Source: Microbacterium sp. VKM Ac-2870 (GTDB lineage: Bacteria; Actinomycetota; Actinomycetes; Actinomycetales; Microbacteriaceae). Taken from it: a stretch of 64,000 bases of DNA. How positions within the stretch are numbered: the first letter of the stretch is position 1; the number at the start of each line of letters is the position of its first letter. The position numbers and the translations under genes are program-made. The stretch covers positions 62,001 through 126,000 of the forward strand of contig NZ_JADKSH010000003.1 in NCBI RefSeq assembly GCF_015350795.1. Direction: 5' to 3'. The notes beneath the pieces were generated by a model. That model ran no database searches, was not told where the DNA came from, and saw nothing but the letters and a program-made list of their open reading frames with translations. Shown here in pieces: positions 1-64,000 of this stretch.

Positions 1-515
1 AGGTCGTCTTCGATCTCGTCGATGTCGTTCTCGATGCCATCGACGAGCGGTTCGTACTCGTCGACGACACGGTCCAGCACCGCGTAGAGCACGGCCTCCG
101 ATCCGAGGGCGAGCAACTCGGGCTGCTGCTCGAGTCGGCGGCGCACCGCGCCCAGATCCGGTGACTCGGCGTGACGGATCGTGATGACGAAGTCGGGTCC
201 GACGAACAGGTGCAGCTCGCCGATGTCGAGCTCCTCGCGCTCGTCGTCGTAGCGCGCCGGACGCAGCACCACGAACAGCGTGTCTCCGTAGCGCTCCACC
301 TTCGAGCGCTGGTGACCGAGGGCAGCATCCTCGATCGCGAGCGGATGCAGTTCGAACTCGGCCGCCACCGAGGCCAGCTCTGCGTCGGTAGGTCGGTAGA
401 GCCCGATCCACGCGAATCCGGCGTGGGCTTCTTGCAGCGCGTACGCCTCGTCGAGCGACGCGGGCGTCGCCACGCGCACGCCCTCCTTGTACACGGCGTT
501 GTCGATCAGGGTCAT
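1..515 (-). CDS. corA: CorA-family magnesium/divalent-cation transporter (partial, N-terminal part)
   Basis: The N-terminal cytoplasmic part of a CorA-type Mg2+/Co2+ channel; the membrane domain with its GMN motif lies beyond the left edge. The protein begins MTLIDNAVYKEGVRVATP and contains the family segments GFAWIGLYRPTDAEL and HPLAIEDAALGHQRSKVERY, followed by a strand-rich stretch ending GELHLFVGPDFVITIRHAES. Two ATGs are close together (521 and 515). The GGAGGAG ribosome site sits about seven bases before the ATG at 515 and would overlap the other, so 515 is preferred. The last visible stretch is acidic (IENDIDEIED), typical of the long CorA helix. Family is clear; substrate is inferred from family. 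Confidence 0.88.
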   Translation of the reverse strand, partial: MTLIDNAVYKEGVRVATPASLDEAYALQEAHAGFAWIGLYRPTDAELASVAAEFELHPLAIEDAALGHQRSKVERYGDTLFVVLRPARYDDEREELDIGELHLFVGPDFVITIRHAESPDLGAVRRRLEQQPELLALGSEAVLYAVLDRVVDEYEPLVDGIENDIDEIEDD

Positions 516-792
516 GGTCATCTCCTCCGGGATGCGCGACGCGCGCGCGGTCATCGTTCGCGTCGAACGCCGAGCGCCGATGCCAACGGGAGTGCGCACC
601 CCGCGACGGGCGGGGTCGCACGCGAGTGCCGCGGAGGGGCCGAATCTCAGAGCGAGAGCATGTCGGCGACGCCCACCGCGGCGCGCCTACTATCGTCTGC
701 CATGGTGTCTCACCGCCTTCGTCCACGGCTCTGCGTGACCGGAACAAGGTCGGGAGCCTCGGCGAGTATAGCCCGCGCGGGTGACGTGTGCG
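516..792. other. Intergenic region upstream of corA
   Basis: Between the corA start and the end of the DUF3467 gene. An 18-codon minus-strand frame starting near 703 has no further support. No tRNA, terminator or repeat was recognised. Both flanking genes are on the minus strand, so the corA promoter should lie here. Confidence 0.5.
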
Positions 793-1092
793 TCACCCTT
801 CGGCGCGGCGGCCCGTCTCCTGCTCCCAGAACTCCAGCTGCTGGGTGAGAGCCTTCGCGAGCTCGAACACTTGCTGAGGCGGAATGCGAACCCGCTGCAC
901 CACGCGGCCCGGAACCACGGTGATCGGGGAACCGTCGGCATCCACACCCGCCTGCGGCGGACGCGCGAGCGAGACGAAGTCCATGACGAAGACGTCGGGG
1001 GTGTGCCAGACGTTCGCGAAGTCGGCGAAGCTGCCCGTGATGAGCTCCGGCGGCAGATCGATCTCGAACTGGCGGGGCATCTCGTCGCTCAT
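793..1092 (-). CDS. DUF3467 family protein
   Basis: A 99-residue soluble protein of the DUF3467 family, whose biochemical role is not established. Family hallmarks are visible: FANVWHTPDVFVMDF (the HTPxxFxxDF core) and RVVQRVRIPPQQVFELAKAL, where the family has a 'R-hydrophobic-x-PQ-x-hydrophobic-xx-L' segment. The length is normal. The ATG follows a good ribosome site (AAGGAG, six bases upstream). It is 35 bases downstream of the nuclease-helicase gene on the same strand, so the two could share a transcript. There is no signal peptide or membrane helix. Confidence 0.85.
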   Translation of the reverse strand: MSDEMPRQFEIDLPPELITGSFADFANVWHTPDVFVMDFVSLARPPQAGVDADGSPITVVPGRVVQRVRIPPQQVFELAKALTQQLEFWEQETGRRAEG

Positions 1093-1127
1093 GCCGTGCT
1101 CCTTTTCCCCGGGGGTGTGCGGCGAGT

Positions 1128-4100
1128 CTACGTGCGGTCGGCGTCGACCAGGCGGGCGAACGCGCTCAGGCGTGCGACGCCGTCGGGCGTGCGCGGGAGG
1201 TCGTCGAGCAACCCCGTGCTGTAGACGACGTAGGCCGTGTGCTCGGCGCGCGAGACCGCCACGTTCAGTCGGTTCTGCAGCAGCAGGAACTCGAGGCCGC
1301 GTGGGGCGTCACGACCACTGGATGCCGCGAGTGAGACGATGGCGACGGCGGCCTCCTGCCCCTGGAACTTGTCGACGGTGCCCACCGGCACCGCGGCGAG
1401 GCCGGCGGCGGCGAGCGCTTCTTCGACCATCACCTGCTGTGCGTTGTACGGAGTGACGACGATCAGATCGTCCGCGCCGAGCGGGCGCGGATCGGCTCCC
1501 TCACTCGCCGTCCAGGCCCGACCCACCAGGTCGCGCACGATCGCAACCACGGCCTCAGCCTCTTCGGGCGACTGCGTGGCATTGCCGAGGTGGGCGAGCG
1601 GCACCGGCACCACGCCCGGTCGGACGCCGTCGAGGCGGCGTGCCGAGGTCGATGCATGAGCGGCGAGGCGCCCGTCGTAGGACAGTTGCGAGACGGGTAC
1701 GGCGACTTCGGGGCGCATGCGACGGGTCTCGGCGAGGAAGAAACCGCGGTCGTCGGCGATGACGGCCGCACCGTCCATCACCCACCCCAGCGCCGACGTG
1801 TCCACCGGTTCGGGGTGCGTGCCTTGACTCACCTGCGGCAGTTGCTGCGGGTCGCCCAGCAGCAGCAACCGCTGCGCGGCGACCGATACGGCGATGGTGG
1901 AGGCGAGCGAGAACTGGCCGGCCTCGTCGACCACGAGCAGGTCGAGGCTGCCGCGGGGCACGCGTCCCGCGTGGCTGAGGTCCCATGCTGTTCCCCCGAT
2001 GACGAAACCGTCGGGGTGGTCGGCGGCGAACGCCGCATAGCCGTCTTTGGCGATCGGCGTGAACGACTCGCTTCCCGTCGGGGCGCCTTTGGTCGCCTTT
2101 GCGACACGCTCCGCCGACACCCCCGCCTCAGAGATGCGCTCGAGCATGTTCTCGACGACCGCGTGCGACTGCGCGACGACACCCACTCGATAGCCGTGCT
2201 CGCGCACCAGCCGCGCCACGACATGCGAACCGACGTAGGTCTTGCCGGTTCCGGGGGGCCCCTGCACGGCGAGATAGCTGCGGTCGAGGTCGTGCACGGT
2301 GCGCGCGATGTCGTCGACGTCGTCACGGGGTGCGGCGTGGCCGCGTGTGAGCGATCCCGATCGTGTGCGTGGAGGTCGGCGAAGGAGAAGGTCGGTCGCG
2401 GGATCGCGGGGGAAGTCCGCGGCGCGGACGGGTGACGCGGTGATGACGGCATCGGCCCACTGGTCGATCGCCGCCTGCTGGGAGCCGGCTTGCGGTGGCG
2501 CGGGCGGCGTGAGCGCGAGGGGAAGCTCCTGCCACGTGAAGCCCTGGATCGAGTTCTCCTCCACGACCACGCCGTCGTCGAGGACGTCGACGATCCGCAC
2601 CGATCGGGCTGCGTGGATCCAGCGGGGGCTCGTGTCGATGGGGAAGGGCGCCGGCAGCTCATAGAGCACGAAGGCTCCCCCGCCCGCTGACAGCTTCGTG
2701 CCCGGAGCGAGGTCGCCCCGCAGCTCGAGGACGCGACGCTGCACGCGACCGCCTTCGGGGATGTGCCAGTCGCTGAGCACACGGCAGCGGTCGTGGTCGA
2801 ACACGACCACATCACGGGTGTCTTCCCAGATCGAGACAGGCTCGCGCAGGCGCAGGAAATGGGTCGCCCAGAACGTCTTGGCCTCACGGGGGTAGTAGTC
2901 GATCGCGGCCGCGCCCAACTTGAGGGCGGTGACGGCAGCCTCATCGGGGTCTGCTCCGGAGGCCGCGGCATCCGCCCCCCGCGAGAGCGCCTCGGCGCGC
3001 GGCGACGGCTCGTAGGGTCGTTCAGTGGCGTCGATGTCGGCAGACGGGACGAGCTTGGCCTCGCGGGCGCGCTCGACGAGCCAGTTGCGCAAGCGCCGCG
3101 TCGAGACGCAGTCGTAGCGGTTGTAGTCGGCCAGGTCTGCGAGGATGGCCGCCCCGGCGGCATCTTCTCCCGCGTCGATCAGCTCCCGCGCTTCGACGTA
3201 TCTCACGATCGAGTCATCGCCGCGCTGGACGTCGCTCGTGCGCACCTCGGCGCCCATGTAGAGGGGTTCGAGCTTCTTGATGGAGTACGAGCGGGATCCG
3301 ACCCGCAAAGAGCGACGGACGATGGGATAGAGGTCGACGAACACACCTTCCCTGAGGAGGGTGTCGACTTCGGCCTCGCGCACGCCGTAGCGGGCCGCCA
3401 TCGCCAGCAGATGCGTGGGCTCGTAGGGGGCGTAGTGGTAGATGTGCAGACCGGGGTGGGTGCGGCGGCGCAGGGCGACGAGATCGAGGAAAGCTTCGAG
3501 CGCACGTCGCTCCTCGTCGAACGAGTGCGCCCAGAGCGCCGAGTACTGCTCGTCGTCGTCGACCCACCCGAAGAGGTAGTCGATCCCCCACGATGCGCCG
3601 ACCGCGCCGTCGGCGGACTCCGTGTACAGCGGGTCGCCCTCGAAGTCGAAGAACAGGTCGCCCCGGTCGGGACGCGGCAGAGCGCCGATCGCCTTGGGGA
3701 AGACGACCTCGTAGGTCGGCACGGGAGGCTCGTTCGCGGTCACCGCCTGACGCACCCCGCCCGCCGGACTGTCGAGCTGGAGCCGGGCCTGGGTGCGCAA
3801 TCCCGCGAAGGTATCCGCCGACATGCGCTCGGGCGCTGCGTCTGCGGCCGCGAGTTGATCGATCGTGCTGATGCCGTCGGCGCGCAGCCGGTCGCGCTGC
3901 ACCGGGCGCATGCCGGCGACGAGCAGGAGGTCGCGGTGGGTGACGACCTCGGCATCGCACGTCGCGCATCGACCGCACGCCACCACCCGCAAGGCGCCCC
4001 GATCGTCACCCCAGGAGATGGGCGCGCCACGGTCACCGGCGGCGATATCGCGGTCGGCGATGAGCGCGCGGAGCCGCTCTCTGCGCAGGCGGAACACGGG

Positions 4101-4688
4101 CATGAGGTCACGCACGGCGTGGGTGGAGGTGGAACCGTCACCGAGGAGCAACTCGACACGCTCGCTCCGGGGGACGCCGAGCCGGTCGAGCTGGTCGACG
4201 TATGCCGCGAGCTGCATAAGCGCGGTCACACGGGCGTGGCGGGCGAGCTTGGTGTCTTGGACCACCCATCGGGACGGAGGGTTCGCTTCGGGGTCTTCGC
4301 GAACGAGGAAGTCGGCGAAGCCCACGAACTCGTCGGTGGCGAACACCGCCTGGTAGATGACCGCGACGTCGGGATCGGCGAGCGCCGCATCGGTGGCCGC
4401 GACAGCCGCGGCGAGCGCCTCCGCATCCGAGGAGCGGGTCTCGGGCAGTTCGACCACGCGGCCGGGATACTGCGCGCGGTAGGCCTCGAGCTGACGCAGC
4501 TCGTGCTGCGTCCCCAGTCGGCCGGCGCGCGCGAGGGTGAGGTCTTCGGGTTCGACGACCGCGGCGACGCGCCCGAGCTTCGCATCGAGGGCGCGCAGCC
4601 AGGCGAACTCGCACTCGGCCGCAGCCTTCAGATCGCTGGCGCTCCAGACGATGCGCGCTGCCCGGCCGGTGTCTTCGATGTATCGCAT
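1128..4688 (-). CDS. RecB-like nuclease fused to SF1 (AAA_11/AAA_12-type) helicase, TM0106 class
   Basis: A 1186-residue probable DNA-processing enzyme. The N-terminal third is a TM0106-type RecB-like nuclease with ADFLV and QDTKLA (near residue 145) as the metal-binding D...DxK elements, plus cysteines at 26 and in CGRCATC near 238-244 that could hold an iron-sulfur cluster. Next comes an RNase H-like segment (FFDFEGDP near 347, YNRYDC near 523). The C-terminal third is a helicase: Walker A GPPGTGKT near 810, Walker B DEAGQFS, and motif VI RLNVAVSRA near the end. The ATG has GGAAGG upstream. Probably a repair or recombination enzyme; a defence role cannot be excluded. Divergent from nadE. 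Confidence 0.85.
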   Translation of the reverse strand: MRYIEDTGRAARIVWSASDLKAAAECEFAWLRALDAKLGRVAAVVEPEDLTLARAGRLGTQHELRQLEAYRAQYPGRVVELPETRSSDAEALAAAVAATDAALADPDVAVIYQAVFATDEFVGFADFLVREDPEANPPSRWVVQDTKLARHARVTALMQLAAYVDQLDRLGVPRSERVELLLGDGSTSTHAVRDLMPVFRLRRERLRALIADRDIAAGDRGAPISWGDDRGALRVVACGRCATCDAEVVTHRDLLLVAGMRPVQRDRLRADGISTIDQLAAADAAPERMSADTFAGLRTQARLQLDSPAGGVRQAVTANEPPVPTYEVVFPKAIGALPRPDRGDLFFDFEGDPLYTESADGAVGASWGIDYLFGWVDDDEQYSALWAHSFDEERRALEAFLDLVALRRRTHPGLHIYHYAPYEPTHLLAMAARYGVREAEVDTLLREGVFVDLYPIVRRSLRVGSRSYSIKKLEPLYMGAEVRTSDVQRGDDSIVRYVEARELIDAGEDAAGAAILADLADYNRYDCVSTRRLRNWLVERAREAKLVPSADIDATERPYEPSPRAEALSRGADAAASGADPDEAAVTALKLGAAAIDYYPREAKTFWATHFLRLREPVSIWEDTRDVVVFDHDRCRVLSDWHIPEGGRVQRRVLELRGDLAPGTKLSAGGGAFVLYELPAPFPIDTSPRWIHAARSVRIVDVLDDGVVVEENSIQGFTWQELPLALTPPAPPQAGSQQAAIDQWADAVITASPVRAADFPRDPATDLLLRRPPRTRSGSLTRGHAAPRDDVDDIARTVHDLDRSYLAVQGPPGTGKTYVGSHVVARLVREHGYRVGVVAQSHAVVENMLERISEAGVSAERVAKATKGAPTGSESFTPIAKDGYAAFAADHPDGFVIGGTAWDLSHAGRVPRGSLDLLVVDEAGQFSLASTIAVSVAAQRLLLLGDPQQLPQVSQGTHPEPVDTSALGWVMDGAAVIADDRGFFLAETRRMRPEVAVPVSQLSYDGRLAAHASTSARRLDGVRPGVVPVPLAHLGNATQSPEEAEAVVAIVRDLVGRAWTASEGADPRPLGADDLIVVTPYNAQQVMVEEALAAAGLAAVPVGTVDKFQGQEAAVAIVSLAASSGRDAPRGLEFLLLQNRLNVAVSRAEHTAYVVYSTGLLDDLPRTPDGVARLSAFARLVDADRT

Positions 4689-4782
4689 GTCGCCCTTCCA
4701 CCCCCGACGTTAGCCGCAGGCCCCGACACCGCCGACCCAGAACGGCCGCGCGCCGGTGCGACGCACCTGACAGACTGGGAAC

Positions 4783-6843
4783 GTGACCGAGAACCTGCCG
4801 TTCGAGAGCATCTACCGGCACGGCTTCGCGCGTGTCGCCGCGTGCACGATCCCCGTCGTCATCGCCGACCCGGCACGAAACGCCGAGGCCGTGATCGACG
4901 CCGCCCGGGCGCTGAGCGATGACGCCGTAGCGGTCGCGGTCTTTCCGGAACTATGCCTGACCGGATACGCGATCGACGACCTCGTGATGCAGGACGCCGT
5001 GCTCGATGCGGTACACGCGGCCGTCGCCGCCCTCGCCGAGGCATCGGTCGCGCTGCGGCCGCTGATCGCGGTCGGTGCTCCGCTGCGGTTGGGCGACCGT
5101 CTCTACAACTGCGCCGTCGTGATCCACCGGGGCCGGATCCTGGGCATCACCCCGAAGAGCTATCTGCCGACCTACCGCGAGTTCTACGAGGCGCGCTGGT
5201 ACGCCGCGGGAACGGACGCACCGGCATCCGTGCACCTCGCCGGGCAGGAGGTGCCGGTCGGCACCGACCTGCTGTTCGCGGCGACCGACGTGCCCGGGCT
5301 CGTCGTACACGCCGAGGTGTGCGAAGACATGTGGGTGCCGATCCCGCCGTCGTCCAACGCTGCTCTGGCCGGTGCGACAGTGCTGCTCAACCTCTCCGGA
5401 AGCCCCATCACCGTCGCGCGCGCCGACGATCGGCATCTCCTCGCCAAATCACAGTCGTTCCGTTGCCTCGCCGCGTACGTGTACGCCGCGGCGGGCGCCG
5501 GCGAATCGACCAACGATGTGTCGTGGGACGGCCAGACGATGATCTACGAATCCGGCACCATGCTGGCCGAGACGGAGCGCTTCCCCGACGGTCCGCGGAG
5601 CGCGATCGCCGACGTGGACCTCGACCGCATCCGGCAGGATCGCCTTCGCCAGGGCACGTTCGACGACAATCGGCGTGTTCGGGGAGGGACGAGTCGCACC
5701 GTGTCGTTCACGGTTGATCCGCCGGCATCCGATGTGGGGCTGCACCGCACCCTCGATCGCTTCCCGTTCGTTCCGGACGATCCCGCACGACTCGACCAGG
5801 ACTGCTACGAAGCGTTCAGCATCCAGGTGTCGGCATTGGAACAGCGAATGCGCGCCATCGGGTCGCCGAAACCGGTGATCGGCGTCTCCGGCGGGCTCGA
5901 TTCGACCCACGCGCTTCTGGTCGTCGCCCAGGCGATGGATCGCATGGGCCGCCCCCGCAGCGACATCCTCGCGTACACGATGCCCGGGTTCGCCACGAGC
6001 GACCATACGAAATCGAACGCCATCGCTCTGGCCGAGGCAATCGGTGCGTCGATCGAGACGATCGACATCCGCCCGATGGCGAACGAACTCCTGAAGGGCA
6101 TCGGGCATGCGTATGCCGACGGCGAGCCGGTGTACGACGTGACCTTCGAGAATGTGCAGGCCGGCGCGCGCACCGACTTCCTGTTCCGTCTGGCGAACCA
6201 GCGCGGCGGGTTCGTCGTGGGTACCTCCGACCTGTCTGAACTCGCGCTGGGCTGGGCCACGTACGGCGTGGGCGACCAGATGAGCCACTACGCGGTGAAC
6301 GCGGGCGTACCCAAGACACTGATCCAGCACCTGATCCGCTGGGTCATCGCCCACTCCGACGGCGCCGGCACCGCCCTCACCGACGCTGCGAAAGCGGTGC
6401 TGCAGTCGGTGCTCGACACCGAGATCAGTCCCGAGCTCGTGCCCGCGGGGCAGGACGGCAAAGTGCAGTCCACCCAGGACGCCATCGGCCCCTATGCCTT
6501 GCACGACTTCACCCTGTTCCACGTGTTGCGCTACGGGCTGCGGCCGTCGAAGATCGCCTTCCTGGCGGAGCGCGTGTGGCGCGATGCGGATGCCGGCGCG
6601 TGGCCGCCCGGTTTCCCCGTAACCGACCGCTACGCCTACGATCGCGACACGATCGTGCGCTGGCTGCGGGTGTTCCTGAACCGCTACTTCGGGTTCGCGC
6701 AGTTCAAGCGCACCGCGATACCGAACGGGCCCAAGGTACTGCCGGCCGGTTCGCTGTCGCCTCGCGGCGACTGGCGCGCACCCAGCGACGGCAACCCCGC
6801 CGTCTGGCTGGCGGAGTTGGATCGGGCACTGCCGCCGCGTTGA
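4783..6843 (+). CDS. nadE: Glutamine-dependent NAD+ synthetase
   Basis: Makes NAD+ from nicotinic-acid adenine dinucleotide, ATP and glutamine in the cytoplasm. The N-terminal glutaminase (nitrilase fold) has Glu56 in FPELCLTGY, Lys125 in TPKSYLP and Cys180 in EVCEDMW. The C-terminal synthetase has the PP-loop SGGLDS at 369-374. Its 686 residues match the two-domain form. The start is GTG without a ribosome site; CAGACT lies exactly six bases before it, matching the leaderless pattern in this window. Its 95-base gap to the divergent nuclease-helicase gene holds both promoters. No missing catalytic residue was noted. Confidence 0.95.
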   Translation: MTENLPFESIYRHGFARVAACTIPVVIADPARNAEAVIDAARALSDDAVAVAVFPELCLTGYAIDDLVMQDAVLDAVHAAVAALAEASVALRPLIAVGAPLRLGDRLYNCAVVIHRGRILGITPKSYLPTYREFYEARWYAAGTDAPASVHLAGQEVPVGTDLLFAATDVPGLVVHAEVCEDMWVPIPPSSNAALAGATVLLNLSGSPITVARADDRHLLAKSQSFRCLAAYVYAAAGAGESTNDVSWDGQTMIYESGTMLAETERFPDGPRSAIADVDLDRIRQDRLRQGTFDDNRRVRGGTSRTVSFTVDPPASDVGLHRTLDRFPFVPDDPARLDQDCYEAFSIQVSALEQRMRAIGSPKPVIGVSGGLDSTHALLVVAQAMDRMGRPRSDILAYTMPGFATSDHTKSNAIALAEAIGASIETIDIRPMANELLKGIGHAYADGEPVYDVTFENVQAGARTDFLFRLANQRGGFVVGTSDLSELALGWATYGVGDQMSHYAVNAGVPKTLIQHLIRWVIAHSDGAGTALTDAAKAVLQSVLDTEISPELVPAGQDGKVQSTQDAIGPYALHDFTLFHVLRYGLRPSKIAFLAERVWRDADAGAWPPGFPVTDRYAYDRDTIVRWLRVFLNRYFGFAQFKRTAIPNGPKVLPAGSLSPRGDWRAPSDGNPAVWLAELDRALPPR

Positions 6844-6863
6844 GCGGCATCCGTCCGCTGCGC

Positions 6864-7451
6864 TCAGGCCGCAGGCAGGGTACCCACGGCGATGGTGATC
6901 ACCCAACTGTCGCGGGAGGCGTCGACGAGCGTGTACTTCATGTTGCGGTCGGGGATCCAGCCCTTGAGTCGCCCGGTGTCCAGTCTCACCCGGTCGGGGG
7001 CGACGCGGACGCCGCGGCCGTCTGCTTCGAGCACGGCCTGCACCCGCACCCAGTGCTGCAGCAGGTCGGGGATGTTGTTCGGGTCGAACAGATGCGAGTG
7101 CTTCTGCATGAGCCGGATATCGGCCGGATCCGGCGTCATGTCACGGATGTCGATGCCGAGCGGCAGGCCGGGATCGCAGATGGCCGCCACCGTGGCCGCA
7201 CGGTAGCTCGCCGTGACGATCGCGATGGGTAGCTCCTCGCCGCCCCGAGACGCGATCAGACGCGTGTGATACCCGAAGCCACGGGGAGCCTCACGCTCGA
7301 TACGGATGTCGCTCGGATCGCAGCCCAAGCGCGAGGCGATGAGCTCCTTCGCGAGGATGCGTCGACGGTCGTGCACGGTGGTGCCCGGGTCCCAGCCGAG
7401 ACGGGCAGCGACCGAGGAGGGCGTGTCGAGGAGTACCGAGGTGAGAGTCAT
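6864..7451 (-). CDS. Divergent 4'-phosphopantetheinyl-transferase-like protein
   Basis: A 195-residue protein resembling Sfp-type phosphopantetheinyl transferases, which load carrier proteins with the CoA arm. It has LGIDIRD, where the family has GxDxE, and a C-terminal HWVRVQAVLEADGRG that aligns with the family W-x-x-KEAxxKxxGxG. The usual Lys-Glu is Val-Gln here and the following Lys is Glu, so catalysis is doubtful. The frame is open up to 7787, but the ATG at 7451 has a strong GGAAGG site seven bases upstream and the conserved sequence begins there. No carrier-protein or synthase gene lies nearby. It is convergent with nadE (20-base gap). Confidence 0.5.
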   Translation of the reverse strand: MTLTSVLLDTPSSVAARLGWDPGTTVHDRRRILAKELIASRLGCDPSDIRIEREAPRGFGYHTRLIASRGGEELPIAIVTASYRAATVAAICDPGLPLGIDIRDMTPDPADIRLMQKHSHLFDPNNIPDLLQHWVRVQAVLEADGRGVRVAPDRVRLDTGRLKGWIPDRNMKYTLVDASRDSWVITIAVGTLPAA

Positions 7452-7668
7452 GTCGTCCTTCCGATCCCGCGAACCCGTCGACGCGGTGCCGCGCACGGCG
7501 GGATGAGGTGTCGTCCCATCTTTGCTCACCCGCCCGCATTCAGCGCTGCAGATGCGGCGTGAGAAAGGCCCCGCACGACGGGCCACTCGATAGTGTGGGA
7601 GCAACCCGCGCATCGCCCACCCCGACGGTGATGTTGCGCTGTGACGCACGAGACGAAGGAACCCGTTC

Positions 7669-8652
7669 ATGTCGACACCTCCGCCCAGCGAACCGCACGC
7701 GAGCGACGGCGACACCCCCGACGCCCCGGACGTGCAGCCCACCGACGTACAGCCCACCGAGGTACAGCCCACCGAGGTACAGCCCACCGAGGCCTACCCC
7801 ACGGCGACCGGCGGATACGGAGACGCATACGTCGCGCCGACCGCCCCGCCGCTGCCCCCGATGCCGCCGAGCCTTGCGCCGCAGGCACCCTACGGACAGC
7901 AGCCGTACGGTGCGCCAACGCCGCCGCCGCACGGCCAGGCGCCCTACGGCCAGCCGGGCTATGGCCCGCAGCCGACGGCGCCCGACACGCGCTCCAAGGC
8001 GATCGCCTGGACGGCGCTGTCCCTCGCCGCCGTCGGCACTGTCCTCAGCCTCATCGGCCTCGTCCCCGTGCCGTGGGTCGGTCTGGTCGCGGTGATCATC
8101 GGCGGCTTGCTGCTGCTGGCGGGCTTCATCTTCTCGATCGTCGGCCTTGCCGGGAAGCGCTACGGCGGCAAGCCGCTGAGCGTCACGGCGCTGGTCCTGT
8201 CGATCGTTGGAGCAACCATCGGCTCGTTCGCTCTGATCTGGTCGCTGGTGACCCTGGGGCTGTCGGCCGCGGGGGCATCGATCGATGACATGGTTGCCAC
8301 ACCGTCGCCGGTGCCGTCCGCCGAAATCTCCCAGGGCGGCACGCCGTCTCCCGAGGCTGACGACGCGACCCTGTCGGTGGCCCAACAGGCATTCATCGCC
8401 GATGTGCGCCCGAAGGTCAACGACATCTTCGCGGAGGTGGACCCGACGGCGACCCCCGATGTCATCGAGCAGGTCCTGCCCGACTCTACGCTGATCACGA
8501 TCGGTCAGACCCTGCTGGTGACCGGCGACTCCGGGGTCGAAGACCTCGTGCAGCAGACGATCACCAGCATCGGTGGCGACGAGAGTTCAGCCGACCTGCT
8601 GCGCACCCTGTACCGCGAAATCCTCGCGTCGGCGAAGACCTCCCTGCAGTAA
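7669..8652 (+). CDS. Proline-rich DUF4190-like membrane protein
   Basis: A 327-residue membrane protein of unknown function. Residues 1-105 are low-complexity and rich in Pro, Gln and Tyr, with a VQPTE tandem repeat and PYGQQPYG-type motifs. Two or three hydrophobic helices follow (about 115-190) in a DUF4190-like layout. The C-terminal 110 residues are soluble, probably outside, and end SLQ. The ATG has GAAGGA upstream. It stands alone between two genes on the other strand. Similar proline-rich N-termini are common on actinobacterial envelope proteins; a scaffolding role is only inference. Confidence 0.7.
   Translation: MSTPPPSEPHASDGDTPDAPDVQPTDVQPTEVQPTEVQPTEAYPTATGGYGDAYVAPTAPPLPPMPPSLAPQAPYGQQPYGAPTPPPHGQAPYGQPGYGPQPTAPDTRSKAIAWTALSLAAVGTVLSLIGLVPVPWVGLVAVIIGGLLLLAGFIFSIVGLAGKRYGGKPLSVTALVLSIVGATIGSFALIWSLVTLGLSAAGASIDDMVATPSPVPSAEISQGGTPSPEADDATLSVAQQAFIADVRPKVNDIFAEVDPTATPDVIEQVLPDSTLITIGQTLLVTGDSGVEDLVQQTITSIGGDESSADLLRTLYREILASAKTSLQ
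7729..7788 (+). repeat. Four tandem 15-base repeats inside the proline-rich gene
   Basis: Four consecutive 15-base units of the form GAsGTrCAGCCCACC encode VQPTD/VQPTE pentapeptides. The last two units are identical, and the next 15 bases are a decayed copy. Such a repeat can change number by slippage without breaking the frame. Confidence 0.9.
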
Positions 8653-8655
8653 CGC

Positions 8656-11600
8656 TCAGCGCACCTTGCGATCCACGAAGGGTCGAGCGGCATCCTGTCG
8701 GATGATGCTCGGCCCTTCGGACGTCGAGACGACGAGGATCTGCGCCGGCAGTTGCTCCTTCATGGCCTCGACGTGGCTGATCACCCCGACGGTGCGCCCA
8801 CCCGCACGCAGGTCGTCCAGGGTGCGCATGGCGAGTTCGAGGGTCTCGGGATCGAGCGAGCCGAAACCCTCATCGACGAACAGCGTGTCGAGTCGGATGC
8901 CGCCCGCACGCGAAGTCACCACTTCGCCCAGCCCCAGTGCCAGTGCGAGCGAGGCCAAGAACGTCTCTCCCCCCGACAGCGACTGCGGCGACCGCAGCCT
9001 CCCGGTGTGGGAGTCCAGTACCTCGATGCCCAGACCCGAGGCGCGGCCGCGGGCGGCCCGTGCATCGGAGTGGTGGAGCGAATAGCGCCCCGACGACATC
9101 TCGGCTAGCCGGAGGTTCGCGGCGGCGACGATCTCTTCGAGCTCCGCCGCGAGCACGAAGGTCTCGAGGTCCATCTTCATCGCATTCGGTGCACGGCCGG
9201 CCACGGTGTCGGCCAATCGCCGGATGGCGGCCACCTCGTCGGCGCTGTCGCGCACGCTCTCGATCGCTTCGTCGATGCGCTCCAGGAGCTCGATGAGGCG
9301 GGCCTTCATCGCCCGCGCATCGCTGTGCGCCGCGATCGCGGCCGATCGCGCCGCATCGGTTTCTGCGACGGCCGCCGCGGCTGCGGCCAAACGCTCGTCG
9401 TCGACGTCGTCGCCGACGGCGTCGAGTTCGAGGTCGAGCAGGCGGGCGCGCGTCGCCGTCAGCTGCGCCGCGTGATCCGCCACGGCCGCCTCGAGCGCGT
9501 CGATCTCGGCGGCGCTGCGCACCGCGTCGCGCGCCTCGGCGGCGTCGTCGAAGGGCGACGCCGTGAGGAGCGTGTCGAGTTCTCCGCGCGCGGCGGCACG
9601 GGCGCGCTCCTGCTCGTCGCGGAGAGCAATGGCTGCCATCAGAGCGCGAGCGCGATCTCGCTCGGCGACGGATGCCGCGACGCGCGCGGCCACCGTATCG
9701 AAGTCACCCCTCGCCGCCGCGACCGCCACCGTCAGCCGGGCGACGTCGGCGGCGGCGGCGCGGTGACGCTCGCGGGTTGCAGCCAGACGCTCGCTCAGCG
9801 CGACCCGCTCGACCTCGGCCGAGGCGGCCGCGTCATCGAGTGCGGTGCGGCGAGCGCGGAGTTCGTCGAGCTCGTGCACCGCGGCCACCGCCTCGGAGAG
9901 GTCTCCGGCGACGCGGGCGAGGTGCTGTTCGGCCGTCGCCGTGTCCATCCCGGCAGCGTCGACGCGGGCGAGGGCGAGGGTCTCCCGGGCGGCGACGGCG
10001 GCCTGGCGCGCCGCGACCTCCGCCGCGGAGGCTTCATCGCGCAGGCTCTCCGCGGCGGTGAGGACATCATCGGTCACCGGGTCATCGCTCGGGCGCGCAG
10101 GTTGCGGGTGCGTGGTCGACCCGCACACCGCACACGCCTCGCCCGGCACCAGCGCGGCAGCGAGCTCCCCGGCATAGCCCGCCATCCGACGTCGCAGCAG
10201 CGCGCCCACGGTGGCCGTCGCGCTCGCTGCGGCGGCGACCGCCTCGGCGTATCGCGACTCGAACAGCGACAGCTCCTCTGCACGAGCGGTCACCACCCGC
10301 GCGGCGTCGAGCACACGGACGAGACGGTCGTGCTCGACCTGCAACTCGCCGCGGCGTGCGGCACGCGGGTCGACGCGGGCGAGGTCGGCGTCGATGCCGG
10401 CGCGCTCGGCAGGCACCGTCGCGCGCTGCGCATCGGCGACGACGAGCGCCGCCTCGAGCTCGGCGATCGTGCGCGTTGCCGCCTCGTGCTCGGCCTCGCT
10501 GACGGCCAGCTCGCGCTCACGATCGAGCGCGTCTTCGGCTCGCGCGATGTCACCGGTGAGCGCCTCGATATGGACGGGGAGATCGGCCTGGGGGTCGCCG
10601 CCGGCGTCGACCCACTGCCTCAGAGCGACCGTCGCTGCCTCGTCGGCTCGCGCGTGCGCCTGCGCGGCACGCTCGTGTGCGTCGAGCGGCGCACGCAGAG
10701 TCGCCGCGGCGCGGGCGCGCCCGAGAAGTCGTGCCGCGTCGGCGACCTCGGCAGACCGATCCTCGAGCGCGCTCAGCCGCGCGGAGAGCGCTGCGCGTTC
10801 ACGCGCCCGCTCGGCCGCGGCGAGGAGCACACTCTGCGCGGCGGCGGATGCCGCGGCATCCGCATCGGCACGGGTCCGCGCGAGCTCCGTCTGCTCGATG
10901 CGGTACTCCGCACGCTGGGCGGCGCTCGCGAGAGCTTCGCGGCGCACGTCCAGCGGCACCTCACCGCCATCGCCGACCGCCGTGAGGGTCGGTTCCGACG
11001 CGGCACCGAACACGTGGTCCTCGGCGAGGCGCTCCGCCTCGCCGAGGAGCGTGCGGACCCGCTCGGTCTTCGCCTCCCAGGAGCTCTGCACATCACGTCG
11101 CTGTTGTTCGAGCTGGTCGCGGTACTGCTCGAACCGCCGCGTGCCGAAAAGTGTCCGCAGCAGCGTCTGGCGCTCGTCGCCGGGGGCGAGCAGGAAACGC
11201 GAGAACTTGTTCTGCGCGAGGAGGATCACCTGCTGGAACTGTGCGGCGTTGAGACCCAGCACCTCGCCCAACGCCTCCCCCACGGTGCGCGGCTTGGCTG
11301 CGCGACCCACCCACACCCCGTCGACGAATTCGTCGAGTTCGGCGCGGGCGGGCTCGGTGGTCAACCCGCCGCCGCGCTTGGCCGGCCGATCGTATTCGGG
11401 CGCCCGAGTCACCCGCCATCTGCGGTCGCCGACCGTGAACTCCAGCCGCACCTCTGTGGGATCGGTGAGGTGACTGTGATCGCTGCGCAATCGCTTCTCG
11501 CCGCCCTCGTACCGCGGCACCGTGCCGTAGAGCGCGAAGCTCACCCCGTCGAGGATGCTCGATTTGCCCGTCCCGGTGCGCCCGGAGATGAGGAAGAGTC

Positions 11601-11685
11601 CGTCGTCGTCGAACGCGTCGAAGTCGACCAGCTGGCGGTCGCGGAAAGGACCGAACCCCGTCAGCTCGAGCCGGTGCAGCTTCAT
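8656..11685 (-). CDS. sbcC: SbcC exonuclease subunit (SMC/Rad50-like ATPase)
   Basis: The large ATPase subunit of the SbcCD nuclease, which opens hairpins and processes DNA ends. Walker A is GRTGTGKS at 35-42, the Q-loop region is ILLAQNKFSRFLL near 154-166, and the zinc hook CAVC is at 518-521 between two long Ala/Glu/Arg-rich coiled coils. The ABC signature SLSGGETFLASLAL and Walker B LFVDEGFGSLD are near the C-terminus. Length (1009) is normal. It starts 28 bases after the end of sbcD on the same strand, forming a two-gene operon. The very high GC (Ala/Arg coiled coil) creates long antisense frames that are not genes. Confidence 0.95.
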   Translation of the reverse strand: MKLHRLELTGFGPFRDRQLVDFDAFDDDGLFLISGRTGTGKSSILDGVSFALYGTVPRYEGGEKRLRSDHSHLTDPTEVRLEFTVGDRRWRVTRAPEYDRPAKRGGGLTTEPARAELDEFVDGVWVGRAAKPRTVGEALGEVLGLNAAQFQQVILLAQNKFSRFLLAPGDERQTLLRTLFGTRRFEQYRDQLEQQRRDVQSSWEAKTERVRTLLGEAERLAEDHVFGAASEPTLTAVGDGGEVPLDVRREALASAAQRAEYRIEQTELARTRADADAAASAAAQSVLLAAAERARERAALSARLSALEDRSAEVADAARLLGRARAAATLRAPLDAHERAAQAHARADEAATVALRQWVDAGGDPQADLPVHIEALTGDIARAEDALDRERELAVSEAEHEAATRTIAELEAALVVADAQRATVPAERAGIDADLARVDPRAARRGELQVEHDRLVRVLDAARVVTARAEELSLFESRYAEAVAAAASATATVGALLRRRMAGYAGELAAALVPGEACAVCGSTTHPQPARPSDDPVTDDVLTAAESLRDEASAAEVAARQAAVAARETLALARVDAAGMDTATAEQHLARVAGDLSEAVAAVHELDELRARRTALDDAAASAEVERVALSERLAATRERHRAAAADVARLTVAVAAARGDFDTVAARVAASVAERDRARALMAAIALRDEQERARAAARGELDTLLTASPFDDAAEARDAVRSAAEIDALEAAVADHAAQLTATRARLLDLELDAVGDDVDDERLAAAAAAVAETDAARSAAIAAHSDARAMKARLIELLERIDEAIESVRDSADEVAAIRRLADTVAGRAPNAMKMDLETFVLAAELEEIVAAANLRLAEMSSGRYSLHHSDARAARGRASGLGIEVLDSHTGRLRSPQSLSGGETFLASLALALGLGEVVTSRAGGIRLDTLFVDEGFGSLDPETLELAMRTLDDLRAGGRTVGVISHVEAMKEQLPAQILVVSTSEGPSIIRQDAARPFVDRKVR

Positions 11686-11713
11686 GCGGACCGCCCCCGG
11701 CGCGGCCCACCGC

Positions 11714-12862
11714 TCACGCGAACGCCTCGACGCGCGTGCGTTCGTCGATCACGTCTCGCAACAGCTCGCGCTCGCGCTCGGTCGCCCCCTCGCCGCCGCG
11801 CACGTGGGCGAGGAAGGCGTCGACCAACTCGGTGTCGCTGCGCGTCGAGCGCACGCGCTGAGAATACGTGCGCGCATCGGACTCGGGCACCATCGCCGGC
11901 ACGTGCACCACCTTGGCGCAGTGGGGGAAGCGCTCCTGCAACCGGCGCAACGGGTCGCGTTCGGGCAGGGCGTCTGTGTACTCCACGCTCACCCACGCCT
12001 CTGCGTCCGCGGCATGCTCGGCCGAAGTGAGGATGTCGTCGAAACCGCCCCGCAGTGTCACCAGCCGACGAGGGACGGGCAGCGCGAGCCATGTCACGTC
12101 GGCGAGCCCGGCGGCATCCAGCTCGACCAGCCACGAGCCTCGGGGCTTATGACCCTCGCCGAAGCTGTAATGCAGCGGCGCACCGGCGTAGCGCACATGC
12201 GGGGCGAGCTGCTGTCGGCCGTGGATGTGGCCGAGCGCGACGTAGTCGACGCCGGAGAACGTCGACAGCGGAACCACGTCGAGGCCGCCCTGCTGGATGT
12301 CGCGTTCGAGGTGGGGCGTCGGCTCGACCCCGGCGGTGAAGCAGTGGGCGATCGCGACCGAGCGACCGCCCCGCGCGGCGAGGTCGGCGCGCACCAGGTC
12401 CATCGCGTGACCGAGCACGTCGGCGTGACTGCGGGCCTGCGGCCACACCGCGCGCAGCAGGGCGGGCTCGAGGTAGGGGATGCCGTAGAGATGCACAGGC
12501 CCGTGCGCGTCCGACACGGTGACCGGCGTGCCGATGTCGGCGGGATCGGTGAGCATGTGGATGCCGCTGCGCAACAGTCCGGCCTGAAAGCCCAGGCGCG
12601 CCGCGGAGTCGTGGTTTCCGCTCGTGACGACCACCTGCGCGCCGGTGTCGGCGAGCGCCCGCAACGTCTGCGTGAGCAGCGTGTAACAGGCCGCGGCGGG
12701 GGTGGCCGAATCGAAGACATCGCCGGCGATGATGACCACATCGACGTCGTGCGCGCGCACCTGATCGGTGAGGGCATCGAGCACGCCGCGCAGCGCCTCG
12801 AGCGTGGAGTGACCGTGGAAGGTCCGCCCGATGTGCCAGTCGGAGGTGTGCAGGATGCGCAT
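11714..12862 (-). CDS. sbcD: SbcD exonuclease subunit (Mre11-like)
   Basis: The metallophosphoesterase nuclease subunit paired with SbcC. The phosphodiesterase motifs are in order: TSDWHIGRTFHGH at the N-terminus, AGDVFDS, SGNHDS, and later GHIHGRQ. Length 382 is typical. There is no ribosome site; TACCGT lies exactly six bases before the ATG, the leaderless pattern of this window, so the sbcDC operon probably starts at this codon. sbcC follows on the same strand. Confidence 0.95.
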   Translation of the reverse strand: MRILHTSDWHIGRTFHGHSTLEALRGVLDALTDQVRAHDVDVVIIAGDVFDSATPAAACYTLLTQTLRALADTGAQVVVTSGNHDSAARLGFQAGLLRSGIHMLTDPADIGTPVTVSDAHGPVHLYGIPYLEPALLRAVWPQARSHADVLGHAMDLVRADLAARGGRSVAIAHCFTAGVEPTPHLERDIQQGGLDVVPLSTFSGVDYVALGHIHGRQQLAPHVRYAGAPLHYSFGEGHKPRGSWLVELDAAGLADVTWLALPVPRRLVTLRGGFDDILTSAEHAADAEAWVSVEYTDALPERDPLRRLQERFPHCAKVVHVPAMVPESDARTYSQRVRSTRSDTELVDAFLAHVRGGEGATERERELLRDVIDERTRVEAFA

Positions 12863-12910
12863 GACTCCACGGTAGGCGGAGCCGACGACATCGGCCGCGA
12901 GGCCCGCGGG

Positions 12911-14389
12911 TCAGTGCGTATCGAGGTCTTCGGGAGCGTGGCGACGTGCGTTCAGATCGAGCACGCCGATGAGCAGGGCGAGTGCCACGAACACCCCCAC
13001 CGCGACCATGCCGTAGGCGTAAGCCTCGTGGAACACCTCGAGGCCCCGATGGTCCAGGCTCTGCTGGCGGTAGACGGTCGAGTAGAACAGCGACAGTCCG
13101 ATGGCCGTGCCGACGGCGGTACCGACGCGCTGTCCGAGCTGGCCCACCGAGCCGGCCAGACCGCCCTCTCGGGTCGGGATGTCCGCCAGGGTGAGCGTCT
13201 GGTTGGGGGCGACGACGAAGCCGGCGCCCGCACCGGCGACGATCATCACCGCCGCCATCGCGTACTCCACCGCACCGGCCGGCACGGTGGAGGCGACGAT
13301 GGCGAGCGCCACGATGCTGACGAGCACGACCGCGAGCCCCCACACCACGAGCGGGCGGCCGAAGCGGGCCACGAGAGTGCCGCCGAACCAGGCGGTGATG
13401 GCGCTCGCGACGGCGAAGCCGATCGACACCATTCCGGCGAACACCGGCTCCGTGCCGACGCCGATCTGGAGGAACAGGGTCGTCAGCAGGAACATCGCCG
13501 GTATCGCGGTGAAATACGTCGTGATGACGAGCGTGCCGTTGCGAAACGACGAGATCGAGAACAGCGAGAACGGCACGAGCGGAGCACGACCGGATGCCGC
13601 GTAGCGGCGTTCCCACCCGGTGAACGCCGCTACGAAGACGACGAAGAGCACGAGGGTCCACCAGCGCCTCGGATCGTCGGTGGGAGCCCCGGTGGTGAGC
13701 AGGAACGGCCACATCAGGGTGAGGATCGTGAGGGCGAGCAGCACGAGTCCGACGGGGTCGAGATGCACCCGGCCGGGCGTCGATCGGCGTGTGCGGGGCA
13801 GCACGCCGAGCACTCCCGCGATCACCAGGGCGCAGAGCGGAACGTTGATCCAGAAGATCCACCGCCAACCGTCCTGCGCGCCCCCCAGTGCGATCATCAG
13901 TCCCCCGAACGTGGGGCCGATGGCCGTCGCGATGCCGATCGTGGCGCCGAAGAGACCGAAGGCTCGGCCTCGCTGGGTACCGACGAAGATCTGTTGGATC
14001 GTCCCGATCACCTGCGGCATCTGGATGCCTGCCGCGAGCCCCTGCACGAGGCGCCCGACGATCAGCACCTCGATGGTGGGGGCGACGGCGCACACGATCG
14101 AGGTCACCAGGAACAGACTGAGCCCGATGAGGAACAGGGTCTTGCGCGAACGCTGATCACCCAGTCGACCGAAGGGCACCAGCGCCAGCCCGAACATGAG
14201 GACGTAGCCGGAGACCACGATCTGCAGTTGCGTCGAATCGGCCCCGAGAGCGTGCTCGATCGACGGCAGGGCGACGTTGACCTTGCTGAGATCGAGGATC
14301 GTGAGCGCGGCCACCGATACGCACACCCAGAAGGCGCGCCACCGCTGGCCCTCGTCGAGCGAGATGCTGGCTGTTGCGGGGTTCGTCAC
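12911..14389 (-). CDS. MFS drug exporter, DHA2 family
   Basis: A 492-residue membrane transporter with about 14 predicted helices, the pattern of the DHA2 (EmrB/QacA-type) proton antiporters. The first helix carries TILDLSKVNVALPSI (family: D-x-x-x-VNVALP), and the loop after helix 2 has the MFS signature GRLGDQRSRK. A hydrophilic tail ends LDLNARRHAPEDLDTH. The start is GTG with TAGCGT exactly six bases upstream and no ribosome site, suggesting a leaderless mRNA. No TetR or MarR regulator adjoins it. Substrate unknown. Confidence 0.88.
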   Translation of the reverse strand: MTNPATASISLDEGQRWRAFWVCVSVAALTILDLSKVNVALPSIEHALGADSTQLQIVVSGYVLMFGLALVPFGRLGDQRSRKTLFLIGLSLFLVTSIVCAVAPTIEVLIVGRLVQGLAAGIQMPQVIGTIQQIFVGTQRGRAFGLFGATIGIATAIGPTFGGLMIALGGAQDGWRWIFWINVPLCALVIAGVLGVLPRTRRSTPGRVHLDPVGLVLLALTILTLMWPFLLTTGAPTDDPRRWWTLVLFVVFVAAFTGWERRYAASGRAPLVPFSLFSISSFRNGTLVITTYFTAIPAMFLLTTLFLQIGVGTEPVFAGMVSIGFAVASAITAWFGGTLVARFGRPLVVWGLAVVLVSIVALAIVASTVPAGAVEYAMAAVMIVAGAGAGFVVAPNQTLTLADIPTREGGLAGSVGQLGQRVGTAVGTAIGLSLFYSTVYRQQSLDHRGLEVFHEAYAYGMVAVGVFVALALLIGVLDLNARRHAPEDLDTH

Positions 14390-14440
14390 CTCTTCACGCT
14401 ATCGCCCGCGCTCACCACCACGTCTCGACAAGGGACGCAA

Positions 14441-17392
14441 TCACTCGACGAGGCGTCGGCGACGCCGCACCACGAGGATCGCACCACCGACGAGCAGGAT
14501 CAGCGCCGCCGCGGCCGTGCCGATCACCAGTGCGGGACTCTGCCCGGATGAGGCGAGCGGATCCGACGCGTCGACCGGCGGTGCTGCGGTCACGCTCGGT
14601 GAGGGGCTCGGCGTGGGGGTCGCGCCCGCATCCGCCAGTGCCACCGCCGCGGCGCTCGAGGCGCCGACGAGCCCGTCTCGGTAGCCGTCGTACCTCGCCG
14701 ACACGGCCGAGATGCCCGCGGGTACGACGACCTGTGCGGTGGCGCCGGAGGCTGCCGCAAGGGACATGCGTGCGGCGACGCCGACCCGAGCGCTCCCGCC
14801 CGAGACCGGCACGGTGGCACTCCAGCCACCGCCCGAGAACGTCACCGTCCCGGCGACATCGCCGCCGTCGCCAGCGGTGACGGTCGCCGTCACCGTACGC
14901 TGCTCAGCGGCGAGAGTCGTGGTCGAGGTGACCGCTGCCACGGGGCCCCACGCGTGCATGGCATCGAGGACCGACTGGGTGACGCTCACAAAAGCACCAT
15001 GGCGCGGGCTGGCCGGTAGGCCGCCCTGTGCTCGCACCCTCCACTCGGCGCGCTGCGAGAGCCGGTCGTTCTGCGTGCTCGACGCGATCGCGCCACCGTC
15101 GGTGAGGAAGGCGCGATAGCCGCCGGCCCCGTAGTTGTCGACGAGGAACACGTAGCCGTCGCCGGAGTTGTTCGGGTCGCCCTCGTTGAGCTTCACGATC
15201 TCCGGGCCTTCGCCGGCCTGACCGGTCTGGAGCGAGGTCATGTGGGTGTCGGTGAGCTGCCAGCCGGTCGCGGGATCAGCCGTCCAGTTCGACGAGGTGG
15301 TCGGCGCCGTCAGGACCTGGGAGCGCTCGAGGAAGATGTCCTTGCCCGCTTCCAGCGGACCCGCGGCGCCTCCTTCTTCGTTCTTGGTGAAGCGGTAGTA
15401 ATAGTCGCCGATCTTGGTGACCGTGGAGTCGATGCGGGCGTATCCCGTGTCCTGCCAGCTCGTCGGTGGTGCGGTGAACGTGTGGAAGTCACGGGTGATC
15501 ACGGCGAACATGCGGGCGTACAGGTTGTCGCTGTTCGTGTGGCTCGCATCGGAGTACAGACGCGACGCGAAGAACACCACGTATGACTGCAGCTGGTCAT
15601 CCCAATACGCCTCGGGAGCCCACGTCATGCCGGCGGCCGGCTGGTTGACGGTGATGCCGGAGTTCTCGCCGTTGGTGCGGGTCCAGGAGACGAGGTCGGT
15701 CGACTCCCACACCTCGATCTTGAGGCTGCCGTTCGATTGAGCCGGCCCCCATCCGGTGCCGCAGCTGATGCACAGGTCGGTAGCGACCATGTAGTACTTG
15801 TCGCCGTCCTTCGAGCGAAGGATGTACGGGTCACGCAGACCGGTGGTGTCCGTGGTGGAGGTGATGACGGCCTTACCCCCGTTGACGGGCGTGAAAGTGA
15901 AGAAGTCGTTGCCGGTGGTCGCCGCCTGGTAGATCTTCTCGTCGCCGTCGGACTTGAAGTACGCCGCCGCATAGCCGGCATCCGGCGCCCAACGCCCGAG
16001 TTCAGCGACGCTGACCGTGAAGGTGCGCTCGGCGCTGGCGCCGTTCAGCACCGCGTGCGCGGTCAGGGTCACGTTGCTATCGCCCGCTCCATAGGCTGGC
16101 CGGCTGACGAGCCCGCCGCCGCGGTAGGGATCGGCCACACCGACCGCGGGAGCGGTGTAGGCGGCATCCGTGGGCGTGACGAGCGACGCGTCCGAGGACG
16201 ACCACGTGATCGCCGCGCCGTTGACGGCGCCGACAGTGACCAGCGGTAGGTTCTCCGTCGTGCGAGGAGCGAGGGCGATCGCGTCGAGGTCCGCCGCGAT
16301 GCGCGGAGCGACGACGGTGACATCGAAGGTGAGTGTCGAGCCGAGCGAGGTCACAGCGCTCAGGGTGACGGGCGTGTCGCTGGAGATCGCGCGTGTCACC
16401 ACTCCGGCGGTCGAGACGACCGTCGGAGCCGAGGACGACCAGGTCAGGGTGATGCCGTTCACCGCTGCCGGGAGCGTGAGGTTCGACGACACGCTCGCTA
16501 GCGCCGTGTTGGCACCGAGCATCTGGGCGAGCACGTCGCCGCGCAGCAGCGCCGCGGTCGTCGCCGTCTTCTCCTGCGCGGTCGGCATGCTCGCCGACAC
16601 CTCGGTCGACGAGAGTGCCACGTCCCACAACTTCACATCGGAGACGTCGGCCCGCAGCAGCGGGTCGCCCTGGTAGAGCGAACGCCCGAGGTAGCCCAGC
16701 ACTGAGCCGGTCGGGATGATCGAGCTCATCGAACGGTTGTGGGTGAGGCTGGAGATGACCACGCCGTCGCGGTAGAGCGTGAGCGTGTTGCCCGAGCCGA
16801 CCATGGTGAGCGTCGTGAATCCGGGGTTCAGCCCGCCGCCCGCGGGCAGGCGCGACTCGCCGTTGTCGTTGCCGCTCTTGACGCGGATTGCCGCCAGCAC
16901 CTGGTCGTTGTAGCCGCCCTGCGCTGACCGCGGGCTGAGGAAGATGTGATTTCCGAGCTGGCTGGTGTTCCAGGGCCCCACACCGTCACCGATGACCCAC
17001 CCGAAGTGGTTGGCGGAGGTCTGCGTCGACACGGTGTACTCGACGGTGAAGTCGTTGTCCGTGCCGGTGATCGGTCCCTGCGGCAGCGCCGCATAGCCGT
17101 CTGCCCGGAAGCGCAGCACCGCGTCACCGGCCGCGTCGACGAATGACCCGTCGGTGAATCCGGTGAGAGTCGCGTTGCGTCCGTTGCCCGAGACGTCGAG
17201 CAGCGTCGATCCGCTGTGCGACATGTCGTAGTGGGCGGTCGGCGTCGGAACGCCGGCGGCGGTCGCGGCGACGGGCAGCGCCATGCCGACCCCAGTCAGG
17301 GCCAAGACACCGGCGACCGCCACGGCGATCGTCCGGCGAACGGTGGCGGCGGATGCCGCGGAAGCGCGCGGAAGTACGGCTGATCTCATCAT
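14441..17392 (-). CDS. Surface-anchored GH43 glycosidase (probable alpha-L-arabinofuranosidase/arabinanase)
   Basis: A 983-residue exported enzyme. Order: signal peptide (about 1-46, ending near ATAAG), LamG/concanavalin-like domain (about 47-265), an Ig-like region (about 270-460), a GH43 five-blade catalytic domain (about 470-800), a C-terminal Ig-like domain, then LASSG at 946-950, a membrane helix (about 954-975) and RRRRR. GH43 acidic residues are seen in GLRDPYIL (base), ARIDSTVTKIGD (pKa modulator) and AGEGPEIV (acid). LASSG resembles the LAxTG signal of class E sortases, with Ser for Thr. It is last in the arabinose operon, so arabinan or arabinoxylan is the likely substrate. ATG at 17392 has AGAGGA upstream. 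Confidence 0.82.
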   Translation of the reverse strand: MMRSAVLPRASAASAATVRRTIAVAVAGVLALTGVGMALPVAATAAGVPTPTAHYDMSHSGSTLLDVSGNGRNATLTGFTDGSFVDAAGDAVLRFRADGYAALPQGPITGTDNDFTVEYTVSTQTSANHFGWVIGDGVGPWNTSQLGNHIFLSPRSAQGGYNDQVLAAIRVKSGNDNGESRLPAGGGLNPGFTTLTMVGSGNTLTLYRDGVVISSLTHNRSMSSIIPTGSVLGYLGRSLYQGDPLLRADVSDVKLWDVALSSTEVSASMPTAQEKTATTAALLRGDVLAQMLGANTALASVSSNLTLPAAVNGITLTWSSSAPTVVSTAGVVTRAISSDTPVTLSAVTSLGSTLTFDVTVVAPRIAADLDAIALAPRTTENLPLVTVGAVNGAAITWSSSDASLVTPTDAAYTAPAVGVADPYRGGGLVSRPAYGAGDSNVTLTAHAVLNGASAERTFTVSVAELGRWAPDAGYAAAYFKSDGDEKIYQAATTGNDFFTFTPVNGGKAVITSTTDTTGLRDPYILRSKDGDKYYMVATDLCISCGTGWGPAQSNGSLKIEVWESTDLVSWTRTNGENSGITVNQPAAGMTWAPEAYWDDQLQSYVVFFASRLYSDASHTNSDNLYARMFAVITRDFHTFTAPPTSWQDTGYARIDSTVTKIGDYYYRFTKNEEGGAAGPLEAGKDIFLERSQVLTAPTTSSNWTADPATGWQLTDTHMTSLQTGQAGEGPEIVKLNEGDPNNSGDGYVFLVDNYGAGGYRAFLTDGGAIASSTQNDRLSQRAEWRVRAQGGLPASPRHGAFVSVTQSVLDAMHAWGPVAAVTSTTTLAAEQRTVTATVTAGDGGDVAGTVTFSGGGWSATVPVSGGSARVGVAARMSLAAASGATAQVVVPAGISAVSARYDGYRDGLVGASSAAAVALADAGATPTPSPSPSVTAAPPVDASDPLASSGQSPALVIGTAAAALILLVGGAILVVRRRRRLVE

Positions 17393-17441
17393 CGAGACGG
17401 TCCTCTTTCGGGGGGGGAGGTGTGTGGGGAAGGGTGAGGTG

Positions 17442-18944
17442 TCAGAGTCCCTGCGCCAGGCGGTAGTACGCCTGGTTCCAGCGCAGTTCCTTCTGGAATC
17501 CGCGGACGGTCGTGTCTTCGTCGATCACCAGCAGTTCTGTGCCGGCCATGTCAGCGAAGTCACGGAAGACCTCGATGCCGACCGCCGTCGTCATGACCGT
17601 GTGGTGAGCGGCACCGGCCGTCAGCCAGCAGGCGGCGCTGGTGGCGAAGTCGGGCGCCGGCTTCCAGATCGCCCGACCGACCGGCAGCTGGGGAAGGTCG
17701 GGAGCCTCGACGTTCTCGACCACGTTCGCGACGAGACGGAACCGGTCGCGCATGTCGCTCATCGCGACGACCACGGCGGGACCGGGGTCGGCCGTGAAGA
17801 CCAGACGCACCGGGTCGTCCTTGCCGCCGATGCCGAGCGCGTGGATCTCCAGGCGCGGCTTCTGCGTGGTCAGCGACGGCGACACCTCGAGCATGTGCGC
17901 CCCGAGGATCTTCTCGTCGCCCTCGACCAGGTCGTAGGTGTAGTCCTCCATGAGGCTCGCCCCGCCGGGCAGGCCCGCGCCCATCACGTTGGCGACGCGC
18001 ACCAGGATGGCGGTCTTCCAGTCGCCCTCGGCGCCGAAGCCGTAGCCCTCCGCCATCAGCCGCTGCACGGCGAGGCCGGGCAGCTGCGTGAGGGCGCCCA
18101 GGTCTTCGAACGAGGTTGTGAAGGCGCCGAAGCCGCCGGCCTCCAGGAACGTCCGCAGACCGATCTCGATGGCCGCACCGTCGCGCAGCGACGAGTGGCG
18201 CTCGGCCCCGGGAAGCAACTCCGCCGCGACGTCGTACTCGGCGAGGTACACCTGCACCAGGGCGTCGATGTCCGACTCGGATGCCGCGGCGACGGCATCC
18301 GCCAGTTCGTTGACGCCCCACGTGTTCACCTGCACACCGAAGCGCAGTTCGGCTTCGGTCTTGTCACCCTCGGTGACGGCGACGTAGCGCATGTTGTCGC
18401 CGAATCGCGCGAGCTTCAGCGTGCGGGCGGCCTGCCATCCGGCGGCGGCGCGCTGCCAGTCCTCCACCTGCCGGCGAACGGCCGGGTTCGAGACGTGACC
18501 GACGACGGTCTTACGCGGAACACCCAGACGCGTCTGGATGTAGCCGAACTCCCGGTCGCCATGCGCGGCCTGGTTGAGGTTCATGAAGTCGAAGTCGATG
18601 TCCTCCCACGGCAGCTCGACGTTCGCCTGCGTGTGCAGGTGCAGAAGCGGCTTCTGGAGGGCATCCAGGCCCGCGATCCACATCTTGGCGGGGCTGAACG
18701 TGTGCATCCACGCGACGATGCCGATCACCGAATCGTCGCTGTTGGCGTCGAGGGCGAGGCGGCGGATGCTGTCGGAATCGGTGAGCACCGGCTTCCACTC
18801 GATCGTCACGGGAAGTCCCGCCAGGCCGGCAGCGACCTGCTGCGACTGGGCGGCGACCTGCTTCAGCGTCTCTTCGCCGTACAGCCCCTGGCTGCCGGTC
18901 ACGAACCAGACGGTGTAGTTCTCGAGAGTGGTGGAGAGGGTCAT
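17442..18944 (-). CDS. araA: L-arabinose isomerase
   Basis: Converts L-arabinose to L-ribulose, the first catabolic step. The 500-residue length and sequence match AraA throughout: [16 protein letters not shown] near the N-terminus, [44 protein letters not shown] and DYTYDLVEG, the last carrying a metal-ligand region. It lies between the FGGY kinase (51 bases upstream) and the GH43 gene (49 bases downstream) on the same strand, so it is part of the arabinose operon under the LacI-type regulator. Confidence 0.96.
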
Positions 18945-18995
18945 GGTGTCTTTCCGGTCGTTGAGCGCGGCACGAGGCCGAGGGGGAATCGTGGG

Positions 18996-20603
18996 TCAGA
19001 GGGCGGAAACGGCCGCGGCCTCGACGGCGAGGCCGGCGCGGTAGCGGTCGAGGTAGGCGGCGAAGCCGGCCGTGTCGGCCGCATCGGGGGCGACGACGGA
19101 GGCCGCGGCATCCGCGAACACCACGTCGTCGAGGTAGGCACCGAGCGTGTGGGCCGTCTTTGCGGCGACCGCGCGGCGGAAGGCGGCGAGCACGGCGATG
19201 CCCCATGCGCCCCCCTCGCTGGCGGTATCGCCGACGGCGACGGGCGCGTCGAGGGCTGCGGCGAGGAAGCGCTGCGCGACGCCGGCCGTGCGGAATACGC
19301 CGCCGTGCGCATACATGCGGTCGAGCTGCACACCCTCGGCGTCGAGCACGTGCATACCCAGAGCAAGCGTGCCGAACACGCCGTAGACCTGGGCGCGCAT
19401 GACGTTGGCGAGGCTGAAGGCGGAATCGGGGGTGCGCACGAACAGCGGCCGGCCCGCGGTGAGTCCGGCGATCGGCTCGCCCGCCAGGTGGTTGTAGGCG
19501 AGGAGGCCGCCCGCGTCGGCGGCGCCGTCGAGCGCTTCGCGCAGGAGCACCTCGAACACGGCGTCGTCGTCGAGCGGCGTTCCGGATGCGGCGGCGAAGC
19601 GGCCGAACAGGCCCGCCCACGCCGCGAGCTCGCTCGCACCGTTGTTGCAGTGGACCATCGCGACCGGATCGCCCGCGGGCGTGGTGACGAGGTCGAGTTC
19701 GTGGTGCTGGGCCGCGAGCGGACGCTCGAGCACGACCATCGCGAAGATGCTGGTACCGGCGCTCACATTGCCCGTGCGCGGAGCCACAGCATTGGTGGCG
19801 ACCATTCCGGTACCCGCGTCACCCTCGGGGGGACAGAACGGGATGCCGGGCCGCAGCGTGCCGCGCGGATCGAGCAGTGCTGCCCCCTCGGCACTCAAGA
19901 TGCCGGCGTCGGCACCGGCCGGCAGCACCTCGGGAAGCAGGGCGCGCAGCGGCGGGATATCCCCCGGCGCCAGGGCATCGAAATGCGCGACCAGATGCTC
20001 GTCGTAGTCGGCCGTGCCGGCGCCGATCGGGAAGACGCCCGACGCATCGCCGACGCCCAGCACGCGACGACCGGTCAGCTTCTCGTGGACGTAACCGGCG
20101 AGCGTGGTGACCGCGGCCAGCCGTGACACGTGGGGTTCGCGGTCACGCACGGCTTGGCGCAGGTGTGCGATCGACCACCGGAGCGGAATGTTCACGTCGA
20201 ACAGTGCCGACAGCTCCGCCGCCGCCGGGGCGGTATTGGTGTTGCGCCAGGTGCGGAACGGCACCAGCAGTTCTCCGTCGGCGTCGAACGCCAGGTAGCC
20301 GTGCATCATCGCCGAGATGCCGATGGCGCCCACGGTCTCGAGGCTCACGCCGTGGCGACGTTCCACATCGGCAGCGAGATCGGCGTAGGCATCCTGAAGC
20401 CCGGCCCAGACCGCGTCCAGCGGATAGGTCCAGAGTCCGTCCTCCAGGCGATTCTCCCAGGCGTGCGAGCCGACGCCGAGCACGGTCGCCGGATGGGCGG
20501 CGTCGATGAGGCATGCCTTGATGCGCGTCGACCCGAACTCGATGCCGAGAGTCGTGCGTCCCGTGCGGACCGCGTCGGCCGCGGCATCCTGGATGTCGGT
20601 CAT
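18996..20603 (-). CDS. araB: FGGY-family carbohydrate kinase, probable L-ribulokinase
   Basis: Phosphorylates L-ribulose to L-ribulose-5-phosphate by context. A 535-residue FGGY kinase with the N-terminal ATPase phosphate-1 motif LGIEFGSTRIKACLID, GNVSAGTSIFAM and MYAHGGVFRTAGVAQRFL (adenosine region). It belongs to the actinobacterial subgroup often labelled xylulokinase-like rather than the E. coli AraB type, so the assignment rests on its position between araD and araA. The ATG overlaps the araD stop as ATGA, indicating coupled translation. Confidence 0.82.
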   Translation of the reverse strand: MTDIQDAAADAVRTGRTTLGIEFGSTRIKACLIDAAHPATVLGVGSHAWENRLEDGLWTYPLDAVWAGLQDAYADLAADVERRHGVSLETVGAIGISAMMHGYLAFDADGELLVPFRTWRNTNTAPAAAELSALFDVNIPLRWSIAHLRQAVRDREPHVSRLAAVTTLAGYVHEKLTGRRVLGVGDASGVFPIGAGTADYDEHLVAHFDALAPGDIPPLRALLPEVLPAGADAGILSAEGAALLDPRGTLRPGIPFCPPEGDAGTGMVATNAVAPRTGNVSAGTSIFAMVVLERPLAAQHHELDLVTTPAGDPVAMVHCNNGASELAAWAGLFGRFAAASGTPLDDDAVFEVLLREALDGAADAGGLLAYNHLAGEPIAGLTAGRPLFVRTPDSAFSLANVMRAQVYGVFGTLALGMHVLDAEGVQLDRMYAHGGVFRTAGVAQRFLAAALDAPVAVGDTASEGGAWGIAVLAAFRRAVAAKTAHTLGAYLDDVVFADAAASVVAPDAADTAGFAAYLDRYRAGLAVEAAAVSAL

Positions 20604-21319
20604 CGCCGGTCGTCCGATCCCTGCCCGTACACGTTCTGATAGCGGTTGTAGAGCGCGTCGATCTTGTCCTGCGGGATCGGGATGAGCTCGCCGCCCTGAC
20701 GGGCCAGATGCACCGTGCGGGCGACGTCCTCGCACATGACCGCTGCCTTGACGGCATCCTTCGCGTTCACTCCGATGGTGAACGGTCCGTGGTTCTGCAT
20801 GAGCACCGCGCGGCTGCGGTGGCCACGCAGCGTCTCGACGATGCCGCGACCGATCGAGTCGTCGCCGATGATCGCGAACGGTCCGACCGGGATCGGTCCG
20901 CCGAACTCGTCGGCCATCGCCGTGATCACGCACGGAATCTCCTCGCCGCGGGCCGCCCACGCCACGGCGTAGTCGGAGTGCGTGTGCACGACCCCGCCGA
21001 CCTCGGGCATGTTCCGGTAGACGTAGGCATGTGCAGCGGTGTCGCTCGAGGGGCTGCGCTCGCTGCCGGCAGTGCCGGCGATGACGGCGCCGTCGAGATC
21101 GCAGAGGATCATGTTCTCGGGCGCGAGGTCGTCGTACGAGACGCCGGACGGCTTGATGACGAACAGGTCACTGTCCGGAACCCGACCCGACACGTTACCG
21201 CCGGTCCAGACCACAAGGCCGTAGCGGACGAGTTCGCCATGCAGTGCCGCCACGTCGGCGCGCACCGCGTCGATCCGCTCCTGCAAGGCGGCGTCGATCA
21301 CGATCGCCTCGCCACTCAT
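20600..21319 (-). CDS. araD: L-ribulose-5-phosphate 4-epimerase
   Basis: Converts L-ribulose-5-phosphate to D-xylulose-5-phosphate, feeding the pentose phosphate pathway. A 239-residue class II aldolase-fold protein: TGGNVSGRV, KPSGVSYDDL, the zinc histidines in VVHTHSDYAVAWA and the later QNHGPFTIG. The frame is open further upstream, but the ATG at 21319 has GGAGGAA close by and overlaps the permease stop by four bases (ATGA). The stop in turn overlaps the kinase start, so permease, epimerase and kinase are translationally linked. Confidence 0.94.
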   Translation of the reverse strand: MSGEAIVIDAALQERIDAVRADVAALHGELVRYGLVVWTGGNVSGRVPDSDLFVIKPSGVSYDDLAPENMILCDLDGAVIAGTAGSERSPSSDTAAHAYVYRNMPEVGGVVHTHSDYAVAWAARGEEIPCVITAMADEFGGPIPVGPFAIIGDDSIGRGIVETLRGHRSRAVLMQNHGPFTIGVNAKDAVKAAVMCEDVARTVHLARQGGELIPIPQDKIDALYNRYQNVYGQGSDDRR

Positions 21320-22383
21320 CCGTTCCTCCGTTTCGTCAGCGCCCTCTGGAGCAGAACGAAGACGAGGAGGATGCCGCCGGTGATGATCGTCAGGTACTCC
21401 GGCTTGATCGAGCCGTCCTTCGTGATGATCATCCAAAGCGCGGCCAGCACGAGCGTGCCGACGACGGAACCGAGCACGTAGCCCACCCCGCCGGTCAGGA
21501 GTGTGCCGCCGATGACGACCGCGGCGATGGCGTCGAGCTCCCAGCCGATGCCGGTGACGTTCTGCGCCTTGCCGCCGACCTCGGCGGTGTAGACCACGGC
21601 CGCAAGGCCGGCGAGCGCACCGCTGAGGACGTAGATCCACACGCGGGTACGTGCCACCGGGAGGCCCATGAGTTGCGCCGACGATTCCGCGCCGCCGATC
21701 GCGTAGATCGTGCGACCGGTGCGGGTGCGGTGCAAGAAGAAGACGGCGGCAATCACGACGATCACGGCGACGAAGAAGCCCGGCGTGAGGACGAGGTCGT
21801 TCGTCTTGGGGCCGTCGATGAGCTTGAAGTCCGTGGCCAGCAGGAGGATCGGCGAATCATCCGGTGCGTGCACGGGAACCGTCGAGAGGATCGAGGCGAG
21901 CCCGCGTGCCAGGAACATCATCGCCAGCGTCGCGATGAACGGCTGCACGTTGAAGAACTGGATGAGCACACCCGAGACGAGTCCGAACAACGCGCCGAAG
22001 ACGATCATCAGCACGATCGCCACCCAGCCGTTGACCCCGATCGACATGAGCATCACGCCCGCCACCGAAGTGAAGGCAACGACCGCGCCGACGGAGAGGT
22101 CGATGCCGCCGGAGAGGATGACGATCGTCATAGCGACCGCGAGGATGATCGTCGGCGCGAAGCTGACGAGCAGGCTCGACATGGTGCCCAGGTGGAACAC
22201 GCGGCCGTAGGCCACCTCGGCGTAGACGAGCATGCTGATGAAGAGCACGACCGCCGCGAGACTCGGGATGAGCGACTGGCTGCGACCCCAGAGTCGCGAC
22301 CATGTCGTGCCCCGCGGGGTGACGATCGTCGCCGTGCCGCCGGACGGCTCGGTGCGTTCGCGAGTGGTGGATGCGTCGCTCAT
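21316..22383 (-). CDS. Sugar ABC transporter permease (RbsC/YjfF type)
   Basis: An inner-membrane permease of a ribose/arabinose-type ABC importer, 355 residues with about nine or ten helices. The conserved cytoplasmic loop region ILSGGIDLSVGAVVAF is present, as is the second family motif IGGTLLTGGVGYVLGS. A roughly 35-residue hydrophilic N-terminus precedes the first helix. It overlaps the upstream permease by four bases and araD by four bases. It presumably forms a heterodimer with that permease. Confidence 0.9.
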   Translation of the reverse strand: MSDASTTRERTEPSGGTATIVTPRGTTWSRLWGRSQSLIPSLAAVVLFISMLVYAEVAYGRVFHLGTMSSLLVSFAPTIILAVAMTIVILSGGIDLSVGAVVAFTSVAGVMLMSIGVNGWVAIVLMIVFGALFGLVSGVLIQFFNVQPFIATLAMMFLARGLASILSTVPVHAPDDSPILLLATDFKLIDGPKTNDLVLTPGFFVAVIVVIAAVFFLHRTRTGRTIYAIGGAESSAQLMGLPVARTRVWIYVLSGALAGLAAVVYTAEVGGKAQNVTGIGWELDAIAAVVIGGTLLTGGVGYVLGSVVGTLVLAALWMIITKDGSIKPEYLTIITGGILLVFVLLQRALTKRRNG

Positions 22384-23450
22384 GCGACGACCTCCTTCGG
22401 CTGCGTGGACTCGGCAAGAGGGGCCTCGGGGGTGCGTGAGCGGTTACCGCGACGCAACACGAGGGAACGGACGCGCTCGGACTGCAGCAGCACCAGCGCG
22501 ACGATCACGACCGCCTTGAAGGCCGGAGTGGCCGCCGCCGAGACACCGAGGAAGAGCACGGTTTTGTTCAGCGTGGCGATCAGCAGTGCGCCGATGGTCG
22601 AACCCACGATCGAGAACTTGCCCCCGGCGAGCGAGGTGCCGCCGATGACCACGGCCAGGATCGCGTCGAGCTCCATCTGATAGCCCGTGCCCGACACGTC
22701 GACGGTCATGACCTCCGACACGGTGAACAGGCCGCCGATCGACGCGAGCACGGCCGAGAGGACGTACACCGCAATGAGGATCGGGCGCGGCCGGATGCCG
22801 GCAAGACGGCTGGCCTGCGGGTTGATGCCGATCGATTCGATCATGAGTCCGAGAGCGGTGCGGCGCATCACGAGCGCGACGATCACGACGATCGCGATCG
22901 CCAGGACGAAGCTGAGCGGCAGCCCGAGGAACTGGCCGTTGGCCAGGGCGCGGAAGGGCGCGTTCTCGGCATTCGTGTTCTGCCCGCCCGTGATGACGCG
23001 GGCGATGCCGCGGCCGGCGAGCATCATGACCAGGGTGCTGATGAACGGTTGCAATCCGACGACCGCGACGAGGAAGCCGTTGACCGCGCCGAGCACGATG
23101 CCCAACAGCACGGCGAGACCGATCGCAGCGAGCATCGCCCCGACCGAGGTCGGCTGACCGAGGCCGCTCAAGGTGACCATCGCGATCGCACCGCCGACGG
23201 CCATGACCGATCCGACGGAGAGGTCGATGCCGCTGGTCGCGATGACGAACGTCATACCCAGGGCGATCATGACGATGGGCGCCGACACCCGCAGGATGTC
23301 GAGCACGTTGCCCGACAGCTGCCCGGTCGTGGGGTTGACGCCGACCGAGAGGTACGACGGGTCTTTGACTGTGTTCAGCGCCAGCAGCAGAACGATGCCG
23401 ACGATCCCCCAGAACCAGGGGGTGCGCACGAGCGCCCTCAGACGGTTCAT
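22380..23450 (-). CDS. Sugar ABC transporter permease (RbsC/YtfT type)
   Basis: The second membrane permease of the arabinose importer, 356 residues. It has TSGIDLSVGSVMAVGG and VIGGTSLAGGKFSIVGS, the two most conserved segments of the family, plus LMIESIGINPQASRLAGI, a likely ATPase coupling region. Its start overlaps the ATPase stop by four bases and its stop overlaps the next permease start by four bases. The paired-permease layout resembles the E. coli YtfQRT-YjfF galactofuranose system rather than the single-permease AraFGH. Confidence 0.9.
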   Translation of the reverse strand: MNRLRALVRTPWFWGIVGIVLLLALNTVKDPSYLSVGVNPTTGQLSGNVLDILRVSAPIVMIALGMTFVIATSGIDLSVGSVMAVGGAIAMVTLSGLGQPTSVGAMLAAIGLAVLLGIVLGAVNGFLVAVVGLQPFISTLVMMLAGRGIARVITGGQNTNAENAPFRALANGQFLGLPLSFVLAIAIVVIVALVMRRTALGLMIESIGINPQASRLAGIRPRPILIAVYVLSAVLASIGGLFTVSEVMTVDVSGTGYQMELDAILAVVIGGTSLAGGKFSIVGSTIGALLIATLNKTVLFLGVSAAATPAFKAVVIVALVLLQSERVRSLVLRRGNRSRTPEAPLAESTQPKEVVA

Positions 23451-25030
23451 GCCTGTTCTCCTTCGACCTTGTCGGCGAGCGCGTCGGCGCGCGCTTCGGC
23501 AGCGGCTTCCGAGTCGGCGGCGATGATCGACACGATCCGCTCCGCGGTGACATCGGGGCCGTTGACGACTTCGCCGATCTTCTGGTGGTCCTTCATGATC
23601 ACGATGCGCTCGGAGAGGCGGACGACCTCTTCCAGCTCCGATGAGATGAAGACGACGCTCATGCCGCCTTCGGCCAGCTCGGCGACGGTCTCCTGGATGT
23701 CGGCCTTCGCGCCGACGTCGATACCGCGCGTGGGCTCGTCGAGCAGCAGGAGCTCCGGGTCGGTGGCGAGCCAGCGGCCGAGCAGCACCTTCTGCTGATT
23801 GCCACCGGAGAGCAGCCGGATGGGACGGTCGGGATCGTTGGGTCGCACGCTGAAGCGCTCCATGTACATGGTGACGAGGCGATCGACCTCTTTCGCGGGG
23901 ACGCGGCGCAGCCAGCCGCGCTGCGCCTGGACGGCGAGCATGATGTTCTCGCGGATGCTGAGGTCGCCGACGATGCCGTCTTCACGGCGATTTTCCGTGG
24001 AGTACGCGATGTGGTTGCCGAGGCCGGCCACCGGCGAGGCGATGCCCGCCTTCGCACCCTTCAGGCGCACGGTGCCGGCATCGGGCTTATCGGCGCCGAA
24101 GATGAGGCGGGCAAGCTCCGTGCGGCCGGAGCCGAGGAGCCCCGCGAACCCGACGACCTCGCCCTTGTGGATCTCGATGTCGGTGGGAGCAAGCGCACCC
24201 TTGCGGGCGATGCCCTCCGCGGCGTACACGGGCGTGGCGGTGCGGTCGCGCTCGTCGACCTGACGGTTCGAGCCGAGGGCACGCAGCGCGCCGAGGTCTT
24301 TGCCGATCATCTTCGAGATGAGAGCGGTGCGATCGAGGTCGCGCTTGAGGTACTCGCCCACGAACCGGCCGTTGCGCAGCACCGTGATGCGGTCGCTGAT
24401 CGCGTACACCTGGTCGAGGAAGTGCGAGACGAAGAGGATAGCCACGCCCTGATCGCGCAGCTGACGGATGACGCCGAAGAGGGTCTCGACCTCTGCGGCA
24501 TCCAAGCTCGACGTCGGCTCGTCGAGGATGAGCACCTTCGACTTGGTGACCATGGCGCGGCTGATCGCGACGAGTTGCTGGAGTGCGATGGAGATGGACT
24601 GCAGGGGGGCGCGGGGGTCGAGGTCGGCGAGACCCATCTCGGCGAGCACCTCGTGCGCCCTGGCGTGGGTCTTGCGCCAGTCGATGCCGAACAGTGAACG
24701 GGTCTCGTGCCCGAGCATCACGTTCTCGCCGATGGAGAGGTTCGTGCAGAGGTTGACCTCTTGATACACGGTGGAGATTCCGGCGGCTTGAGCGGAGGCC
24801 GTTCCGGAGAAGCGGCGCTCCTCGCCGAAGACGAGGATCGAGCCGGAGTCGATCTGGTACACGCCCGTCAGCGCTTTGATCAGCGTCGACTTTCCGGCGC
24901 CGTTCTCGCCCATGAGGGTGTGGACCTCGCCAGGCAGCAGGCGGAAGTTCACGTCATCCAGCGCCTTGACGCCGGGGAACGTGATCGACGCGCCGCGGAC
25001 TTCGACGATCGGGAGGGGTTCGGTCACCAC
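23447..25030 (-). CDS. Sugar ABC transporter ATP-binding protein (two ABC domains)
   Basis: Energises the arabinose importer. A 527-residue protein with two nucleotide-binding domains: Walker A GENGAGKSTLIKALTG and Walker B VLILDEPTSSLD in the first; a degenerate Walker A (GLLGSGRTEL) in the second, as usual for RbsA/AraG-type proteins, followed by signature RLLSGGNQQKVLLGRW and Walker B LLLLDEPTRGIDVG. The frame stays open to 25066, but a GAGGAAG ribosome site lies seven bases before the GTG at 25030, which I chose; GTG at 25027 is the alternative. Confidence 0.9.
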   Translation of the reverse strand: MVTEPLPIVEVRGASITFPGVKALDDVNFRLLPGEVHTLMGENGAGKSTLIKALTGVYQIDSGSILVFGEERRFSGTASAQAAGISTVYQEVNLCTNLSIGENVMLGHETRSLFGIDWRKTHARAHEVLAEMGLADLDPRAPLQSISIALQQLVAISRAMVTKSKVLILDEPTSSLDAAEVETLFGVIRQLRDQGVAILFVSHFLDQVYAISDRITVLRNGRFVGEYLKRDLDRTALISKMIGKDLGALRALGSNRQVDERDRTATPVYAAEGIARKGALAPTDIEIHKGEVVGFAGLLGSGRTELARLIFGADKPDAGTVRLKGAKAGIASPVAGLGNHIAYSTENRREDGIVGDLSIRENIMLAVQAQRGWLRRVPAKEVDRLVTMYMERFSVRPNDPDRPIRLLSGGNQQKVLLGRWLATDPELLLLDEPTRGIDVGAKADIQETVAELAEGGMSVVFISSELEEVVRLSERIVIMKDHQKIGEVVNGPDVTAERIVSIIAADSEAAAEARADALADKVEGEQA

Positions 25031-25081
25031 GTGCAGACTTCCTCGTTGAGGGGGTGGGATCACCACGGCGGGTGAGGTGGT

Positions 25082-25116
25082 GGGACGGGGAGCGCCGGAC
25101 AGACGCTCCCCGTCCC
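25082..25116 (-). other. Intercistronic stem-loop between binding-protein and ATPase genes
   Basis: A perfect 13-base stem (GGGACGGGGAGCG / CGCTCCCCGTCCC) around a nine-base loop, just after the binding-protein stop. In the operon's direction no T-run follows it, so it looks more like an mRNA-stabilising or partial-termination hairpin that would let the binding protein be made in excess. That role is inference. Confidence 0.6.
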
Positions 25117-25147
25117 CGCTTTTTCGAGAGGGTTCGCTCGTCGCGGC

Positions 25148-26164
25148 TTAGAAGCCGAGACCCTTGTCGAGGGCCGTCTTGGCGGCCTCCGGGGAGTCGA
25201 ACGTGGCGCTCTTGACGATGATGGTCGAGTCGACCTTCTCGCCCGCGAGGGCCTTCTTGACGGCGTCGACGGCGTCGGTTCCGAAGAAGGGGTTGTACTG
25301 AGCGACGAAGCTCAGGTCACCCTTCGACAGCGCCTCGAGGGCGCCCTTGGTGCCGTCGATCGTGGCGATCTTGACGTCGGTGCCGGGCTTGAGGCCCGCA
25401 GCGGTGACGGCCTGCGCCGCACCGATGCCCATCTCGTCGTTCTGAGCGAAGATGAACTGGATGTTGTTGTTGTTCGCCTTGAGGACGGTCTCGATGACGG
25501 ACTTACCCTCGTCGGTCTTCCAGTTGGCGGTCTGCGCGCCGACCTTGTTCCAGCCGGACTTGCCCGACAGAGCGGCGTCGAAACCCTCGTTGCGCTCGTT
25601 GACGACAGACAGACCCGGAACGCCCTCGAGCACGAAGTAGTTCGCGCCGCTCGGGAATGCCGTGGCGGCCCAGTCGCCGACCGACTTCGCAACCTGCTTG
25701 TTGTCCGGCGCGATGCGGGTGACGTAGAGGTCGGACGACGCGTCGACACCGCGGTCGAGCAGGATGACCGGGATGTTGGCTTCCTTGGCCTTCTTCAGCT
25801 CATCGCCCCAGCCCGAAGCCTCGGTGGCGGTCAGCAGGATGACGTCGACCTCGTCGTTGACGAAGGTCGAGAAAGCGTCGAGCTGCGACTTCTGGTCGCT
25901 GGGGCTGGCGGCCGGGGCGTACTTCAGGTCGAAGCCGGCGTCCTTGGTGAAGGCGTCCTTGATGGCCTGCTCGTTGGCGTTGCGCCAGCCGCCTTCGGGG
26001 CCGACCGCGACGAAGCCGACCGTGATGGGCTTGTCTCCACCGGCAGCGGCGCTGCCACTGCCTGCAGGCTCAGCGTTGCCCGAGCATGCGCTCAGACCGA
26101 TGACCATGGCGCCGGCGGCTGCGACCGTGAGCAGTCCACGGAATCCGCGTGTGCTGATGTCCAT
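25148..26164 (-). CDS. Sugar-binding lipoprotein of ABC importer (periplasmic-binding-protein type I)
   Basis: The substrate-capture protein of the arabinose importer. It is 338 residues with a lipoprotein signal peptide and lipobox LSAC (Cys27), then a Ser/Gly/Ala linker, then a RbsB/YtfQ-like fold: KPITVGFVAVGPEGGWRNAN, DVILLTATEASGWGDEL, PVILLDRGVD and FAQNDEMGIGAAQAV. The frame extends to 26242, but the ATG at 26164 has the strong site AAGGAGGAG five bases upstream and starts the signal peptide. First gene of the operon after the regulator. Sugar specificity (arabinose or arabino-oligosaccharide) is inferred from neighbours. Confidence 0.92.
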   Translation of the reverse strand: MDISTRGFRGLLTVAAAGAMVIGLSACSGNAEPAGSGSAAAGGDKPITVGFVAVGPEGGWRNANEQAIKDAFTKDAGFDLKYAPAASPSDQKSQLDAFSTFVNDEVDVILLTATEASGWGDELKKAKEANIPVILLDRGVDASSDLYVTRIAPDNKQVAKSVGDWAATAFPSGANYFVLEGVPGLSVVNERNEGFDAALSGKSGWNKVGAQTANWKTDEGKSVIETVLKANNNNIQFIFAQNDEMGIGAAQAVTAAGLKPGTDVKIATIDGTKGALEALSKGDLSFVAQYNPFFGTDAVDAVKKALAGEKVDSTIIVKSATFDSPEAAKTALDKGLGF

Positions 26165-26247
26165 TCTTTCTCCTCCTTGAGAGTTCCCCCGCGGCGATTG
26201 CGGAAGATGTGTGGTGCCCCGGGGGGCGCATGGATGGTGCAAGGTCG

Positions 26248-26277
26248 ATTGTGCGCGCTAACAATTCGCGAACACAA
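26248..26277 (-). promoter_or_regulatory. Candidate arabinose-operon promoter with overlapping LacI-type operator
   Basis: Read on the minus strand, TTGTGT (-35) and CACAAT (-10) are 18 bases apart. ATTGTTAGCGCGCACAAT, an imperfect palindrome with a TGTTAGC half-site, covers the -10 and part of the spacer (26248-26265). A LacI-type repressor bound here would block RNA polymerase. The start codon is 84 bases downstream. Confidence 0.55.
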
Positions 26278-26304
26278 GACCCTCTTCGGCTTTCGTTACC
26301 AGTT

Positions 26305-26318
26305 TGTTACCGCGAACA
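26305..26318. promoter_or_regulatory. Second candidate LacI-type operator (TGTTACCGCGAACA)
   Basis: A TGTT-n6-AACA imperfect palindrome upstream of the -35, about 55 bases from the first site and so roughly five helical turns away. An adjacent GTTACC at 26295 repeats the half-site. The spacing would suit looping by a tetramer or two dimers. Confidence 0.4.
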
Positions 26319-26349
26319 GGTGCGGGGCGAATCCGCGCGCCGCAAGCGG

Positions 26350-27369
26350 TCAGGCGGAGGGCGCCGCCGTCGAAGACCGCAGGATCAGCTCGGGGGCGAT
26401 CAGCGCGTGCTTTCCCGTGTCATTGCCATCGATGGCGGCGATGATCAGGCGGAGGGCGAGGGCCCCGAGCGACGCGAAATCCTGACGCACCGTCGTCAGC
26501 GGCGGAAGGAAGTGGCGCGCATCGGGGAGGTCGTCGAAGCCGATGACGCTGACATCCTCCGGCACCCGTCGTCCGCGCTCGAGCAGGCCGTGCACGATGC
26601 CCAGCGCCATCTGGTCGTTGGCGGCGAACACCGCAGTGGCCGAGGCGAGCTGACGGGACCGACCGATCTCGTAGCCGCGGTCGCTGGTCCAGTCCCCCTG
26701 CACCATCGGGCCTTCAGGCAATCCCGATGCCTCGAGCTCGTCACGCCAGCCCTGCCAGCGCGCACGCGCGTCGTACCAGTCGAGCGGACCCGCGACGTGT
26801 GCGATCGTGCGATGGCCGAGCGAGATGAGGTGCGACACGGCGGTGCGCGCACCCGTGTACTGATCGACGGCCACCGTGTGCAGGTGCGGATCGGGCTCGG
26901 CCTTGATCACGAGCGTCGGCATGTTGGAGCTGTGCTCGCGGAAGAGCTCCAACGCCGACGAGCGCGGAGCGATGACGCACAGGGCATCGATGCCCTGTGC
27001 GACCAGATCGTTGATACCGGTCGAGATGCTCTCGGCATCCTCGTCGGAGGTCGAGAAGACGCTCACAGAGTACGCGCTCGCCCGCGCAGCCTGTTCGATG
27101 GCTCGCAGGGTGCTGTTCGGTCCCCACTGCACGGGGCTGTCGACCAGCACGCCGATGCGCATCGATTTGCTCGTCGCCAGGGCGCGGGCGATGGAGCTGC
27201 GCGTGTACTGCATCTCGTCGATCGCCTGCAGCACCCGAGTGCGCGTGGACTCGCGGATGTTCGGGTGACCGTTGAGCACCCGAGACACGGTCATGTGCGA
27301 GACACCGGCGTGATTGGCCACGTCGTAGATGCTGGGTTTGGCCCATCCACGGCCGCTCTGCTCAGCCAT
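26350..27369 (-). CDS. LacI-family transcriptional regulator
   Basis: Probable arabinose-responsive repressor of the operon downstream, 339 residues. The N-terminal helix-turn-helix and hinge are SIYDVANHAGVSHMTVSRVLNG and, about 30 residues on, SSIARALATSKS. The sugar-binding core has RIGVLVDSPVQWGP, DDLVAQGIDALCVIAP-like segments, FAANDQMALGIVHGL and VSVIGFDDLPDARHFLPPLTTV. The frame opens at 27399, but the ATG at 27369 has GGGGAGGGG five bases upstream. It sits just upstream of, and in the same direction as, the binding-protein gene, with two candidate operators in the 185-base gap. Ligand is inferred. Confidence 0.9.
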   Translation of the reverse strand: MAEQSGRGWAKPSIYDVANHAGVSHMTVSRVLNGHPNIRESTRTRVLQAIDEMQYTRSSIARALATSKSMRIGVLVDSPVQWGPNSTLRAIEQAARASAYSVSVFSTSDEDAESISTGINDLVAQGIDALCVIAPRSSALELFREHSSNMPTLVIKAEPDPHLHTVAVDQYTGARTAVSHLISLGHRTIAHVAGPLDWYDARARWQGWRDELEASGLPEGPMVQGDWTSDRGYEIGRSRQLASATAVFAANDQMALGIVHGLLERGRRVPEDVSVIGFDDLPDARHFLPPLTTVRQDFASLGALALRLIIAAIDGNDTGKHALIAPELILRSSTAAPSA

Positions 27370-27458
27370 CTGCGCCCCTCCCCTGAGAAAGCCTCGCACC
27401 CACGCTCTGCCGGCGCGACCGTTCCGATGGAGATCTCACACGCTCGGGAGCGGATGCC

Positions 27459-27707
27459 TCATCGTTTCACACTCCATCCGACACCCCGCGCGCCGACGCG
27501 CCGACGGCGCGAACGCCTCAACATCACGGCACCGACGACCAGCGCGGCGAGACCGAGAAGTCCGAGCTCCACAGAGACGGTGCCGCCGGTCGCCGGCAGC
27601 GAAGTCACCCCCGCCGTCCCCGGCAGAGGGGCGATCACGACAGTGAGCTCGACGCCCGACGCGCCCGCCTCGGGCGTCGCGTCGACGAGCGGGAGGCCCT
27701 CAGCCAC
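27459..27707 (-). CDS. Small LPXTG cell-wall-anchored protein
   Basis: An 82-residue protein not previously obvious because it lies in another frame at the end of the WxLIP gene. It has a complete sortase signal: LPATG at 37-41, a hydrophobic helix (about 44-63) and an Arg-rich tail RRSRRRR. The GTG start at 27707 has GGAGGG five bases upstream and overlaps the WxLIP stop by eight bases, supporting coupled translation. Only about 36 residues precede LPATG and no signal peptide is seen, which is unusual. Firmicute WxL loci also include a small LPXTG protein. Function unknown; possibly a wall anchor for the complex. Confidence 0.72.
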   Translation of the reverse strand: MAEGLPLVDATPEAGASGVELTVVIAPLPGTAGVTSLPATGGTVSVELGLLGLAALVVGAVMLRRSRRRRVGARGVGWSVKR

Positions 27708-28797
27708 GAGCGCCCTCCGAGGTCCGTTCCTCGACCGCCGCACGGCGGCCCTGCTCGCGGGCATCCGCCACGAGACTGTCGACGCGGCGACGCGAACGCA
27801 GGCGACCCCAGAACGCAGCGAGAACGAGGAGGACCATGCCCACGACGACGAGCAGCTGCGATACCGGCGGCGCCCAGAGCGCCGTACTCGCCGACGTTGC
27901 AGCCACCGCCGGGGTATCACCACCGATGGTGAGGGCACGCGGCGTGAGCGAAATCGTCGCCGGAATGTAGACGGACGGCCACACGTCGTCGACGACGACC
28001 CGAATCGTGCGCCGATCTCCCGGCAGCAGGTCGGCGACCGCCTCCCCCGGCGCGGGGAACTCCACGGTGCGCCCGCCCAGCGCGACGGTGCCGACGGCCT
28101 GCACGCGTGTGTTCCCGTCGTTGACCACGTCGAAATCCACCACGGCAGACCCGGGACGCAGGGGGTTCCATCCGATGTGATACGAGCCCGCGGCAGCATG
28201 CAACGAGGCCGCCGGCTCGATCGTTCCCGCGACGCGGGCCGCGATACGGAATCCGACCCGACTTTCGACGCCGACGCGCGCGGCGCCATCAGACCGCTTC
28301 ACCGAAAGCACCGACGCAGTGATTCCCGCCGAGTGATCTCCGGGTTGCGCCGTGGCCGGAACGGCGATCGTGAACGGGACGATCACCGTCGCGCCGGCGG
28401 GAACAGTGACGCTGTCGGCGACCGAGATCCACCGGCCGGCATCGACCGAGGCTGCTCCGTCGGCGAGGATGTCGAATCGACCGGTCGGGGTGGTGAAGCC
28501 GTCGGCGGCGGTCAACCGGAACGTCACCTCCGCGTCGCCGACGTTGCGTACGGCGAAATGGTCGGCCGCGCTCTGACCCGGATCGAGCCTGACCTCCACC
28601 GAACGCCGCCCGTCGGGCCCGCTGGCATCGGCCGGCACGACCGACCACCGAACGCCCGGCGCGGCATCGTCCGCGTGCGCCTCCAGGGCCGGCGCGATGG
28701 CGAGAGCCGGCGCCGCGCTCAGCACCACGGCGACGGCGAGCGCGCTGGCGAGACGAGCGAGGCGGGCGACCATGGCCGGTCGGAGGGGGGTGCGCAT
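27700..28797 (-). CDS. WxLIP / DUF916-type surface protein with C-terminal membrane anchor
   Basis: A 365-residue exported membrane protein of the family known in Firmicutes as WxL-interacting protein (peptidoglycan-binding domain, former DUF916). A signal peptide ends near EAHADD; WSVVPADASGPDGRRS and PGQSAADHFAVRN open the first beta-domain; a second beta-domain includes SAVVDFDVVNDGNTRVQAVG; VSQLLVVVGMVLLVLAAF is the membrane helix, with a basic cytoplasmic tail. The ATG has GGAG eight bases upstream. It sits 60 bases after the WxL-like gene and overlaps the LPXTG gene, forming a three-gene operon that should assemble a wall-bound complex. Confidence 0.8.
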   Translation of the reverse strand: MRTPLRPAMVARLARLASALAVAVVLSAAPALAIAPALEAHADDAAPGVRWSVVPADASGPDGRRSVEVRLDPGQSAADHFAVRNVGDAEVTFRLTAADGFTTPTGRFDILADGAASVDAGRWISVADSVTVPAGATVIVPFTIAVPATAQPGDHSAGITASVLSVKRSDGAARVGVESRVGFRIAARVAGTIEPAASLHAAAGSYHIGWNPLRPGSAVVDFDVVNDGNTRVQAVGTVALGGRTVEFPAPGEAVADLLPGDRRTIRVVVDDVWPSVYIPATISLTPRALTIGGDTPAVAATSASTALWAPPVSQLLVVVGMVLLVLAAFWGRLRSRRRVDSLVADAREQGRRAAVEERTSEGARG

Positions 28798-28857
28798 AAG
28801 TGCGGCTCCTCGGGTGGGACAAGAGGGACGAAGGGAGAGCCGGATCGCCGGTCGGCG

Positions 28858-29502
28858 TCACGGCGACGTCTGCTCGCCCTCCCAGAGAGTGATCGTGATG
28901 GTGCCCGAGTACGCGCCGGGGGCGACGGTCTTCGGCACCTTGAGGAGCAGGTCGGCCCCGGCCGTCCAGCTGCCGACAGCGGCGGCGCTCTGCGCGTCGA
29001 GCGAGAGCGCGAGGAGCTCGTTGCCCACGAGCCCGACGTTGTTCTTCACTCCCTGCACGGGGTCGGGGTCGAGAACCGTCGTGACCGGGTCGCCCTCGGC
29101 CACCTCGCCGTTGCCCTGTGCGATGACCATCTTCGGCGTCCAGCCGAGGTGACCGGCGTCGATGCTGTTCTGGCCGGAGGTGAGCGCACTGGCCTGTCCG
29201 GTCACGTACCAGAAGACGCCGGCGGGGACGTTTTGACGGTCGTCGGTGACGGTGACGTCGGGCAGCGCCCCGCTGAACGCACGGATATCCGGATCGGTGG
29301 AGGCGACCTCGCTGAGCGCAGTCGATCCGGACGCCACGCTGAGTGTGAGCGCGCCGATTGCATCGATCTGCACGGCGACGCCGACCTGCTGGTTGCCCAT
29401 CTCATCGTCGTTGTTCGCGGCGAATGCAGAGCCAGCACCGCCGACCACGAGCACACACCCGAGGGCCGCGGCGGCAGCGCGCAGCAAGACGGCGTTGTTC
29501 AT
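28858..29502 (-). CDS. WxL-like secreted surface protein
   Basis: A 214-residue exported protein. The signal peptide ends GSAFA-ANNDDE. The mature part is a predicted all-beta domain resembling WxL domains: VPAGVFWYVTGQASALTSG (W-x-V where Firmicutes have W-x-L), GHLGWTPKMV, and the C-terminal strand pattern PGAYSGTITITLWEG seen at WxL ends. The frame is open to 29673, but the ATG at 29502 has GGAG seven bases upstream and starts the signal peptide. First gene of the surface operon, divergent from the GH43 gene. Family assignment is by pattern and partner genes; it could be a related camelysin-like fold. Confidence 0.58.
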   Translation of the reverse strand: MNNAVLLRAAAAALGCVLVVGGAGSAFAANNDDEMGNQQVGVAVQIDAIGALTLSVASGSTALSEVASTDPDIRAFSGALPDVTVTDDRQNVPAGVFWYVTGQASALTSGQNSIDAGHLGWTPKMVIAQGNGEVAEGDPVTTVLDPDPVQGVKNNVGLVGNELLALSLDAQSAAAVGSWTAGADLLLKVPKTVAPGAYSGTITITLWEGEQTSP

Positions 29503-29582
29503 TGCATGTCTCCGTTCTCCGAACGGCGTCTGTGCCGATCTGGATGCTGTCGACCCGACGGTGGGTCTAGGACTCCGAGAGA

Positions 29583-29596
29583 TGTTAGCGATAACG
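29583..29596. promoter_or_regulatory. Candidate LacI-type operator (TGTTAGCGATAACG)
   Basis: Differs from the perfect palindrome TGTTAGCGCTAACA at two positions. It lies about 80 bases upstream of the WxL-like start codon and shares the TGTTAGC half-site with the operator at the arabinose operon. Confidence 0.5.
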
Positions 29597-29683
29597 ATCA
29601 GCGAAAACGGTAACGCTTTCATAACGCGCCGAGCCGAGACCAGCGAGAGGACCTCCCCCTCGTGACGACGCACAGATGGACCC

Positions 29684-29713
29684 TTGACACCCTCTCCGAC
29701 CGCCCTCTACGGT
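29684..29713 (+). promoter_or_regulatory. Candidate promoter of the second GH43 gene
   Basis: TTGACA (-35) at 29684-29689 and TACGGT (-10) at 29708-29713, 18 bases apart. The predicted start of transcription, near 29720, is about 165 bases before the start codon and just ahead of the palindrome at 29729. Confidence 0.5.
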
Positions 29714-29728
29714 TGGCCGCGCCGGCAT

Positions 29729-29742
29729 TGTTTCCGGTAACA
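29729..29742. promoter_or_regulatory. Candidate LacI-type operator (TGTTTCCGGTAACA)
   Basis: A near-perfect 14-base palindrome (one mismatched pair) with TGTT and AACA ends, placed just downstream of the predicted transcription start of the GH43 gene, a classic repressor position. Same half-site type as the sites before the arabinose operon. Confidence 0.55.
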
Positions 29743-29887
29743 CAAGCGCCGACCGCTTCACGGTCGTCGACAGAGCGATGGTGCCCACCCCGCGCCGAGA
29801 CGGAGAGGTCTCGGCGCCCCTCTGGCGGCGCCACGGTGATCGAAGCGATCGAGATGATCGATCGAGATGATGCAGAGGAGCCCGCGC

Positions 29888-32836
29888 ATGACCACGCGCC
29901 CCAGAGCCCGATTCCCCCATTCCCGCGCGCGGAGCTCCCGATTGAGAACCCGCGGCGGCGCCGCCCTCACGGCGATCGCACTCTCGGTCGCGGGTGCCGT
30001 CGCGCCGATGGCCGCCCACGCGGATGCCGGGTCGAGCCCGATCATCCACTATTCCTTCGATGCGGCGTCCGGCACCTCCGTCGCCGACACGAGCGGCAAC
30101 GGAAACGACGCGACACTCCGCCTCAGCGGCGCCAGCGTGGCGGACGGGATGCTGTCTCTGCCGGGCGGATCGTCGGCCACCGCTGCCTACCTCGACATCC
30201 CGACGAGCTCCCTCGTGGGCAAGAAGAACGTCACCATCTCGACGTGGCTCTCGCCGCGCACCGGTGCGGCGAACACCGCCGCCGCCTTCATCGGTGCTCC
30301 GCTCGCGTCCGGCGCATCGTTCTCATCGGGCTACTGGCTGCTCAACCCCACCAACCCCGCGGGCTACGTGAAGTCCGTCGTGACGAACGGTACCGACGCG
30401 GGCGCACCGTGGGGTACCGAGGTCGGGGCAGGGTCGACGAGCGCCGCCACCTCCGGAGCGCGCACCCCCGCGGGACTCAGCCTCTACACGACCGTCATCG
30501 ACGGAGCGAACGGCCAGCTGCGTGTCTACCTCAACGGCACACGGATCGCGCAGAACACGATCACCCGCGATCTGTCCTCGTTCGGATCCTCGCTGGTGGC
30601 CACCCTGGGCCGTTCCACCTACAACGATCCCGGCTGGAGCGGGCTCGTCGACGACTTCGCCGTCTATGCGAGCGCGATGTCGGATGCCGATGTCGCGAGC
30701 CTTTACAGCGCTCAGGCTCTCGATCGCGCCGTCGCCGCTGTCACCGTGCCGAGCACCGTGACCGACAACTTCACCCTGCCCACCCGCAGCGCCGGTGTCG
30801 CGGTGGCCTGGCAATCGGATGGCGCCGCCATCGCGTTCTCGGGCGGATCGGCCACAGTCACCCGCCCCTTCGGTGGCGCGGGCGATGCCCGGGTGACCGT
30901 GACCGCCACATTCACCAGCGGCACGGCGACACGTACGCGCACCTACACGGTGCTCGTCGCCCAGCAGCTCACCGATTCGCAACGCGTGACGCAGGACCTC
31001 GCGGCCCTCAGCGTGCCGGGTCTCGACGACATCCGGACCAACTTCTCGGTCCCCACGCTCGGCGCACAGGGCTCGGCCCTGACCTGGTCGGTGACCACCG
31101 GTGCCGCATCGGCGACGGTGCGTGATGGCGTGCGCTCCGACTCCCGCACCGTCGCCGTCGCCCGTCCCGCCGCGGGCGCCGCGGCGGCGACCGTCGAACT
31201 GACGGCGACCGCGCACAGCGGCACCGCCAGCGCGACCCGCACCTTCACCGCGCGGGTGCAGCCCATGCCCGGGGGCTCCACCCTCACCGAGGCCTACTTC
31301 TGGACCTTCTTCACGGGTGAAGGCCAGGGCGCCGAACGCGTGAGCATCGCGGCATCCAAGGGCAATGACGCCCTGAGCTGGAACACGCTCAACGGGGGCC
31401 AGCCCGTTTTCACATCCACTGTGGGCACGCAAGGCTTGCGTGACCCGTTCATCCTCCGCGCACCGGGCGGTGACCGGTTCTACATGATCGCCACCGACTT
31501 GAAGGTCGACGGCCTGGCCGGTGGTTTCACGACGGCGCAGATCTCCGGCTCGCGGTACATCGAGGTGTGGGAGTCGAACGATCTCGTCACCTGGTCGGCG
31601 CAGCGACACGTCAAGGTGTCCAGCGATTTCGCGGGCAACACATGGGCTCCCGAGGCGTACTGGGACGACGAACTCGACACCTTCGTCGTGTTCTGGGCCT
31701 CCAACCTGTACCCGACGGCGAACGATGCCGACCGCACCGCGGTCACGTACAACCGCATGATGTACGCCACCACCGACGACTTCGTGACGTTCTCCGACCC
31801 GAAGCCGTGGATCGATGTCCGCCGCGGCGCCGGTCTCGGCACCATCGATTCGACGGTGGCCAAGGTCGGCGACGTCTACTACCGGTTCACGAAGGACGAG
31901 GCGAGCATGACGATCCGCGAGGAGAAGTCGACGAACCTGCTCGCGACGATCGCCGGGTCGCTTCCGGGCGCAACGGGCGCGGCAGACCAGTGGACGCTCG
32001 TCAAGGACCAGGTCGCCACCGGTCTCGCCAACGGCGAGCCCAACGGCCTCTATTCCAGCGGCGAAGGGCCCAACATCTTCCCCGCGAACCCCGGTGACGT
32101 GAACGGGCTGAACTGGTTCTTGTTCATCGACCAGCCGAACTACCACGGAGGCCCGAACCACTACGTACCGTTCGGAACCACCTCCCTCGACGGCGCCGCG
32201 TGGCAGCCGCTGGGCCAGAAGCTGCGTCAGGGCCTGCCGCAGAACGCCGATGGGGGCAAGCCACGCCACGGCACGGTGCTGCCGATCACCCGTGCCGAGT
32301 ACCAGAAGGTGCTCGCCGCTTACGCACCGGACATCGCGGTCGCGTCGGTGTCCGCGATGGACGTCACGACGACCGCCGGCACCGCGCCTACGCTGCCGCG
32401 AGCATCGCTCACGACCGTCAGCGGCGCTGCGCGCACCGTCGACGTCGTGTGGGACGCCATCGCGCCTGCGGCCTACTCCCGACCGGGGACGTTCACGGTG
32501 CGCGGCATCGCGCAGGATGACTCCCGCATGCCGGTCGAGGCTACGGTTACCGTCACGGCCGCCTCCCACGTCGCGTTCACGACGACGGCACGGTGCGTCG
32601 TGGGCAAGGTGGCACTGGTGGTGACGGCGACGAATGAGGGCGGTGGAGCCGCCACGATCGCCCTGCAGTCGCCGTACGGGTCGAAGACGGCCGCGCTCGC
32701 CGACGGCGCCACAGCGTCGTACGCCTTCACGACGCGCATGACGACCATGCCTGCGGGCTCCCTGTCGGCGACGATCACCCAGAGCGGGATCACCTCGACG
32801 GTCGCGGTCGCCTACGCAGCGCGCAGCTGCGGCTGA
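29888..32836 (+). CDS. Secreted GH43 glycosidase with LamG and Ig-like domains
   Basis: A 982-residue exported enzyme similar in plan to the GH43 gene of the arabinose operon. It has an Arg-rich signal peptide cleaved near AAHA-DAG (residue 45), a LamG-like domain (about 50-280), Ig-like repeats (about 285-460), a GH43 catalytic domain (about 465-800) with GLRDPFIL, GTIDSTVAKVGD and SSGEGPNIF, then an Ig-like domain and a C-terminal beta-domain ending RSCG. There is no sortase signal, so it is probably released or held by partners. The ATG at 29888 has GAGGAG seven bases upstream; an ATG at 29867 has none. Substrate arabinan/arabinoxylan is inferred. Confidence 0.82.
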   Translation: MTTRPRARFPHSRARSSRLRTRGGAALTAIALSVAGAVAPMAAHADAGSSPIIHYSFDAASGTSVADTSGNGNDATLRLSGASVADGMLSLPGGSSATAAYLDIPTSSLVGKKNVTISTWLSPRTGAANTAAAFIGAPLASGASFSSGYWLLNPTNPAGYVKSVVTNGTDAGAPWGTEVGAGSTSAATSGARTPAGLSLYTTVIDGANGQLRVYLNGTRIAQNTITRDLSSFGSSLVATLGRSTYNDPGWSGLVDDFAVYASAMSDADVASLYSAQALDRAVAAVTVPSTVTDNFTLPTRSAGVAVAWQSDGAAIAFSGGSATVTRPFGGAGDARVTVTATFTSGTATRTRTYTVLVAQQLTDSQRVTQDLAALSVPGLDDIRTNFSVPTLGAQGSALTWSVTTGAASATVRDGVRSDSRTVAVARPAAGAAAATVELTATAHSGTASATRTFTARVQPMPGGSTLTEAYFWTFFTGEGQGAERVSIAASKGNDALSWNTLNGGQPVFTSTVGTQGLRDPFILRAPGGDRFYMIATDLKVDGLAGGFTTAQISGSRYIEVWESNDLVTWSAQRHVKVSSDFAGNTWAPEAYWDDELDTFVVFWASNLYPTANDADRTAVTYNRMMYATTDDFVTFSDPKPWIDVRRGAGLGTIDSTVAKVGDVYYRFTKDEASMTIREEKSTNLLATIAGSLPGATGAADQWTLVKDQVATGLANGEPNGLYSSGEGPNIFPANPGDVNGLNWFLFIDQPNYHGGPNHYVPFGTTSLDGAAWQPLGQKLRQGLPQNADGGKPRHGTVLPITRAEYQKVLAAYAPDIAVASVSAMDVTTTAGTAPTLPRASLTTVSGAARTVDVVWDAIAPAAYSRPGTFTVRGIAQDDSRMPVEATVTVTAASHVAFTTTARCVVGKVALVVTATNEGGGAATIALQSPYGSKTAALADGATASYAFTTRMTTMPAGSLSATITQSGITSTVAVAYAARSCG

Positions 32837-32911
32837 CACCTCGACATCCGCTCGGATAGGCGGCGGGGTCCGCGCTTTCGGCGCCGGGCCCCGCCGTCGT
32901 ACCCTCGATGC

Positions 32912-33778
32912 ATGTCCGTGGACGATTCGACCCGCGATTCCAGCCCTGCCGTCGCGGCCGCCGCGGTCGACGCGGTCGGCACCGTCGTGGACGCCGTCGA
33001 CCGCGCGATCGACGAGATCACCGGGATGCCGACCGACGACGGTCGCATCGAGGTGTTCGCCCACGGTGGCGCGAGCCTCATCGGTGAGCGGCGCGGGCCG
33101 GTTGACGCCGCGCGCACCGTCGTGCTCGTGCACGGCATCGGGATGGGGCGCAAGGTCTTCGGCGATCTCGTGCAGCGCCTCGAGGAGGACACACTCGTCG
33201 TGGCCGTCGACCTCCCCGGCTACGGCGATTCCCCCGAGCCGCAGCGCACGCCGACGATGGAGCGGATGGCCGATCTCGTGGCGGCGTACCTGCGACACCT
33301 GGACCGCGGGCCCGTCGTACTGCTCGGCCATTCGATGGGCACGCAGGTCGTCACCGAGGTCGCCGTGCGCCACCCCGCGGCGGTGTCGCACCTCGTGCTG
33401 GTGGCGCCGACCGTCGACCGGAGGCGCCGGCATCCGTTGACACAGCTGTCCCGCCTGGCCCGCGATCTGTGGGGCGAGAGCCCGAAGGTGCTGCTGCTCG
33501 GCGCACGCGAATACGTCCGAGCCGGGCCGCATCTGCGGCGCAAGATGCGGGCGATGCTGGTGCACCGCCCGGAACACGCGTTTCCGCGGGTTGCGGCGCC
33601 GGCGCTGGTCGTGCGCGGCGAGCGTGACCTGGTCGTCCCCCCGGAGTGGTTCGAGGAAGTGGTCGCGACCCTTCCGAACGCCCGTTCCTTCGTGGTCGAG
33701 GGCCACCGTCACGAGACTCTCATCCGCACGGCCGCGCCGATGGCGGCGGAGCTTCGACGGTGGCTGGCCGCAGGGTGA
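32912..33778 (+). CDS. Alpha/beta-hydrolase
   Basis: A 288-residue alpha/beta-hydrolase of unknown substrate. The oxyanion region is VVLVHGIGMGRK, the nucleophile elbow is LGHSMGTQV (Ser), the acid is in VRGERDLVVPP (Asp) and the catalytic His is in VEGHRHETLI. Residues 1-45 form a helical, acidic N-terminal extension before the first strand. No ribosome site; TACCCT lies exactly six bases before the ATG, so the mRNA is probably leaderless. It stands alone after the GH43 gene. Confidence 0.85.
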   Translation: MSVDDSTRDSSPAVAAAAVDAVGTVVDAVDRAIDEITGMPTDDGRIEVFAHGGASLIGERRGPVDAARTVVLVHGIGMGRKVFGDLVQRLEEDTLVVAVDLPGYGDSPEPQRTPTMERMADLVAAYLRHLDRGPVVLLGHSMGTQVVTEVAVRHPAAVSHLVLVAPTVDRRRRHPLTQLSRLARDLWGESPKVLLLGAREYVRAGPHLRRKMRAMLVHRPEHAFPRVAAPALVVRGERDLVVPPEWFEEVVATLPNARSFVVEGHRHETLIRTAAPMAAELRRWLAAG

Positions 33779-33791
33779 ACCGTGGCGGGGG

Positions 33792-34037
33792 TCAGGTTGA
33801 GGAGAGCTCGGCGACCAGCCGTGTGATGGTGTCCTCGTCCGCCGCGACTCCGGTCTCCGCCAGGCGCGTGCGCACGGCCTTGTCGACGGTCGCGGTGTTC
33901 TCGCCCTGAACATCGGCGCGCAACTGGGCGACGATGCCGTCGAGGCGCTCCTGTTGCGTCGTCGCGTGCATCTCGAGACGCGGTTCGTCCTGCGAGTTCT
34001 CCGCCCCCGCCCCGCCGGGCTCCTCTGCGGCGCTCAC
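33792..34037 (-). CDS. Small hypothetical protein, coupled to the preceding gene
   Basis: An 81-residue soluble protein of no recognised family. The N-terminal 25 residues are Glu/Gly/Ala-rich and probably disordered; the rest (QQERLDGIVAQLRADV, KAVRTRLAETGVAADEDTI) looks like three helices. It starts with GTG overlapping the stop of the upstream small gene as GTGA, so its translation should depend on that gene. The longer open frame upstream shows no start signal. Confidence 0.6.
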   Translation of the reverse strand: MSAAEEPGGAGAENSQDEPRLEMHATTQQERLDGIVAQLRADVQGENTATVDKAVRTRLAETGVAADEDTITRLVAELSST

Positions 34038-34249
34038 TGCTCTGCCTGCTCGTCGGTGCGCAGATCGGGATCCATCCCCGCCTGGATCGCCGCGCTCTCC
34101 ACAAACCCGTCCGGCACCGATACGGGGTCGGCGGTCTCGCGCTGACCCGACTCGACGGTCTCGCCGTCGGCCACGCTCCCGCTTTCCCACCCGCCGGCCG
34201 GGTCGGCGTTGATCACGCCCTCGGGCAGGTCGTCACGATCGTTGGTCAT
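34034..34249 (-). CDS. Small acidic hypothetical protein
   Basis: A 71-residue, strongly acidic, low-complexity protein (Asp, Glu, Gly, Val-rich) starting MTNDRDDLPEGVINADPAGG. Probably disordered; family unknown. The ATG has GAGGAG six bases upstream. An in-frame ATG farther upstream (near 34354) would add about 35 residues but lacks a ribosome site. First of a two-gene unit with the coupled 81-residue protein; similar acidic small proteins occur in stress regulons, but that is only a guess here. Confidence 0.6.
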   Translation of the reverse strand: MTNDRDDLPEGVINADPAGGWESGSVADGETVESGQRETADPVSVPDGFVESAAIQAGMDPDLRTDEQAEQ

Positions 34250-34355
34250 GGGATTCTCCTCACGTCGAGTGAGAACACTGTCTCCGCTCGTTCCGGCGCC
34301 GCCCAGGCCCTTGACGTCGCCGACCGAGACAGAGTAGTCGGGGCGTCGTCGCATC

Positions 34356-34667
34356 TCAGACGGCGCGTTCGGCGAGCAGCGCGCGATGCTCGGGGTGCGC
34401 GGCGAACCAGTCGGCGACATACCAGCACACCGGGCTGATCACCCGGTGTCCGCTGGCGGCGACCTCCGCCACCGCACGCGCGACGACCTCGCCCGCATAT
34501 CCGTGACCGCGGAACGTCGGCACGGTGTAGGCGCGCGTCATCGCGACAGTCCGGCCGTCATCGCGGTAGTCGAGGACGCTCACGATGTCATGGCCCTTGC
34601 GCAGGGTGTAGCGCGACGCGTCGGTCTCGTTCGTGAACGAAAGATCATCGCGTTGCTCTGCGGTCAT
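34356..34667 (-). CDS. Small GNAT-like N-acetyltransferase (YjdJ type)
   Basis: A 103-residue protein of the compact acetyltransferase family PF14542. It has VPTFRGHGYAGEVVARAV, matching the acetyl-CoA pyrophosphate loop (R-G-x-G-x-A), and the C-terminal ISPVCWYVADWFAAHPE, matching the family C-x-Y-x-x-x-x-x-x-x-HPE. Natural substrates are not established. TAGCGT lies seven bases before the ATG, inside the end of the upstream kinase-like gene, so it may be leaderless. Confidence 0.85.
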   Translation of the reverse strand: MTAEQRDDLSFTNETDASRYTLRKGHDIVSVLDYRDDGRTVAMTRAYTVPTFRGHGYAGEVVARAVAEVAASGHRVISPVCWYVADWFAAHPEHRALLAERAV

Positions 34668-34672
34668 GGCGT

Positions 34673-35290
34673 CTACGCTACGCCGAAGCCCGCGCCACGA
34701 GGGCCGGGCGCGGCAGGGCGGACGGGATCAGCGGGCAGAGACGCGAGCCACGCGTCGACCTCGCGCTGGCCGCGGAGTCGCACCACGGGGTCGCCCGCTG
34801 CGATGCGCGCCTGCATGCGGGCACGCGTCTTCGGATAGCTGGTCCACGCCCACCGGATGATGTTCTCCTCCGGTTCCCACCGGAACCACGACGCGATGCG
34901 CTCACGGTTGCCGTGCCAGAGCTCTTCGCGCAGGATGCCGCGGCGCACGGTGCGCGCGACGACCCGCCGCATCACGAGGTTGCGAGGATGGTCCAGCCAG
35001 ACGACGATGTGCGCACCGCCGGGGGTGCCCGGCTCCATCAAACCCTCGAGACGCGTGTTCCAGTTGCCGTCCGCCACCCAGCCGTCGGGGTGCGCGTCGA
35101 GGAAGACGCGCACGCGTCGGCGGGCCTCATCGACGTCGCGATAGGTCCATCCCTCGTCCCAGAACACCTCGTCGAGTTCGAGCCGCGGAACTCCCGTGCG
35201 CGCGGCGACCATCTGCGCGAGCCGCGACTTTCCCGAACCCGATGTCCCGACGATGCGGATGCGGGTGGGGTGGGAAGCGTTCACGACCAT
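34673..35290 (-). CDS. P-loop adenylate-kinase-like protein (topology-modulation/FlaR type)
   Basis: A 205-residue NTP-binding protein. It has Walker A IVGTSGSGKSRLA, the motif PRLELDEVFWDEGW (typical of this family, which places an Asp after the second strand), and GGAHIVVWLDHPRNLVMRRVV. The C-terminal half is Trp- and Arg-rich (WFRWEPEENIIRWAW). The enzyme activity is unknown; relatives are annotated as adenylate kinase-like or DNA topology modulation proteins. The start is uncertain: ATG at 35290 or an in-frame GTG at 35302; neither has a strong ribosome site. Divergent from the leader peptide. Confidence 0.75.
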   Translation of the reverse strand: MVVNASHPTRIRIVGTSGSGKSRLAQMVAARTGVPRLELDEVFWDEGWTYRDVDEARRRVRVFLDAHPDGWVADGNWNTRLEGLMEPGTPGGAHIVVWLDHPRNLVMRRVVARTVRRGILREELWHGNRERIASWFRWEPEENIIRWAWTSYPKTRARMQARIAAGDPVVRLRGQREVDAWLASLPADPVRPAAPGPRGAGFGVA

Positions 35291-35337
35291 GCACTCTGTC
35301 ACATTCCGTCATCTTGCGGCGCCGACACCCGTGCGGT

Positions 35338-35367
35338 TTGACACATCGCGACGCGGTTCGTCATAAT
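35338..35367 (+). promoter_or_regulatory. Strong promoter for a leaderless transcript
   Basis: TTGACA (-35) at 35338-35343, an 18-base spacer and CATAAT (-10) at 35362-35367. The -10 ends seven bases before the ATG at 35375, so transcription should start at or next to that codon. Confidence 0.72.
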
Positions 35368-35374
35368 CGGCCTC

Positions 35375-35476
35375 ATGACTGACAACGCACGCACTCTGTC
35401 CGCCCTGGAGGCGAACGGACCTGCCGGCATCATGATGATGCCGCGCGTTGCCCTGTGTTGCCGAATGTGCCACTGA
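35375..35476 (+). CDS. Leaderless Cys-rich leader peptide
   Basis: A 33-residue open frame that begins at the predicted transcription start and ends with a Cys cluster: MPRVALCCRMCH, with Cys at 28, 29 and 32. There is no ribosome site, and the strong promoter places the ATG at the mRNA 5' end. Leaderless short frames ending in clustered Cys codons are known in mycobacteria as cysteine-responsive attenuators. Here ribosome stalling at the Cys codons could control the winged-helix gene 213 bases downstream. The peptide itself probably has no function. The role is inferred from its architecture. Confidence 0.65.
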   Translation: MTDNARTLSALEANGPAGIMMMPRVALCCRMCH

Positions 35477-35689
35477 CGGTGAACCCCGCCGGGTGCGCCC
35501 GCCGACTCTGACCCACTCGGTCGGTCGGCCGCCACCCCCCGAGCACCGCGCCGCGCACAACGCGGATGCCGGCTGTCTCGCACTGGCCCTCGCATCGCAT
35601 CCGATGCGGACCTCTCCGGGCCCCTCGCAACACACGCTCGAACCCGCTCTCGGCTCACTGCCCGGGTTCCGCCTCCGAAGGACATTCCC
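35477..35689 (+). other. Putative attenuator region after the leader peptide
   Basis: Noncoding stretch between the leader-peptide stop and the winged-helix start. It holds a perfect seven-base hairpin CGCATCG-CATC-CGATGCG at 35591-35608 and a second stem GAACCCG/CGGGTTC at 35640-35669 that ends seven bases before the ribosome site. No T-run follows either stem, so control would be Rho-dependent or at translation. Confidence 0.4.
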
Positions 35690-36433
35690 GTGTCGAACAC
35701 CGCTCTTCTCGCCTCGCCCGCCCCCGTCCGCCACCTGCACGCCGTCAGCGACACCGCTCCGCGCCGCCCGGCTCTCGCCGTCCCGGCCGCGCCGCCCGCC
35801 CCGACCACGGCGACCGGCAGCATCCCGGTGGGCACCGCCCCGCGCGGCTTCGCCCTGTACGTCGGCATCGATGAGGTCAAAGCCGCCGCCGACGGCGTCT
35901 CGCTCTCGACTCTCGTCGAGGCCCTCCGCCGCACGCTCGGCGAACTCGCGCCCCACGCCGAGACATACGCCACGGTCGCTCTGGCGCCTGCGGCAGCCGG
36001 CGGCCGCGATGTCGACGTCGTGCGCCTCGCCCTGCACGAGCCGAGCGCCGTCGCCCGCACCAAGCAGGACGAGCCCGAAGACGATCACGTTCCCGGAGGC
36101 GTCACGATCGACATCTCGCGTCGACGCGTGCACATCGAGGGCGAGTCGGCGCAGCTGACCTTCAAGGAGTTCGAGCTGCTGCAGTACCTCGTGCTGCGCG
36201 AGGGACGCACCATCGAGCGCACCGAGCTCGTGTCGTCGCTGTGGAGCCACGCCGACGCCGACGACGCACCGGGCGAGCGCACGATCGACGTGCACGTGCG
36301 CCGTCTTCGCGCCAAGCTCGGCCGGTACGAGGAGATCGTGCGCACCGTGCGCGGCATCGGCTACCGCTTCGACCGTCACGCCGACGTCGTCATCCGCTAC
36401 GGTCACGGCACGCCCTCCCCCGACCGGTTCTGA
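35690..36433 (+). CDS. Winged-helix (OmpR/PhoB-type) DNA-binding regulator
   Basis: A 247-residue regulator without a receiver domain. The N-terminal half has a Pro/Ala-rich stretch and a short alpha/beta segment (ALYVGIDEVKAAADG). The C-terminal domain (about 140-232) is a PhoB-type winged helix: LTFKEFELLQYLVLREGRTI, then ERTIDVHVRRLRAKLG as recognition helix, and TVRGIGYRFD as the wing. It has no phospho-acceptor pocket, so it probably responds to something other than a histidine kinase. It begins with GTG, with GAAGGA seven bases upstream. The Cys-rich leader peptide lies upstream, suggesting expression tied to cysteine or sulfur supply. Confidence 0.82.
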   Translation: MSNTALLASPAPVRHLHAVSDTAPRRPALAVPAAPPAPTTATGSIPVGTAPRGFALYVGIDEVKAAADGVSLSTLVEALRRTLGELAPHAETYATVALAPAAAGGRDVDVVRLALHEPSAVARTKQDEPEDDHVPGGVTIDISRRRVHIEGESAQLTFKEFELLQYLVLREGRTIERTELVSSLWSHADADDAPGERTIDVHVRRLRAKLGRYEEIVRTVRGIGYRFDRHADVVIRYGHGTPSPDRF

Positions 36434-36491
36434 TCGCCGCCGGCGGCCGACGACCGCCGGAGTGTCGGAGGCGGTGACATAGGGTGGCCGC

Positions 36492-37472
36492 ATGACCACG
36501 CGGGAGAGGATGCCGGTGCGCCCGCCGGCGCCCCCGCGACCGGCATCGACACCCGATCCGCGGCCCGCGCCGTCCCGACCGATCGAGACCGAGTACCGGC
36601 CCGCGACGCCGATCGACGCCGCCCGGGCGATCCGTTACCAGCAGCGGGGAACGCACGACCCGTCACAGCTCGACGACCAGGGCGTCATCTGGCGGGCGAT
36701 GCGCACACCAGAGGGCGTCGCGACGATCGCGATCCGCGTCGAGCGGACGCGGATCCGCGCCGCCGCGTGGGGCGGCGGAGCGTCGTGGAGCCTCGATCAG
36801 CTTCCCCGCCTGTGCGGCGCGGACGACGATCCCGACGGCTTCGAGGCGCACCGGCATCCGGTGATCGCCGACACCCACCACCGGCACCCCGGCCTCCGCC
36901 TCGGGCGCACCGACCTTCTGTTCGACGCGCTCGTCAGCGCGATCTTCGAGCAGAAGGTGACCGCCGTGCAGGCGTTCGGTGCGTGGCGGATGATCCTGAC
37001 CTGGTGCGGGGAGCGCGCCCCCGGCCCCACCCCTCGGCCGATGTTCGCTCCGCCCGCCGACTGGCACCGCATCCCCAGCTGGACATGGCACCGGGCGGGA
37101 CTCGAGCCGCCGCAATCGCGCACCATCGTCGAGACCGCCGCGCGGCGCACGTCGCTGGAGCGGACGGCGCACGATGCGACCTCCGCCGATCGGGCGCTCA
37201 CGAGTCTGCGCGGCGTGGGAGCGTGGACGAGTGCGGAGACGCGCATCCGGGCGTTCGGCGATGCGGATGCCGTCAGCGTCGGCGACTACCACCTCGCCCA
37301 TCAGGTGGGCTACGCGTTGACCGGACTCCGCGTGGACGACGACGGGATGCTGGAGCTTCTCGAGCCGTGGCGGGGGCACCGCCAGCGGGTGATCCGCCTG
37401 CTCGGTCTCAGCGGCCGCCTCGAGCCGCGTCGGGGTCCGCGCCTGGCGCCCGAAGACCACCGGGCCCGCTGA
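36492..37472 (+). CDS. AlkA-like DNA-3-methyladenine glycosylase
   Basis: Probable base-excision enzyme for alkylated purines, 326 residues. The HhH-GPD region has LVSAIFEQKVTAVQAFGAWR, the hairpin LRGVGAWTSAETRIRAF (L-x-G-x-G), and SVGDYHLAHQVG with the catalytic Asp near residue 260. The Pro/Arg-rich first 30 residues look disordered. TAGGGT lies six bases before the ATG, fitting a leaderless mRNA. There is no Ada-type regulator beside it. Confidence 0.88.
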   Translation: MTTRERMPVRPPAPPRPASTPDPRPAPSRPIETEYRPATPIDAARAIRYQQRGTHDPSQLDDQGVIWRAMRTPEGVATIAIRVERTRIRAAAWGGGASWSLDQLPRLCGADDDPDGFEAHRHPVIADTHHRHPGLRLGRTDLLFDALVSAIFEQKVTAVQAFGAWRMILTWCGERAPGPTPRPMFAPPADWHRIPSWTWHRAGLEPPQSRTIVETAARRTSLERTAHDATSADRALTSLRGVGAWTSAETRIRAFGDADAVSVGDYHLAHQVGYALTGLRVDDDGMLELLEPWRGHRQRVIRLLGLSGRLEPRRGPRLAPEDHRAR

Positions 37473-37509
37473 CGGGGCGGACCGGCGCGGCATCTCCTAG
37501 GCTGACACC

Positions 37510-37728
37510 ATGACGCACAACGGGTGGCCACGCGGCCGCATCGGCTGGATGATCGGAACGATCGTTCTGCTGGCGGCCGGCGTGCTGTTCGGTCTCATCA
37601 TGCAGAACGTGTGGCTCGGCCTCGTGCTCGCCGTCATCATCTCCATCGGCTGGCTGATCGCCTACGAGTCGTGGCGTGGACGCAGCCCGCACCTCGACGA
37701 TCCCTGGGACGACGGCGCTCAGCTCTGA
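37510..37728 (+). CDS. Small two-helix membrane protein
   Basis: A 72-residue protein with two hydrophobic helices (about 12-31 and 34-50) and a hydrophilic, acidic C-terminus ending DDPWDDGAQL. Family unknown. TAGGCT lies exactly six bases before the ATG, supporting a real leaderless gene. It follows the glycosylase by 37 bases. Confidence 0.7.
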   Translation: MTHNGWPRGRIGWMIGTIVLLAAGVLFGLIMQNVWLGLVLAVIISIGWLIAYESWRGRSPHLDDPWDDGAQL

Positions 37729-37800
37729 CGCATCGGCGACGCGCTCCATCACGCGCAGTCGCGTTGCCCGCAGGGATGAGCCGACCCCTAACATGAGCGC

Positions 37801-38487
37801 ATGATCGTGAGCTCCCGCATCCTCGCCTTCGGCTATCGCGCGGTAGCCGCGCTCGTCATCATGATCGGCATCGCGCGCGTGTCGGGACTGTGGACGGCGA
37901 ATCCCAGCTGGTCTTCGTTCCTCTACTACACGGTGCTCAGCAACGTGCTGTGCCTGGGCTGGATGGTGGCCTCGGCGATCGTCACCCTGCGCGACGCGCA
38001 GCGTGAGGGCTGGAGCGGAGCGTCGACACCATCGGCGCGCGGAGCCGCCGCCGTCATGGAGGCGATCACCGTCACGATGCTGATCTACCTCTTCGTCTTG
38101 ACCCCCGCGCTGTTCACGCAACCGGGCGCCTACCAGCCGTTCACCCTCACCGACAACCTGGTGCACATCATCACGCCGATCCTCGTCATCGTCGATTGGC
38201 TGCTGTTCGTACCGAAGGGTTTGCTGCGTCGCTATGACCCGCTGCTGTGGGCGCTCATCCCCTACGCCTACCTCGTCTTCGCGTTCGGGTGCAGCGCGCT
38301 GGGCGGACGGTTCGCCGGGGGTACGAGGGCACCCTACCCGTTCATGAATGTCGCCACGAACGGCGTCGGCGGGGTGGCGCTGTGGATCGTCGGGCTCACG
38401 GTCGCGCTCATCGCCGTCGGCTACGCGTTCTTCGGCCTCGATAGGCTTCTCGCCCGCACCGGACGCGAACCGCGCCCTGCCGGCTGA
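37801..38487 (+). CDS. Pr6Pr family membrane protein
   Basis: A 228-residue membrane protein with six predicted helices, of the Pr6Pr family (related to eukaryotic FAR-17a/AIG1 proteins). Recognisable segments are YTVLSNVLCLGWM, LTDNLVHIITPILVIVDWLLF and PYPFMNV, carrying the family's conserved His, Asp and Pro positions. Biochemical function is not established. TAACAT lies six bases before the ATG, matching the leaderless pattern. Confidence 0.82.
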   Translation: MIVSSRILAFGYRAVAALVIMIGIARVSGLWTANPSWSSFLYYTVLSNVLCLGWMVASAIVTLRDAQREGWSGASTPSARGAAAVMEAITVTMLIYLFVLTPALFTQPGAYQPFTLTDNLVHIITPILVIVDWLLFVPKGLLRRYDPLLWALIPYAYLVFAFGCSALGGRFAGGTRAPYPFMNVATNGVGGVALWIVGLTVALIAVGYAFFGLDRLLARTGREPRPAG

Positions 38488-38498
38488 CCGCTCACGCG

Positions 38499-39329
38499 CT
38501 ACATCTCCTCGTGGGTGTCGGGGTCGCCGCCCCACAGCCGACCGCGCTCCAGCGCGCTGATCGCCGTGATCTCGGCATCCGTCAGAGTGAAACCGAACAC
38601 ATCGGCGTTCTCCGCCTGCCGCGCAGGTGTCGCTGACTTGGGAATCGGCGTCGCGTCGAGCTGGGTGTGCCACCGCAGCACCGCCTGAGTCGGCGTCGCG
38701 CCGTGGGCCGCGGCGACGTCGGCGACGACCTGCTCCGTCAGCAGTTCGCTGCGCCGCGCCAGCGGGCTCCAGCTCTCGGTGCGGATGCCGTGGGCGGCGT
38801 GGAAGGCACGCAGCGCACGCTGCGGAAAGTAGGGGTGCATCTCGACCTGATTGACGGCCGGCGTCACGCCGGTCTCGTCGATCAGGCGGGTCAGCATCGC
38901 TTCGGTGAAGTTCGAGACACCGACCGAGCCGACTTTGCCTTCCTTCTGCAAGTCGATCATCGCGCGGAAGGTCTCGACGTAGCGGTTGACGCTCGGGTTG
39001 GGCCAGTGGATGAGGTACAGATCGATGCGCTCCAGACCGAGTCGCTCGAGCGACGCATGGGCGCTCTGGATGGTCTCCTCGTAGCCGTGCTCGCGTCCGG
39101 GCACCTTCGTCGTGACGAGGAGCTCGTCTCGGATGCCGCTCTGGCGAACGGCCTCGCCGACCTCGGCCTCGTTCTCGTAGTTCACGGCGGAATCGAGCAG
39201 GCGGTAGCCCGTCTCGATCGCCGCGACGACCGCGGCGATGCCGTCGCCTTCGCGCAGGTTGTAGGTGCCGAAGCCCAGCTCGGGAAAGGCGACGCCGTCG
39301 TTGAGGGTGACCGTGGGAATCGTGACCAT
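38499..39329 (-). CDS. Aldo/keto reductase
   Basis: An NADPH-dependent aldo/keto reductase, 276 residues, close to the 2,5-diketo-gluconate reductase type. The catalytic tetrad is visible: Asp and Tyr in YRLLDSAVNYENE, Lys in LVTTKVPG and His in LYLIHWPNP. Substrate unknown. TAGCGT lies exactly six bases before the ATG and no ribosome site is seen. It is convergent with the Pr6Pr gene and co-directional with the HAD gene. Confidence 0.9.
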   Translation of the reverse strand: MVTIPTVTLNDGVAFPELGFGTYNLREGDGIAAVVAAIETGYRLLDSAVNYENEAEVGEAVRQSGIRDELLVTTKVPGREHGYEETIQSAHASLERLGLERIDLYLIHWPNPSVNRYVETFRAMIDLQKEGKVGSVGVSNFTEAMLTRLIDETGVTPAVNQVEMHPYFPQRALRAFHAAHGIRTESWSPLARRSELLTEQVVADVAAAHGATPTQAVLRWHTQLDATPIPKSATPARQAENADVFGFTLTDAEITAISALERGRLWGGDPDTHEEM

Positions 39330-39371
39330 GCCCCCACGCTACGCGCCGGTGGCTCCGCGTGCGCGGCGGTG

Positions 39372-40184
39372 TCAGTCGCCGATGAGCTCTTCGATGACAG
39401 TGAGCACCCCGGCATCCGCGTTGGACGGGGCCCGGAAGCGAGCGACGGCCGCCACGTCGGGATGGGCGTCGGCCATCGCGTACGACCACTCTGCCGCCTC
39501 GAGCAGTTCGATGTCGTTGAGGTAGTCGCCGAACGCCGCGGTCTGTGCGGCGCTCACTCCCAGCGCCGCCTGCAACGCGCGCAGAGCCACGCCCTTGTTG
39601 ACCGTCGAATTCATGATGTCCACCCACCGCTCGCCCGACACGACCACCCGGTGGGTCTGGGCGAGGTCGGCGAAAGCCGGAGCCGTGTGCTGCTCGCCGC
39701 CGTCGACGTCGTAGATGGCGAGCTTCAAGATCTGGTCGTCGACCGCGAGCAGATCGGGCACGACCTGCATGCGCGCGTAGTAGGTGTCGACCTCGGACAG
39801 GAAAGCGGGGTCCGTGTCTTCGACATAAGCGGAGCGTTTGCCGCACACCACGAGTCCGGCGCGCAGGGTGCCGTCCGCGACCAGCGCGCGCAAGCGCCGC
39901 ACGACGGATGCCGCGACGTCGGGATCGACCGCATCGGAGCTGACCTCGACATCCCCGCAGACGACGTAGGCACCGTTCTCTGCGATGAAGTCGAGTCCGG
40001 CCTCGACGCCCGTGAAGGCGCGCTGCAGAGTGGCGAGCTGGCGACCGCTGGCCGGCGCGAACGCGATGCCGCGCTGGCGCAACCGATCGAGCAGGGGCCA
40101 GAGGCCGTCCGGGATCGACCCGTCGGGCCGCAGCAGGGTGCCGTCCATGTCGACGGCGATCAGTCGAATGTCGGCGGCACTCAC
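39372..40184 (-). CDS. HAD-superfamily phosphatase (Cof type)
   Basis: A 270-residue haloacid-dehalogenase phosphatase with a C2-type cap. Motif I is IAVDMDGTLLRPDG, motif II is in APASGRQLATLQ, the Lys is in NSTVNKGVALRAL and motif III is FGDYLNDIELLE. Such enzymes clean up sugar phosphates or flavin/pyridoxal phosphates; the substrate is not clear. The GTG at 40184 has GGAGG about seven bases upstream and is preferred to an ATG 18 bases farther out. Confidence 0.88.
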   Translation of the reverse strand: MSAADIRLIAVDMDGTLLRPDGSIPDGLWPLLDRLRQRGIAFAPASGRQLATLQRAFTGVEAGLDFIAENGAYVVCGDVEVSSDAVDPDVAASVVRRLRALVADGTLRAGLVVCGKRSAYVEDTDPAFLSEVDTYYARMQVVPDLLAVDDQILKLAIYDVDGGEQHTAPAFADLAQTHRVVVSGERWVDIMNSTVNKGVALRALQAALGVSAAQTAAFGDYLNDIELLEAAEWSYAMADAHPDVAAVARFRAPSNADAGVLTVIEELIGD

Positions 40185-40302
40185 CCCTTCATCCTCCCCC
40201 ACCGCACGTCGGCGGCGAGCGCCGCGAGCGGGGGATAACCCGAAGACGATCCGGGGGCGGGCACCCCTGCGTCGGCAGGCGGGCGCGCCCTAGCGTGGAG
40301 TC

Positions 40303-41628
40303 ATGACCCAGCCTCCCTCCATCGGCGCCCCGCCGGCGCCGGCATCTGTGCCCGTGACCGCGACCGCCCCCCGCATCGGTCTGCTCGCACATCTGGGCGC
40401 GATCGCCCAGGTCGCCGCGATGGGCGTCGCAGGCACGGTCGTCTTCTCGGTACTCCTGGTGCTGCTGAGCGTCGGCGTCGGGTTGCTGCCCGCCCTCGGC
40501 ATCGGCGCGTTCCTGCTCGTCGGGCTGGTCTACGCGATGTGGGCCACAGCATGGCTCGAGTACGCGCGGGTCGACGGGCTCTACGGCTACGGCCTGCCCG
40601 TCCCCCCGCTGCGCTCCAGCGGTCGGCCCGGCTTCAGCGGGTGGCTGCGCACCCTGTGGCAGCAGTTCGCGGACGGGTCGATGTGGCGCGGGATCGCATC
40701 ATCGGCAGTCACGACGATCCTCGGACTCGTCGTCCTGTCGGTCATCGGCGCACTGGCCTCGAGCGTCGCGCTGCTGTTCACCCCCCTGCTCGGCAGCGCC
40801 ACGGTGCGCATCCCCGTCACCGACACGTACGTGGGCGGCGAGTGGGCGATTCTCGTCGGCGTTCTCGGCGCGATCGTCTCTCTCGCGATGCTCGTGGGCG
40901 CGGCGCTGCTGCACGCGGTGCTGACCCGCGCGATCCTGGTCCCGAGCCGCGAAGCCATGCTCCTCGAGCAGGCCCGCACGGCGGGAACGCAGCGCGAGAG
41001 CGCCGTGCGGGCAGGCGAGGTCGAGCGCACACGCATCGAACGCGACCTGCACGACGGCGTCCAGCCCCGGCTCGTTTCGGTGGGAATGACGCTGGGTCTG
41101 GCGCAGCAGAAGATCGACACCGACCCGGCCGCCGCGAAGGCGCTCATCGATGAAGCCCACACCTCCACCAAGGCCGCCATCACCGAGCTTCGTCAGCTGG
41201 CCCGCGGCATCCACGCGTCCGTCCTCGACGACCGAGGACTGGATGCGGCGCTCAGCGCCCTCGCCGCCCGCTCGCACGTGCCTGTGCAGTTGGACGTGCG
41301 CCTCCCCGACCCGCAGACGGGTCGGTGCAGCCGCACGGCCGAGGCTGCCGTCTACTTCGCCATCGCCGAATCGCTCACCAACGCCGCCAAGCACTCCCGC
41401 GGCAGCGAGGTGCGCGTCACCGTGCGCCTACGCGACGCGCCCGAGCAAGCCGTGCCCACGCTCTGGGTGCGCGTGGAGGACAACGGCGTGGGCGGAGCGC
41501 AGGTGCTTCCGGGCGGCGGACTCGACGGCATCGCCCACCGCATCGCCGCCGCCGGCGGCATCAGCCGACTCGACAGCCCGCAGGGCGGACCGACCGCTCT
41601 GGAGGTGAGCGTCCCGTGCGCATCCTGA
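40303..41628 (+). CDS. Sensor histidine kinase (NarX/LiaS-like)
   Basis: A 441-residue membrane kinase. The N-terminus has four hydrophobic helices (about 30-58, 62-85, 135-160, 185-208) with a short extracytoplasmic stretch (SATVRIPVTDTYVGGEW). The HisKA_3 dimerisation domain has the phospho-accepting His250 in ERDLHDGVQPRL. The ATPase domain has the N-box ESLTNAAKHS (Asn360) and DNGVGG. TAGCGT lies six bases before the ATG. First gene of a three-gene operon; it overlaps the response regulator by 13 bases. Confidence 0.9.
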   Translation: MTQPPSIGAPPAPASVPVTATAPRIGLLAHLGAIAQVAAMGVAGTVVFSVLLVLLSVGVGLLPALGIGAFLLVGLVYAMWATAWLEYARVDGLYGYGLPVPPLRSSGRPGFSGWLRTLWQQFADGSMWRGIASSAVTTILGLVVLSVIGALASSVALLFTPLLGSATVRIPVTDTYVGGEWAILVGVLGAIVSLAMLVGAALLHAVLTRAILVPSREAMLLEQARTAGTQRESAVRAGEVERTRIERDLHDGVQPRLVSVGMTLGLAQQKIDTDPAAAKALIDEAHTSTKAAITELRQLARGIHASVLDDRGLDAALSALAARSHVPVQLDVRLPDPQTGRCSRTAEAAVYFAIAESLTNAAKHSRGSEVRVTVRLRDAPEQAVPTLWVRVEDNGVGGAQVLPGGGLDGIAHRIAAAGGISRLDSPQGGPTALEVSVPCAS

Positions 41629-42272
41629 TCTGCGAAGACTCCGCGCTGCTGCGCGAGGGGCTCGTACGCCTCCTCGACGATGCCGGCCACGACGTCGTCG
41701 CGGCGCTGCCCGACGCCAGCGATCTGACGACGACCGTCGCCGAGGTGCGGCCCGACCTCTGCATCCTCGATGTGCGCCTGCCGCCCACGTTCACCGACGA
41801 GGGCATCCGCGCGGCCGTGCACCTGCGCCGCACCGATCCCCGCCTGGCCGTGCTCGTGCTCAGCCAGTACGTCGAGGAGCGCTACGCCGGCGAGCTGATC
41901 GCCGGCCAGACCGGTGCCCTCGGCTACCTGCTCAAAGACCGGGTCGCCGACGTCGGCGAGTTTCTCGAGGCCGTCGAACGCATCGGCGCCGGGGCCACCG
42001 TGCTCGACCCCGAAGTCGTCGCCCAACTGCTGGCCCGCCGTGGCCGCGATGCGCGAATGGATCGCCTCACCGACCGGGAGCGCACCGTGCTGGCGCTCAT
42101 CGCCGAAGGCAAGAGCAACCAAGCCATCGCCCAAACGCTCTTCGTCACCGAAGCCAGCGTCGAGAAGCACATCACCTCGCTGTTCCAGAAGCTCGATCTG
42201 GAACAGGACGAACACGGCAACCGCCGTGTGCTCGCCGCCCTCATCCACTGGGAGAACGGAACGAACCGATGA
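41616..42272 (+). CDS. LuxR/NarL-type response regulator
   Basis: A 218-residue partner of the adjacent kinase. The receiver domain has RILICEDSALLREGL, phospho-acceptor Asp52 in LCILDVRLP, and the Lys in GYLLKDRVAD. The LuxR-type helix-turn-helix is LTDRERTVLALIAEGKSNQA with SVEKHITSLFQKLDL. The GTG at 41616 lies within the kinase gene, with GGAGGTGA upstream, so the two are translationally coupled; the longer open frame is antisense-driven. It should control its own operon or envelope-stress genes. Confidence 0.92.
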   Translation: MRILICEDSALLREGLVRLLDDAGHDVVAALPDASDLTTTVAEVRPDLCILDVRLPPTFTDEGIRAAVHLRRTDPRLAVLVLSQYVEERYAGELIAGQTGALGYLLKDRVADVGEFLEAVERIGAGATVLDPEVVAQLLARRGRDARMDRLTDRERTVLALIAEGKSNQAIAQTLFVTEASVEKHITSLFQKLDLEQDEHGNRRVLAALIHWENGTNR

Positions 42273-43138
42273 CCACCACGCTCACTCCGCCTCCGGTACC
42301 GCCGGCGCCGCCGTCCGACGGTGGCGTCACCGGGCCCGTCTCCCCGCAGCCCCCCGCACACAGACCGGGCTCGCGCGTCGTGGCGATTCTCACGATCGTC
42401 CTCGGCATCGCGCTCATCCTCGGCGCGCTCGGCACCTCCGTCCTCGCCGCGATCGGCACGAGTCAGCGCGGCGCGAGCGGCACTCTCACGGCGGATGCCG
42501 TCGGCATCCAGAGCCTGAAGGTCGACGTCGCGGCAGCCGATCTGACGATCGTCTACGGCGGCGAGAGCGTCGTGCTCGACGTCAACGGCGCGGCGAGCGA
42601 CTGGCGCGTGCGCCGCGACGGCCCGACCCTCGTCGTCGCGACCCAGCGCACCTGGTGGAGCGCTTTGCGCCCCTTCAACGAGAGCGACACGGCGGTGCTC
42701 ACGCTCCCCCAGTCGCTCAAGGGCTCTGCACTGGACGCCGACCTCTCCCTGAGCGCGGGCTCGCTGCGGGCCGACGGTGACTTCGGCCGCCTCGACGTCA
42801 CCGTGAGCGCCGGCGCGATGAACCTCTCAGGACGTGCAGCGACCCTCGACGCCGAGGTATCGGCGGGCCGTCTCGTCTTCGATCTGGCCCGCGTCGACAC
42901 CGCTCGACTCAAGCTCAGCGCGGGCTCCGTCGACGGAAGCCTCGCAGGCTCGGCACCGAGCGCCGTGTCGGTCGACCTCAGCGCAGGTCGGTTGGCGCTC
43001 GTCCTGCCGGACGATCGCTACGCGGTGTCGTCCAATGCGTCGGCCGGTGACATCGAGAACCGGCTGCGTGTCGATTCGACGTCACCGCACCGGATCACCG
43101 TCGGGGTGTCGGCGGGCTACGTATCGCTGCGCTCCTGA
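42269..43138 (+). CDS. LiaF-like membrane protein with beta-ladder repeats (DUF4097-like)
   Basis: A 289-residue membrane protein. A Pro-rich cytoplasmic N-terminus is followed by one hydrophobic helix (about 36-62), then an exported beta-strand ladder. In the ladder a Ser-Ala-Gly motif recurs at residues 162, 180, 198, 217, 238, 258 and 281, about every 20 residues. It overlaps the regulator stop by four bases (ATGA). A kinase/regulator/beta-repeat trio matches LiaFSR-type envelope-stress systems, so this protein may be the sensor or inhibitor of the kinase; that is inference. Confidence 0.75.
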   Translation: MTTTLTPPPVPPAPPSDGGVTGPVSPQPPAHRPGSRVVAILTIVLGIALILGALGTSVLAAIGTSQRGASGTLTADAVGIQSLKVDVAAADLTIVYGGESVVLDVNGAASDWRVRRDGPTLVVATQRTWWSALRPFNESDTAVLTLPQSLKGSALDADLSLSAGSLRADGDFGRLDVTVSAGAMNLSGRAATLDAEVSAGRLVFDLARVDTARLKLSAGSVDGSLAGSAPSAVSVDLSAGRLALVLPDDRYAVSSNASAGDIENRLRVDSTSPHRITVGVSAGYVSLRS

Positions 43139-43190
43139 GCACGCAGACCGATTTCTGACAGGACCGTATGCGAACGGTATGCACTCGGTA

Positions 43191-43219
43191 GACGGTCCGC
43201 CCCGCGCGGGCGGACCGTC
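43191..43219 (+). terminator. Stem-loop after the LiaF-like gene
   Basis: A perfect 12-base stem GACGGTCCGCCC / GGGCGGACCGTC with a five-base loop, 52 bases after the stop codon. Only a weak T-rich stretch (ATACGCTCTCTTC) follows. Probable end of the three-gene operon. Confidence 0.6.
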
Positions 43220-43316
43220 ATACGCTCTCTTCATCGCCTCCCCGACGACCGACTCCATGATCAGACGGAGGGCGAAGCAGGACTCTCCCCCTGCGACTGT
43301 GGTGCAACGGATTGCA

Positions 43317-43351
43317 GGGCCGGTCGTCCATTCGGACGACCGGCCCTTTCT
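43317..43351 (+). terminator. Strong intrinsic terminator upstream of pgi
   Basis: A perfect 13-base stem GGGCCGGTCGTCC / GGACGACCGGCCC with loop ATTC followed by TTTCT. It is a second hairpin, about 180 bases after the last stop and 50 bases before pgi. A smaller hairpin TGCAA-CGGA-TTGCA (43303-43316) abuts it. It could end a short RNA made from this gap. Confidence 0.75.
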
Positions 43352-43401
43352 CACAGGACACACATCTGCCCACCCCTCCCGCTGAGCGCTAGCGTGGTGG
43401 C

Positions 43402-45084
43402 GTGAGCACTCCCATCGACGCCACCCGCACTCCCGCCTGGGCCGCCCTCTCCGACCGCGCCGCGAGCTTCGCGCCGGATCTGCGCGCCTGGTTCGCCGCC
43501 GACCCCACGCGGGTCGAGCGCCTGACCCTCGACGCCGCCGACCTGCACGTCGACCTCTCCAAGAACCTGGTAGACGACGACATCCTCGCCTCGCTCCTCA
43601 CGCTCGCCGACGATGTGCACCTCGGCGCGCGCATCGCCGCAATGTTCCGCGGCGAACACATCAACACCACCGAAGATCGCGCGGTGCTGCACACGGCCCT
43701 CCGCCGTCCCGCGGGCGCGACGGCCGAGCTGGTCGTCGACGGCCAGGATGTGGATGCCGATGTGCAGGCCGTGCTCGAGGCGATGAGCGCTTTCGCCGAT
43801 CGCGTGCGCTCGGGCGAGTGGACGGGCATCACCGGCAAGACGGTGACGCACGTCGTCAACATCGGCATCGGCGGCTCCGACCTCGGGCCCGCAATGATCT
43901 CCGCGGCCCTGGAACCGTATGCGACCGCCGGCATCGACGCCCGCTTCGTGTCGAACATCGATCCGTTCGACCTCGCCCACAAGACCAAGGACCTCGACCC
44001 CGAGACGACGTTGTTCGTCGTGGCATCCAAGACCTTCACGACCCTCGAGACCCTCACCAACGCACGCCTCGCACGCGACTGGCTGTGGACGGGTCTGGCT
44101 GCCGCCGGCGCCATCGACGGCTCCGACGCGCAGAACCAGGATGCTGTCGCGCACCACTTCGTCGCGGTCTCGACGGCCCTCGACAAGGTCGCGGCTTTCG
44201 GAATCGACCCGGCGAACGCCTTCGGATTCTGGGACTGGGTGGGCGGGCGCTACTCGGTCGATTCGGCCATCGGACTCTCGCTCATGGTCGAGCTCGGCCC
44301 CGACGCGTTCCGTGAGCTCCTGGCCGGGTTCCACGCGATCGACGAGCATTTCCGGACGACGCCGTTCGCCCGCAATGTGCCGGTGCTGATGGGACTGCTC
44401 AATGTCTGGTACACCAATTTCCTCGGCGCCCAGTCGCACGCCGTCCTCCCGTATGCGCAGCAGCTGAGCCGCTTCGCCGCCTACCTCCAGCAGCTCACGA
44501 TGGAATCCAACGGCAAGCGCGTGCGCTGGGACGGCTCGCCCGTCACGAGCGACACCGGCGAGATCTTCTGGGGCGAGCCGGGTACCAACGGGCAGCACGC
44601 GTTCTACCAGTTGATCCACCAGGGCACGCGGCTCATCCCCGCCGACTTCATCGGGTTCGCCAACCCGGCGTACGCGCTCACCGACGACGGCCGCGACGTG
44701 CATGGGCTCTTCCTCGCGAACTTCCTCGCCCAGACGAAGGCCCTCGCCTTCGGCAAGACGGCCGAAGAGGTCGAGGCGGAGGGCACGACCGGCGCTCTCG
44801 TCGCGGCGCGCACGTTCCCCGGCAACCGCCCGACCACGTCGATCTTCGCGCCAGCGCTCACGCCCCGCGTGCTCGGCGAGCTCATCGCCCTGTACGAGCA
44901 CATCACCTTCACCCAGGGCGTGATCTGGGGCATCAACTCCTTCGACCAGTGGGGTGTCGAGCTCGGCAAGCAGCTCGCACTGCAGATCGCGCCCGCGATC
45001 GAGGGCGACGCCGAGGCGACCGCCGCGCAGGACGCCTCGACCCGCGCCCTGTTGGAGTACTACCGCGCTCATCGCAACGCCTGA
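43402..45084 (+). CDS. pgi: Glucose-6-phosphate isomerase
   Basis: Interconverts glucose-6-phosphate and fructose-6-phosphate in glycolysis. The 560-residue length and sequence fit the long bacterial form: [56 protein letters not shown] (catalytic Glu and His) and [13 protein letters not shown] (catalytic Lys). The GTG start has TAGCGT exactly six bases upstream and no ribosome site. Monocistronic, just after a strong terminator. Confidence 0.97.
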
Positions 45085-45109
45085 GGGGCGCGGGCGCGGT
45101 TCCGCGCGG

Positions 45110-45661
45110 TCAGGCGAGGCGGGTGTGGAAGCGTTCGCCCGCGGCACTGAAGATGCTGAGCACCTCGGCCGCCCCCTCGGCGGTGGCACTGATCGAGTGG
45201 GGCACGCGGGTGTCGAACTCCGCCGCCTCCCCCGGTTCGAGCAGGTGCTCGGTGCCGTCGAGGGCAAGACGCACCCGTCCGCTCAAGACGTAGAGCCACT
45301 CGTAGCCGTCGTGGATGCGGGCGGCGGGCGCGCCGTCCAGCGGCGGGTAGACGATCTTCAGCGCCTGCACCGGTGACTTCTCGAGGGTCAGCGGCGCGAT
45401 GAGCATCCCGTCCCGGCGCTCCACGGCGCGGCGCACCCGAGGGTCGGGCGTCTCCGCGGGGACGAGATCGTCGAGGCGGATGCCGAGCTGGCGTGTCAGC
45501 GGCAGCAGCAGCTCCAGGGAGGCGTGACGCTTGCCCGCCTCGAGCCGCGACAGGGTGCTCACCGAGATGCCCGCGGGCATCGCGAGCTCTTCCAACGTCC
45601 AGCCACGCGCTTGTCGTGCGGCGCGCAGTCGCGCACCCACCTGGTCGATCCCCGATGCCAT
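45110..45661 (-). CDS. XRE-family regulator with C-terminal cupin
   Basis: A 183-residue transcription factor. The N-terminal Xre-type helix-turn-helix (about 8-62) includes GWTLEELAMPAGISVSTLSR; the C-terminal cupin (about 105-175) has HDGYEWLYVLSGRVRLALDG and EPGEAAEFDTRVPHS, a metal/ligand-binding barrel. The ATG at 45661 has CAAGAT six bases upstream, matching the leaderless pattern. Divergent from the oxidoreductase-methyltransferase gene (66-base gap holding both promoters), which it probably regulates. A TTGC-n7-GCAA element at 45671-45685 is a candidate operator. Confidence 0.87.
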   Translation of the reverse strand: MASGIDQVGARLRAARQARGWTLEELAMPAGISVSTLSRLEAGKRHASLELLLPLTRQLGIRLDDLVPAETPDPRVRRAVERRDGMLIAPLTLEKSPVQALKIVYPPLDGAPAARIHDGYEWLYVLSGRVRLALDGTEHLLEPGEAAEFDTRVPHSISATAEGAAEVLSIFSAAGERFHTRLA

Positions 45662-45670
45662 GTTCACATC

Positions 45671-45685
45671 TTGCCATTCCTGCAA
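45671..45685. promoter_or_regulatory. Candidate operator in the xre/oxidoreductase gap
   Basis: TTGCCATTCCTGCAA has four-base inverted arms. A related TTGC-n7-CCTGC stretch lies 21 bases further at 45692-45706. Overlap with the CAAGAT -10 of the regulator would allow autoregulation. Weak evidence. Confidence 0.3.
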
Positions 45686-45727
45686 ACCAGATTGCTGAAA
45701 TCCTGCCCCGTCGCGCAGAGTGGAGAC

Positions 45728-47296
45728 ATGCGAGAACGAGAGTGGGATGCCGTCGTCATCGGCGGCGGAGCGGCGGGCCTGAGCGCCGCGCAGATGCTGG
45801 GCCGGGCGCGGCGACGCACCCTGGTGATCGACGGCGGGCGTCCGCGCAACCGCTTCGCGCCGCAGATGCACGGCGTCCTCGGCCACGACGGCGTCGCCCC
45901 CGGCGACGTGCTGGCGCGCGGCCTCGAAGAACTGGCGCGCTACGGCGTGCGCGTCGAGGCGGGCGAGGTCGCCGGCATCGTCGACGACGGGCTCACCCTG
46001 CGCGTTCTCCGCGTCGACGGCACCGTCGACACCGCGCGGGCGGTCATCATCGCCAGCGGCATCCGAGACGAGCTGCCGGCCGTGGACGGCATCGAGCAGT
46101 TGTGGGGGCGGGGCGTGCTGCACTGCCCGTACTGCCATGGCTACGAGGTGGCCGATGCGCGACTCGGCGTGCTGGCGACTTCGCCGCAGAGCATCCACCA
46201 GATCGAGCTCGTGCGACAGTGGACCGCCGACCTCACCGCGTTCACGGCGGCGATCGAGCCTCTCGGCGAGGAGGTGCGCGTTCGACTGCACGCCCGCGGC
46301 ATCCGCATCGTGTCGACGCCGATCGTCGGGCTCGTCGCCGAGGACGGGGTGCTGCGCGCAGCCCGCGATGCCGAGGGCATCGAGCACGACATCGATGCCC
46401 TTTTCGTCGCGGCAACGCCCGTCATCGATCTCGACTTCGCGGAGCCGCTGGGCCTCGACCGCGCCGATCAACCGGGCTCCCCCGTTGCCGTCGACATGCT
46501 CGGAGCGACCAGCCACCCGCGGGTGTGGGCGGCGGGCAACGTCGCCGCCCCCTATGGAAACGTGCCGGTGGCGATGGCGACCGGATCGATGGCCGGAGCC
46601 GGCGCCAACGCAGCCCTGGCCGCGGAAGACGCCGAGCTCGCTGTGCTCGAGCGCGCGCGACAGCGAGATGCCGACTGGGAACTGCGCTACGCCGAACGCG
46701 ACCGGATCTGGTCGGGGCGGGTCAACCCGGCCATGGCCGATGTCGTGACGAACCTGCCCGTCGGCACCGCGCTGGAGATCGGATGCGGAGAGGGCGCGGA
46801 TGCCGTGTGGCTCGCCGAACGCGGCTGGCGGGTCAGCGCGGTGGATGTCTCGGAGACGGCGATCCGCCGTGCGGCGGGCGCCGCCCGCGAACGGCGCCTC
46901 GGCGAGCGCCTGTCGTTCTTCGTCGGCAGTGGCGCGGCGGCGGCACCGGCCGGGACATTCGACCTCGTCACCGCGAGCTTCCTGCACTCATGGGAGCCCG
47001 ACTTTCCGCGGATCTCACTGCTGCGCGAAGCCGCCGACCGGGTGGCTGCCGGCGGTCATCTGCTGGTCATCTCGCACGCTGCACCACCGCCCTGGTCACG
47101 CCACGGCATCGGGGACAGCCAACAGCACGAGCACGGTCCACGACTGCTCTCACCCGAGGAGGAACTCGGCCTGCTCACCCTGGCGCCCGACGAGTGGGAG
47201 CCCGTCATCGTCGGCATCCGCCCGCGCGAAGCGCAAGGTCCCGACGGTGAGAGCGCGCTACTCGACGACGGGGTGCTCCTGTTGCGCCGCCGCTGA
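45728..47296 (+). CDS. Fusion of thioredoxin-reductase-like FAD oxidoreductase and SAM methyltransferase
   Basis: A 522-residue two-domain protein. Residues 1-305 form a thioredoxin-reductase-like flavoprotein: FAD motif VIGGGAAGLSAAQ, redox pair CPYC at 133-136, and the C-terminal FAD motif HPRVWAAGNVAAPYGNVPVA. Residues 320-522 are a class I methyltransferase with motif I LEIGCGEGADAVWLAERG and VSAVDVSETAI. This fusion is known in databases as a bifunctional oxidoreductase/methyltransferase, but its substrate is not established. The ATG has CAGAGT six bases upstream. The last 39 bases overlap the convergent YdeI-like gene. Confidence 0.87.
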   Translation: MREREWDAVVIGGGAAGLSAAQMLGRARRRTLVIDGGRPRNRFAPQMHGVLGHDGVAPGDVLARGLEELARYGVRVEAGEVAGIVDDGLTLRVLRVDGTVDTARAVIIASGIRDELPAVDGIEQLWGRGVLHCPYCHGYEVADARLGVLATSPQSIHQIELVRQWTADLTAFTAAIEPLGEEVRVRLHARGIRIVSTPIVGLVAEDGVLRAARDAEGIEHDIDALFVAATPVIDLDFAEPLGLDRADQPGSPVAVDMLGATSHPRVWAAGNVAAPYGNVPVAMATGSMAGAGANAALAAEDAELAVLERARQRDADWELRYAERDRIWSGRVNPAMADVVTNLPVGTALEIGCGEGADAVWLAERGWRVSAVDVSETAIRRAAGAARERRLGERLSFFVGSGAAAAPAGTFDLVTASFLHSWEPDFPRISLLREAADRVAAGGHLLVISHAAPPPWSRHGIGDSQQHEHGPRLLSPEEELGLLTLAPDEWEPVIVGIRPREAQGPDGESALLDDGVLLLRRR

Positions 47297-47917
47297 CGCG
47301 GCCTCGGCGGCGCGCGCCACCCAGACGGGCGTCGTCCCGTAGCGCTGCGACGGAATCAATCGCCCCGCGGCGCAGTCCACCACCAGGGCGGCCAGGCGTG
47401 CGTCACGGGTCACCGCGCGCTGCGCGCCGTGCACCCAGTGGGCGCAGATGCGGTGATAACCGGGGGTTGCGGCATCCCAGAACGCCTGCGCCGCGGGTAC
47501 GGCGGCAATGGCCGACAGCTCGACCGTCTCGAGCTCGTCGCGGGACTCGTACGAGTAGATCGCGGTGCGCTCCGGTCGGCGCCGCTCGAACGCGGCGATC
47601 CCCGCCGGGTGCATACGGCCTTCTGCGGTCAGTTTCTCAATGAGCGCGATGTTCACCGCGCTCCACGTCGACGCGGACTTGCGGGGCGTCCAGCGCTGGA
47701 CGCGCGCATCGTCGTCGAGACGGCGGCTGATGGAGTCGATCCAGCCGAAACACAAGGCCTCCGGCACCGCGTCCTCCCAGAGAAGCCCCTGTTCGGGATG
47801 CCCCTTGCGGCGGCGCACCATCCACAATTCGGTAGCGGAGTCATGGTTCTGCTCCAGCCAGGCGCGGAAGGATGCGGCATCCGCGAAGAAGACCGGCTCA
47901 CCCCCGTCGACGCCCAT
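47258..47917 (-). CDS. YdeI/OmpD-associated family protein
   Basis: A 219-residue protein of the YdeI/bacteriocin-protection family. Recognisable are ADAASFRAWLEQNHDSATELW, EALCFGWIDSISRRLDD, RWTPRKSASTWSAVNI and an AEGRMHPAGIAAFE stretch; the function is not firmly known. TAGCGT lies exactly six bases before the ATG. Its 3' end overlaps the fusion gene by 39 bases on the opposite strand, so both C-termini share DNA (here ending HPVVE). Confidence 0.87.
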   Translation of the reverse strand: MGVDGGEPVFFADAASFRAWLEQNHDSATELWMVRRRKGHPEQGLLWEDAVPEALCFGWIDSISRRLDDDARVQRWTPRKSASTWSAVNIALIEKLTAEGRMHPAGIAAFERRRPERTAIYSYESRDELETVELSAIAAVPAAQAFWDAATPGYHRICAHWVHGAQRAVTRDARLAALVVDCAAGRLIPSQRYGTTPVWVARAAEAASAAAQQEHPVVE

Positions 47918-48030
47918 GGCGCGACGCTACCAGCGACGGCTGACACGCAACAGAGATCGCTCGCGAGACGGATGCGGGGTACACCCCGGGACCGACGACG
48001 CCGAGCCTGCCGCCGCGAAGACTGGAGGAC

Positions 48031-48771
48031 ATGAATGCACCCGTCCTGTCCGCCACCGGCCTGCTCAAGCGCTACGGCGATCTCCTCGCACTCGCGGGCG
48101 TCGACGTGACCATCTCCGCCGGCGAATCCGTCGCGGTGATGGGCGCCTCGGGCTCGGGAAAGACCACGCTGCTGCACTGTCTGGCGGCGATCATCCCTCC
48201 GGACGCCGGCTCCGTGCGCCTGAACGCACCGAACGCGGCGCCCGTCGAGCTGGTCGGAATGACCGAGAATCAGAGATCTGCCGTACGCCGCACGCAGCTG
48301 GGCTTCGTCTTCCAGGAGCACCTTCTGCTGCCCGAGCTCACGGCCGTCGAGAACGCCGCCCTCCCGCTGCTGCTGCAGGGGATGCCGCGCACACCGGCCG
48401 AGGCGCGGGCGGCCGGGTGGCTGGCGGCGTTGGGACTGTCCGGCATGGAGCAGCGCCGTATCGGCCAGCTCTCCGGCGGTCAGGCCCAACGCGTCGCGAT
48501 CGCACGCGCTCAGGTGACGGGCGCGCCGATCGTCTTCGCCGATGAGCCGACCGGGGCACTCGACTCGCGCACCTCCGACGAGGTGATGTCGGCCCTCTTG
48601 CACGCGACCACCGGCCAGGGGCGCAGCCTGGTCGTCGTGACACACGACCCCGGCGTCGCCGCGCGCTGCGACCGCACCCTGCAGATGGTCGACGGCCGCA
48701 TCGCAGCGCCGGGCGCGGTCACCGGGGTCAGCACCATCGGCGCCACCGCCCCGGCCGGTGAATCCCGATGA
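48031..48771 (+). CDS. ABC transporter ATP-binding protein (MacB/LolD type)
   Basis: A 246-residue ATPase of the lipoprotein/antibiotic exporter class. Walker A is GASGSGKTTLLH, the Q-loop region is TQLGFVFQEHLLLPELTAVEN, the signature is LSGGQAQRVAIARA and Walker B is IVFADEPTGALDS. The ATG is preceded by GGAGGAC very close to it; AAGACT seven bases upstream could also serve a leaderless start. It overlaps the permease start by four bases (ATGA). Probably works as a dimer with that FtsX-like permease. Confidence 0.92.
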   Translation: MNAPVLSATGLLKRYGDLLALAGVDVTISAGESVAVMGASGSGKTTLLHCLAAIIPPDAGSVRLNAPNAAPVELVGMTENQRSAVRRTQLGFVFQEHLLLPELTAVENAALPLLLQGMPRTPAEARAAGWLAALGLSGMEQRRIGQLSGGQAQRVAIARAQVTGAPIVFADEPTGALDSRTSDEVMSALLHATTGQGRSLVVVTHDPGVAARCDRTLQMVDGRIAAPGAVTGVSTIGATAPAGESR

Positions 48772-50162
48772 GCGCGATCCTCAGCGGCGTCCCCACCTCG
48801 GCGCCCTCGCGCGGGGCGCTTCGCCGCGCGCTCACCCTCACCGTCCTGCTCGCCCGCCCCGCTCGTCAGGGCCGTGCCGCGCTGGTGCTGCCCGTCGTCG
48901 CCTTCGCCGTGACCGCGGCTCTGCTGCTGGTCGTCGCCGGGGGCGTGCGCATGTTCTTCACCGACCCTCGCGCCGCGGGCGAGACGGCGCTGCTCTACCA
49001 GACGCTCAGCGCGCTCGCTCTCGTGCTGCTCACGGTGCCCATCGCGACGCTCGGCGCTGCAGCCGCGCGACTGTCGGCACGCCGGCGCAATGACCGGCTG
49101 GCCACCCTGCGGCTGCTGGGCGCGACCGTCGGCGAGGTCAGCACCATGACGGTCGTCGAGGCGGCCGCGACGGCGCTGCTGGGCGGCATCCTCGGGGTCG
49201 GACTGTACGCCGCCCTGCTCCCGGTCGTGGGCGTGCTCCCGTTCTTCGGTGGTCCGATCGGCGCCTCCGCCGCGTGGGCGGGCCTGGATATCACGCTTGC
49301 TGCGGTGGGCGCCGTGGTGGTGATCGCGACGGCGAGCGCGGCGCTGAGCCTGCGCCGCGTGCAGGTGACACCGCTGGGCGTCGCCCGCCGCACCGATCCT
49401 CCCCGCCGAAGGACCGCCGCGCTGATCATGGGGGTGCTGGGCGTCATCGCCGTGGCTGTGCTGGTGTCGAACATCTCGACGGTCGTACAGGTCTGGGGCG
49501 TCGCCATGGCCATCGTCGTGCTGCTCGGCCTTTTCGGCACCGCTCTGCTCATCGTGAACCTGATCGGCACGCCGCTGGTGGCGGCGCGCGGGCGGACGAT
49601 GGCCCGCACCACGTCGTCGCCGGCGCGGCTGATCGCGGGGCGAGAGCTGTCCGCCCACGCCGCCTCCGCATGGCGCCGGGTGTCGGGCATCGCAATGATC
49701 GCTTTCATCGCGGTGGTCGGCGGTGCGGGTGCAAGCCTCGCGACGCTGGCGGGCGACGAGGGCGGGAGCGCGGCCGGGGCCGTGATCTTCGACGACATGC
49801 GCACGGGCGTGCTGGTGACCCTCGCCGTCGGATTCGCCCTGCTCGCCTGTTCGGTAGGGGTGACGCAGGCGGCCGCCGTGCTCGAAGATCGCGAGCTCAT
49901 CGTGGGGCTCGACCGCCTCGGCATGCCGGAACGCGAGCTCGACCGTGCCCGCGCCCTGACGGTCATGGTGCCGCTGCGCTGGGCGGCCGTCGGCGGAGCG
50001 GTCGTGGGGGTCGTGCTCGCGCTGCCGATCGTCGGCGTCACCGTGCTGGTGGCGCCCGTGTCGCTCGTCATCATCGCGGCGACCTTCGTCGGCGGCATCC
50101 TGCTCGTGCGGCTGTCGCTGCTGGCCTCACGGCCGCTGGTCGCGGCGATCCGGCGGGGCTGA
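48768..50162 (+). CDS. FtsX-like ABC permease
   Basis: A 464-residue membrane permease of the FtsX/MacB exporter type with eight to ten predicted helices in two blocks. The first follows LTVLLARPARQGRAAL; the motif RRRNDRLATLRLLGATVGEV is the coupling segment that meets the ATPase. The second block has ELIVGLDRLGMPERELDRAR before its last helices. No large extracytoplasmic domain, unlike MacB itself. Translated by overlap with the ATPase gene. Substrate unknown, possibly a peptide or lipid-like compound. Confidence 0.9.
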   Translation: MSAILSGVPTSAPSRGALRRALTLTVLLARPARQGRAALVLPVVAFAVTAALLLVVAGGVRMFFTDPRAAGETALLYQTLSALALVLLTVPIATLGAAAARLSARRRNDRLATLRLLGATVGEVSTMTVVEAAATALLGGILGVGLYAALLPVVGVLPFFGGPIGASAAWAGLDITLAAVGAVVVIATASAALSLRRVQVTPLGVARRTDPPRRRTAALIMGVLGVIAVAVLVSNISTVVQVWGVAMAIVVLLGLFGTALLIVNLIGTPLVAARGRTMARTTSSPARLIAGRELSAHAASAWRRVSGIAMIAFIAVVGGAGASLATLAGDEGGSAAGAVIFDDMRTGVLVTLAVGFALLACSVGVTQAAAVLEDRELIVGLDRLGMPERELDRARALTVMVPLRWAAVGGAVVGVVLALPIVGVTVLVAPVSLVIIAATFVGGILLVRLSLLASRPLVAAIRRG

Positions 50163-50182
50163 GCCGTCTCGGCGAGGCCTAC

Positions 50183-50914
50183 TCAGTCGAGCCGCGGACG
50201 GTTCCATTGCCCCGGCTGGTCAAACTCGGCGTAGCGGACGTCCATGCCGCCTGCCACTCCCGCCCCCAGCGCGACGGTGCAGACCAGCAGCGAGAGAGTG
50301 GGGTAGCCGAACGGGCGGTTGTCACGCACGATGGCGCGGTCATCGGTCGACCCGACCGCGCTCGTCGCCTCGAGTGTGTCGAGCCACCTCTCCCACCAGC
50401 GCTCGTCATCGGCGGCGGGAACAGGGAAGGCATCGCGCCACGCGACGATACGGGCCGTGCCCTCGTCGTCGACGTCGTCGTGGGCGATCATGTGGATGCC
50501 GGGACTCAGCGCCACGCGGCGGACGGCCGCCCCATCCCACATCGTCACGGTCACGCCGCCGGCTGTCGCTTCGACGAGGTTGAAGCCCTGCGTGTGCGGC
50601 GGGTCGCTCGGGCTGCGGCCGGCGACCGCATCGAGCACGATCCTGCCGCGCGAGCGAGGCGGTTCGGCCGTGCCGGTCGGGTCGATGGGCAGAACATCGG
50701 CGCGGTTGAGGATCACGGCGACCCGGCGCGAGGCGGCATCCGCTGCCAGCCACGCGCCGCCCGCACGCCGATCGCGTACGCCCTGTACCTCGGGACGCTC
50801 CGGCCACCAGGGACCGAGCGGATCCCAGGCGCGGTGAGGGTCTTCGTCGCGCACCGCGAGCAGCCGCACCGGCTCATCCGGGCCGGTCGGGACGTGGACG
50901 ATGACGGTGCACAC
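50183..50914 (-). CDS. TANGO2/NRDE-family protein
   Basis: A 243-residue member of the NRDE family (Transport and Golgi organisation 2-like). The chosen GTG start gives MCTVIVHVP, matching the family's Cys-Thr start that suggests an Ntn-hydrolase-like fold. The NRDE tetrad reads VRDE here (LLAVRDEDP), followed by GVRDRRAGGAWLA, AVILNRAD and RSRGRIVLDAVAG. TANGO2 proteins are linked to heme or lipid handling, but the bacterial role is not settled. The open frame continues to 51145 only because coaBC lies opposite. Divergent from coaBC with a 64-base gap. Confidence 0.75.
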   Translation of the reverse strand: MCTVIVHVPTGPDEPVRLLAVRDEDPHRAWDPLGPWWPERPEVQGVRDRRAGGAWLAADAASRRVAVILNRADVLPIDPTGTAEPPRSRGRIVLDAVAGRSPSDPPHTQGFNLVEATAGGVTVTMWDGAAVRRVALSPGIHMIAHDDVDDEGTARIVAWRDAFPVPAADDERWWERWLDTLEATSAVGSTDDRAIVRDNRPFGYPTLSLLVCTVALGAGVAGGMDVRYAEFDQPGQWNRPRLD

Positions 50915-50978
50915 GGTGGTGACGGCCTCTCCGTCCGCTCCTCGGCACCCGCCGCATCCGGCGTGGGAGGATCGGACC

Positions 50979-52184
50979 ATGTTCGTTGTGGTGGGCGTGA
51001 CGGGCGGCATCGCCGCGTACAAGACGGTGCACCTCGTTCGCGCCCTGGTGACCAACGGGCACGAGGTGCACGTTGTTCCCACCGCCGATTCGCTGCGCTT
51101 CGTCGGGACGACCACGTGGGAGGCCGTCAGCAGAAATCCTGTCACGACGAGCGTTCACGACGATGTGGCGCGCGTACGCCACGTCGCCCTCGGCACCTCT
51201 GCCGATCTCGTCGTCATCGCTCCCGCGACCGCCAACACCCTCGCGAAGATGGCGGCCGGCATCGCCGACGATCTGCTCGGCGTGACACTGCTGGCCACGA
51301 CCGCACCCGTCGTCGTCGCGCCCGCGATGCACACGGCGATGTGGGAGCACGCCGCGACGCGGGCCAACATCGCGACGCTGCGCCGACGCGGCGTGCACAT
51401 CGTCGGCCCCGCCGACGGCGCGCTGACCGGCGGTGACAGCGGCCCCGGACGCATGGTCGAGCCCGATGAGCTCGTTACGGCGGCGCTGACGGTCGCGGCA
51501 CCGCGAGCCGCCGACCTCGCGGGCCTTCGCGTGGCCGTCTCGACCGGAGGCACCCGCGAGCCGATCGACCCCGTGCGCTACCTCGGCAACCGCTCGAGTG
51601 GTCGGCAGGGCGCCGAGCTGGCCCTCGCCGCCGCCGAGCGGGGCGCCACCGTGACGCTCGTGGCGGCACATACCGACGACGGCGTGCTGACCTCGGCATC
51701 CCGCCATCCCCGCATCGACGTGGTGCGCGCGTACACCGCCGACGCTGTGCAGGCGGCGATGACGAACGCCGCGACCACCGCGGACGTGGTGGCCATGGTC
51801 GCCGCGGTCGCCGACTTCCGCGTCGCGGAGGTGTCTCGGCACAAGATCCGCAAGGAAGACGGCATCCCTCGTCTTGAGCTCGTTGCCAACCCCGACGTCC
51901 TGGCGGGCCTGGTCGCGGCGCAGCGGCCGGGGCAGACGGTGTTCGGCTTCGCCGCCGAAACTGCGGAGAGCGACGACGATCTGCTCGCCCGCGGCCGCCG
52001 CAAGCGCGAGCGCAAGGGGGTCGACTTCCTCGCCGTCAACCGCGTGGGCGAGGGCCACGGCTTCGAATCTTCGGAGAACCGGGTGATCCTTCTGGATGCC
52101 GCGGGCGCCGTGGTCACCGACGTCGCCGGGTCGAAGCGCGCGGTCGCCGACGCGATCTGGGACGCGGTCGTCGCGGCGCGTTGA
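50979..52184 (+). CDS. coaBC: Bifunctional phosphopantothenoylcysteine decarboxylase/phosphopantothenate-cysteine ligase
   Basis: Joins cysteine to 4'-phosphopantothenate and decarboxylates the product, two steps of coenzyme A synthesis. The N-terminal flavoprotein (about 1-185) has GVTGGIAAYKTVHLVRAL, IAPATANTLAKMAAGIADDL and PAMHTAMW (PxMxxxMW). The C-terminal ligase has TGGTREPIDPVRYLGNRSSG and KIRK. The 401-residue length is normal. The ATG at 50979 has GGGAGG about eight bases upstream; the frame is open farther but without signals. A strong hairpin follows the gene. Confidence 0.96.
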   Translation: MFVVVGVTGGIAAYKTVHLVRALVTNGHEVHVVPTADSLRFVGTTTWEAVSRNPVTTSVHDDVARVRHVALGTSADLVVIAPATANTLAKMAAGIADDLLGVTLLATTAPVVVAPAMHTAMWEHAATRANIATLRRRGVHIVGPADGALTGGDSGPGRMVEPDELVTAALTVAAPRAADLAGLRVAVSTGGTREPIDPVRYLGNRSSGRQGAELALAAAERGATVTLVAAHTDDGVLTSASRHPRIDVVRAYTADAVQAAMTNAATTADVVAMVAAVADFRVAEVSRHKIRKEDGIPRLELVANPDVLAGLVAAQRPGQTVFGFAAETAESDDDLLARGRRKRERKGVDFLAVNRVGEGHGFESSENRVILLDAAGAVVTDVAGSKRAVADAIWDAVVAAR

Positions 52185-52243
52185 ACGGTGCGGCGCGTGT
52201 GACCTCGTCACTGCGCGTCTCGCTCCACGCCCGGAAGACGCCC

Positions 52244-52277
52244 AACGACCGGGGGCGGAACACATCCCCCGGTCGTT
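52244..52277. terminator. Bidirectional terminator/REP-like hairpin between coaBC and the PTS gene
   Basis: A perfect 12-base stem AACGACCGGGGG / CCCCCGGTCGTT with a ten-base loop in the convergent gap. It is followed by TTGAGCGGGCGCAGCGAGTC, which resembles the short dispersed repeat found after genes in many Microbacteriaceae. It may act for both genes. Confidence 0.65.
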
Positions 52278-52313
52278 GAGCGGGCGCAGCGAGTCGAATC
52301 GCCCCGCGCCGCG

Positions 52314-54422
52314 TCAGGCCTTCTTCTGCACGTCCAGCAGCGGTGCGCCGTGGTCCACCGGGCCGAGCTTCACCGGGTCGACGGTGTCGAACGTGTCGCC
52401 GTTGAGGACGATCACCGGGGTGATCAGCGGGTAGCCCGCCTTCTCGATCACGGCGCGATCGAAGGTCACGAGCGGCGTGCCGGTCTCGACGCGGTCGCCG
52501 TTCTTCACCTTGACGTCGAAGCCTTCACCCTTCAAGTTGACCGTGTCGATGCCGACATGGATGAGGATCTCGGCTCCGTTGTCCAGCTGAAGACCGAACG
52601 CATGACCGGTCGGCTGCGCCGCGACCACGACGCCGGCGCCCGGCGCGTAGACGGTGGTGCCCGTCGGTTCGATCGCCACCCCGGGACCCATCACGCCGCC
52701 CGCGAAGACGGGGTCGGGTACCTTGTCGAGTGCCACGACGGTGCCGTCCAGTGGTGCGGCGACCTGGATGAGCTCACCCACAGCGGCGGTGCGCTCGGCG
52801 ACCGCGGTCGCTGTCGCGGTGCCCTCGCCCGCCACCCCGGCGAGCTGGCCACCACCGGCGACGGCCGGGATCGTGTCACGCGCCACGCTCGGAGCGACCG
52901 ACGTCGCACCGGCGGTCGCGACAGCCGCTGCAGCCTCGGCCGGCTCGGGGTTCTTGTAGCCCGAGATGATGACGAGCACCATGGCGACCACGAAGGCGCC
53001 GACGACGGCGACGAGGTACAGGCCGATCGGGTTGAACGCCGGGATCGTCAGCAGCGAGGTGAACACGAACGCCTGCGTGGTGATGCCGTGGGGCAGACCC
53101 AGCAGCAGCGATCCGACCCCGATGATCAGACCACCCGTGAGGCAGCCCACCAGCATCCGCGGATAGATGCGCTTGTACCGCAGATGGATGCCGTAGAGCG
53201 ACGGCTCGGAGATGCCACCGAGCAGACCTGCGGCGAGCGCGCCCGTGGCCGTCTGCTTCATCTGCTTGTCCTTCTCGCGCCAGGCGAGCACCAGCACACC
53301 GGCCGTCGCGCCGAAACAGGCGAAGTTCCACGCACCCATGGGGCCCTGGATGAAGTCGTATCCCAAGGTCTGGATGTTCAGCAGCATGATCGCGTTGATC
53401 GGCCAGTGCAGGCCCAGCGGCACCATGAACGGGTACGCCAGCGGGATGACGATGGCGAAGATGAACGGGGAGAACGTGTTGATCGCGCTCAGCGCGTTCG
53501 CCAGCGCCGCACCGGCGTACACGCCGATCGGGCCGATGAGGAAAGCCGTCAGCGGGATCATCACGAGCATCGAGATGAACGGCACGAAGATCAGCTGGAG
53601 GTTCTCCGGGATGACCCGCTTGAGCCCCTTGTAGACGAGCCCCAGCACGGCCGCCATCAGCAGCGGCGGGAACACCTGCGAGCTGTAGTCGAAGATCGTC
53701 AGCGGCATGCCGAAGACCTGCACGGTCGTGATCTGCGATCCGAGGAAGGTCGTCTGTACCGCATCGGCCGTCTTGCCCAGTCCGGTGAACCCGGGGAGCA
53801 TCGTGACCGCCATGATCGAGAAGCCGACCCACGGGTCGGCGCCGATCTTCTGCGACGCGTTGTAGGCGACCATCAGCGGCAGGAAGATGAACACGCACTG
53901 CCACATGAGGTTGACGAACGCCCACGACGGCGGCAGGACCACACCCGGCGCGTTCCACGCCGGGATCCAGCCGAGGGTCGCCGCGAGCGCCATGAAGGTG
54001 ATGAACAGTGAGGCACCGAGGAGCGCGCCCAGGATGGGGCGGAACGAGTCCGAGAGGAACTCGAACAGGGTGTCGAGCCACGCGTTGGTGCCGCGCGGCC
54101 CCTTGGAGCGCTCTCGCGCCTTGATGTCGGCGTCACTGTCTCCTGCGCCCGCCGCCGGGGCGGATCCGCCGCCCGCCATGACGGGCAACGCCATGATCTC
54201 GTTGTAGACGGTCTGAACGCCGCCGCCGATGACCACCTGGAAGCGGTCGCCGGCCTGCGGGACAGCGCCGAGCACTCCCGGAATTGCTTCGACGGCGGTC
54301 TTGTCAACCTTTTCTCCGTCATTGAGCTGGAAGCGCAATCGTGTCGCGCAATGGGTCAGACTCGCGATGTTTCCGGGTCCGCCGACGGCGTCGACGATCT
54401 CGGATGCCGAATTGGATGCCAT
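52314..54422 (-). CDS. PTS beta-glucoside-type permease IIBCA
   Basis: Imports and phosphorylates a beta-glucoside or related disaccharide. The 702-residue protein has IIB (about 1-85) with phosphorylatable Cys25 in LTHCATRLRF, IIC (about 110-460) with about ten helices and IDTFS-like segments, then a Thr/Ala linker and IIA (about 540-700) with HVGIDTV at His622. BglF/BglP-like domain order. The ATG has AAAGAGG upstream, five to six bases away, in a locally A/T-rich leader. No LicT/BglG antiterminator or phospho-beta-glucosidase gene adjoins it within the window, so control and sugar are unclear. Confidence 0.93.
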   Translation of the reverse strand: MASNSASEIVDAVGGPGNIASLTHCATRLRFQLNDGEKVDKTAVEAIPGVLGAVPQAGDRFQVVIGGGVQTVYNEIMALPVMAGGGSAPAAGAGDSDADIKARERSKGPRGTNAWLDTLFEFLSDSFRPILGALLGASLFITFMALAATLGWIPAWNAPGVVLPPSWAFVNLMWQCVFIFLPLMVAYNASQKIGADPWVGFSIMAVTMLPGFTGLGKTADAVQTTFLGSQITTVQVFGMPLTIFDYSSQVFPPLLMAAVLGLVYKGLKRVIPENLQLIFVPFISMLVMIPLTAFLIGPIGVYAGAALANALSAINTFSPFIFAIVIPLAYPFMVPLGLHWPINAIMLLNIQTLGYDFIQGPMGAWNFACFGATAGVLVLAWREKDKQMKQTATGALAAGLLGGISEPSLYGIHLRYKRIYPRMLVGCLTGGLIIGVGSLLLGLPHGITTQAFVFTSLLTIPAFNPIGLYLVAVVGAFVVAMVLVIISGYKNPEPAEAAAAVATAGATSVAPSVARDTIPAVAGGGQLAGVAGEGTATATAVAERTAAVGELIQVAAPLDGTVVALDKVPDPVFAGGVMGPGVAIEPTGTTVYAPGAGVVVAAQPTGHAFGLQLDNGAEILIHVGIDTVNLKGEGFDVKVKNGDRVETGTPLVTFDRAVIEKAGYPLITPVIVLNGDTFDTVDPVKLGPVDHGAPLLDVQKKA

Positions 54423-54699
54423 TTTTTCGCCTCTTTTTCGTTATGCGACGTCCTGTCGATGACGATCTGTCGCAGGCGACTATATCTCCGCTCCAGGACC
54501 GGCCGCAGGGCTCACGCCGTGCCAAAAGGAGGTACTCCGACCGCACCCGCGGGCTCGTCCACGCCCAGGATTCACTCAGGTTCTGTGCCGGGGACGTCCA
54601 GAAAACGTTGTGAAGCTGTGACCTTCGTGTCCACCCGAGGACGCACATCGCTCGCGCTGACGCGCCTGGGCGGTGCTGATTCACCGGAAGTTCTCCTTT
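54423..54699. other. Divergent intergenic region, PTS gene / transglycosylase gene
   Basis: A 277-base gap with a T-rich block (54423-54442) forming the PTS-gene leader. No antiterminator target hairpin was recognised. A GAAG-type weak ribosome site lies before the transglycosylase start. No gene seen. Confidence 0.5.
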
Positions 54700-55623
54700 A
54701 TGCCCCGTATGCCTTACCGCTCCGTGACGTCTGCCCTTCTCGGCCTCGGCCTTGTGATCGGCGCCGCGACCACCACCGCGGGGGCCCTGCCGGCCTTCGC
54801 TGCATCCGAGATTCCCGCCGCATCGAGCGGCACCGCCACGCAGACCACGTCCGCCCCGCTGAGCGCGATCACCGCCGGCGGCGTGACCGCGATGAGCCAG
54901 GCGCAGGCCGCCGTCGCCGCCGCCGCGAAGGTGACGATGGACGTGTCCGCCTCGGGCCTCGACATCGGGACGACCGACACGGTGGTCGACACCACCAAAC
55001 TCGGCAGCCTCATCAGCAAGCTCCGGGCGATCGATGTCACCCCCGCGATGATGATCCCCTCACTCACCTCCGAGGCGTCCGCGGAGACCGACGCCGTTGT
55101 GGCGAAGACCTCGTCCCTGCGCAGCGCACTCGAAGGCGCCGTCCAGCGCAAAGCGGCGGCGGATGCCGCAGCCAAGGCCGCCGCCGAAGCAGCCGCCGCC
55201 AAGGCCGCCGCCGATGCCGCCGCCGCCGCGCAGGCGAAGGCCGAAGAGGAAGCCGCCGCGAAGGCGAAGGCCTCCGTTGCGTCGTCGTCGTCGCGCCCCG
55301 CGGTCGACGTCAACGTCGACCCGGCATCGGCTCAGGGCATCGCCCGCTCGATGGCCGCCGCCAACTACGGCTGGGGCGACGATCAGTTCGCCTGCCTCGT
55401 CTCGCTCTGGAACCGGGAGTCGGGCTGGCGCGTGAATGCTGCCAACGGCAGCGGCGCGTACGGCATCCCGCAGGCCCTCCCCGGCAGCAAGATGGCCTCG
55501 GCGGGTGCCGACTGGGAGACCAACCCTGCGACGCAGATCGCGTGGGGCATGGGCTACATCGCCGGGCGCTACGGCACGCCATGCGGCGCGTGGGACCACT
55601 CCGAGTCCTCGGGCTGGTACTGA
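54700..55623 (+). CDS. Secreted lytic-transglycosylase-like protein
   Basis: A 307-residue exported wall enzyme candidate. The signal peptide ends LPAFA-ASE (about residue 34). An Ala/Ser/Thr-rich region and an Ala/Lys/Glu helix of low complexity (about 145-200) come next; the C-terminal 90 residues are a lysozyme-like fold with LVSLWNRESGWRVNA (Glu as likely catalytic acid), YGIPQALPGSKMASAG and YGTPCGAWDHSESSGWY. Cys pair suggests a disulfide. The ATG at 54700 has GGAAG nine bases upstream; an in-frame GTG at 54673 would add nine residues. Ends at a hairpin terminator. Confidence 0.83.
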   Translation: MPRMPYRSVTSALLGLGLVIGAATTTAGALPAFAASEIPAASSGTATQTTSAPLSAITAGGVTAMSQAQAAVAAAAKVTMDVSASGLDIGTTDTVVDTTKLGSLISKLRAIDVTPAMMIPSLTSEASAETDAVVAKTSSLRSALEGAVQRKAAADAAAKAAAEAAAAKAAADAAAAAQAKAEEEAAAKAKASVASSSSRPAVDVNVDPASAQGIARSMAAANYGWGDDQFACLVSLWNRESGWRVNAANGSGAYGIPQALPGSKMASAGADWETNPATQIAWGMGYIAGRYGTPCGAWDHSESSGWY

Positions 55624-55643
55624 CAACCGCTAGCTCATCTGAT

Positions 55644-55679
55644 CCGAACGGCCCCGACGATCGCGTCCGGGCCGTTCGG
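55644..55679 (+). terminator. Stem-loop terminator after the transglycosylase gene
   Basis: A perfect 11-base stem CCGAACGGCCC / GGGCCGTTCGG whose interior can extend with GACG/CGTC, 20 bases after the stop. A short CGTCTCG follows rather than a T-run. Confidence 0.65.
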
Positions 55680-55706
55680 CGTCTCGACCCGTTCTAGGGT
55701 GGGCGC

Positions 55707-56246
55707 ATGACCTGGCAGACGCGCGGAACGCGCGCGGTGTACGAGAATCGCTGGATCCGCGTCGACGAGTACGACGTCGTCGGCCCCCACGGCGAGGGCA
55801 TCTACGGCGTGGTGGAGATGCAGCACCCCGCCGTGTTCGTTGTCGCGATCGACGACGACGATCGTGTGTGTCTGCTCTCGCTCGAGCGTTTCACGACCGG
55901 CACGTCGTGGGAGGTTCCTGCCGGGGGCTCCGACGGGGAGGAGCCGCTGCTGGCCGCTCAGCGCGAGCTGGCGGAGGAGACCGGACTCACGGCACGGGAG
56001 TGGACGCCGCTCGGCACGATGAACGCTCTGAACGGCATCGCACGAGCGTCGGAGCACGTCTTCCTCGCGCGCGGCATCGCGCGCACGAGCGACGCCGCCA
56101 CCACGCAGCACGAGGAAGGCATCGACGAGGTGCGGTGGGTTTCCTGGGGCGAAGTGCTCGAGATGATCCGCGCCGGCATCATCACCGACGGGGAGACGAT
56201 CGCGGCGCTGGCATACGCCGGCATCCACCTCGGCCGCTTCTCCTGA
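55707..56246 (+). CDS. NUDIX hydrolase
   Basis: A 179-residue NUDIX enzyme resembling ADP-ribose pyrophosphatases. The full NUDIX box is present (Gly-x5-Glu-x7-Arg-Glu-hydrophobic-x-Glu-Glu-x-Gly), seen in GGSDGEEPLLAAQRELAEET. The N-terminal NRWIRVDEYDVVGPHGEGIY is the dimer-swapped strand typical of the class. Substrate is inferred. TAGGGT lies exactly six bases before the ATG, fitting a leaderless start just after the preceding terminator. Confidence 0.9.
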   Translation: MTWQTRGTRAVYENRWIRVDEYDVVGPHGEGIYGVVEMQHPAVFVVAIDDDDRVCLLSLERFTTGTSWEVPAGGSDGEEPLLAAQRELAEETGLTAREWTPLGTMNALNGIARASEHVFLARGIARTSDAATTQHEEGIDEVRWVSWGEVLEMIRAGIITDGETIAALAYAGIHLGRFS

Positions 56247-56276
56247 CACGCGCTGAAACAGACAACGGGTGGGGGC

Positions 56277-56399
56277 TCAGCCCTGCCGGCCCTTGAATCG
56301 CGGGTTCAGCTTGTTGATGACGAAGACGCGACCGCGGCGGCGGACGACCTGCGCGCCGGGCTGGTTCTTCAGGGACTTGAGCGAGGCACGGACTTTCAT
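56277..56399 (-). CDS. rpmJ: Ribosomal protein L36, zinc-free paralogue
   Basis: A 40-residue L36 that lacks the zinc-binding CxxC...CxxxxH of the standard form: [20 protein letters not shown], then [20 protein letters not shown]. Such C-minus paralogues replace the zinc form during zinc starvation and free zinc. The ATG has AAGGAGT six bases upstream. A Zur-like palindrome overlaps its promoter (-35 TTGACG and -10 TAGCCT, 17 bases apart, on the minus strand), and the divergent neighbour is a COG0523-type protein, consistent with zinc control. Confidence 0.9.
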
Positions 56400-56408
56400 G
56401 GCGACTCC

Positions 56409-56431
56409 TTATTGAGAATCTTTGTCAATAA
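56409..56431. promoter_or_regulatory. Zur-box-like palindrome between rpmJ and COG0523-like gene
   Basis: Perfect seven-base arms TTATTGA / TCAATAA around a nine-base centre. The core TGAGAATCTTTGTCA agrees at 12 of 15 positions with the TGAAAATCATTTTCA-type box of actinobacterial Zur. It lies over the likely start sites of both divergent genes, so zinc-loaded Zur would repress both. Confidence 0.72.
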
Positions 56432-56479
56432 GAGGCTAAAGTAGGACGGCCCGTCCGTCAACGTGAAAGCAGGCTCGTC

Positions 56480-57520
56480 GTGCTGCCCTCCCCTCTCATC
56501 GTCGCCGGCGTGTGCAGCTCAGAACGGCGGATCTACGCGGCCGGACTCGCGGCGGCGACGCGGCGAGGACTGCTGCGGGTGGCCCCGTCTCGCGGACAAT
56601 CGATGCAGTCCACACCTTCGGAGCCTCTGCCCGTGAAGATCACGCACGACCGGCGCGACGTCGAGCGTTTCGTGATCGACGCCGATATCGAAGTAGATGT
56701 GCTGCACCTCGACGTCGTCATGCGCGCCCCATCGGCCCCGATCGTCTGCGTCGTCGATGCGCGCCACATGCTCGACGACCTGCGCAACCCTGCCCCCCTG
56801 TCCGACACGGCGGCTGCCGGTGATCCCGACGGGGATGTCGGCGGGAGGGCTCGACGAGCGGTCACCCTCCTCGAGGCCGCATCGCTCATCTGCCTCGTGC
56901 GGTGGGAGCGGGCGGAAACGGCGGAGTTGTCGCTGCTGATGGCTCTCGCATCGCATCTCGCGCCGCGGGCCCGGGTGCGACTGTCGCGCGGGCCGGCCGA
57001 AGATCTGCAGGCGTTGGCCGGATCCTCCCCGCACGGCGATGAATCGACGACGCTCGAGCGCAGCGGGTGGGTGCACGCCCTGAACGACGAGCACGATCCG
57101 TACATGACCGACCCCCGCGTCAGCACCCTCCGCTACGAGCGGTTGCGCCCCTTTCATCCGACACGGCTCACCTGCGCGCTCGACGAGATCGATTCGGGAC
57201 GGCACGGCACCGTCATGCGGTCGGCCGGGTTCTGCCGCCTGGCAACGCGCGCCGGCATCCTCGCACGGTGGGATCAGGTCGGATCGGCGATGTGGATCGA
57301 CCCGCAGGACGCCAGCATGGAAGCGAGCCTCACCGCTCAAGACCTCGCCCTCACCGGCATCGATCTCATCCACAGAACGATCATGTCGACGCTCGACGCG
57401 GCACTCCTCTCCGACGCCGAACTCGAAGCCGGGCCCGCCGGGTGGGCGCGCTTCGATGACCCACTGCCCGAGTGGCCCCGCGTCACCGACGACAGCGTGC
57501 CGCGCGACCCGCCGATCTGA
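56480..57520 (+). CDS. CobW_C-domain (COG0523-like) protein with degenerate GTPase domain
   Basis: A 346-residue protein related to the COG0523 metallochaperone GTPases. The C-terminal CobW_C domain is clear (LRYERLRPFHPTRLTCALDE, TVMRSAGFCRLATR, WDQVGSAMWIDPQD). The N-terminal domain starts LIVAGVCSSERRIYAAG where active relatives have GxxGxGKT, and no CxCC zinc motif is present, so GTP and zinc binding are doubtful. The start is GTG at 56480. It is divergent from the zinc-free L36 gene across a Zur-like box, so it probably belongs to the zinc-starvation response. Confidence 0.78.
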   Translation: MLPSPLIVAGVCSSERRIYAAGLAAATRRGLLRVAPSRGQSMQSTPSEPLPVKITHDRRDVERFVIDADIEVDVLHLDVVMRAPSAPIVCVVDARHMLDDLRNPAPLSDTAAAGDPDGDVGGRARRAVTLLEAASLICLVRWERAETAELSLLMALASHLAPRARVRLSRGPAEDLQALAGSSPHGDESTTLERSGWVHALNDEHDPYMTDPRVSTLRYERLRPFHPTRLTCALDEIDSGRHGTVMRSAGFCRLATRAGILARWDQVGSAMWIDPQDASMEASLTAQDLALTGIDLIHRTIMSTLDAALLSDAELEAGPAGWARFDDPLPEWPRVTDDSVPRDPPI

Positions 57521-57635
57521 GGCATCCTTCCGCAGGCGCACGCCTAGTCGCTGGCTGCGCGATCGTCAACCCACTGCCGCTACGGCGACGTCACTTCTAG
57601 CCTTGAGGCAGAACTACCAGAGAAAGGACGACACC

Positions 57636-57806
57636 ATGGGTCTCGACGACAAGATCAAGAACGCGGCTGAGGACCTCGGCGGCAAGGTGAAGGAAGGCGT
57701 CGGCAAGCTGACGCACAACGAGCGCCTCGAAGCCGAGGGCGAGGCCGATCAGGCGAAGGCCCACGTCAAGAAGGCCGGCGAGGACGTCAAAGACGCGTTC
57801 AAGTAA
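57636..57806 (+). CDS. CsbD-family stress protein
   Basis: A 56-residue, highly charged helical protein: MGLDDKIKNAAEDLGGKVKE, then GVGKLTHNERLEAEGEADQA and a Lys-rich end. CsbD proteins are abundant general-stress proteins of unknown mechanism. The ATG has AAAGGACG about six bases upstream. A terminator follows closely, so it is a small monocistronic unit. Confidence 0.9.
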   Translation: MGLDDKIKNAAEDLGGKVKEGVGKLTHNERLEAEGEADQAKAHVKKAGEDVKDAFK

Positions 57807-57824
57807 GCCGCACTTCTCTGAATG

Positions 57825-57858
57825 GACGCCCTCACCCCGTCTCGGGTGGGGGCGTCTT
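57825..57858 (+). terminator. Intrinsic terminator after csbD-like gene
   Basis: A 13-base stem GACGCCCTCACCC / GGGTGGGGGCGTC with one G-T pair, a six-base loop and TT after the stem, 18 bases past the stop codon. Confidence 0.75.
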
Positions 57859-57899
57859 CCTATGCTGCGCGAGACTCGCCGCCGTAGAGTAGAGCCCCA

Positions 57900-58325
57900 A
57901 TGTCAGAGCACATCGAGCCCTTCTTCACGGTCGTCGCCATCGTGTTCGAGATGCTCGGCGCCCTCGCGATGGTCGCGGGCTTCGTCATCGCCGTCGTGCT
58001 GGCGCTGCGTTCCCTGCGGCGCGACCGCAACGGCCACGGTGCCTATCTGGTGCTGCGAAACACGCTCGGTGCAGCGATTCTGCTGGGCCTCGAAGTGCTC
58101 GTCGCCGCGGACCTGATCCGCACCATCACCTCCAAGCCTTCGATCGAGGATGCCGTGATCCTCGGCCTCATCGTCGTCATCCGCACGGTGCTCTCGATGT
58201 CGATCCAGATCGAGATCGAAGGCACGCTCCCCTGGCGTCGGGCGCTGTTGACCAGCGGCGGTCAGGTCCTTGCTCAGACGGTTGCGCGCGAGCGCGCGGC
58301 AGACCGCGACGCGCGCGAATCCTGA
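57900..58325 (+). CDS. DUF1622 family membrane protein
   Basis: A 141-residue membrane protein with about three helices (about 8-35, 50-72, 84-102) of the DUF1622 family, function unknown. Family pattern is seen in LRNTLGAAILLGLEVLVAADL and VVIRTVLSMSIQIEIEG. No ribosome site; TAGAGT lies nine bases before the ATG, close to but not at the usual leaderless spacing. Confidence 0.87.
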   Translation: MSEHIEPFFTVVAIVFEMLGALAMVAGFVIAVVLALRSLRRDRNGHGAYLVLRNTLGAAILLGLEVLVAADLIRTITSKPSIEDAVILGLIVVIRTVLSMSIQIEIEGTLPWRRALLTSGGQVLAQTVARERAADRDARES

Positions 58326-58338
58326 CGCCCCGCGCAGG

Positions 58339-58698
58339 TCACACGCCGCCGCCGGGCTGAGCTCCGGCCACGCGGCGTGCCGCGAGCGTGCGCTCGCGCA
58401 TCGCAAGGAACAGCGGGAAGACGAAGGCGAACGCGGTGACCAGAGACGCCAGGACGTACAGCCACGGGCGGCGCATGCCGAGCCTGCGCCCCTCGACGAT
58501 GATCAGGATGCTGCCGGCCACCGCCGCCACCATGATGTCGACGCCGATCGATCCCACCGCCGGGCCGGATTGCACGAGGTCGAGCAGGTAGTTGCGCATG
58601 AGTACCACCGACCACACGTTCAGCGAGAAGGTGCCGACCAGGCCGGCGATCGCCAGGACGAGGTAGGTGAGGGCGAGAGGAGACCAGCGAGGCGTCAT
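58339..58698 (-). CDS. DUF2834 family membrane protein
   Basis: A 119-residue membrane protein with three helices. It matches DUF2834: LTYLVLAIAGLVGTFSLNVW, GVDIMVAAVAGSILIIVEGR, then RRLGMRRPWLYVLASLV and FVFPLFLAMRER. Function unknown. CAGAAT lies exactly six bases before the ATG. It is convergent with the DUF1622 gene and 32 bases upstream of the region after the molybdoenzyme start direction on the same strand. Confidence 0.85.
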   Translation of the reverse strand: MTPRWSPLALTYLVLAIAGLVGTFSLNVWSVVLMRNYLLDLVQSGPAVGSIGVDIMVAAVAGSILIIVEGRRLGMRRPWLYVLASLVTAFAFVFPLFLAMRERTLAARRVAGAQPGGGV

Positions 58699-58746
58699 GG
58701 GGACATTCTGCTCCGCGACGCGGCGGGGTCGGCGACGGGCTACGAG

Positions 58747-60306
58747 CTAGGACGACACGGTGACGAGCACGCGGTGCCACCCGGTCGAGCCATTCGGTGC
58801 GATCGGGGCACGGTCCTGGCTCTGGAGCTCGCCCTTCTTGTTGCGCGCCCGCACCGCGATGTAGTGCGTGCCCGGCGTGGCATCCCATTCGTACATCCAC
58901 TGCACCCACGTGTCGTCGTTCACCGCGTTCGAGAGCATCGCCGGAATCCAGGCACCGTCGTCGATCCTCACCTCGACACGATCGATCCCCACGGTCTGAG
59001 CCCAAGCCATGCCCGCCACCGCCACCCGGCCGGGAGCCACAGGGGTGTCGATCTTCGGCACATCGACGCGCGATGAGAGCTTGATCGGCGCCTCCGCGCT
59101 GTATCCGCGCGGCGTCCAGTAGGCCTGATCGGCGGCGAACGTGGTGACCTTCAGTTCGGTCAGCCATTTGGTCGCCGAGACGTAGCCATAGAGGCCCGGC
59201 ACGACCATCCGCACCGGAAAGCCGTGCTCGGCAGGCAGCGGCTCGCCGTTCATGGCGACCGCGAGGATCGCATCCAGCCCGTCGTCGGTGAGGGAGGCGA
59301 GCGGAGTGCTCGCGGTGTAGCCGTCGATGCTGCGGGAGAGCACCATGTCGGCTCCGGCCTGAGGGCCCGCCATCCGAAGGATGTCGCGCACCGGCACGCC
59401 GAGCCACGTCGCGTTTCCGACCAGTCCGCCCCCGACCTCGTTCGACACACAGGTGAGGGTGATGCCGTACTCATCGACACCCATGTTGAGCAGCTCGTCG
59501 AAGCTCAGCTCGACGCGTCGGTCGACCATGCCGTCGACGACGAGCCGCCACGTGTTGGGGTCGATGGTCGGCACCGTCAGTGCGGTGTCGACGCGGTAGA
59601 AGGCGGAGTTCGGGGTGAACAGGGGTGAGATGCCCGGGACGTTCAGCTCAGCCCCCGCAGGGATGCTCACGCGCGAGCGCGGAGTCGGCAGTCGCACGGC
59701 ACCGCGGAGGGCATCGATCGACGACGTCGCGGCCGTGACGACGCGAGCGGTGACACCGACGATCACAGCCGAGACGCCGGCAACTCCGGCCAGGCGGAAG
59801 AAGCCGCGGCGATCGACGGAGCGGTCGGGGTCGCCCTCGACATCCATTCCCCCTCGCCAGCGTCGCAGGCGACGCCCGAGCACGGTGAGAACGAGGGATG
59901 CCACGACGGTGGCGACCACGGGGGGGAGGAACGAGAACGGCGTGACGACCGCGCGCGTGACGATCGCGGCGATCGACAGGGCGCCCGCGATGCCGAGGGC
60001 GACCACGCCGAGCGGGCGGCGCACGTACTGCAACACCCCGCCGATGGCCGAAGCGATCACCACCGCCAGGCCGAGTCCGGCCAGCAGAGCGATCTTGTCG
60101 TTGGATCCGAAGGTCGCGATCGCGAACTCTTTGAACGGCTGCGGCACGATGTCGATCACAAAGCCCCCGACCGCGAGGATCGGGCTGGCGTCGCGGGCGA
60201 CGAGGAGGGCCAGCAACTCCGCGGTAGCGAGGAAGACCGCTCCGCTCACGAGGCCGGCGAGCGCCGCCAGGGCGATGGACCTGCCGCGGCCGGTGTGCGT
60301 CGTCAC
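58747..60306 (-). CDS. Membrane molybdopterin oxidoreductase (YedY/sulfite-oxidase family)
   Basis: A 519-residue fusion of four N-terminal membrane helices (about 10-145) with a sulfite-oxidase-type catalytic module. The Mo-ligand Cys286 is in ITLTCVSNEVGG. Other family segments are VDGMVDRRVELSFDELL, NATWLGVPVRDILR, GFPVRMVVPGLYGYVSATKW and YWTPRGYS. A Tat-like RRGFF sits at about 166-170, just before a fifth hydrophobic segment, so the catalytic part is probably exported. The C-terminal Ig-like dimer domain has VQWMYEWDATPGTHYIAVRA. The GTG at 60306 has AGGAG six bases upstream. Substrate unknown. Confidence 0.9.
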   Translation of the reverse strand: MTTHTGRGRSIALAALAGLVSGAVFLATAELLALLVARDASPILAVGGFVIDIVPQPFKEFAIATFGSNDKIALLAGLGLAVVIASAIGGVLQYVRRPLGVVALGIAGALSIAAIVTRAVVTPFSFLPPVVATVVASLVLTVLGRRLRRWRGGMDVEGDPDRSVDRRGFFRLAGVAGVSAVIVGVTARVVTAATSSIDALRGAVRLPTPRSRVSIPAGAELNVPGISPLFTPNSAFYRVDTALTVPTIDPNTWRLVVDGMVDRRVELSFDELLNMGVDEYGITLTCVSNEVGGGLVGNATWLGVPVRDILRMAGPQAGADMVLSRSIDGYTASTPLASLTDDGLDAILAVAMNGEPLPAEHGFPVRMVVPGLYGYVSATKWLTELKVTTFAADQAYWTPRGYSAEAPIKLSSRVDVPKIDTPVAPGRVAVAGMAWAQTVGIDRVEVRIDDGAWIPAMLSNAVNDDTWVQWMYEWDATPGTHYIAVRARNKKGELQSQDRAPIAPNGSTGWHRVLVTVSS

Positions 60307-60745
60307 AGTGATCTCCTGCCGCCGGGGTCGGGGTACGGGTGTTGTTCGACGCGGAGAGCGGATCGGATGGGCGGGAGGGCGGATGCCTAGGCTGGCATTC
60401 CGGATGCCGCGTTGTTCGACGCCAATCACTCTGTCAGCGCGCCGGAGGATTGGCCGCGGCTTTCCGGGACCCGCGTCGGGACTCGCAGCGGCATCAGCGC
60501 CATGCAAGTTGTCAGTAGCCGAACATCCCCGCCCCGGTTGGGCCGGACGCGAGGTCCGTCGGAGATCAGATCACCTTCTCCAGGTACACAAGATTGACTA
60601 GCCGATCAGCGTTCTCGTCGACCTACCTACACGAGAGGTCGCCGTCCGTCTCTCCCGCCAGCAGATCGTTGGGTGGCGCAGCGCTCGTCCGCACCGCTGG
60701 CGGGCGGCGCGGATCAAGGTGCGTGAGCCGCGATACTCTCCGAAG
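60307..60745. other. Intergenic boundary before the lower-GC segment
   Basis: A 439-base stretch with no convincing gene. It contains a 12-base direct repeat GTTGTTCGACGC at 60341-60352 and 60411-60422 (70 bases apart). From about 60540 the composition becomes less GC-rich. The left end holds the molybdoenzyme promoter. No integrase, tRNA or att-like core was identified. Confidence 0.5.
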
Positions 60746-61807
60746 GTGATCGTCATCTACCCCGACACCAATGCTCTGCACTCCGATCTCCTCATGCAGC
60801 GCAAGCTCAGTAGTGAGCTTCTTGAATTGCTGGACGAGGGTGTCGTGGAGGTGCGTCTCTCCCCGGTTGTCGTAGCGGAAGCGGATCGTCAGGTTCGCGA
60901 GAGCGTCGAGGCGACACGTAAGGACATCACCACATCGGTCACGAAGGCGAAGCGTGGTCTCGGTCTCCCCGAGGCATCAACGAAGGCACTCCTCAGCGCG
61001 CTCGCGGGGGAGATCACCGCGATGGGCGATAAGGCTCTCGCACCGCTCCTGGCGCACGATGCCTGCGAGGTCATCGAGTGGTCGGGCGTGAGCGCGCAGC
61101 ACCTCGTCGAGCGCGAGTTGGAGAGACGGAAGCCCGTGCTCGAAAAGAGTGGTCAGTCGATCGGTCTCCGCGACACGATCATCTGGCACGGGTTACTGGA
61201 ACTGCTCGAAACTCTCGACAGCGACGATGACTTCGTCATCTTCGTTAGCGCGGACGGCGGGTTCATTAAGGACGGTGGACTACATGACGAACTCGAAGAG
61301 GAAATTGACGGCGCCTGGTGGGACGGCAACCGCCTGCGCATTGCGTCTTCTCTGGCGTCCGCCGTGCTCGAAGCGGGGAGGCTCGCGAGCCTGATCGGTG
61401 AACGCGAAGGCACACTGAGCGCCGCGCTCATTGACTACGTTGAGCGCTTCGATGGGATCGAGTGGGGCTCATTCCCCCGAGACATGAACGTGACCCACCA
61501 CAGCGCGAACGTCCCCTACGGGATGGAGGACGCGCTGCTGATTTCTGTCGATGGCGTGGAGGTCGACCATGTCGGTGACGGTAACCCGGCGGAATGCATC
61601 GGGTACGCCGACTTCACGTTCAGTGGGCGAATGTCGCCGATGGATTACTTGGACGCTGACCACTCGAACCTCGACATGACCGGCGGTGACATCAACGGGT
61701 ACGAGGTCTCCGTTGAGTTCACCGCGCGCGCAGAGATCATCGCTGAAGTCGAGTTCGATCTGGAGCCGCTGTACGCGGAGGTCATCGGCGCTTCCGTGTC
61801 ATGGTGA
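60746..61807 (+). CDS. PIN-domain protein (DUF4935-like)
   Basis: A 353-residue probable RNase-fold protein. The PIN domain (about 1-175) keeps the four acidic residues expected for metal binding: Asp7 (YPDTN), Glu45 (VVVAEADRQ), Asp143 (GLRDTIIW) and Asp169 (FVSADGGF), in the order of the DUF4935 PIN-like family. The C-terminal half is acidic and beta-rich (VDGVEVDHVGDGNPAECIGY), family unknown. The frame opens at 60719, but TACTCT lies exactly six bases before the GTG at 60746, so that start is preferred. It has lower GC than its neighbours and could be a toxin or defence nuclease; no antitoxin-like gene is adjacent. Confidence 0.72.
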   Translation: MIVIYPDTNALHSDLLMQRKLSSELLELLDEGVVEVRLSPVVVAEADRQVRESVEATRKDITTSVTKAKRGLGLPEASTKALLSALAGEITAMGDKALAPLLAHDACEVIEWSGVSAQHLVERELERRKPVLEKSGQSIGLRDTIIWHGLLELLETLDSDDDFVIFVSADGGFIKDGGLHDELEEEIDGAWWDGNRLRIASSLASAVLEAGRLASLIGEREGTLSAALIDYVERFDGIEWGSFPRDMNVTHHSANVPYGMEDALLISVDGVEVDHVGDGNPAECIGYADFTFSGRMSPMDYLDADHSNLDMTGGDINGYEVSVEFTARAEIIAEVEFDLEPLYAEVIGASVSW

Positions 61808-61864
61808 CCGTTGCTCAAAGCCGACGGGCTGACACTACCTAATCGGCTGACTTCCCGCGTCGTC

Positions 61865-62908
61865 TCACAGCTTCTCGTCCGTTGCACCCCCGTCGACGTC
61901 TCGTGGTTCCGCATCTGGGTCTTCGTTCGACAGCCACGGGACCAGTAGCTGAGAGATGGGGCGTTCTCCAGCCTGCAGATCGCGTTCCATCTGATCGAAA
62001 TCCGCTCCGGTGGGGACCCTCGACAGCGTCAGCGAAGCTGCGAAATCGAGCCGAGCGCCGGCGCGACTGATGGATTCGTTTAGCGCGTCTATGGCAACGT
62101 CGCGCAGTCGAGCAGCGAATCGGCCGAAGGAGATTGCTCGCCAGGCCTTCTCCGGATCAAGTAGGCCCTCGGTCAACATTCCTCTACCGGCCCAACCGAT
62201 GGTTCTGGTGCCCTTCAGCACGATGTCATTCGACATCTTGCGGTGCACCGCAAAATCGAATCCTGAGTTGTTGCCATGGTTCCCCATCACGAAGCTCGAA
62301 GCGATTGTGATGTCGCGGTCGCTCATACGGATGAGACTGAGCGCCCGTTCGAGATCGCGCCGAAGGACTCTCGGGAGCGATGCGATCACTAAGCAACGCA
62401 AATCTAACTCTTCGACGCTCCACGTGCGTGGACCCTCAAATCGATCGCGGTCGGCGACGATGTAGCAGTAGCGGCCGCGATGTCTGATGATCCGCTCAGC
62501 GTCCAAGATCTTGATTCCGAAAGCTACGGGCTCGTCGTCCGGATTGTCCAACGCGCGGTAATACTGCACTTCGAGGTGAAGGTCGCCATCGATGAGGCGC
62601 CACAGCGCGCTATCAACGAAATCTCGTATGGAGTCCGCAAGCCGCAAGTGGTGATAAGAGGTGGACGGCAGAGCGTCGCCGATGAGCTGAGTCAGTTCTG
62701 GCTCAGCCGGTTCTATGGCGACGTCAAACCCGTCATTTGATCCCCGTCCGTATGGCAGTGCATAGGTCCGAAGGTCCTGGAGAAGCATGTGCTCGCTGGG
62801 ACCTGGATAGGGGCGATCCTCGGCTGGCTGGACAGAATTGGCAGTTCTGGGCCGCGTGACACGGCGCCTTGGCACCCGAACGAAGTTTTTGAAGGGATCG
62901 TCAAGCAT
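61865..62908 (-). CDS. Protein of unknown family (second of two overlapping genes)
   Basis: A 347-residue soluble protein I do not recognise. It has an Arg/Pro-rich N-terminus, a central mixed region (LHLEVQYYRAL, GIKILDAERIIRHRGRYCYI, RTWSVEELDLRCLVIASLPR), then DITIASSFVMGNHGNNSGFD and a helical C-terminus with an acidic tail ending DEKL. No membrane helix or signal peptide. The ATG at 62908 has AAGGTGA five to six bases upstream and overlaps the preceding gene by eight bases, so the two are coupled; GTG at 62917 is an alternative. Convergent with the PIN gene (57-base gap). Confidence 0.65.
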   Translation of the reverse strand: MLDDPFKNFVRVPRRRVTRPRTANSVQPAEDRPYPGPSEHMLLQDLRTYALPYGRGSNDGFDVAIEPAEPELTQLIGDALPSTSYHHLRLADSIRDFVDSALWRLIDGDLHLEVQYYRALDNPDDEPVAFGIKILDAERIIRHRGRYCYIVADRDRFEGPRTWSVEELDLRCLVIASLPRVLRRDLERALSLIRMSDRDITIASSFVMGNHGNNSGFDFAVHRKMSNDIVLKGTRTIGWAGRGMLTEGLLDPEKAWRAISFGRFAARLRDVAIDALNESISRAGARLDFAASLTLSRVPTGADFDQMERDLQAGERPISQLLVPWLSNEDPDAEPRDVDGGATDEKL

Positions 62909-64000
62909 CGGACTCACCTTGCGCGCCCCCGCTCGCGCCCGACCCGCGGCGGTATCGCGCTATCTGATCTGCGATCATGTCAGCCTTGTGCCCTAGATTC
63001 GCGTCGTCCGCAAGGTGTTCGACGAGATACTCGGCGATGAAGAGTGCATATAGGTCGTCTTGGATGCCGTGCCCGTGAGACGCGAGCGCCGAGACGATCG
63101 CGCTCTCATGCGGACGCCACCTCGAGCCGTCCCACGTGCGCTCATCCCGATGGATCTGACGCGCCTCGAATATGCGTTCCATCTCAATTGAGCGCCGGCT
63201 TCTCTCCAGACCACCAACAGTCATCGCGAACGTCCCGTCAACGAATGACGCGGCCGTCAGGAGGAATTCAGCAACTTCGCGTTTGTCCTTCAGCAGGATG
63301 TCCCACATAGACTTGATCTCCAGCCAAATTCCCTTGCCGTCGAGTTCAAACATGAGCAGCGCGTAGCCGGCCAGATCCATTGCAGTGATCAGCGGCTCAA
63401 CGGCGAAGACCACGCGAGTATTCATCTCGTGGCGCTCAAGGTCGGCAAGTATTCGCATCCGCGCAGGCTCCATCTCCAGAAGCGCCGATCGATACAAGAT
63501 GAACGCCCGATCGCGGTCGCCACTGAGGATGGCGCGGAATGCTCCGTCCACGACGAACTGATAGAGCTGCCCGTATAGGTCAGGCTCACGCGGCTCGAAC
63601 TTCTTGATCCGGAGTTCCGGGAGCAGGGCAGCGAGCGTGGCGAGCATTGCTGTGTGAGCATCACGGGGATCTACGACGGACGTTCCCCGCTCGGGCCATT
63701 GAGGAACACTCGCATTGTCGTTCCGGAAGCCATCCAACTTCGTCAGCGCGCGCCGAATTGTTGGCGCGTGCGTCTCGATCTTGCTCAGTAACTCAAGTGA
63801 CGCCATCCCGGTGACTGCTGCAAGATCGTGCCTCCCCTTCTCCGCGAACTGCGCGACCTGCGCCGTCGTCCGGCGGCCAACTTCCTCCAGCACTCCCGAC
63901 TCCGTGGCCAGCAAAGCTTCGGCCATGCTTCGCGCCGCGAAGTGGTCGATCCACCAGCGAGGGGTTACACGACGTCCCTCCGCCTCGGTCTCACGACGGA
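62901..64000 (-). CDS. Protein of unknown family (partial at window edge)
   Basis: An open frame that runs from the right edge without a stop, so the N-terminus may lie outside. The visible part includes WWIDHFAARSMAEALLATES just ahead of an internal Met (63926), the first possible ATG in the window. The protein is mostly helical (LLSKIETHAPTIRRALTKL, RAFILYRSALLEMEPARMRI, FELDGKGIWLEIKSMWDIL) and ends in a Gly/Ser-rich tail GESDA. Not recognised; no nuclease or ATPase motif was seen. Coupled to the downstream gene, and lower in GC than the rest of the window. Confidence 0.62.
   Translation of the reverse strand, partial: RRETEAEGRRVTPRWWIDHFAARSMAEALLATESGVLEEVGRRTTAQVAQFAEKGRHDLAAVTGMASLELLSKIETHAPTIRRALTKLDGFRNDNASVPQWPERGTSVVDPRDAHTAMLATLAALLPELRIKKFEPREPDLYGQLYQFVVDGAFRAILSGDRDRAFILYRSALLEMEPARMRILADLERHEMNTRVVFAVEPLITAMDLAGYALLMFELDGKGIWLEIKSMWDILLKDKREVAEFLLTAASFVDGTFAMTVGGLERSRRSIEMERIFEARQIHRDERTWDGSRWRPHESAIVSALASHGHGIQDDLYALFIAEYLVEHLADDANLGHKADMIADQIARYRRGSGASGGAQGESDA

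Follow-up and report, generated by a model that had tools for sequence, protein, structure and literature searches.

A conserved leaderless Cys-CGA-Met upstream frame as a candidate translation attenuator of a near-universal Microbacteriaceae regulator

A predicted leaderless uORF lies upstream of a winged-helix regulator gene

The window, that is, the whole 64,000-nucleotide stretch of Microbacterium sp. VKM Ac-2870 DNA that we analysed, contains a short upstream open reading frame (uORF) between a promoter and a regulator gene. An earlier note on this DNA had described a promoter TTGACA-18-CATAAT and a 33-codon frame ending CCRMCH, and both are present as follows, together with the elements downstream of them:

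35338..35367, + strand: sigma-A type promoter TTGACA-18-CATAAT, with the -35 element TTGACA at 35338-35343 and the -10 element CATAAT at 35362-35367
35375..35476, + strand: predicted leaderless uORF of 33 codons ending in LCCRMCH and a stop, from the open reading frame list and its conservation
35456..35470, + strand: predicted pause site Cys28-Cys29-Arg30(CGA)-Met31-Cys32, from the constancy of CGA at C-R-M
35477..35669, + strand: C-rich untranslated leader (46% C, 28% G) with predicted hairpins; a possible Rho loading stretch
35678..35692, + strand: Shine-Dalgarno sequence AAGGA (35678-35682), spacer and GTG start of the regulator gene
35690..36433, + strand: winged-helix regulator of 247 aa with a C-terminal OmpR/PhoB-type DNA-binding domain, closest to GlnR

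In the window sequence the end of CATAAT stands 7 nt from the uORF ATG (35375), and from this promoter geometry the 5' end of the mRNA is predicted to lie at that ATG. The stretch 34500-37200 holds one promoter-like site, against 0.1 in shuffles. The frame at 35375-35476 translates as MTDNARTLSALEANGPAGIMMMPRVALCCRMCH followed by a stop, and the uORF matched no family in NCBIfam (E up to 10) or Pfam (E up to 1). Within the window there were no Rfam matches above the gathering score, and a simple scan gave no intrinsic terminator-like sites. A kinase-like gene (AAA_33, below the cut-off; 34673-35302, minus strand) is divergent from the uORF promoter.

Several other features were considered and rejected. 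A DNA operator was suspected in the palindrome GTCCGCC-N5-GGCGAAC inside the uORF, which, searched as GTYCGCCN5GGCGRAC, occurs at 3 exact places in the window's own genome and at 39 with at most one mismatch (reversed control, 5); since the block differs in other genera, the idea was dropped. A second CCRMC site in the same genome was taken as chance because it sits within another reading frame. An antisense promoter, an overlapping GTG frame and a transcription pause at CGAATG were dropped after inspection by eye.

The downstream gene, which the earlier note had called a DNA-binding protein, deserves that name: PF00486 covers residues 151-227 and is the sole Pfam family above its cut-off. No receiver domain was recognised by Pfam in the N-terminal half, which has conserved residues and is without a recognised family or confident fold; the mean AlphaFold2 pLDDT of the protein is 66, with a poorly predicted N-terminus, and among the Foldseek matches listed the alignment runs through the DNA-binding domain. 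The closest solved DNA-binding domain is that of actinobacterial GlnR (8hml, 8hig; also 8hih), with 42-44% identity over about 100 columns; the comparison differs in the N-terminal half, where the receiver domain is not recognised in the present regulator. The regulator occurs in 147 of 150 sampled Microbacteriaceae genomes, and its neighbour genes, judged by eye, vary between genera. In two loci (L247, 9441-10609; L250, 6287-7434), upp-like and tadA (tRNA adenosine deaminase)-like genes, named by eye, adjoin it.

The uORF and its place before the regulator are conserved

Among the best 80 of 532 regulator-bearing contig loci, nearly all labelled Microbacterium, the uORF is present in 79, 78 of them by a strict DNA pattern. 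L066 carries a variant that has lost one Cys (M-R-C-R-M-C), and L052 cannot be judged, as its contig is cut and starts too near the regulator gene. In the 79 Microbacterium rows, which comprise the window and the 78 strict-pattern loci, C28, C29, R30, M31 and C32 are invariant, and R30 is CGA throughout while the Cys codons mix TGT and TGC. A promoter score of at least 8/12, with the -10 element ending 6-7 nt from the ATG, was reached by 79/79 of these rows and by 49/96 rows of the family set, against 2/875 random positions. The codons TCC GCC nnG GAG GCG AAC (S-A-x-E-A-N) are nearly all base-invariant in Microbacterium, suggesting a constraint on the RNA rather than on the peptide there.

A profile (A1) built from 33 uORFs and searched in 150 Microbacteriaceae genomes gave one match each in 100 of them, covering 61 of 85 genera. 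By coordinates, 98 of the 100 matches lie directly upstream of the regulator; of the other two, one lies elsewhere (G082, a chance match) and one is on a contig that ends (G107). A further 49 genomes bear the regulator, and 31 of these loci were read. A short frame ending around CGAATG was found in 26, which cannot count as evidence for CGA because the search for them used CGAATG; L216 (G005) also has a uORF, leaderless and ending ...MRSKMCA with AAA in place of CGA, giving 27/31, and none was found in L203, L217, L219 and L220. Altogether, a related uORF stands upstream of the same winged-helix regulator in 125 of the 129 regulator-bearing Microbacteriaceae genomes examined. By script, the regulator is downstream on the same strand in 122/124 family leaders; the two lacking a call are L178, which ends with the contig, and L210, whose stretch includes too little of the gene. 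Conservation of the frame in relatives, whose absence the earlier note would have taken as a refutation, is borne out both in Microbacterium (79/80 loci) and across the family (125/129 genomes). Within the family, the L214 (G130) uORF has a repeated MMPVL/MMPVR unit followed by ACCRMCA.

A search of 149 genomes of the order at E 1e-25 found the regulator in 36, of which 26 lie outside Microbacteriaceae; one of the outside families we take to be Micrococcaceae, from protein matches named Arthrobacter, Kocuria and the like. Ten Micrococcaceae loci were read. Five carry a GTG frame of the leaderless type whose N-terminus bears no relation to that of the Microbacteriaceae uORFs and whose last residues are CCRMHA, CCRMQA or CCRRMQA, each time with CGAATG; CGAATG is absent in 3. 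In L227/L254 (G188) CGAATG is kept out of frame with a leaderless GTG, and L230 (G286) has two CGAATG copies in a different context. Other Cys-containing short frames, with ends LCVRDLTC or MPCVRCR, precede the regulator in L235, L237 and L240, from a third family of the order, and are possibly a separate uORF type. The earlier note had expected a variable N-terminus; this proved wrong within Microbacteriaceae, where the N-terminus does not vary in this way, probably because the RNA there folds. The Micrococcaceae loci are the only ones with an unrelated N-terminus.

CGA-ATG is the most constant feature of the uORF

The Arg codon of C-R-M is CGA in 161/161 distinct uORFs, whereas other Arg codons in the same uORFs are CGA in 8/392; with repeats the figures are 176/176 and 8/443, the 176 rows being 97 family and 79 Microbacterium rows with the window counted twice. 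Of the 1079 Arg codons in 33 putative window genes, 95 are CGA. The fetched profile matches number 99; with L183 (...SSCRMPA) and L089 (...CCRMCR) left out, the remaining 97 all share the middle Cys, Arg and Met, and among those 97 the preceding Cys is kept in 83 and the following Cys in 91. A CCRMC near the end occurs in 79/79 Microbacterium rows and 88/124 family rows, and the residue preceding Arg-Met is Cys in 116 of 124 family leaders, a count that includes the 26 selected through CGAATG. All 124 family uORFs have at least one Cys near the end, and 8 have a single one. The Cys-rich end pointed out in the earlier note is conserved. TGT makes up 9 of 60 Cys codons in window genes, compared with 339 TGT and 186 TGC in the uORFs. 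The most constant uORF feature is the codon pair CGA-ATG, above the flanking Cys codons. Pairing cannot account for this constancy, as CGAATG stays unchanged also where no complement to it is present. In actinobacteria CGA is decoded by an inosine-bearing tRNA-Arg, and the inosine required for this is made by TadA.

Predicted pairing between the uORF and the regulator leader

Folding predictions pointed to the following RNA elements at the locus:

35401..35413, + strand: hairpin CGCC-CTGGA-GGCG inside the uORF, from RNA folding and invariant bases
35407..35413, + strand: GGAGGCG, exact complement of CGCCTCC (35670-35676) beside the regulator Shine-Dalgarno, from the minimum-energy fold
35426..35442, + strand: predicted hairpin GGCATCATGATGATGCC around the Met codons
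35454..35463, + strand: Cys-codon arm TGTGTTGCCG of a predicted long-range helix P4, with an 8-nt run TGTGTTGC:GCAACACA
35463..35468, + strand: GAATGT, an exact 6-nt complement of ACATTC (35682-35687) in the regulator ribosome site
35626..35634, + strand: CGCAACACA, the conserved 3' arm of helix P4, from the alignment fold and the window fold
35640..35669, + strand: predicted hairpin GAACCCG (35640-35646)/CGGGTTC (35663-35669) just before the ribosome site, from stem counts

The earlier note had spoken of two hairpins before the ribosome site; hairpins are predicted, but that picture is too simple, as they lie within the uORF and along the leader. The GGAGGCG/CGCCTCC pairing and the hairpin at 35401-35413 are mutually exclusive, and the former is not kept in all relatives. 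Among the predicted hairpins GAACCCG/CGGGTTC is the best supported: a stem of at least 6 just before the ribosome site is found in 70/79 Microbacterium leaders (26.2 expected), and in the same stretch of 53/117 leaders of the family set (32.9 expected). When four Microbacterium groups were folded separately with RNAalifold, TGTGTTG(Y)CG, which holds the Cys codons, was predicted in groups A, A2 and B to pair with CGCARCACA, about 45-75 nt before the regulator start. Group C gave a different long-range helix from the same Cys codons; helix P4 was recovered in 3 of the 4 groups and in the window folded alone.

Two blocks of the uORF, ATGATGATG (35432-35440; the Met block) and TGTTGTCGAATG (the Cys block), have complements in the leader downstream, in many cases within the spacer that precedes the regulator start codon. 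In many relatives, but not in the window, the ATGATGATG block is antisense to CATCATC(ATG). Runs of exact Watson-Crick complementarity to the downstream leader were compared with shuffles, not with a tree, and shared ancestry inflates such counts. Of the 124 family sequences, two were dropped because their leader is too short; in the other 122 the Cys segment has a run of at least 7 nt in 56 (16.4 expected), and the ATGATGATG segment, first run as a control window so that its excess is a post hoc find, has one of at least 8 nt in 43 (5.8 expected). Five other uORF segments showed no excess in these 122 leaders. With one genome per genus (n=72, the window's genome included; expectation from 200 shuffles), the Cys or Met block has a run of at least 7 nt in 58 (24.3 expected, shuffle maximum 37) and of at least 8 nt in 43 (8.1 expected, maximum 18), and the whole uORF has a run of at least 7 nt to the start region in 25 (5.5 expected, maximum 12), two other uORF segments again showing no excess. 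Across 81 Microbacterium sequences CATCATCATG occurs at the start site (CATCATC directly before ATG) in 20 of 57 regulator sites as opposed to 0 of 643 other Shine-Dalgarno-like sites. The pairing registers shift between genera and the complementarity stays, as in L202/L210 (ATGGTATGCG:CGCATACCAT), L125 and L091, and, in another register, in L108 and others (TGTCGAAT:ATTCGACA). In six Micrococcaceae leaders the CGAATGCA region has a leader complement, with z for the gapped score averaging 1.5 and exceeding 1.64 in half of them.

Other measures revealed little or no excess. The duplex energy between the Cys region and the leader in Microbacterium was -26.7 observed and -26.4 permuted, and the gapped score across the family showed little excess (z averaged 0.25, compared with 0.07 in another segment). 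Neither block has an exact run of at least 7 nt in 30 of 79 Microbacterium leaders. In the window the exact complement to the start region spans only 6 nt, and the GGAGGCG:CGCCTCC match beside the Shine-Dalgarno is also exact. Covariation at the third base of the first Cys codon is weak, C facing G in 5 and A in 2. In a nested thermodynamic model, which excludes the pseudoknots that loop-to-spacer pairing would need, exchanging the real uORF for a shuffled one did not make the start region more accessible (accessibility was lower with the real uORF in 35/79 and 49/96). A single stalled ribosome failed to free the start region, and when the whole uORF was masked the gain was as large with a shuffled uORF (0.115 versus 0.109; 0.086 versus 0.077). 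The model therefore did not support masking of the start site.

The uORF does not follow sulfate reduction

The genome of the window (G000) has no match to PF01077 (sulfite reductase) or PF01507 (PAPS reductase), so this Microbacterium probably cannot assimilate sulfate. PF01077 was found in 42 of 150 Microbacteriaceae genomes; splitting the matches by length and score left 13 whose match is long and scores highly, as for a sulfite reductase, and the remainder, mostly in frames of about 900 aa, look like nitrite reductase. A link to sulfate reduction was rejected, as the distribution of the uORF does not follow that of sulfite reductase. No sulfur genes were seen beside the regulator in the loci inspected by eye, and no other result connects the regulator with sulfur.

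Proposed mechanism and alternatives

The conserved frame, the promoter geometry, the fixed place before the regulator, the CGA codon and the complementarity of the two blocks in many relatives are features of the sequences themselves. On balance, we think that the uORF probably is a translation attenuator of the near-universal winged-helix regulator, with a pause at Cys-CGA-Met and cysteinyl-tRNA shortage as the likely signal. The regulator mRNA is predicted to begin with the first codon of the leader peptide gene, which would be translated. Once ribosomes have left the uORF, its RNA would pair with the leader and start region, and the regulator would be repressed; ribosomes paused, and queued, at Cys-CGA-Met would prevent this pairing and allow the regulator to be made. 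With less certainty than these steps, a shortage of cysteinyl-tRNA may lengthen the pause, and CGA may be a built-in slow codon that sharpens it. The regulator would accordingly be made when cysteine, or decoding speed, is low. The earlier note had proposed a cysteine attenuator of the regulator. Attenuation is well supported, since conservation extends to the leaderless uORF, to the Cys-rich end of its peptide and to its association with the regulator; cysteine as the signal is the less certain part, given single-Cys uORFs (8/124), the greater constancy of CGA-ATG and the missing PF01077 and PF01507.

The same attenuator might instead sense general decoding speed, through CGA and its inosine-bearing tRNA-Arg or through translation inhibitors, with the Cys codons serving mainly as pairing sequence. 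We regard this as the less likely signal. In its favour, CGA varies less than the Cys codons on either side of it, TGT dominates in the uORFs though it is rare in window genes, as expected if the bases matter, the two sulfur families are absent from the genome, and the tadA-like and upp-like genes adjoin the regulator in L247 and L250. Against it stand the retention of at least one Cys near the end in 124/124 family uORFs, with the flanking Cys kept in 83 and 91 of 97, and the AAA that replaces CGA in L216. A wider version, which we put forward tentatively and consider unlikely, makes the uORF a family-wide gauge of decoding speed: CGA-ATG, decoded with an inosine-modified tRNA-Arg, and the Cys codons beside it would time the ribosome on a leaderless uORF whose codons are themselves antisense to the leader and start region of the regulator, and tRNA charging and modification would set the level of the OmpR/GlnR-like regulator in Microbacteriaceae and part of Micrococcaceae.

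It is similarly doubtful that the output is transcriptional, with the C-rich leader loading Rho or forming a pause and uORF translation deciding whether RNA polymerase gets as far as the regulator. The untranslated leader of about 200 nt and its composition in the window would suit this reading, as would a paper cited in PMC13236596 on Rho and uORF translation in the leaders of M. tuberculosis, but the simple scan found no intrinsic terminator-like site, and the complementarity often extends to the start codon spacer, a sign of translational control. A functional micropeptide, such as one binding thiols or metals through MMM...CCRMC, with the regulator link mere operon structure, would account for a conserved Met- and Cys-rich peptide; it is improbable, because the Micrococcaceae loci have an unrelated N-terminus, much of what is conserved in the peptide falls on constant bases or on paired RNA, and the Arg is constant as a codon, beyond the residue. 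Short frames are common (87 listed), yet a chance open frame after the promoter is refuted by all the conservation results and its likelihood is negligible.

If the attenuator reading is true, a ribosome-reading switch stands before a regulator present in 147/150 Microbacteriaceae genomes, most of them seemingly without a true sulfite reductase, and would give a first handle on this near-universal protein. It would also be a natural case of one synonymous codon (CGA) nearly fixed over many genera within a leader peptide, and the predicted antisense pairing of such codons with a start region can be tested directly.

Comparison with known systems

We found no account of this uORF in the open-licence PMC literature searched. 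The mycobacterial gene Rv0485 is presumably a regulator. According to Shell 2015 (PMC4633059), a Cys-rich uORF precedes Rv0485/Msmeg_0932 in mycobacteria, so a Cys-rich uORF before a putative regulator is not unprecedented. In the whiB7/wblC system, as outlined in PMC13236596, stalled ribosomes on a uORF induce a transcription factor by what is described as transcription attenuation; the present uORF would resemble it in such induction by stalled ribosomes, but the simple scan gave no terminator-like site here and the regulator is of the OmpR/PhoB type, not WhiB. In the Salmonella his leader CGA causes ribosome stalling and de-attenuation (PMC4046918); there it was engineered into the histidine leader, whereas here it is natural and nearly invariant.

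The closest likeness is to the mycobacterial polycysteine leaderless short ORFs (PMC4633059; Canestrari 2020 via PMC9031893 and PMC13236596), which stand leaderless at a promoter, as is predicted for the present uORF, with Cys codons likewise at the end, and for which attenuation through ribosome speed, with uORF RNA hiding the ribosome site, has been proposed, the same scheme as we propose here. The mycobacterial uORFs described lie mostly before cysteine-metabolic genes and have contiguous Cys codons. In contrast, the present uORF has a Cys-Arg(CGA)-Met core, usually with 2-3 Cys, precedes a near-universal regulator instead of genes of cysteine or sulfur metabolism, and has complementarity that often reaches the spacer between Shine-Dalgarno and start codon. 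The uORF would thus work like the mycobacterial cysteine uORFs, and what appears new is the regulated gene, the CGA core and the predicted antisense to the start region.
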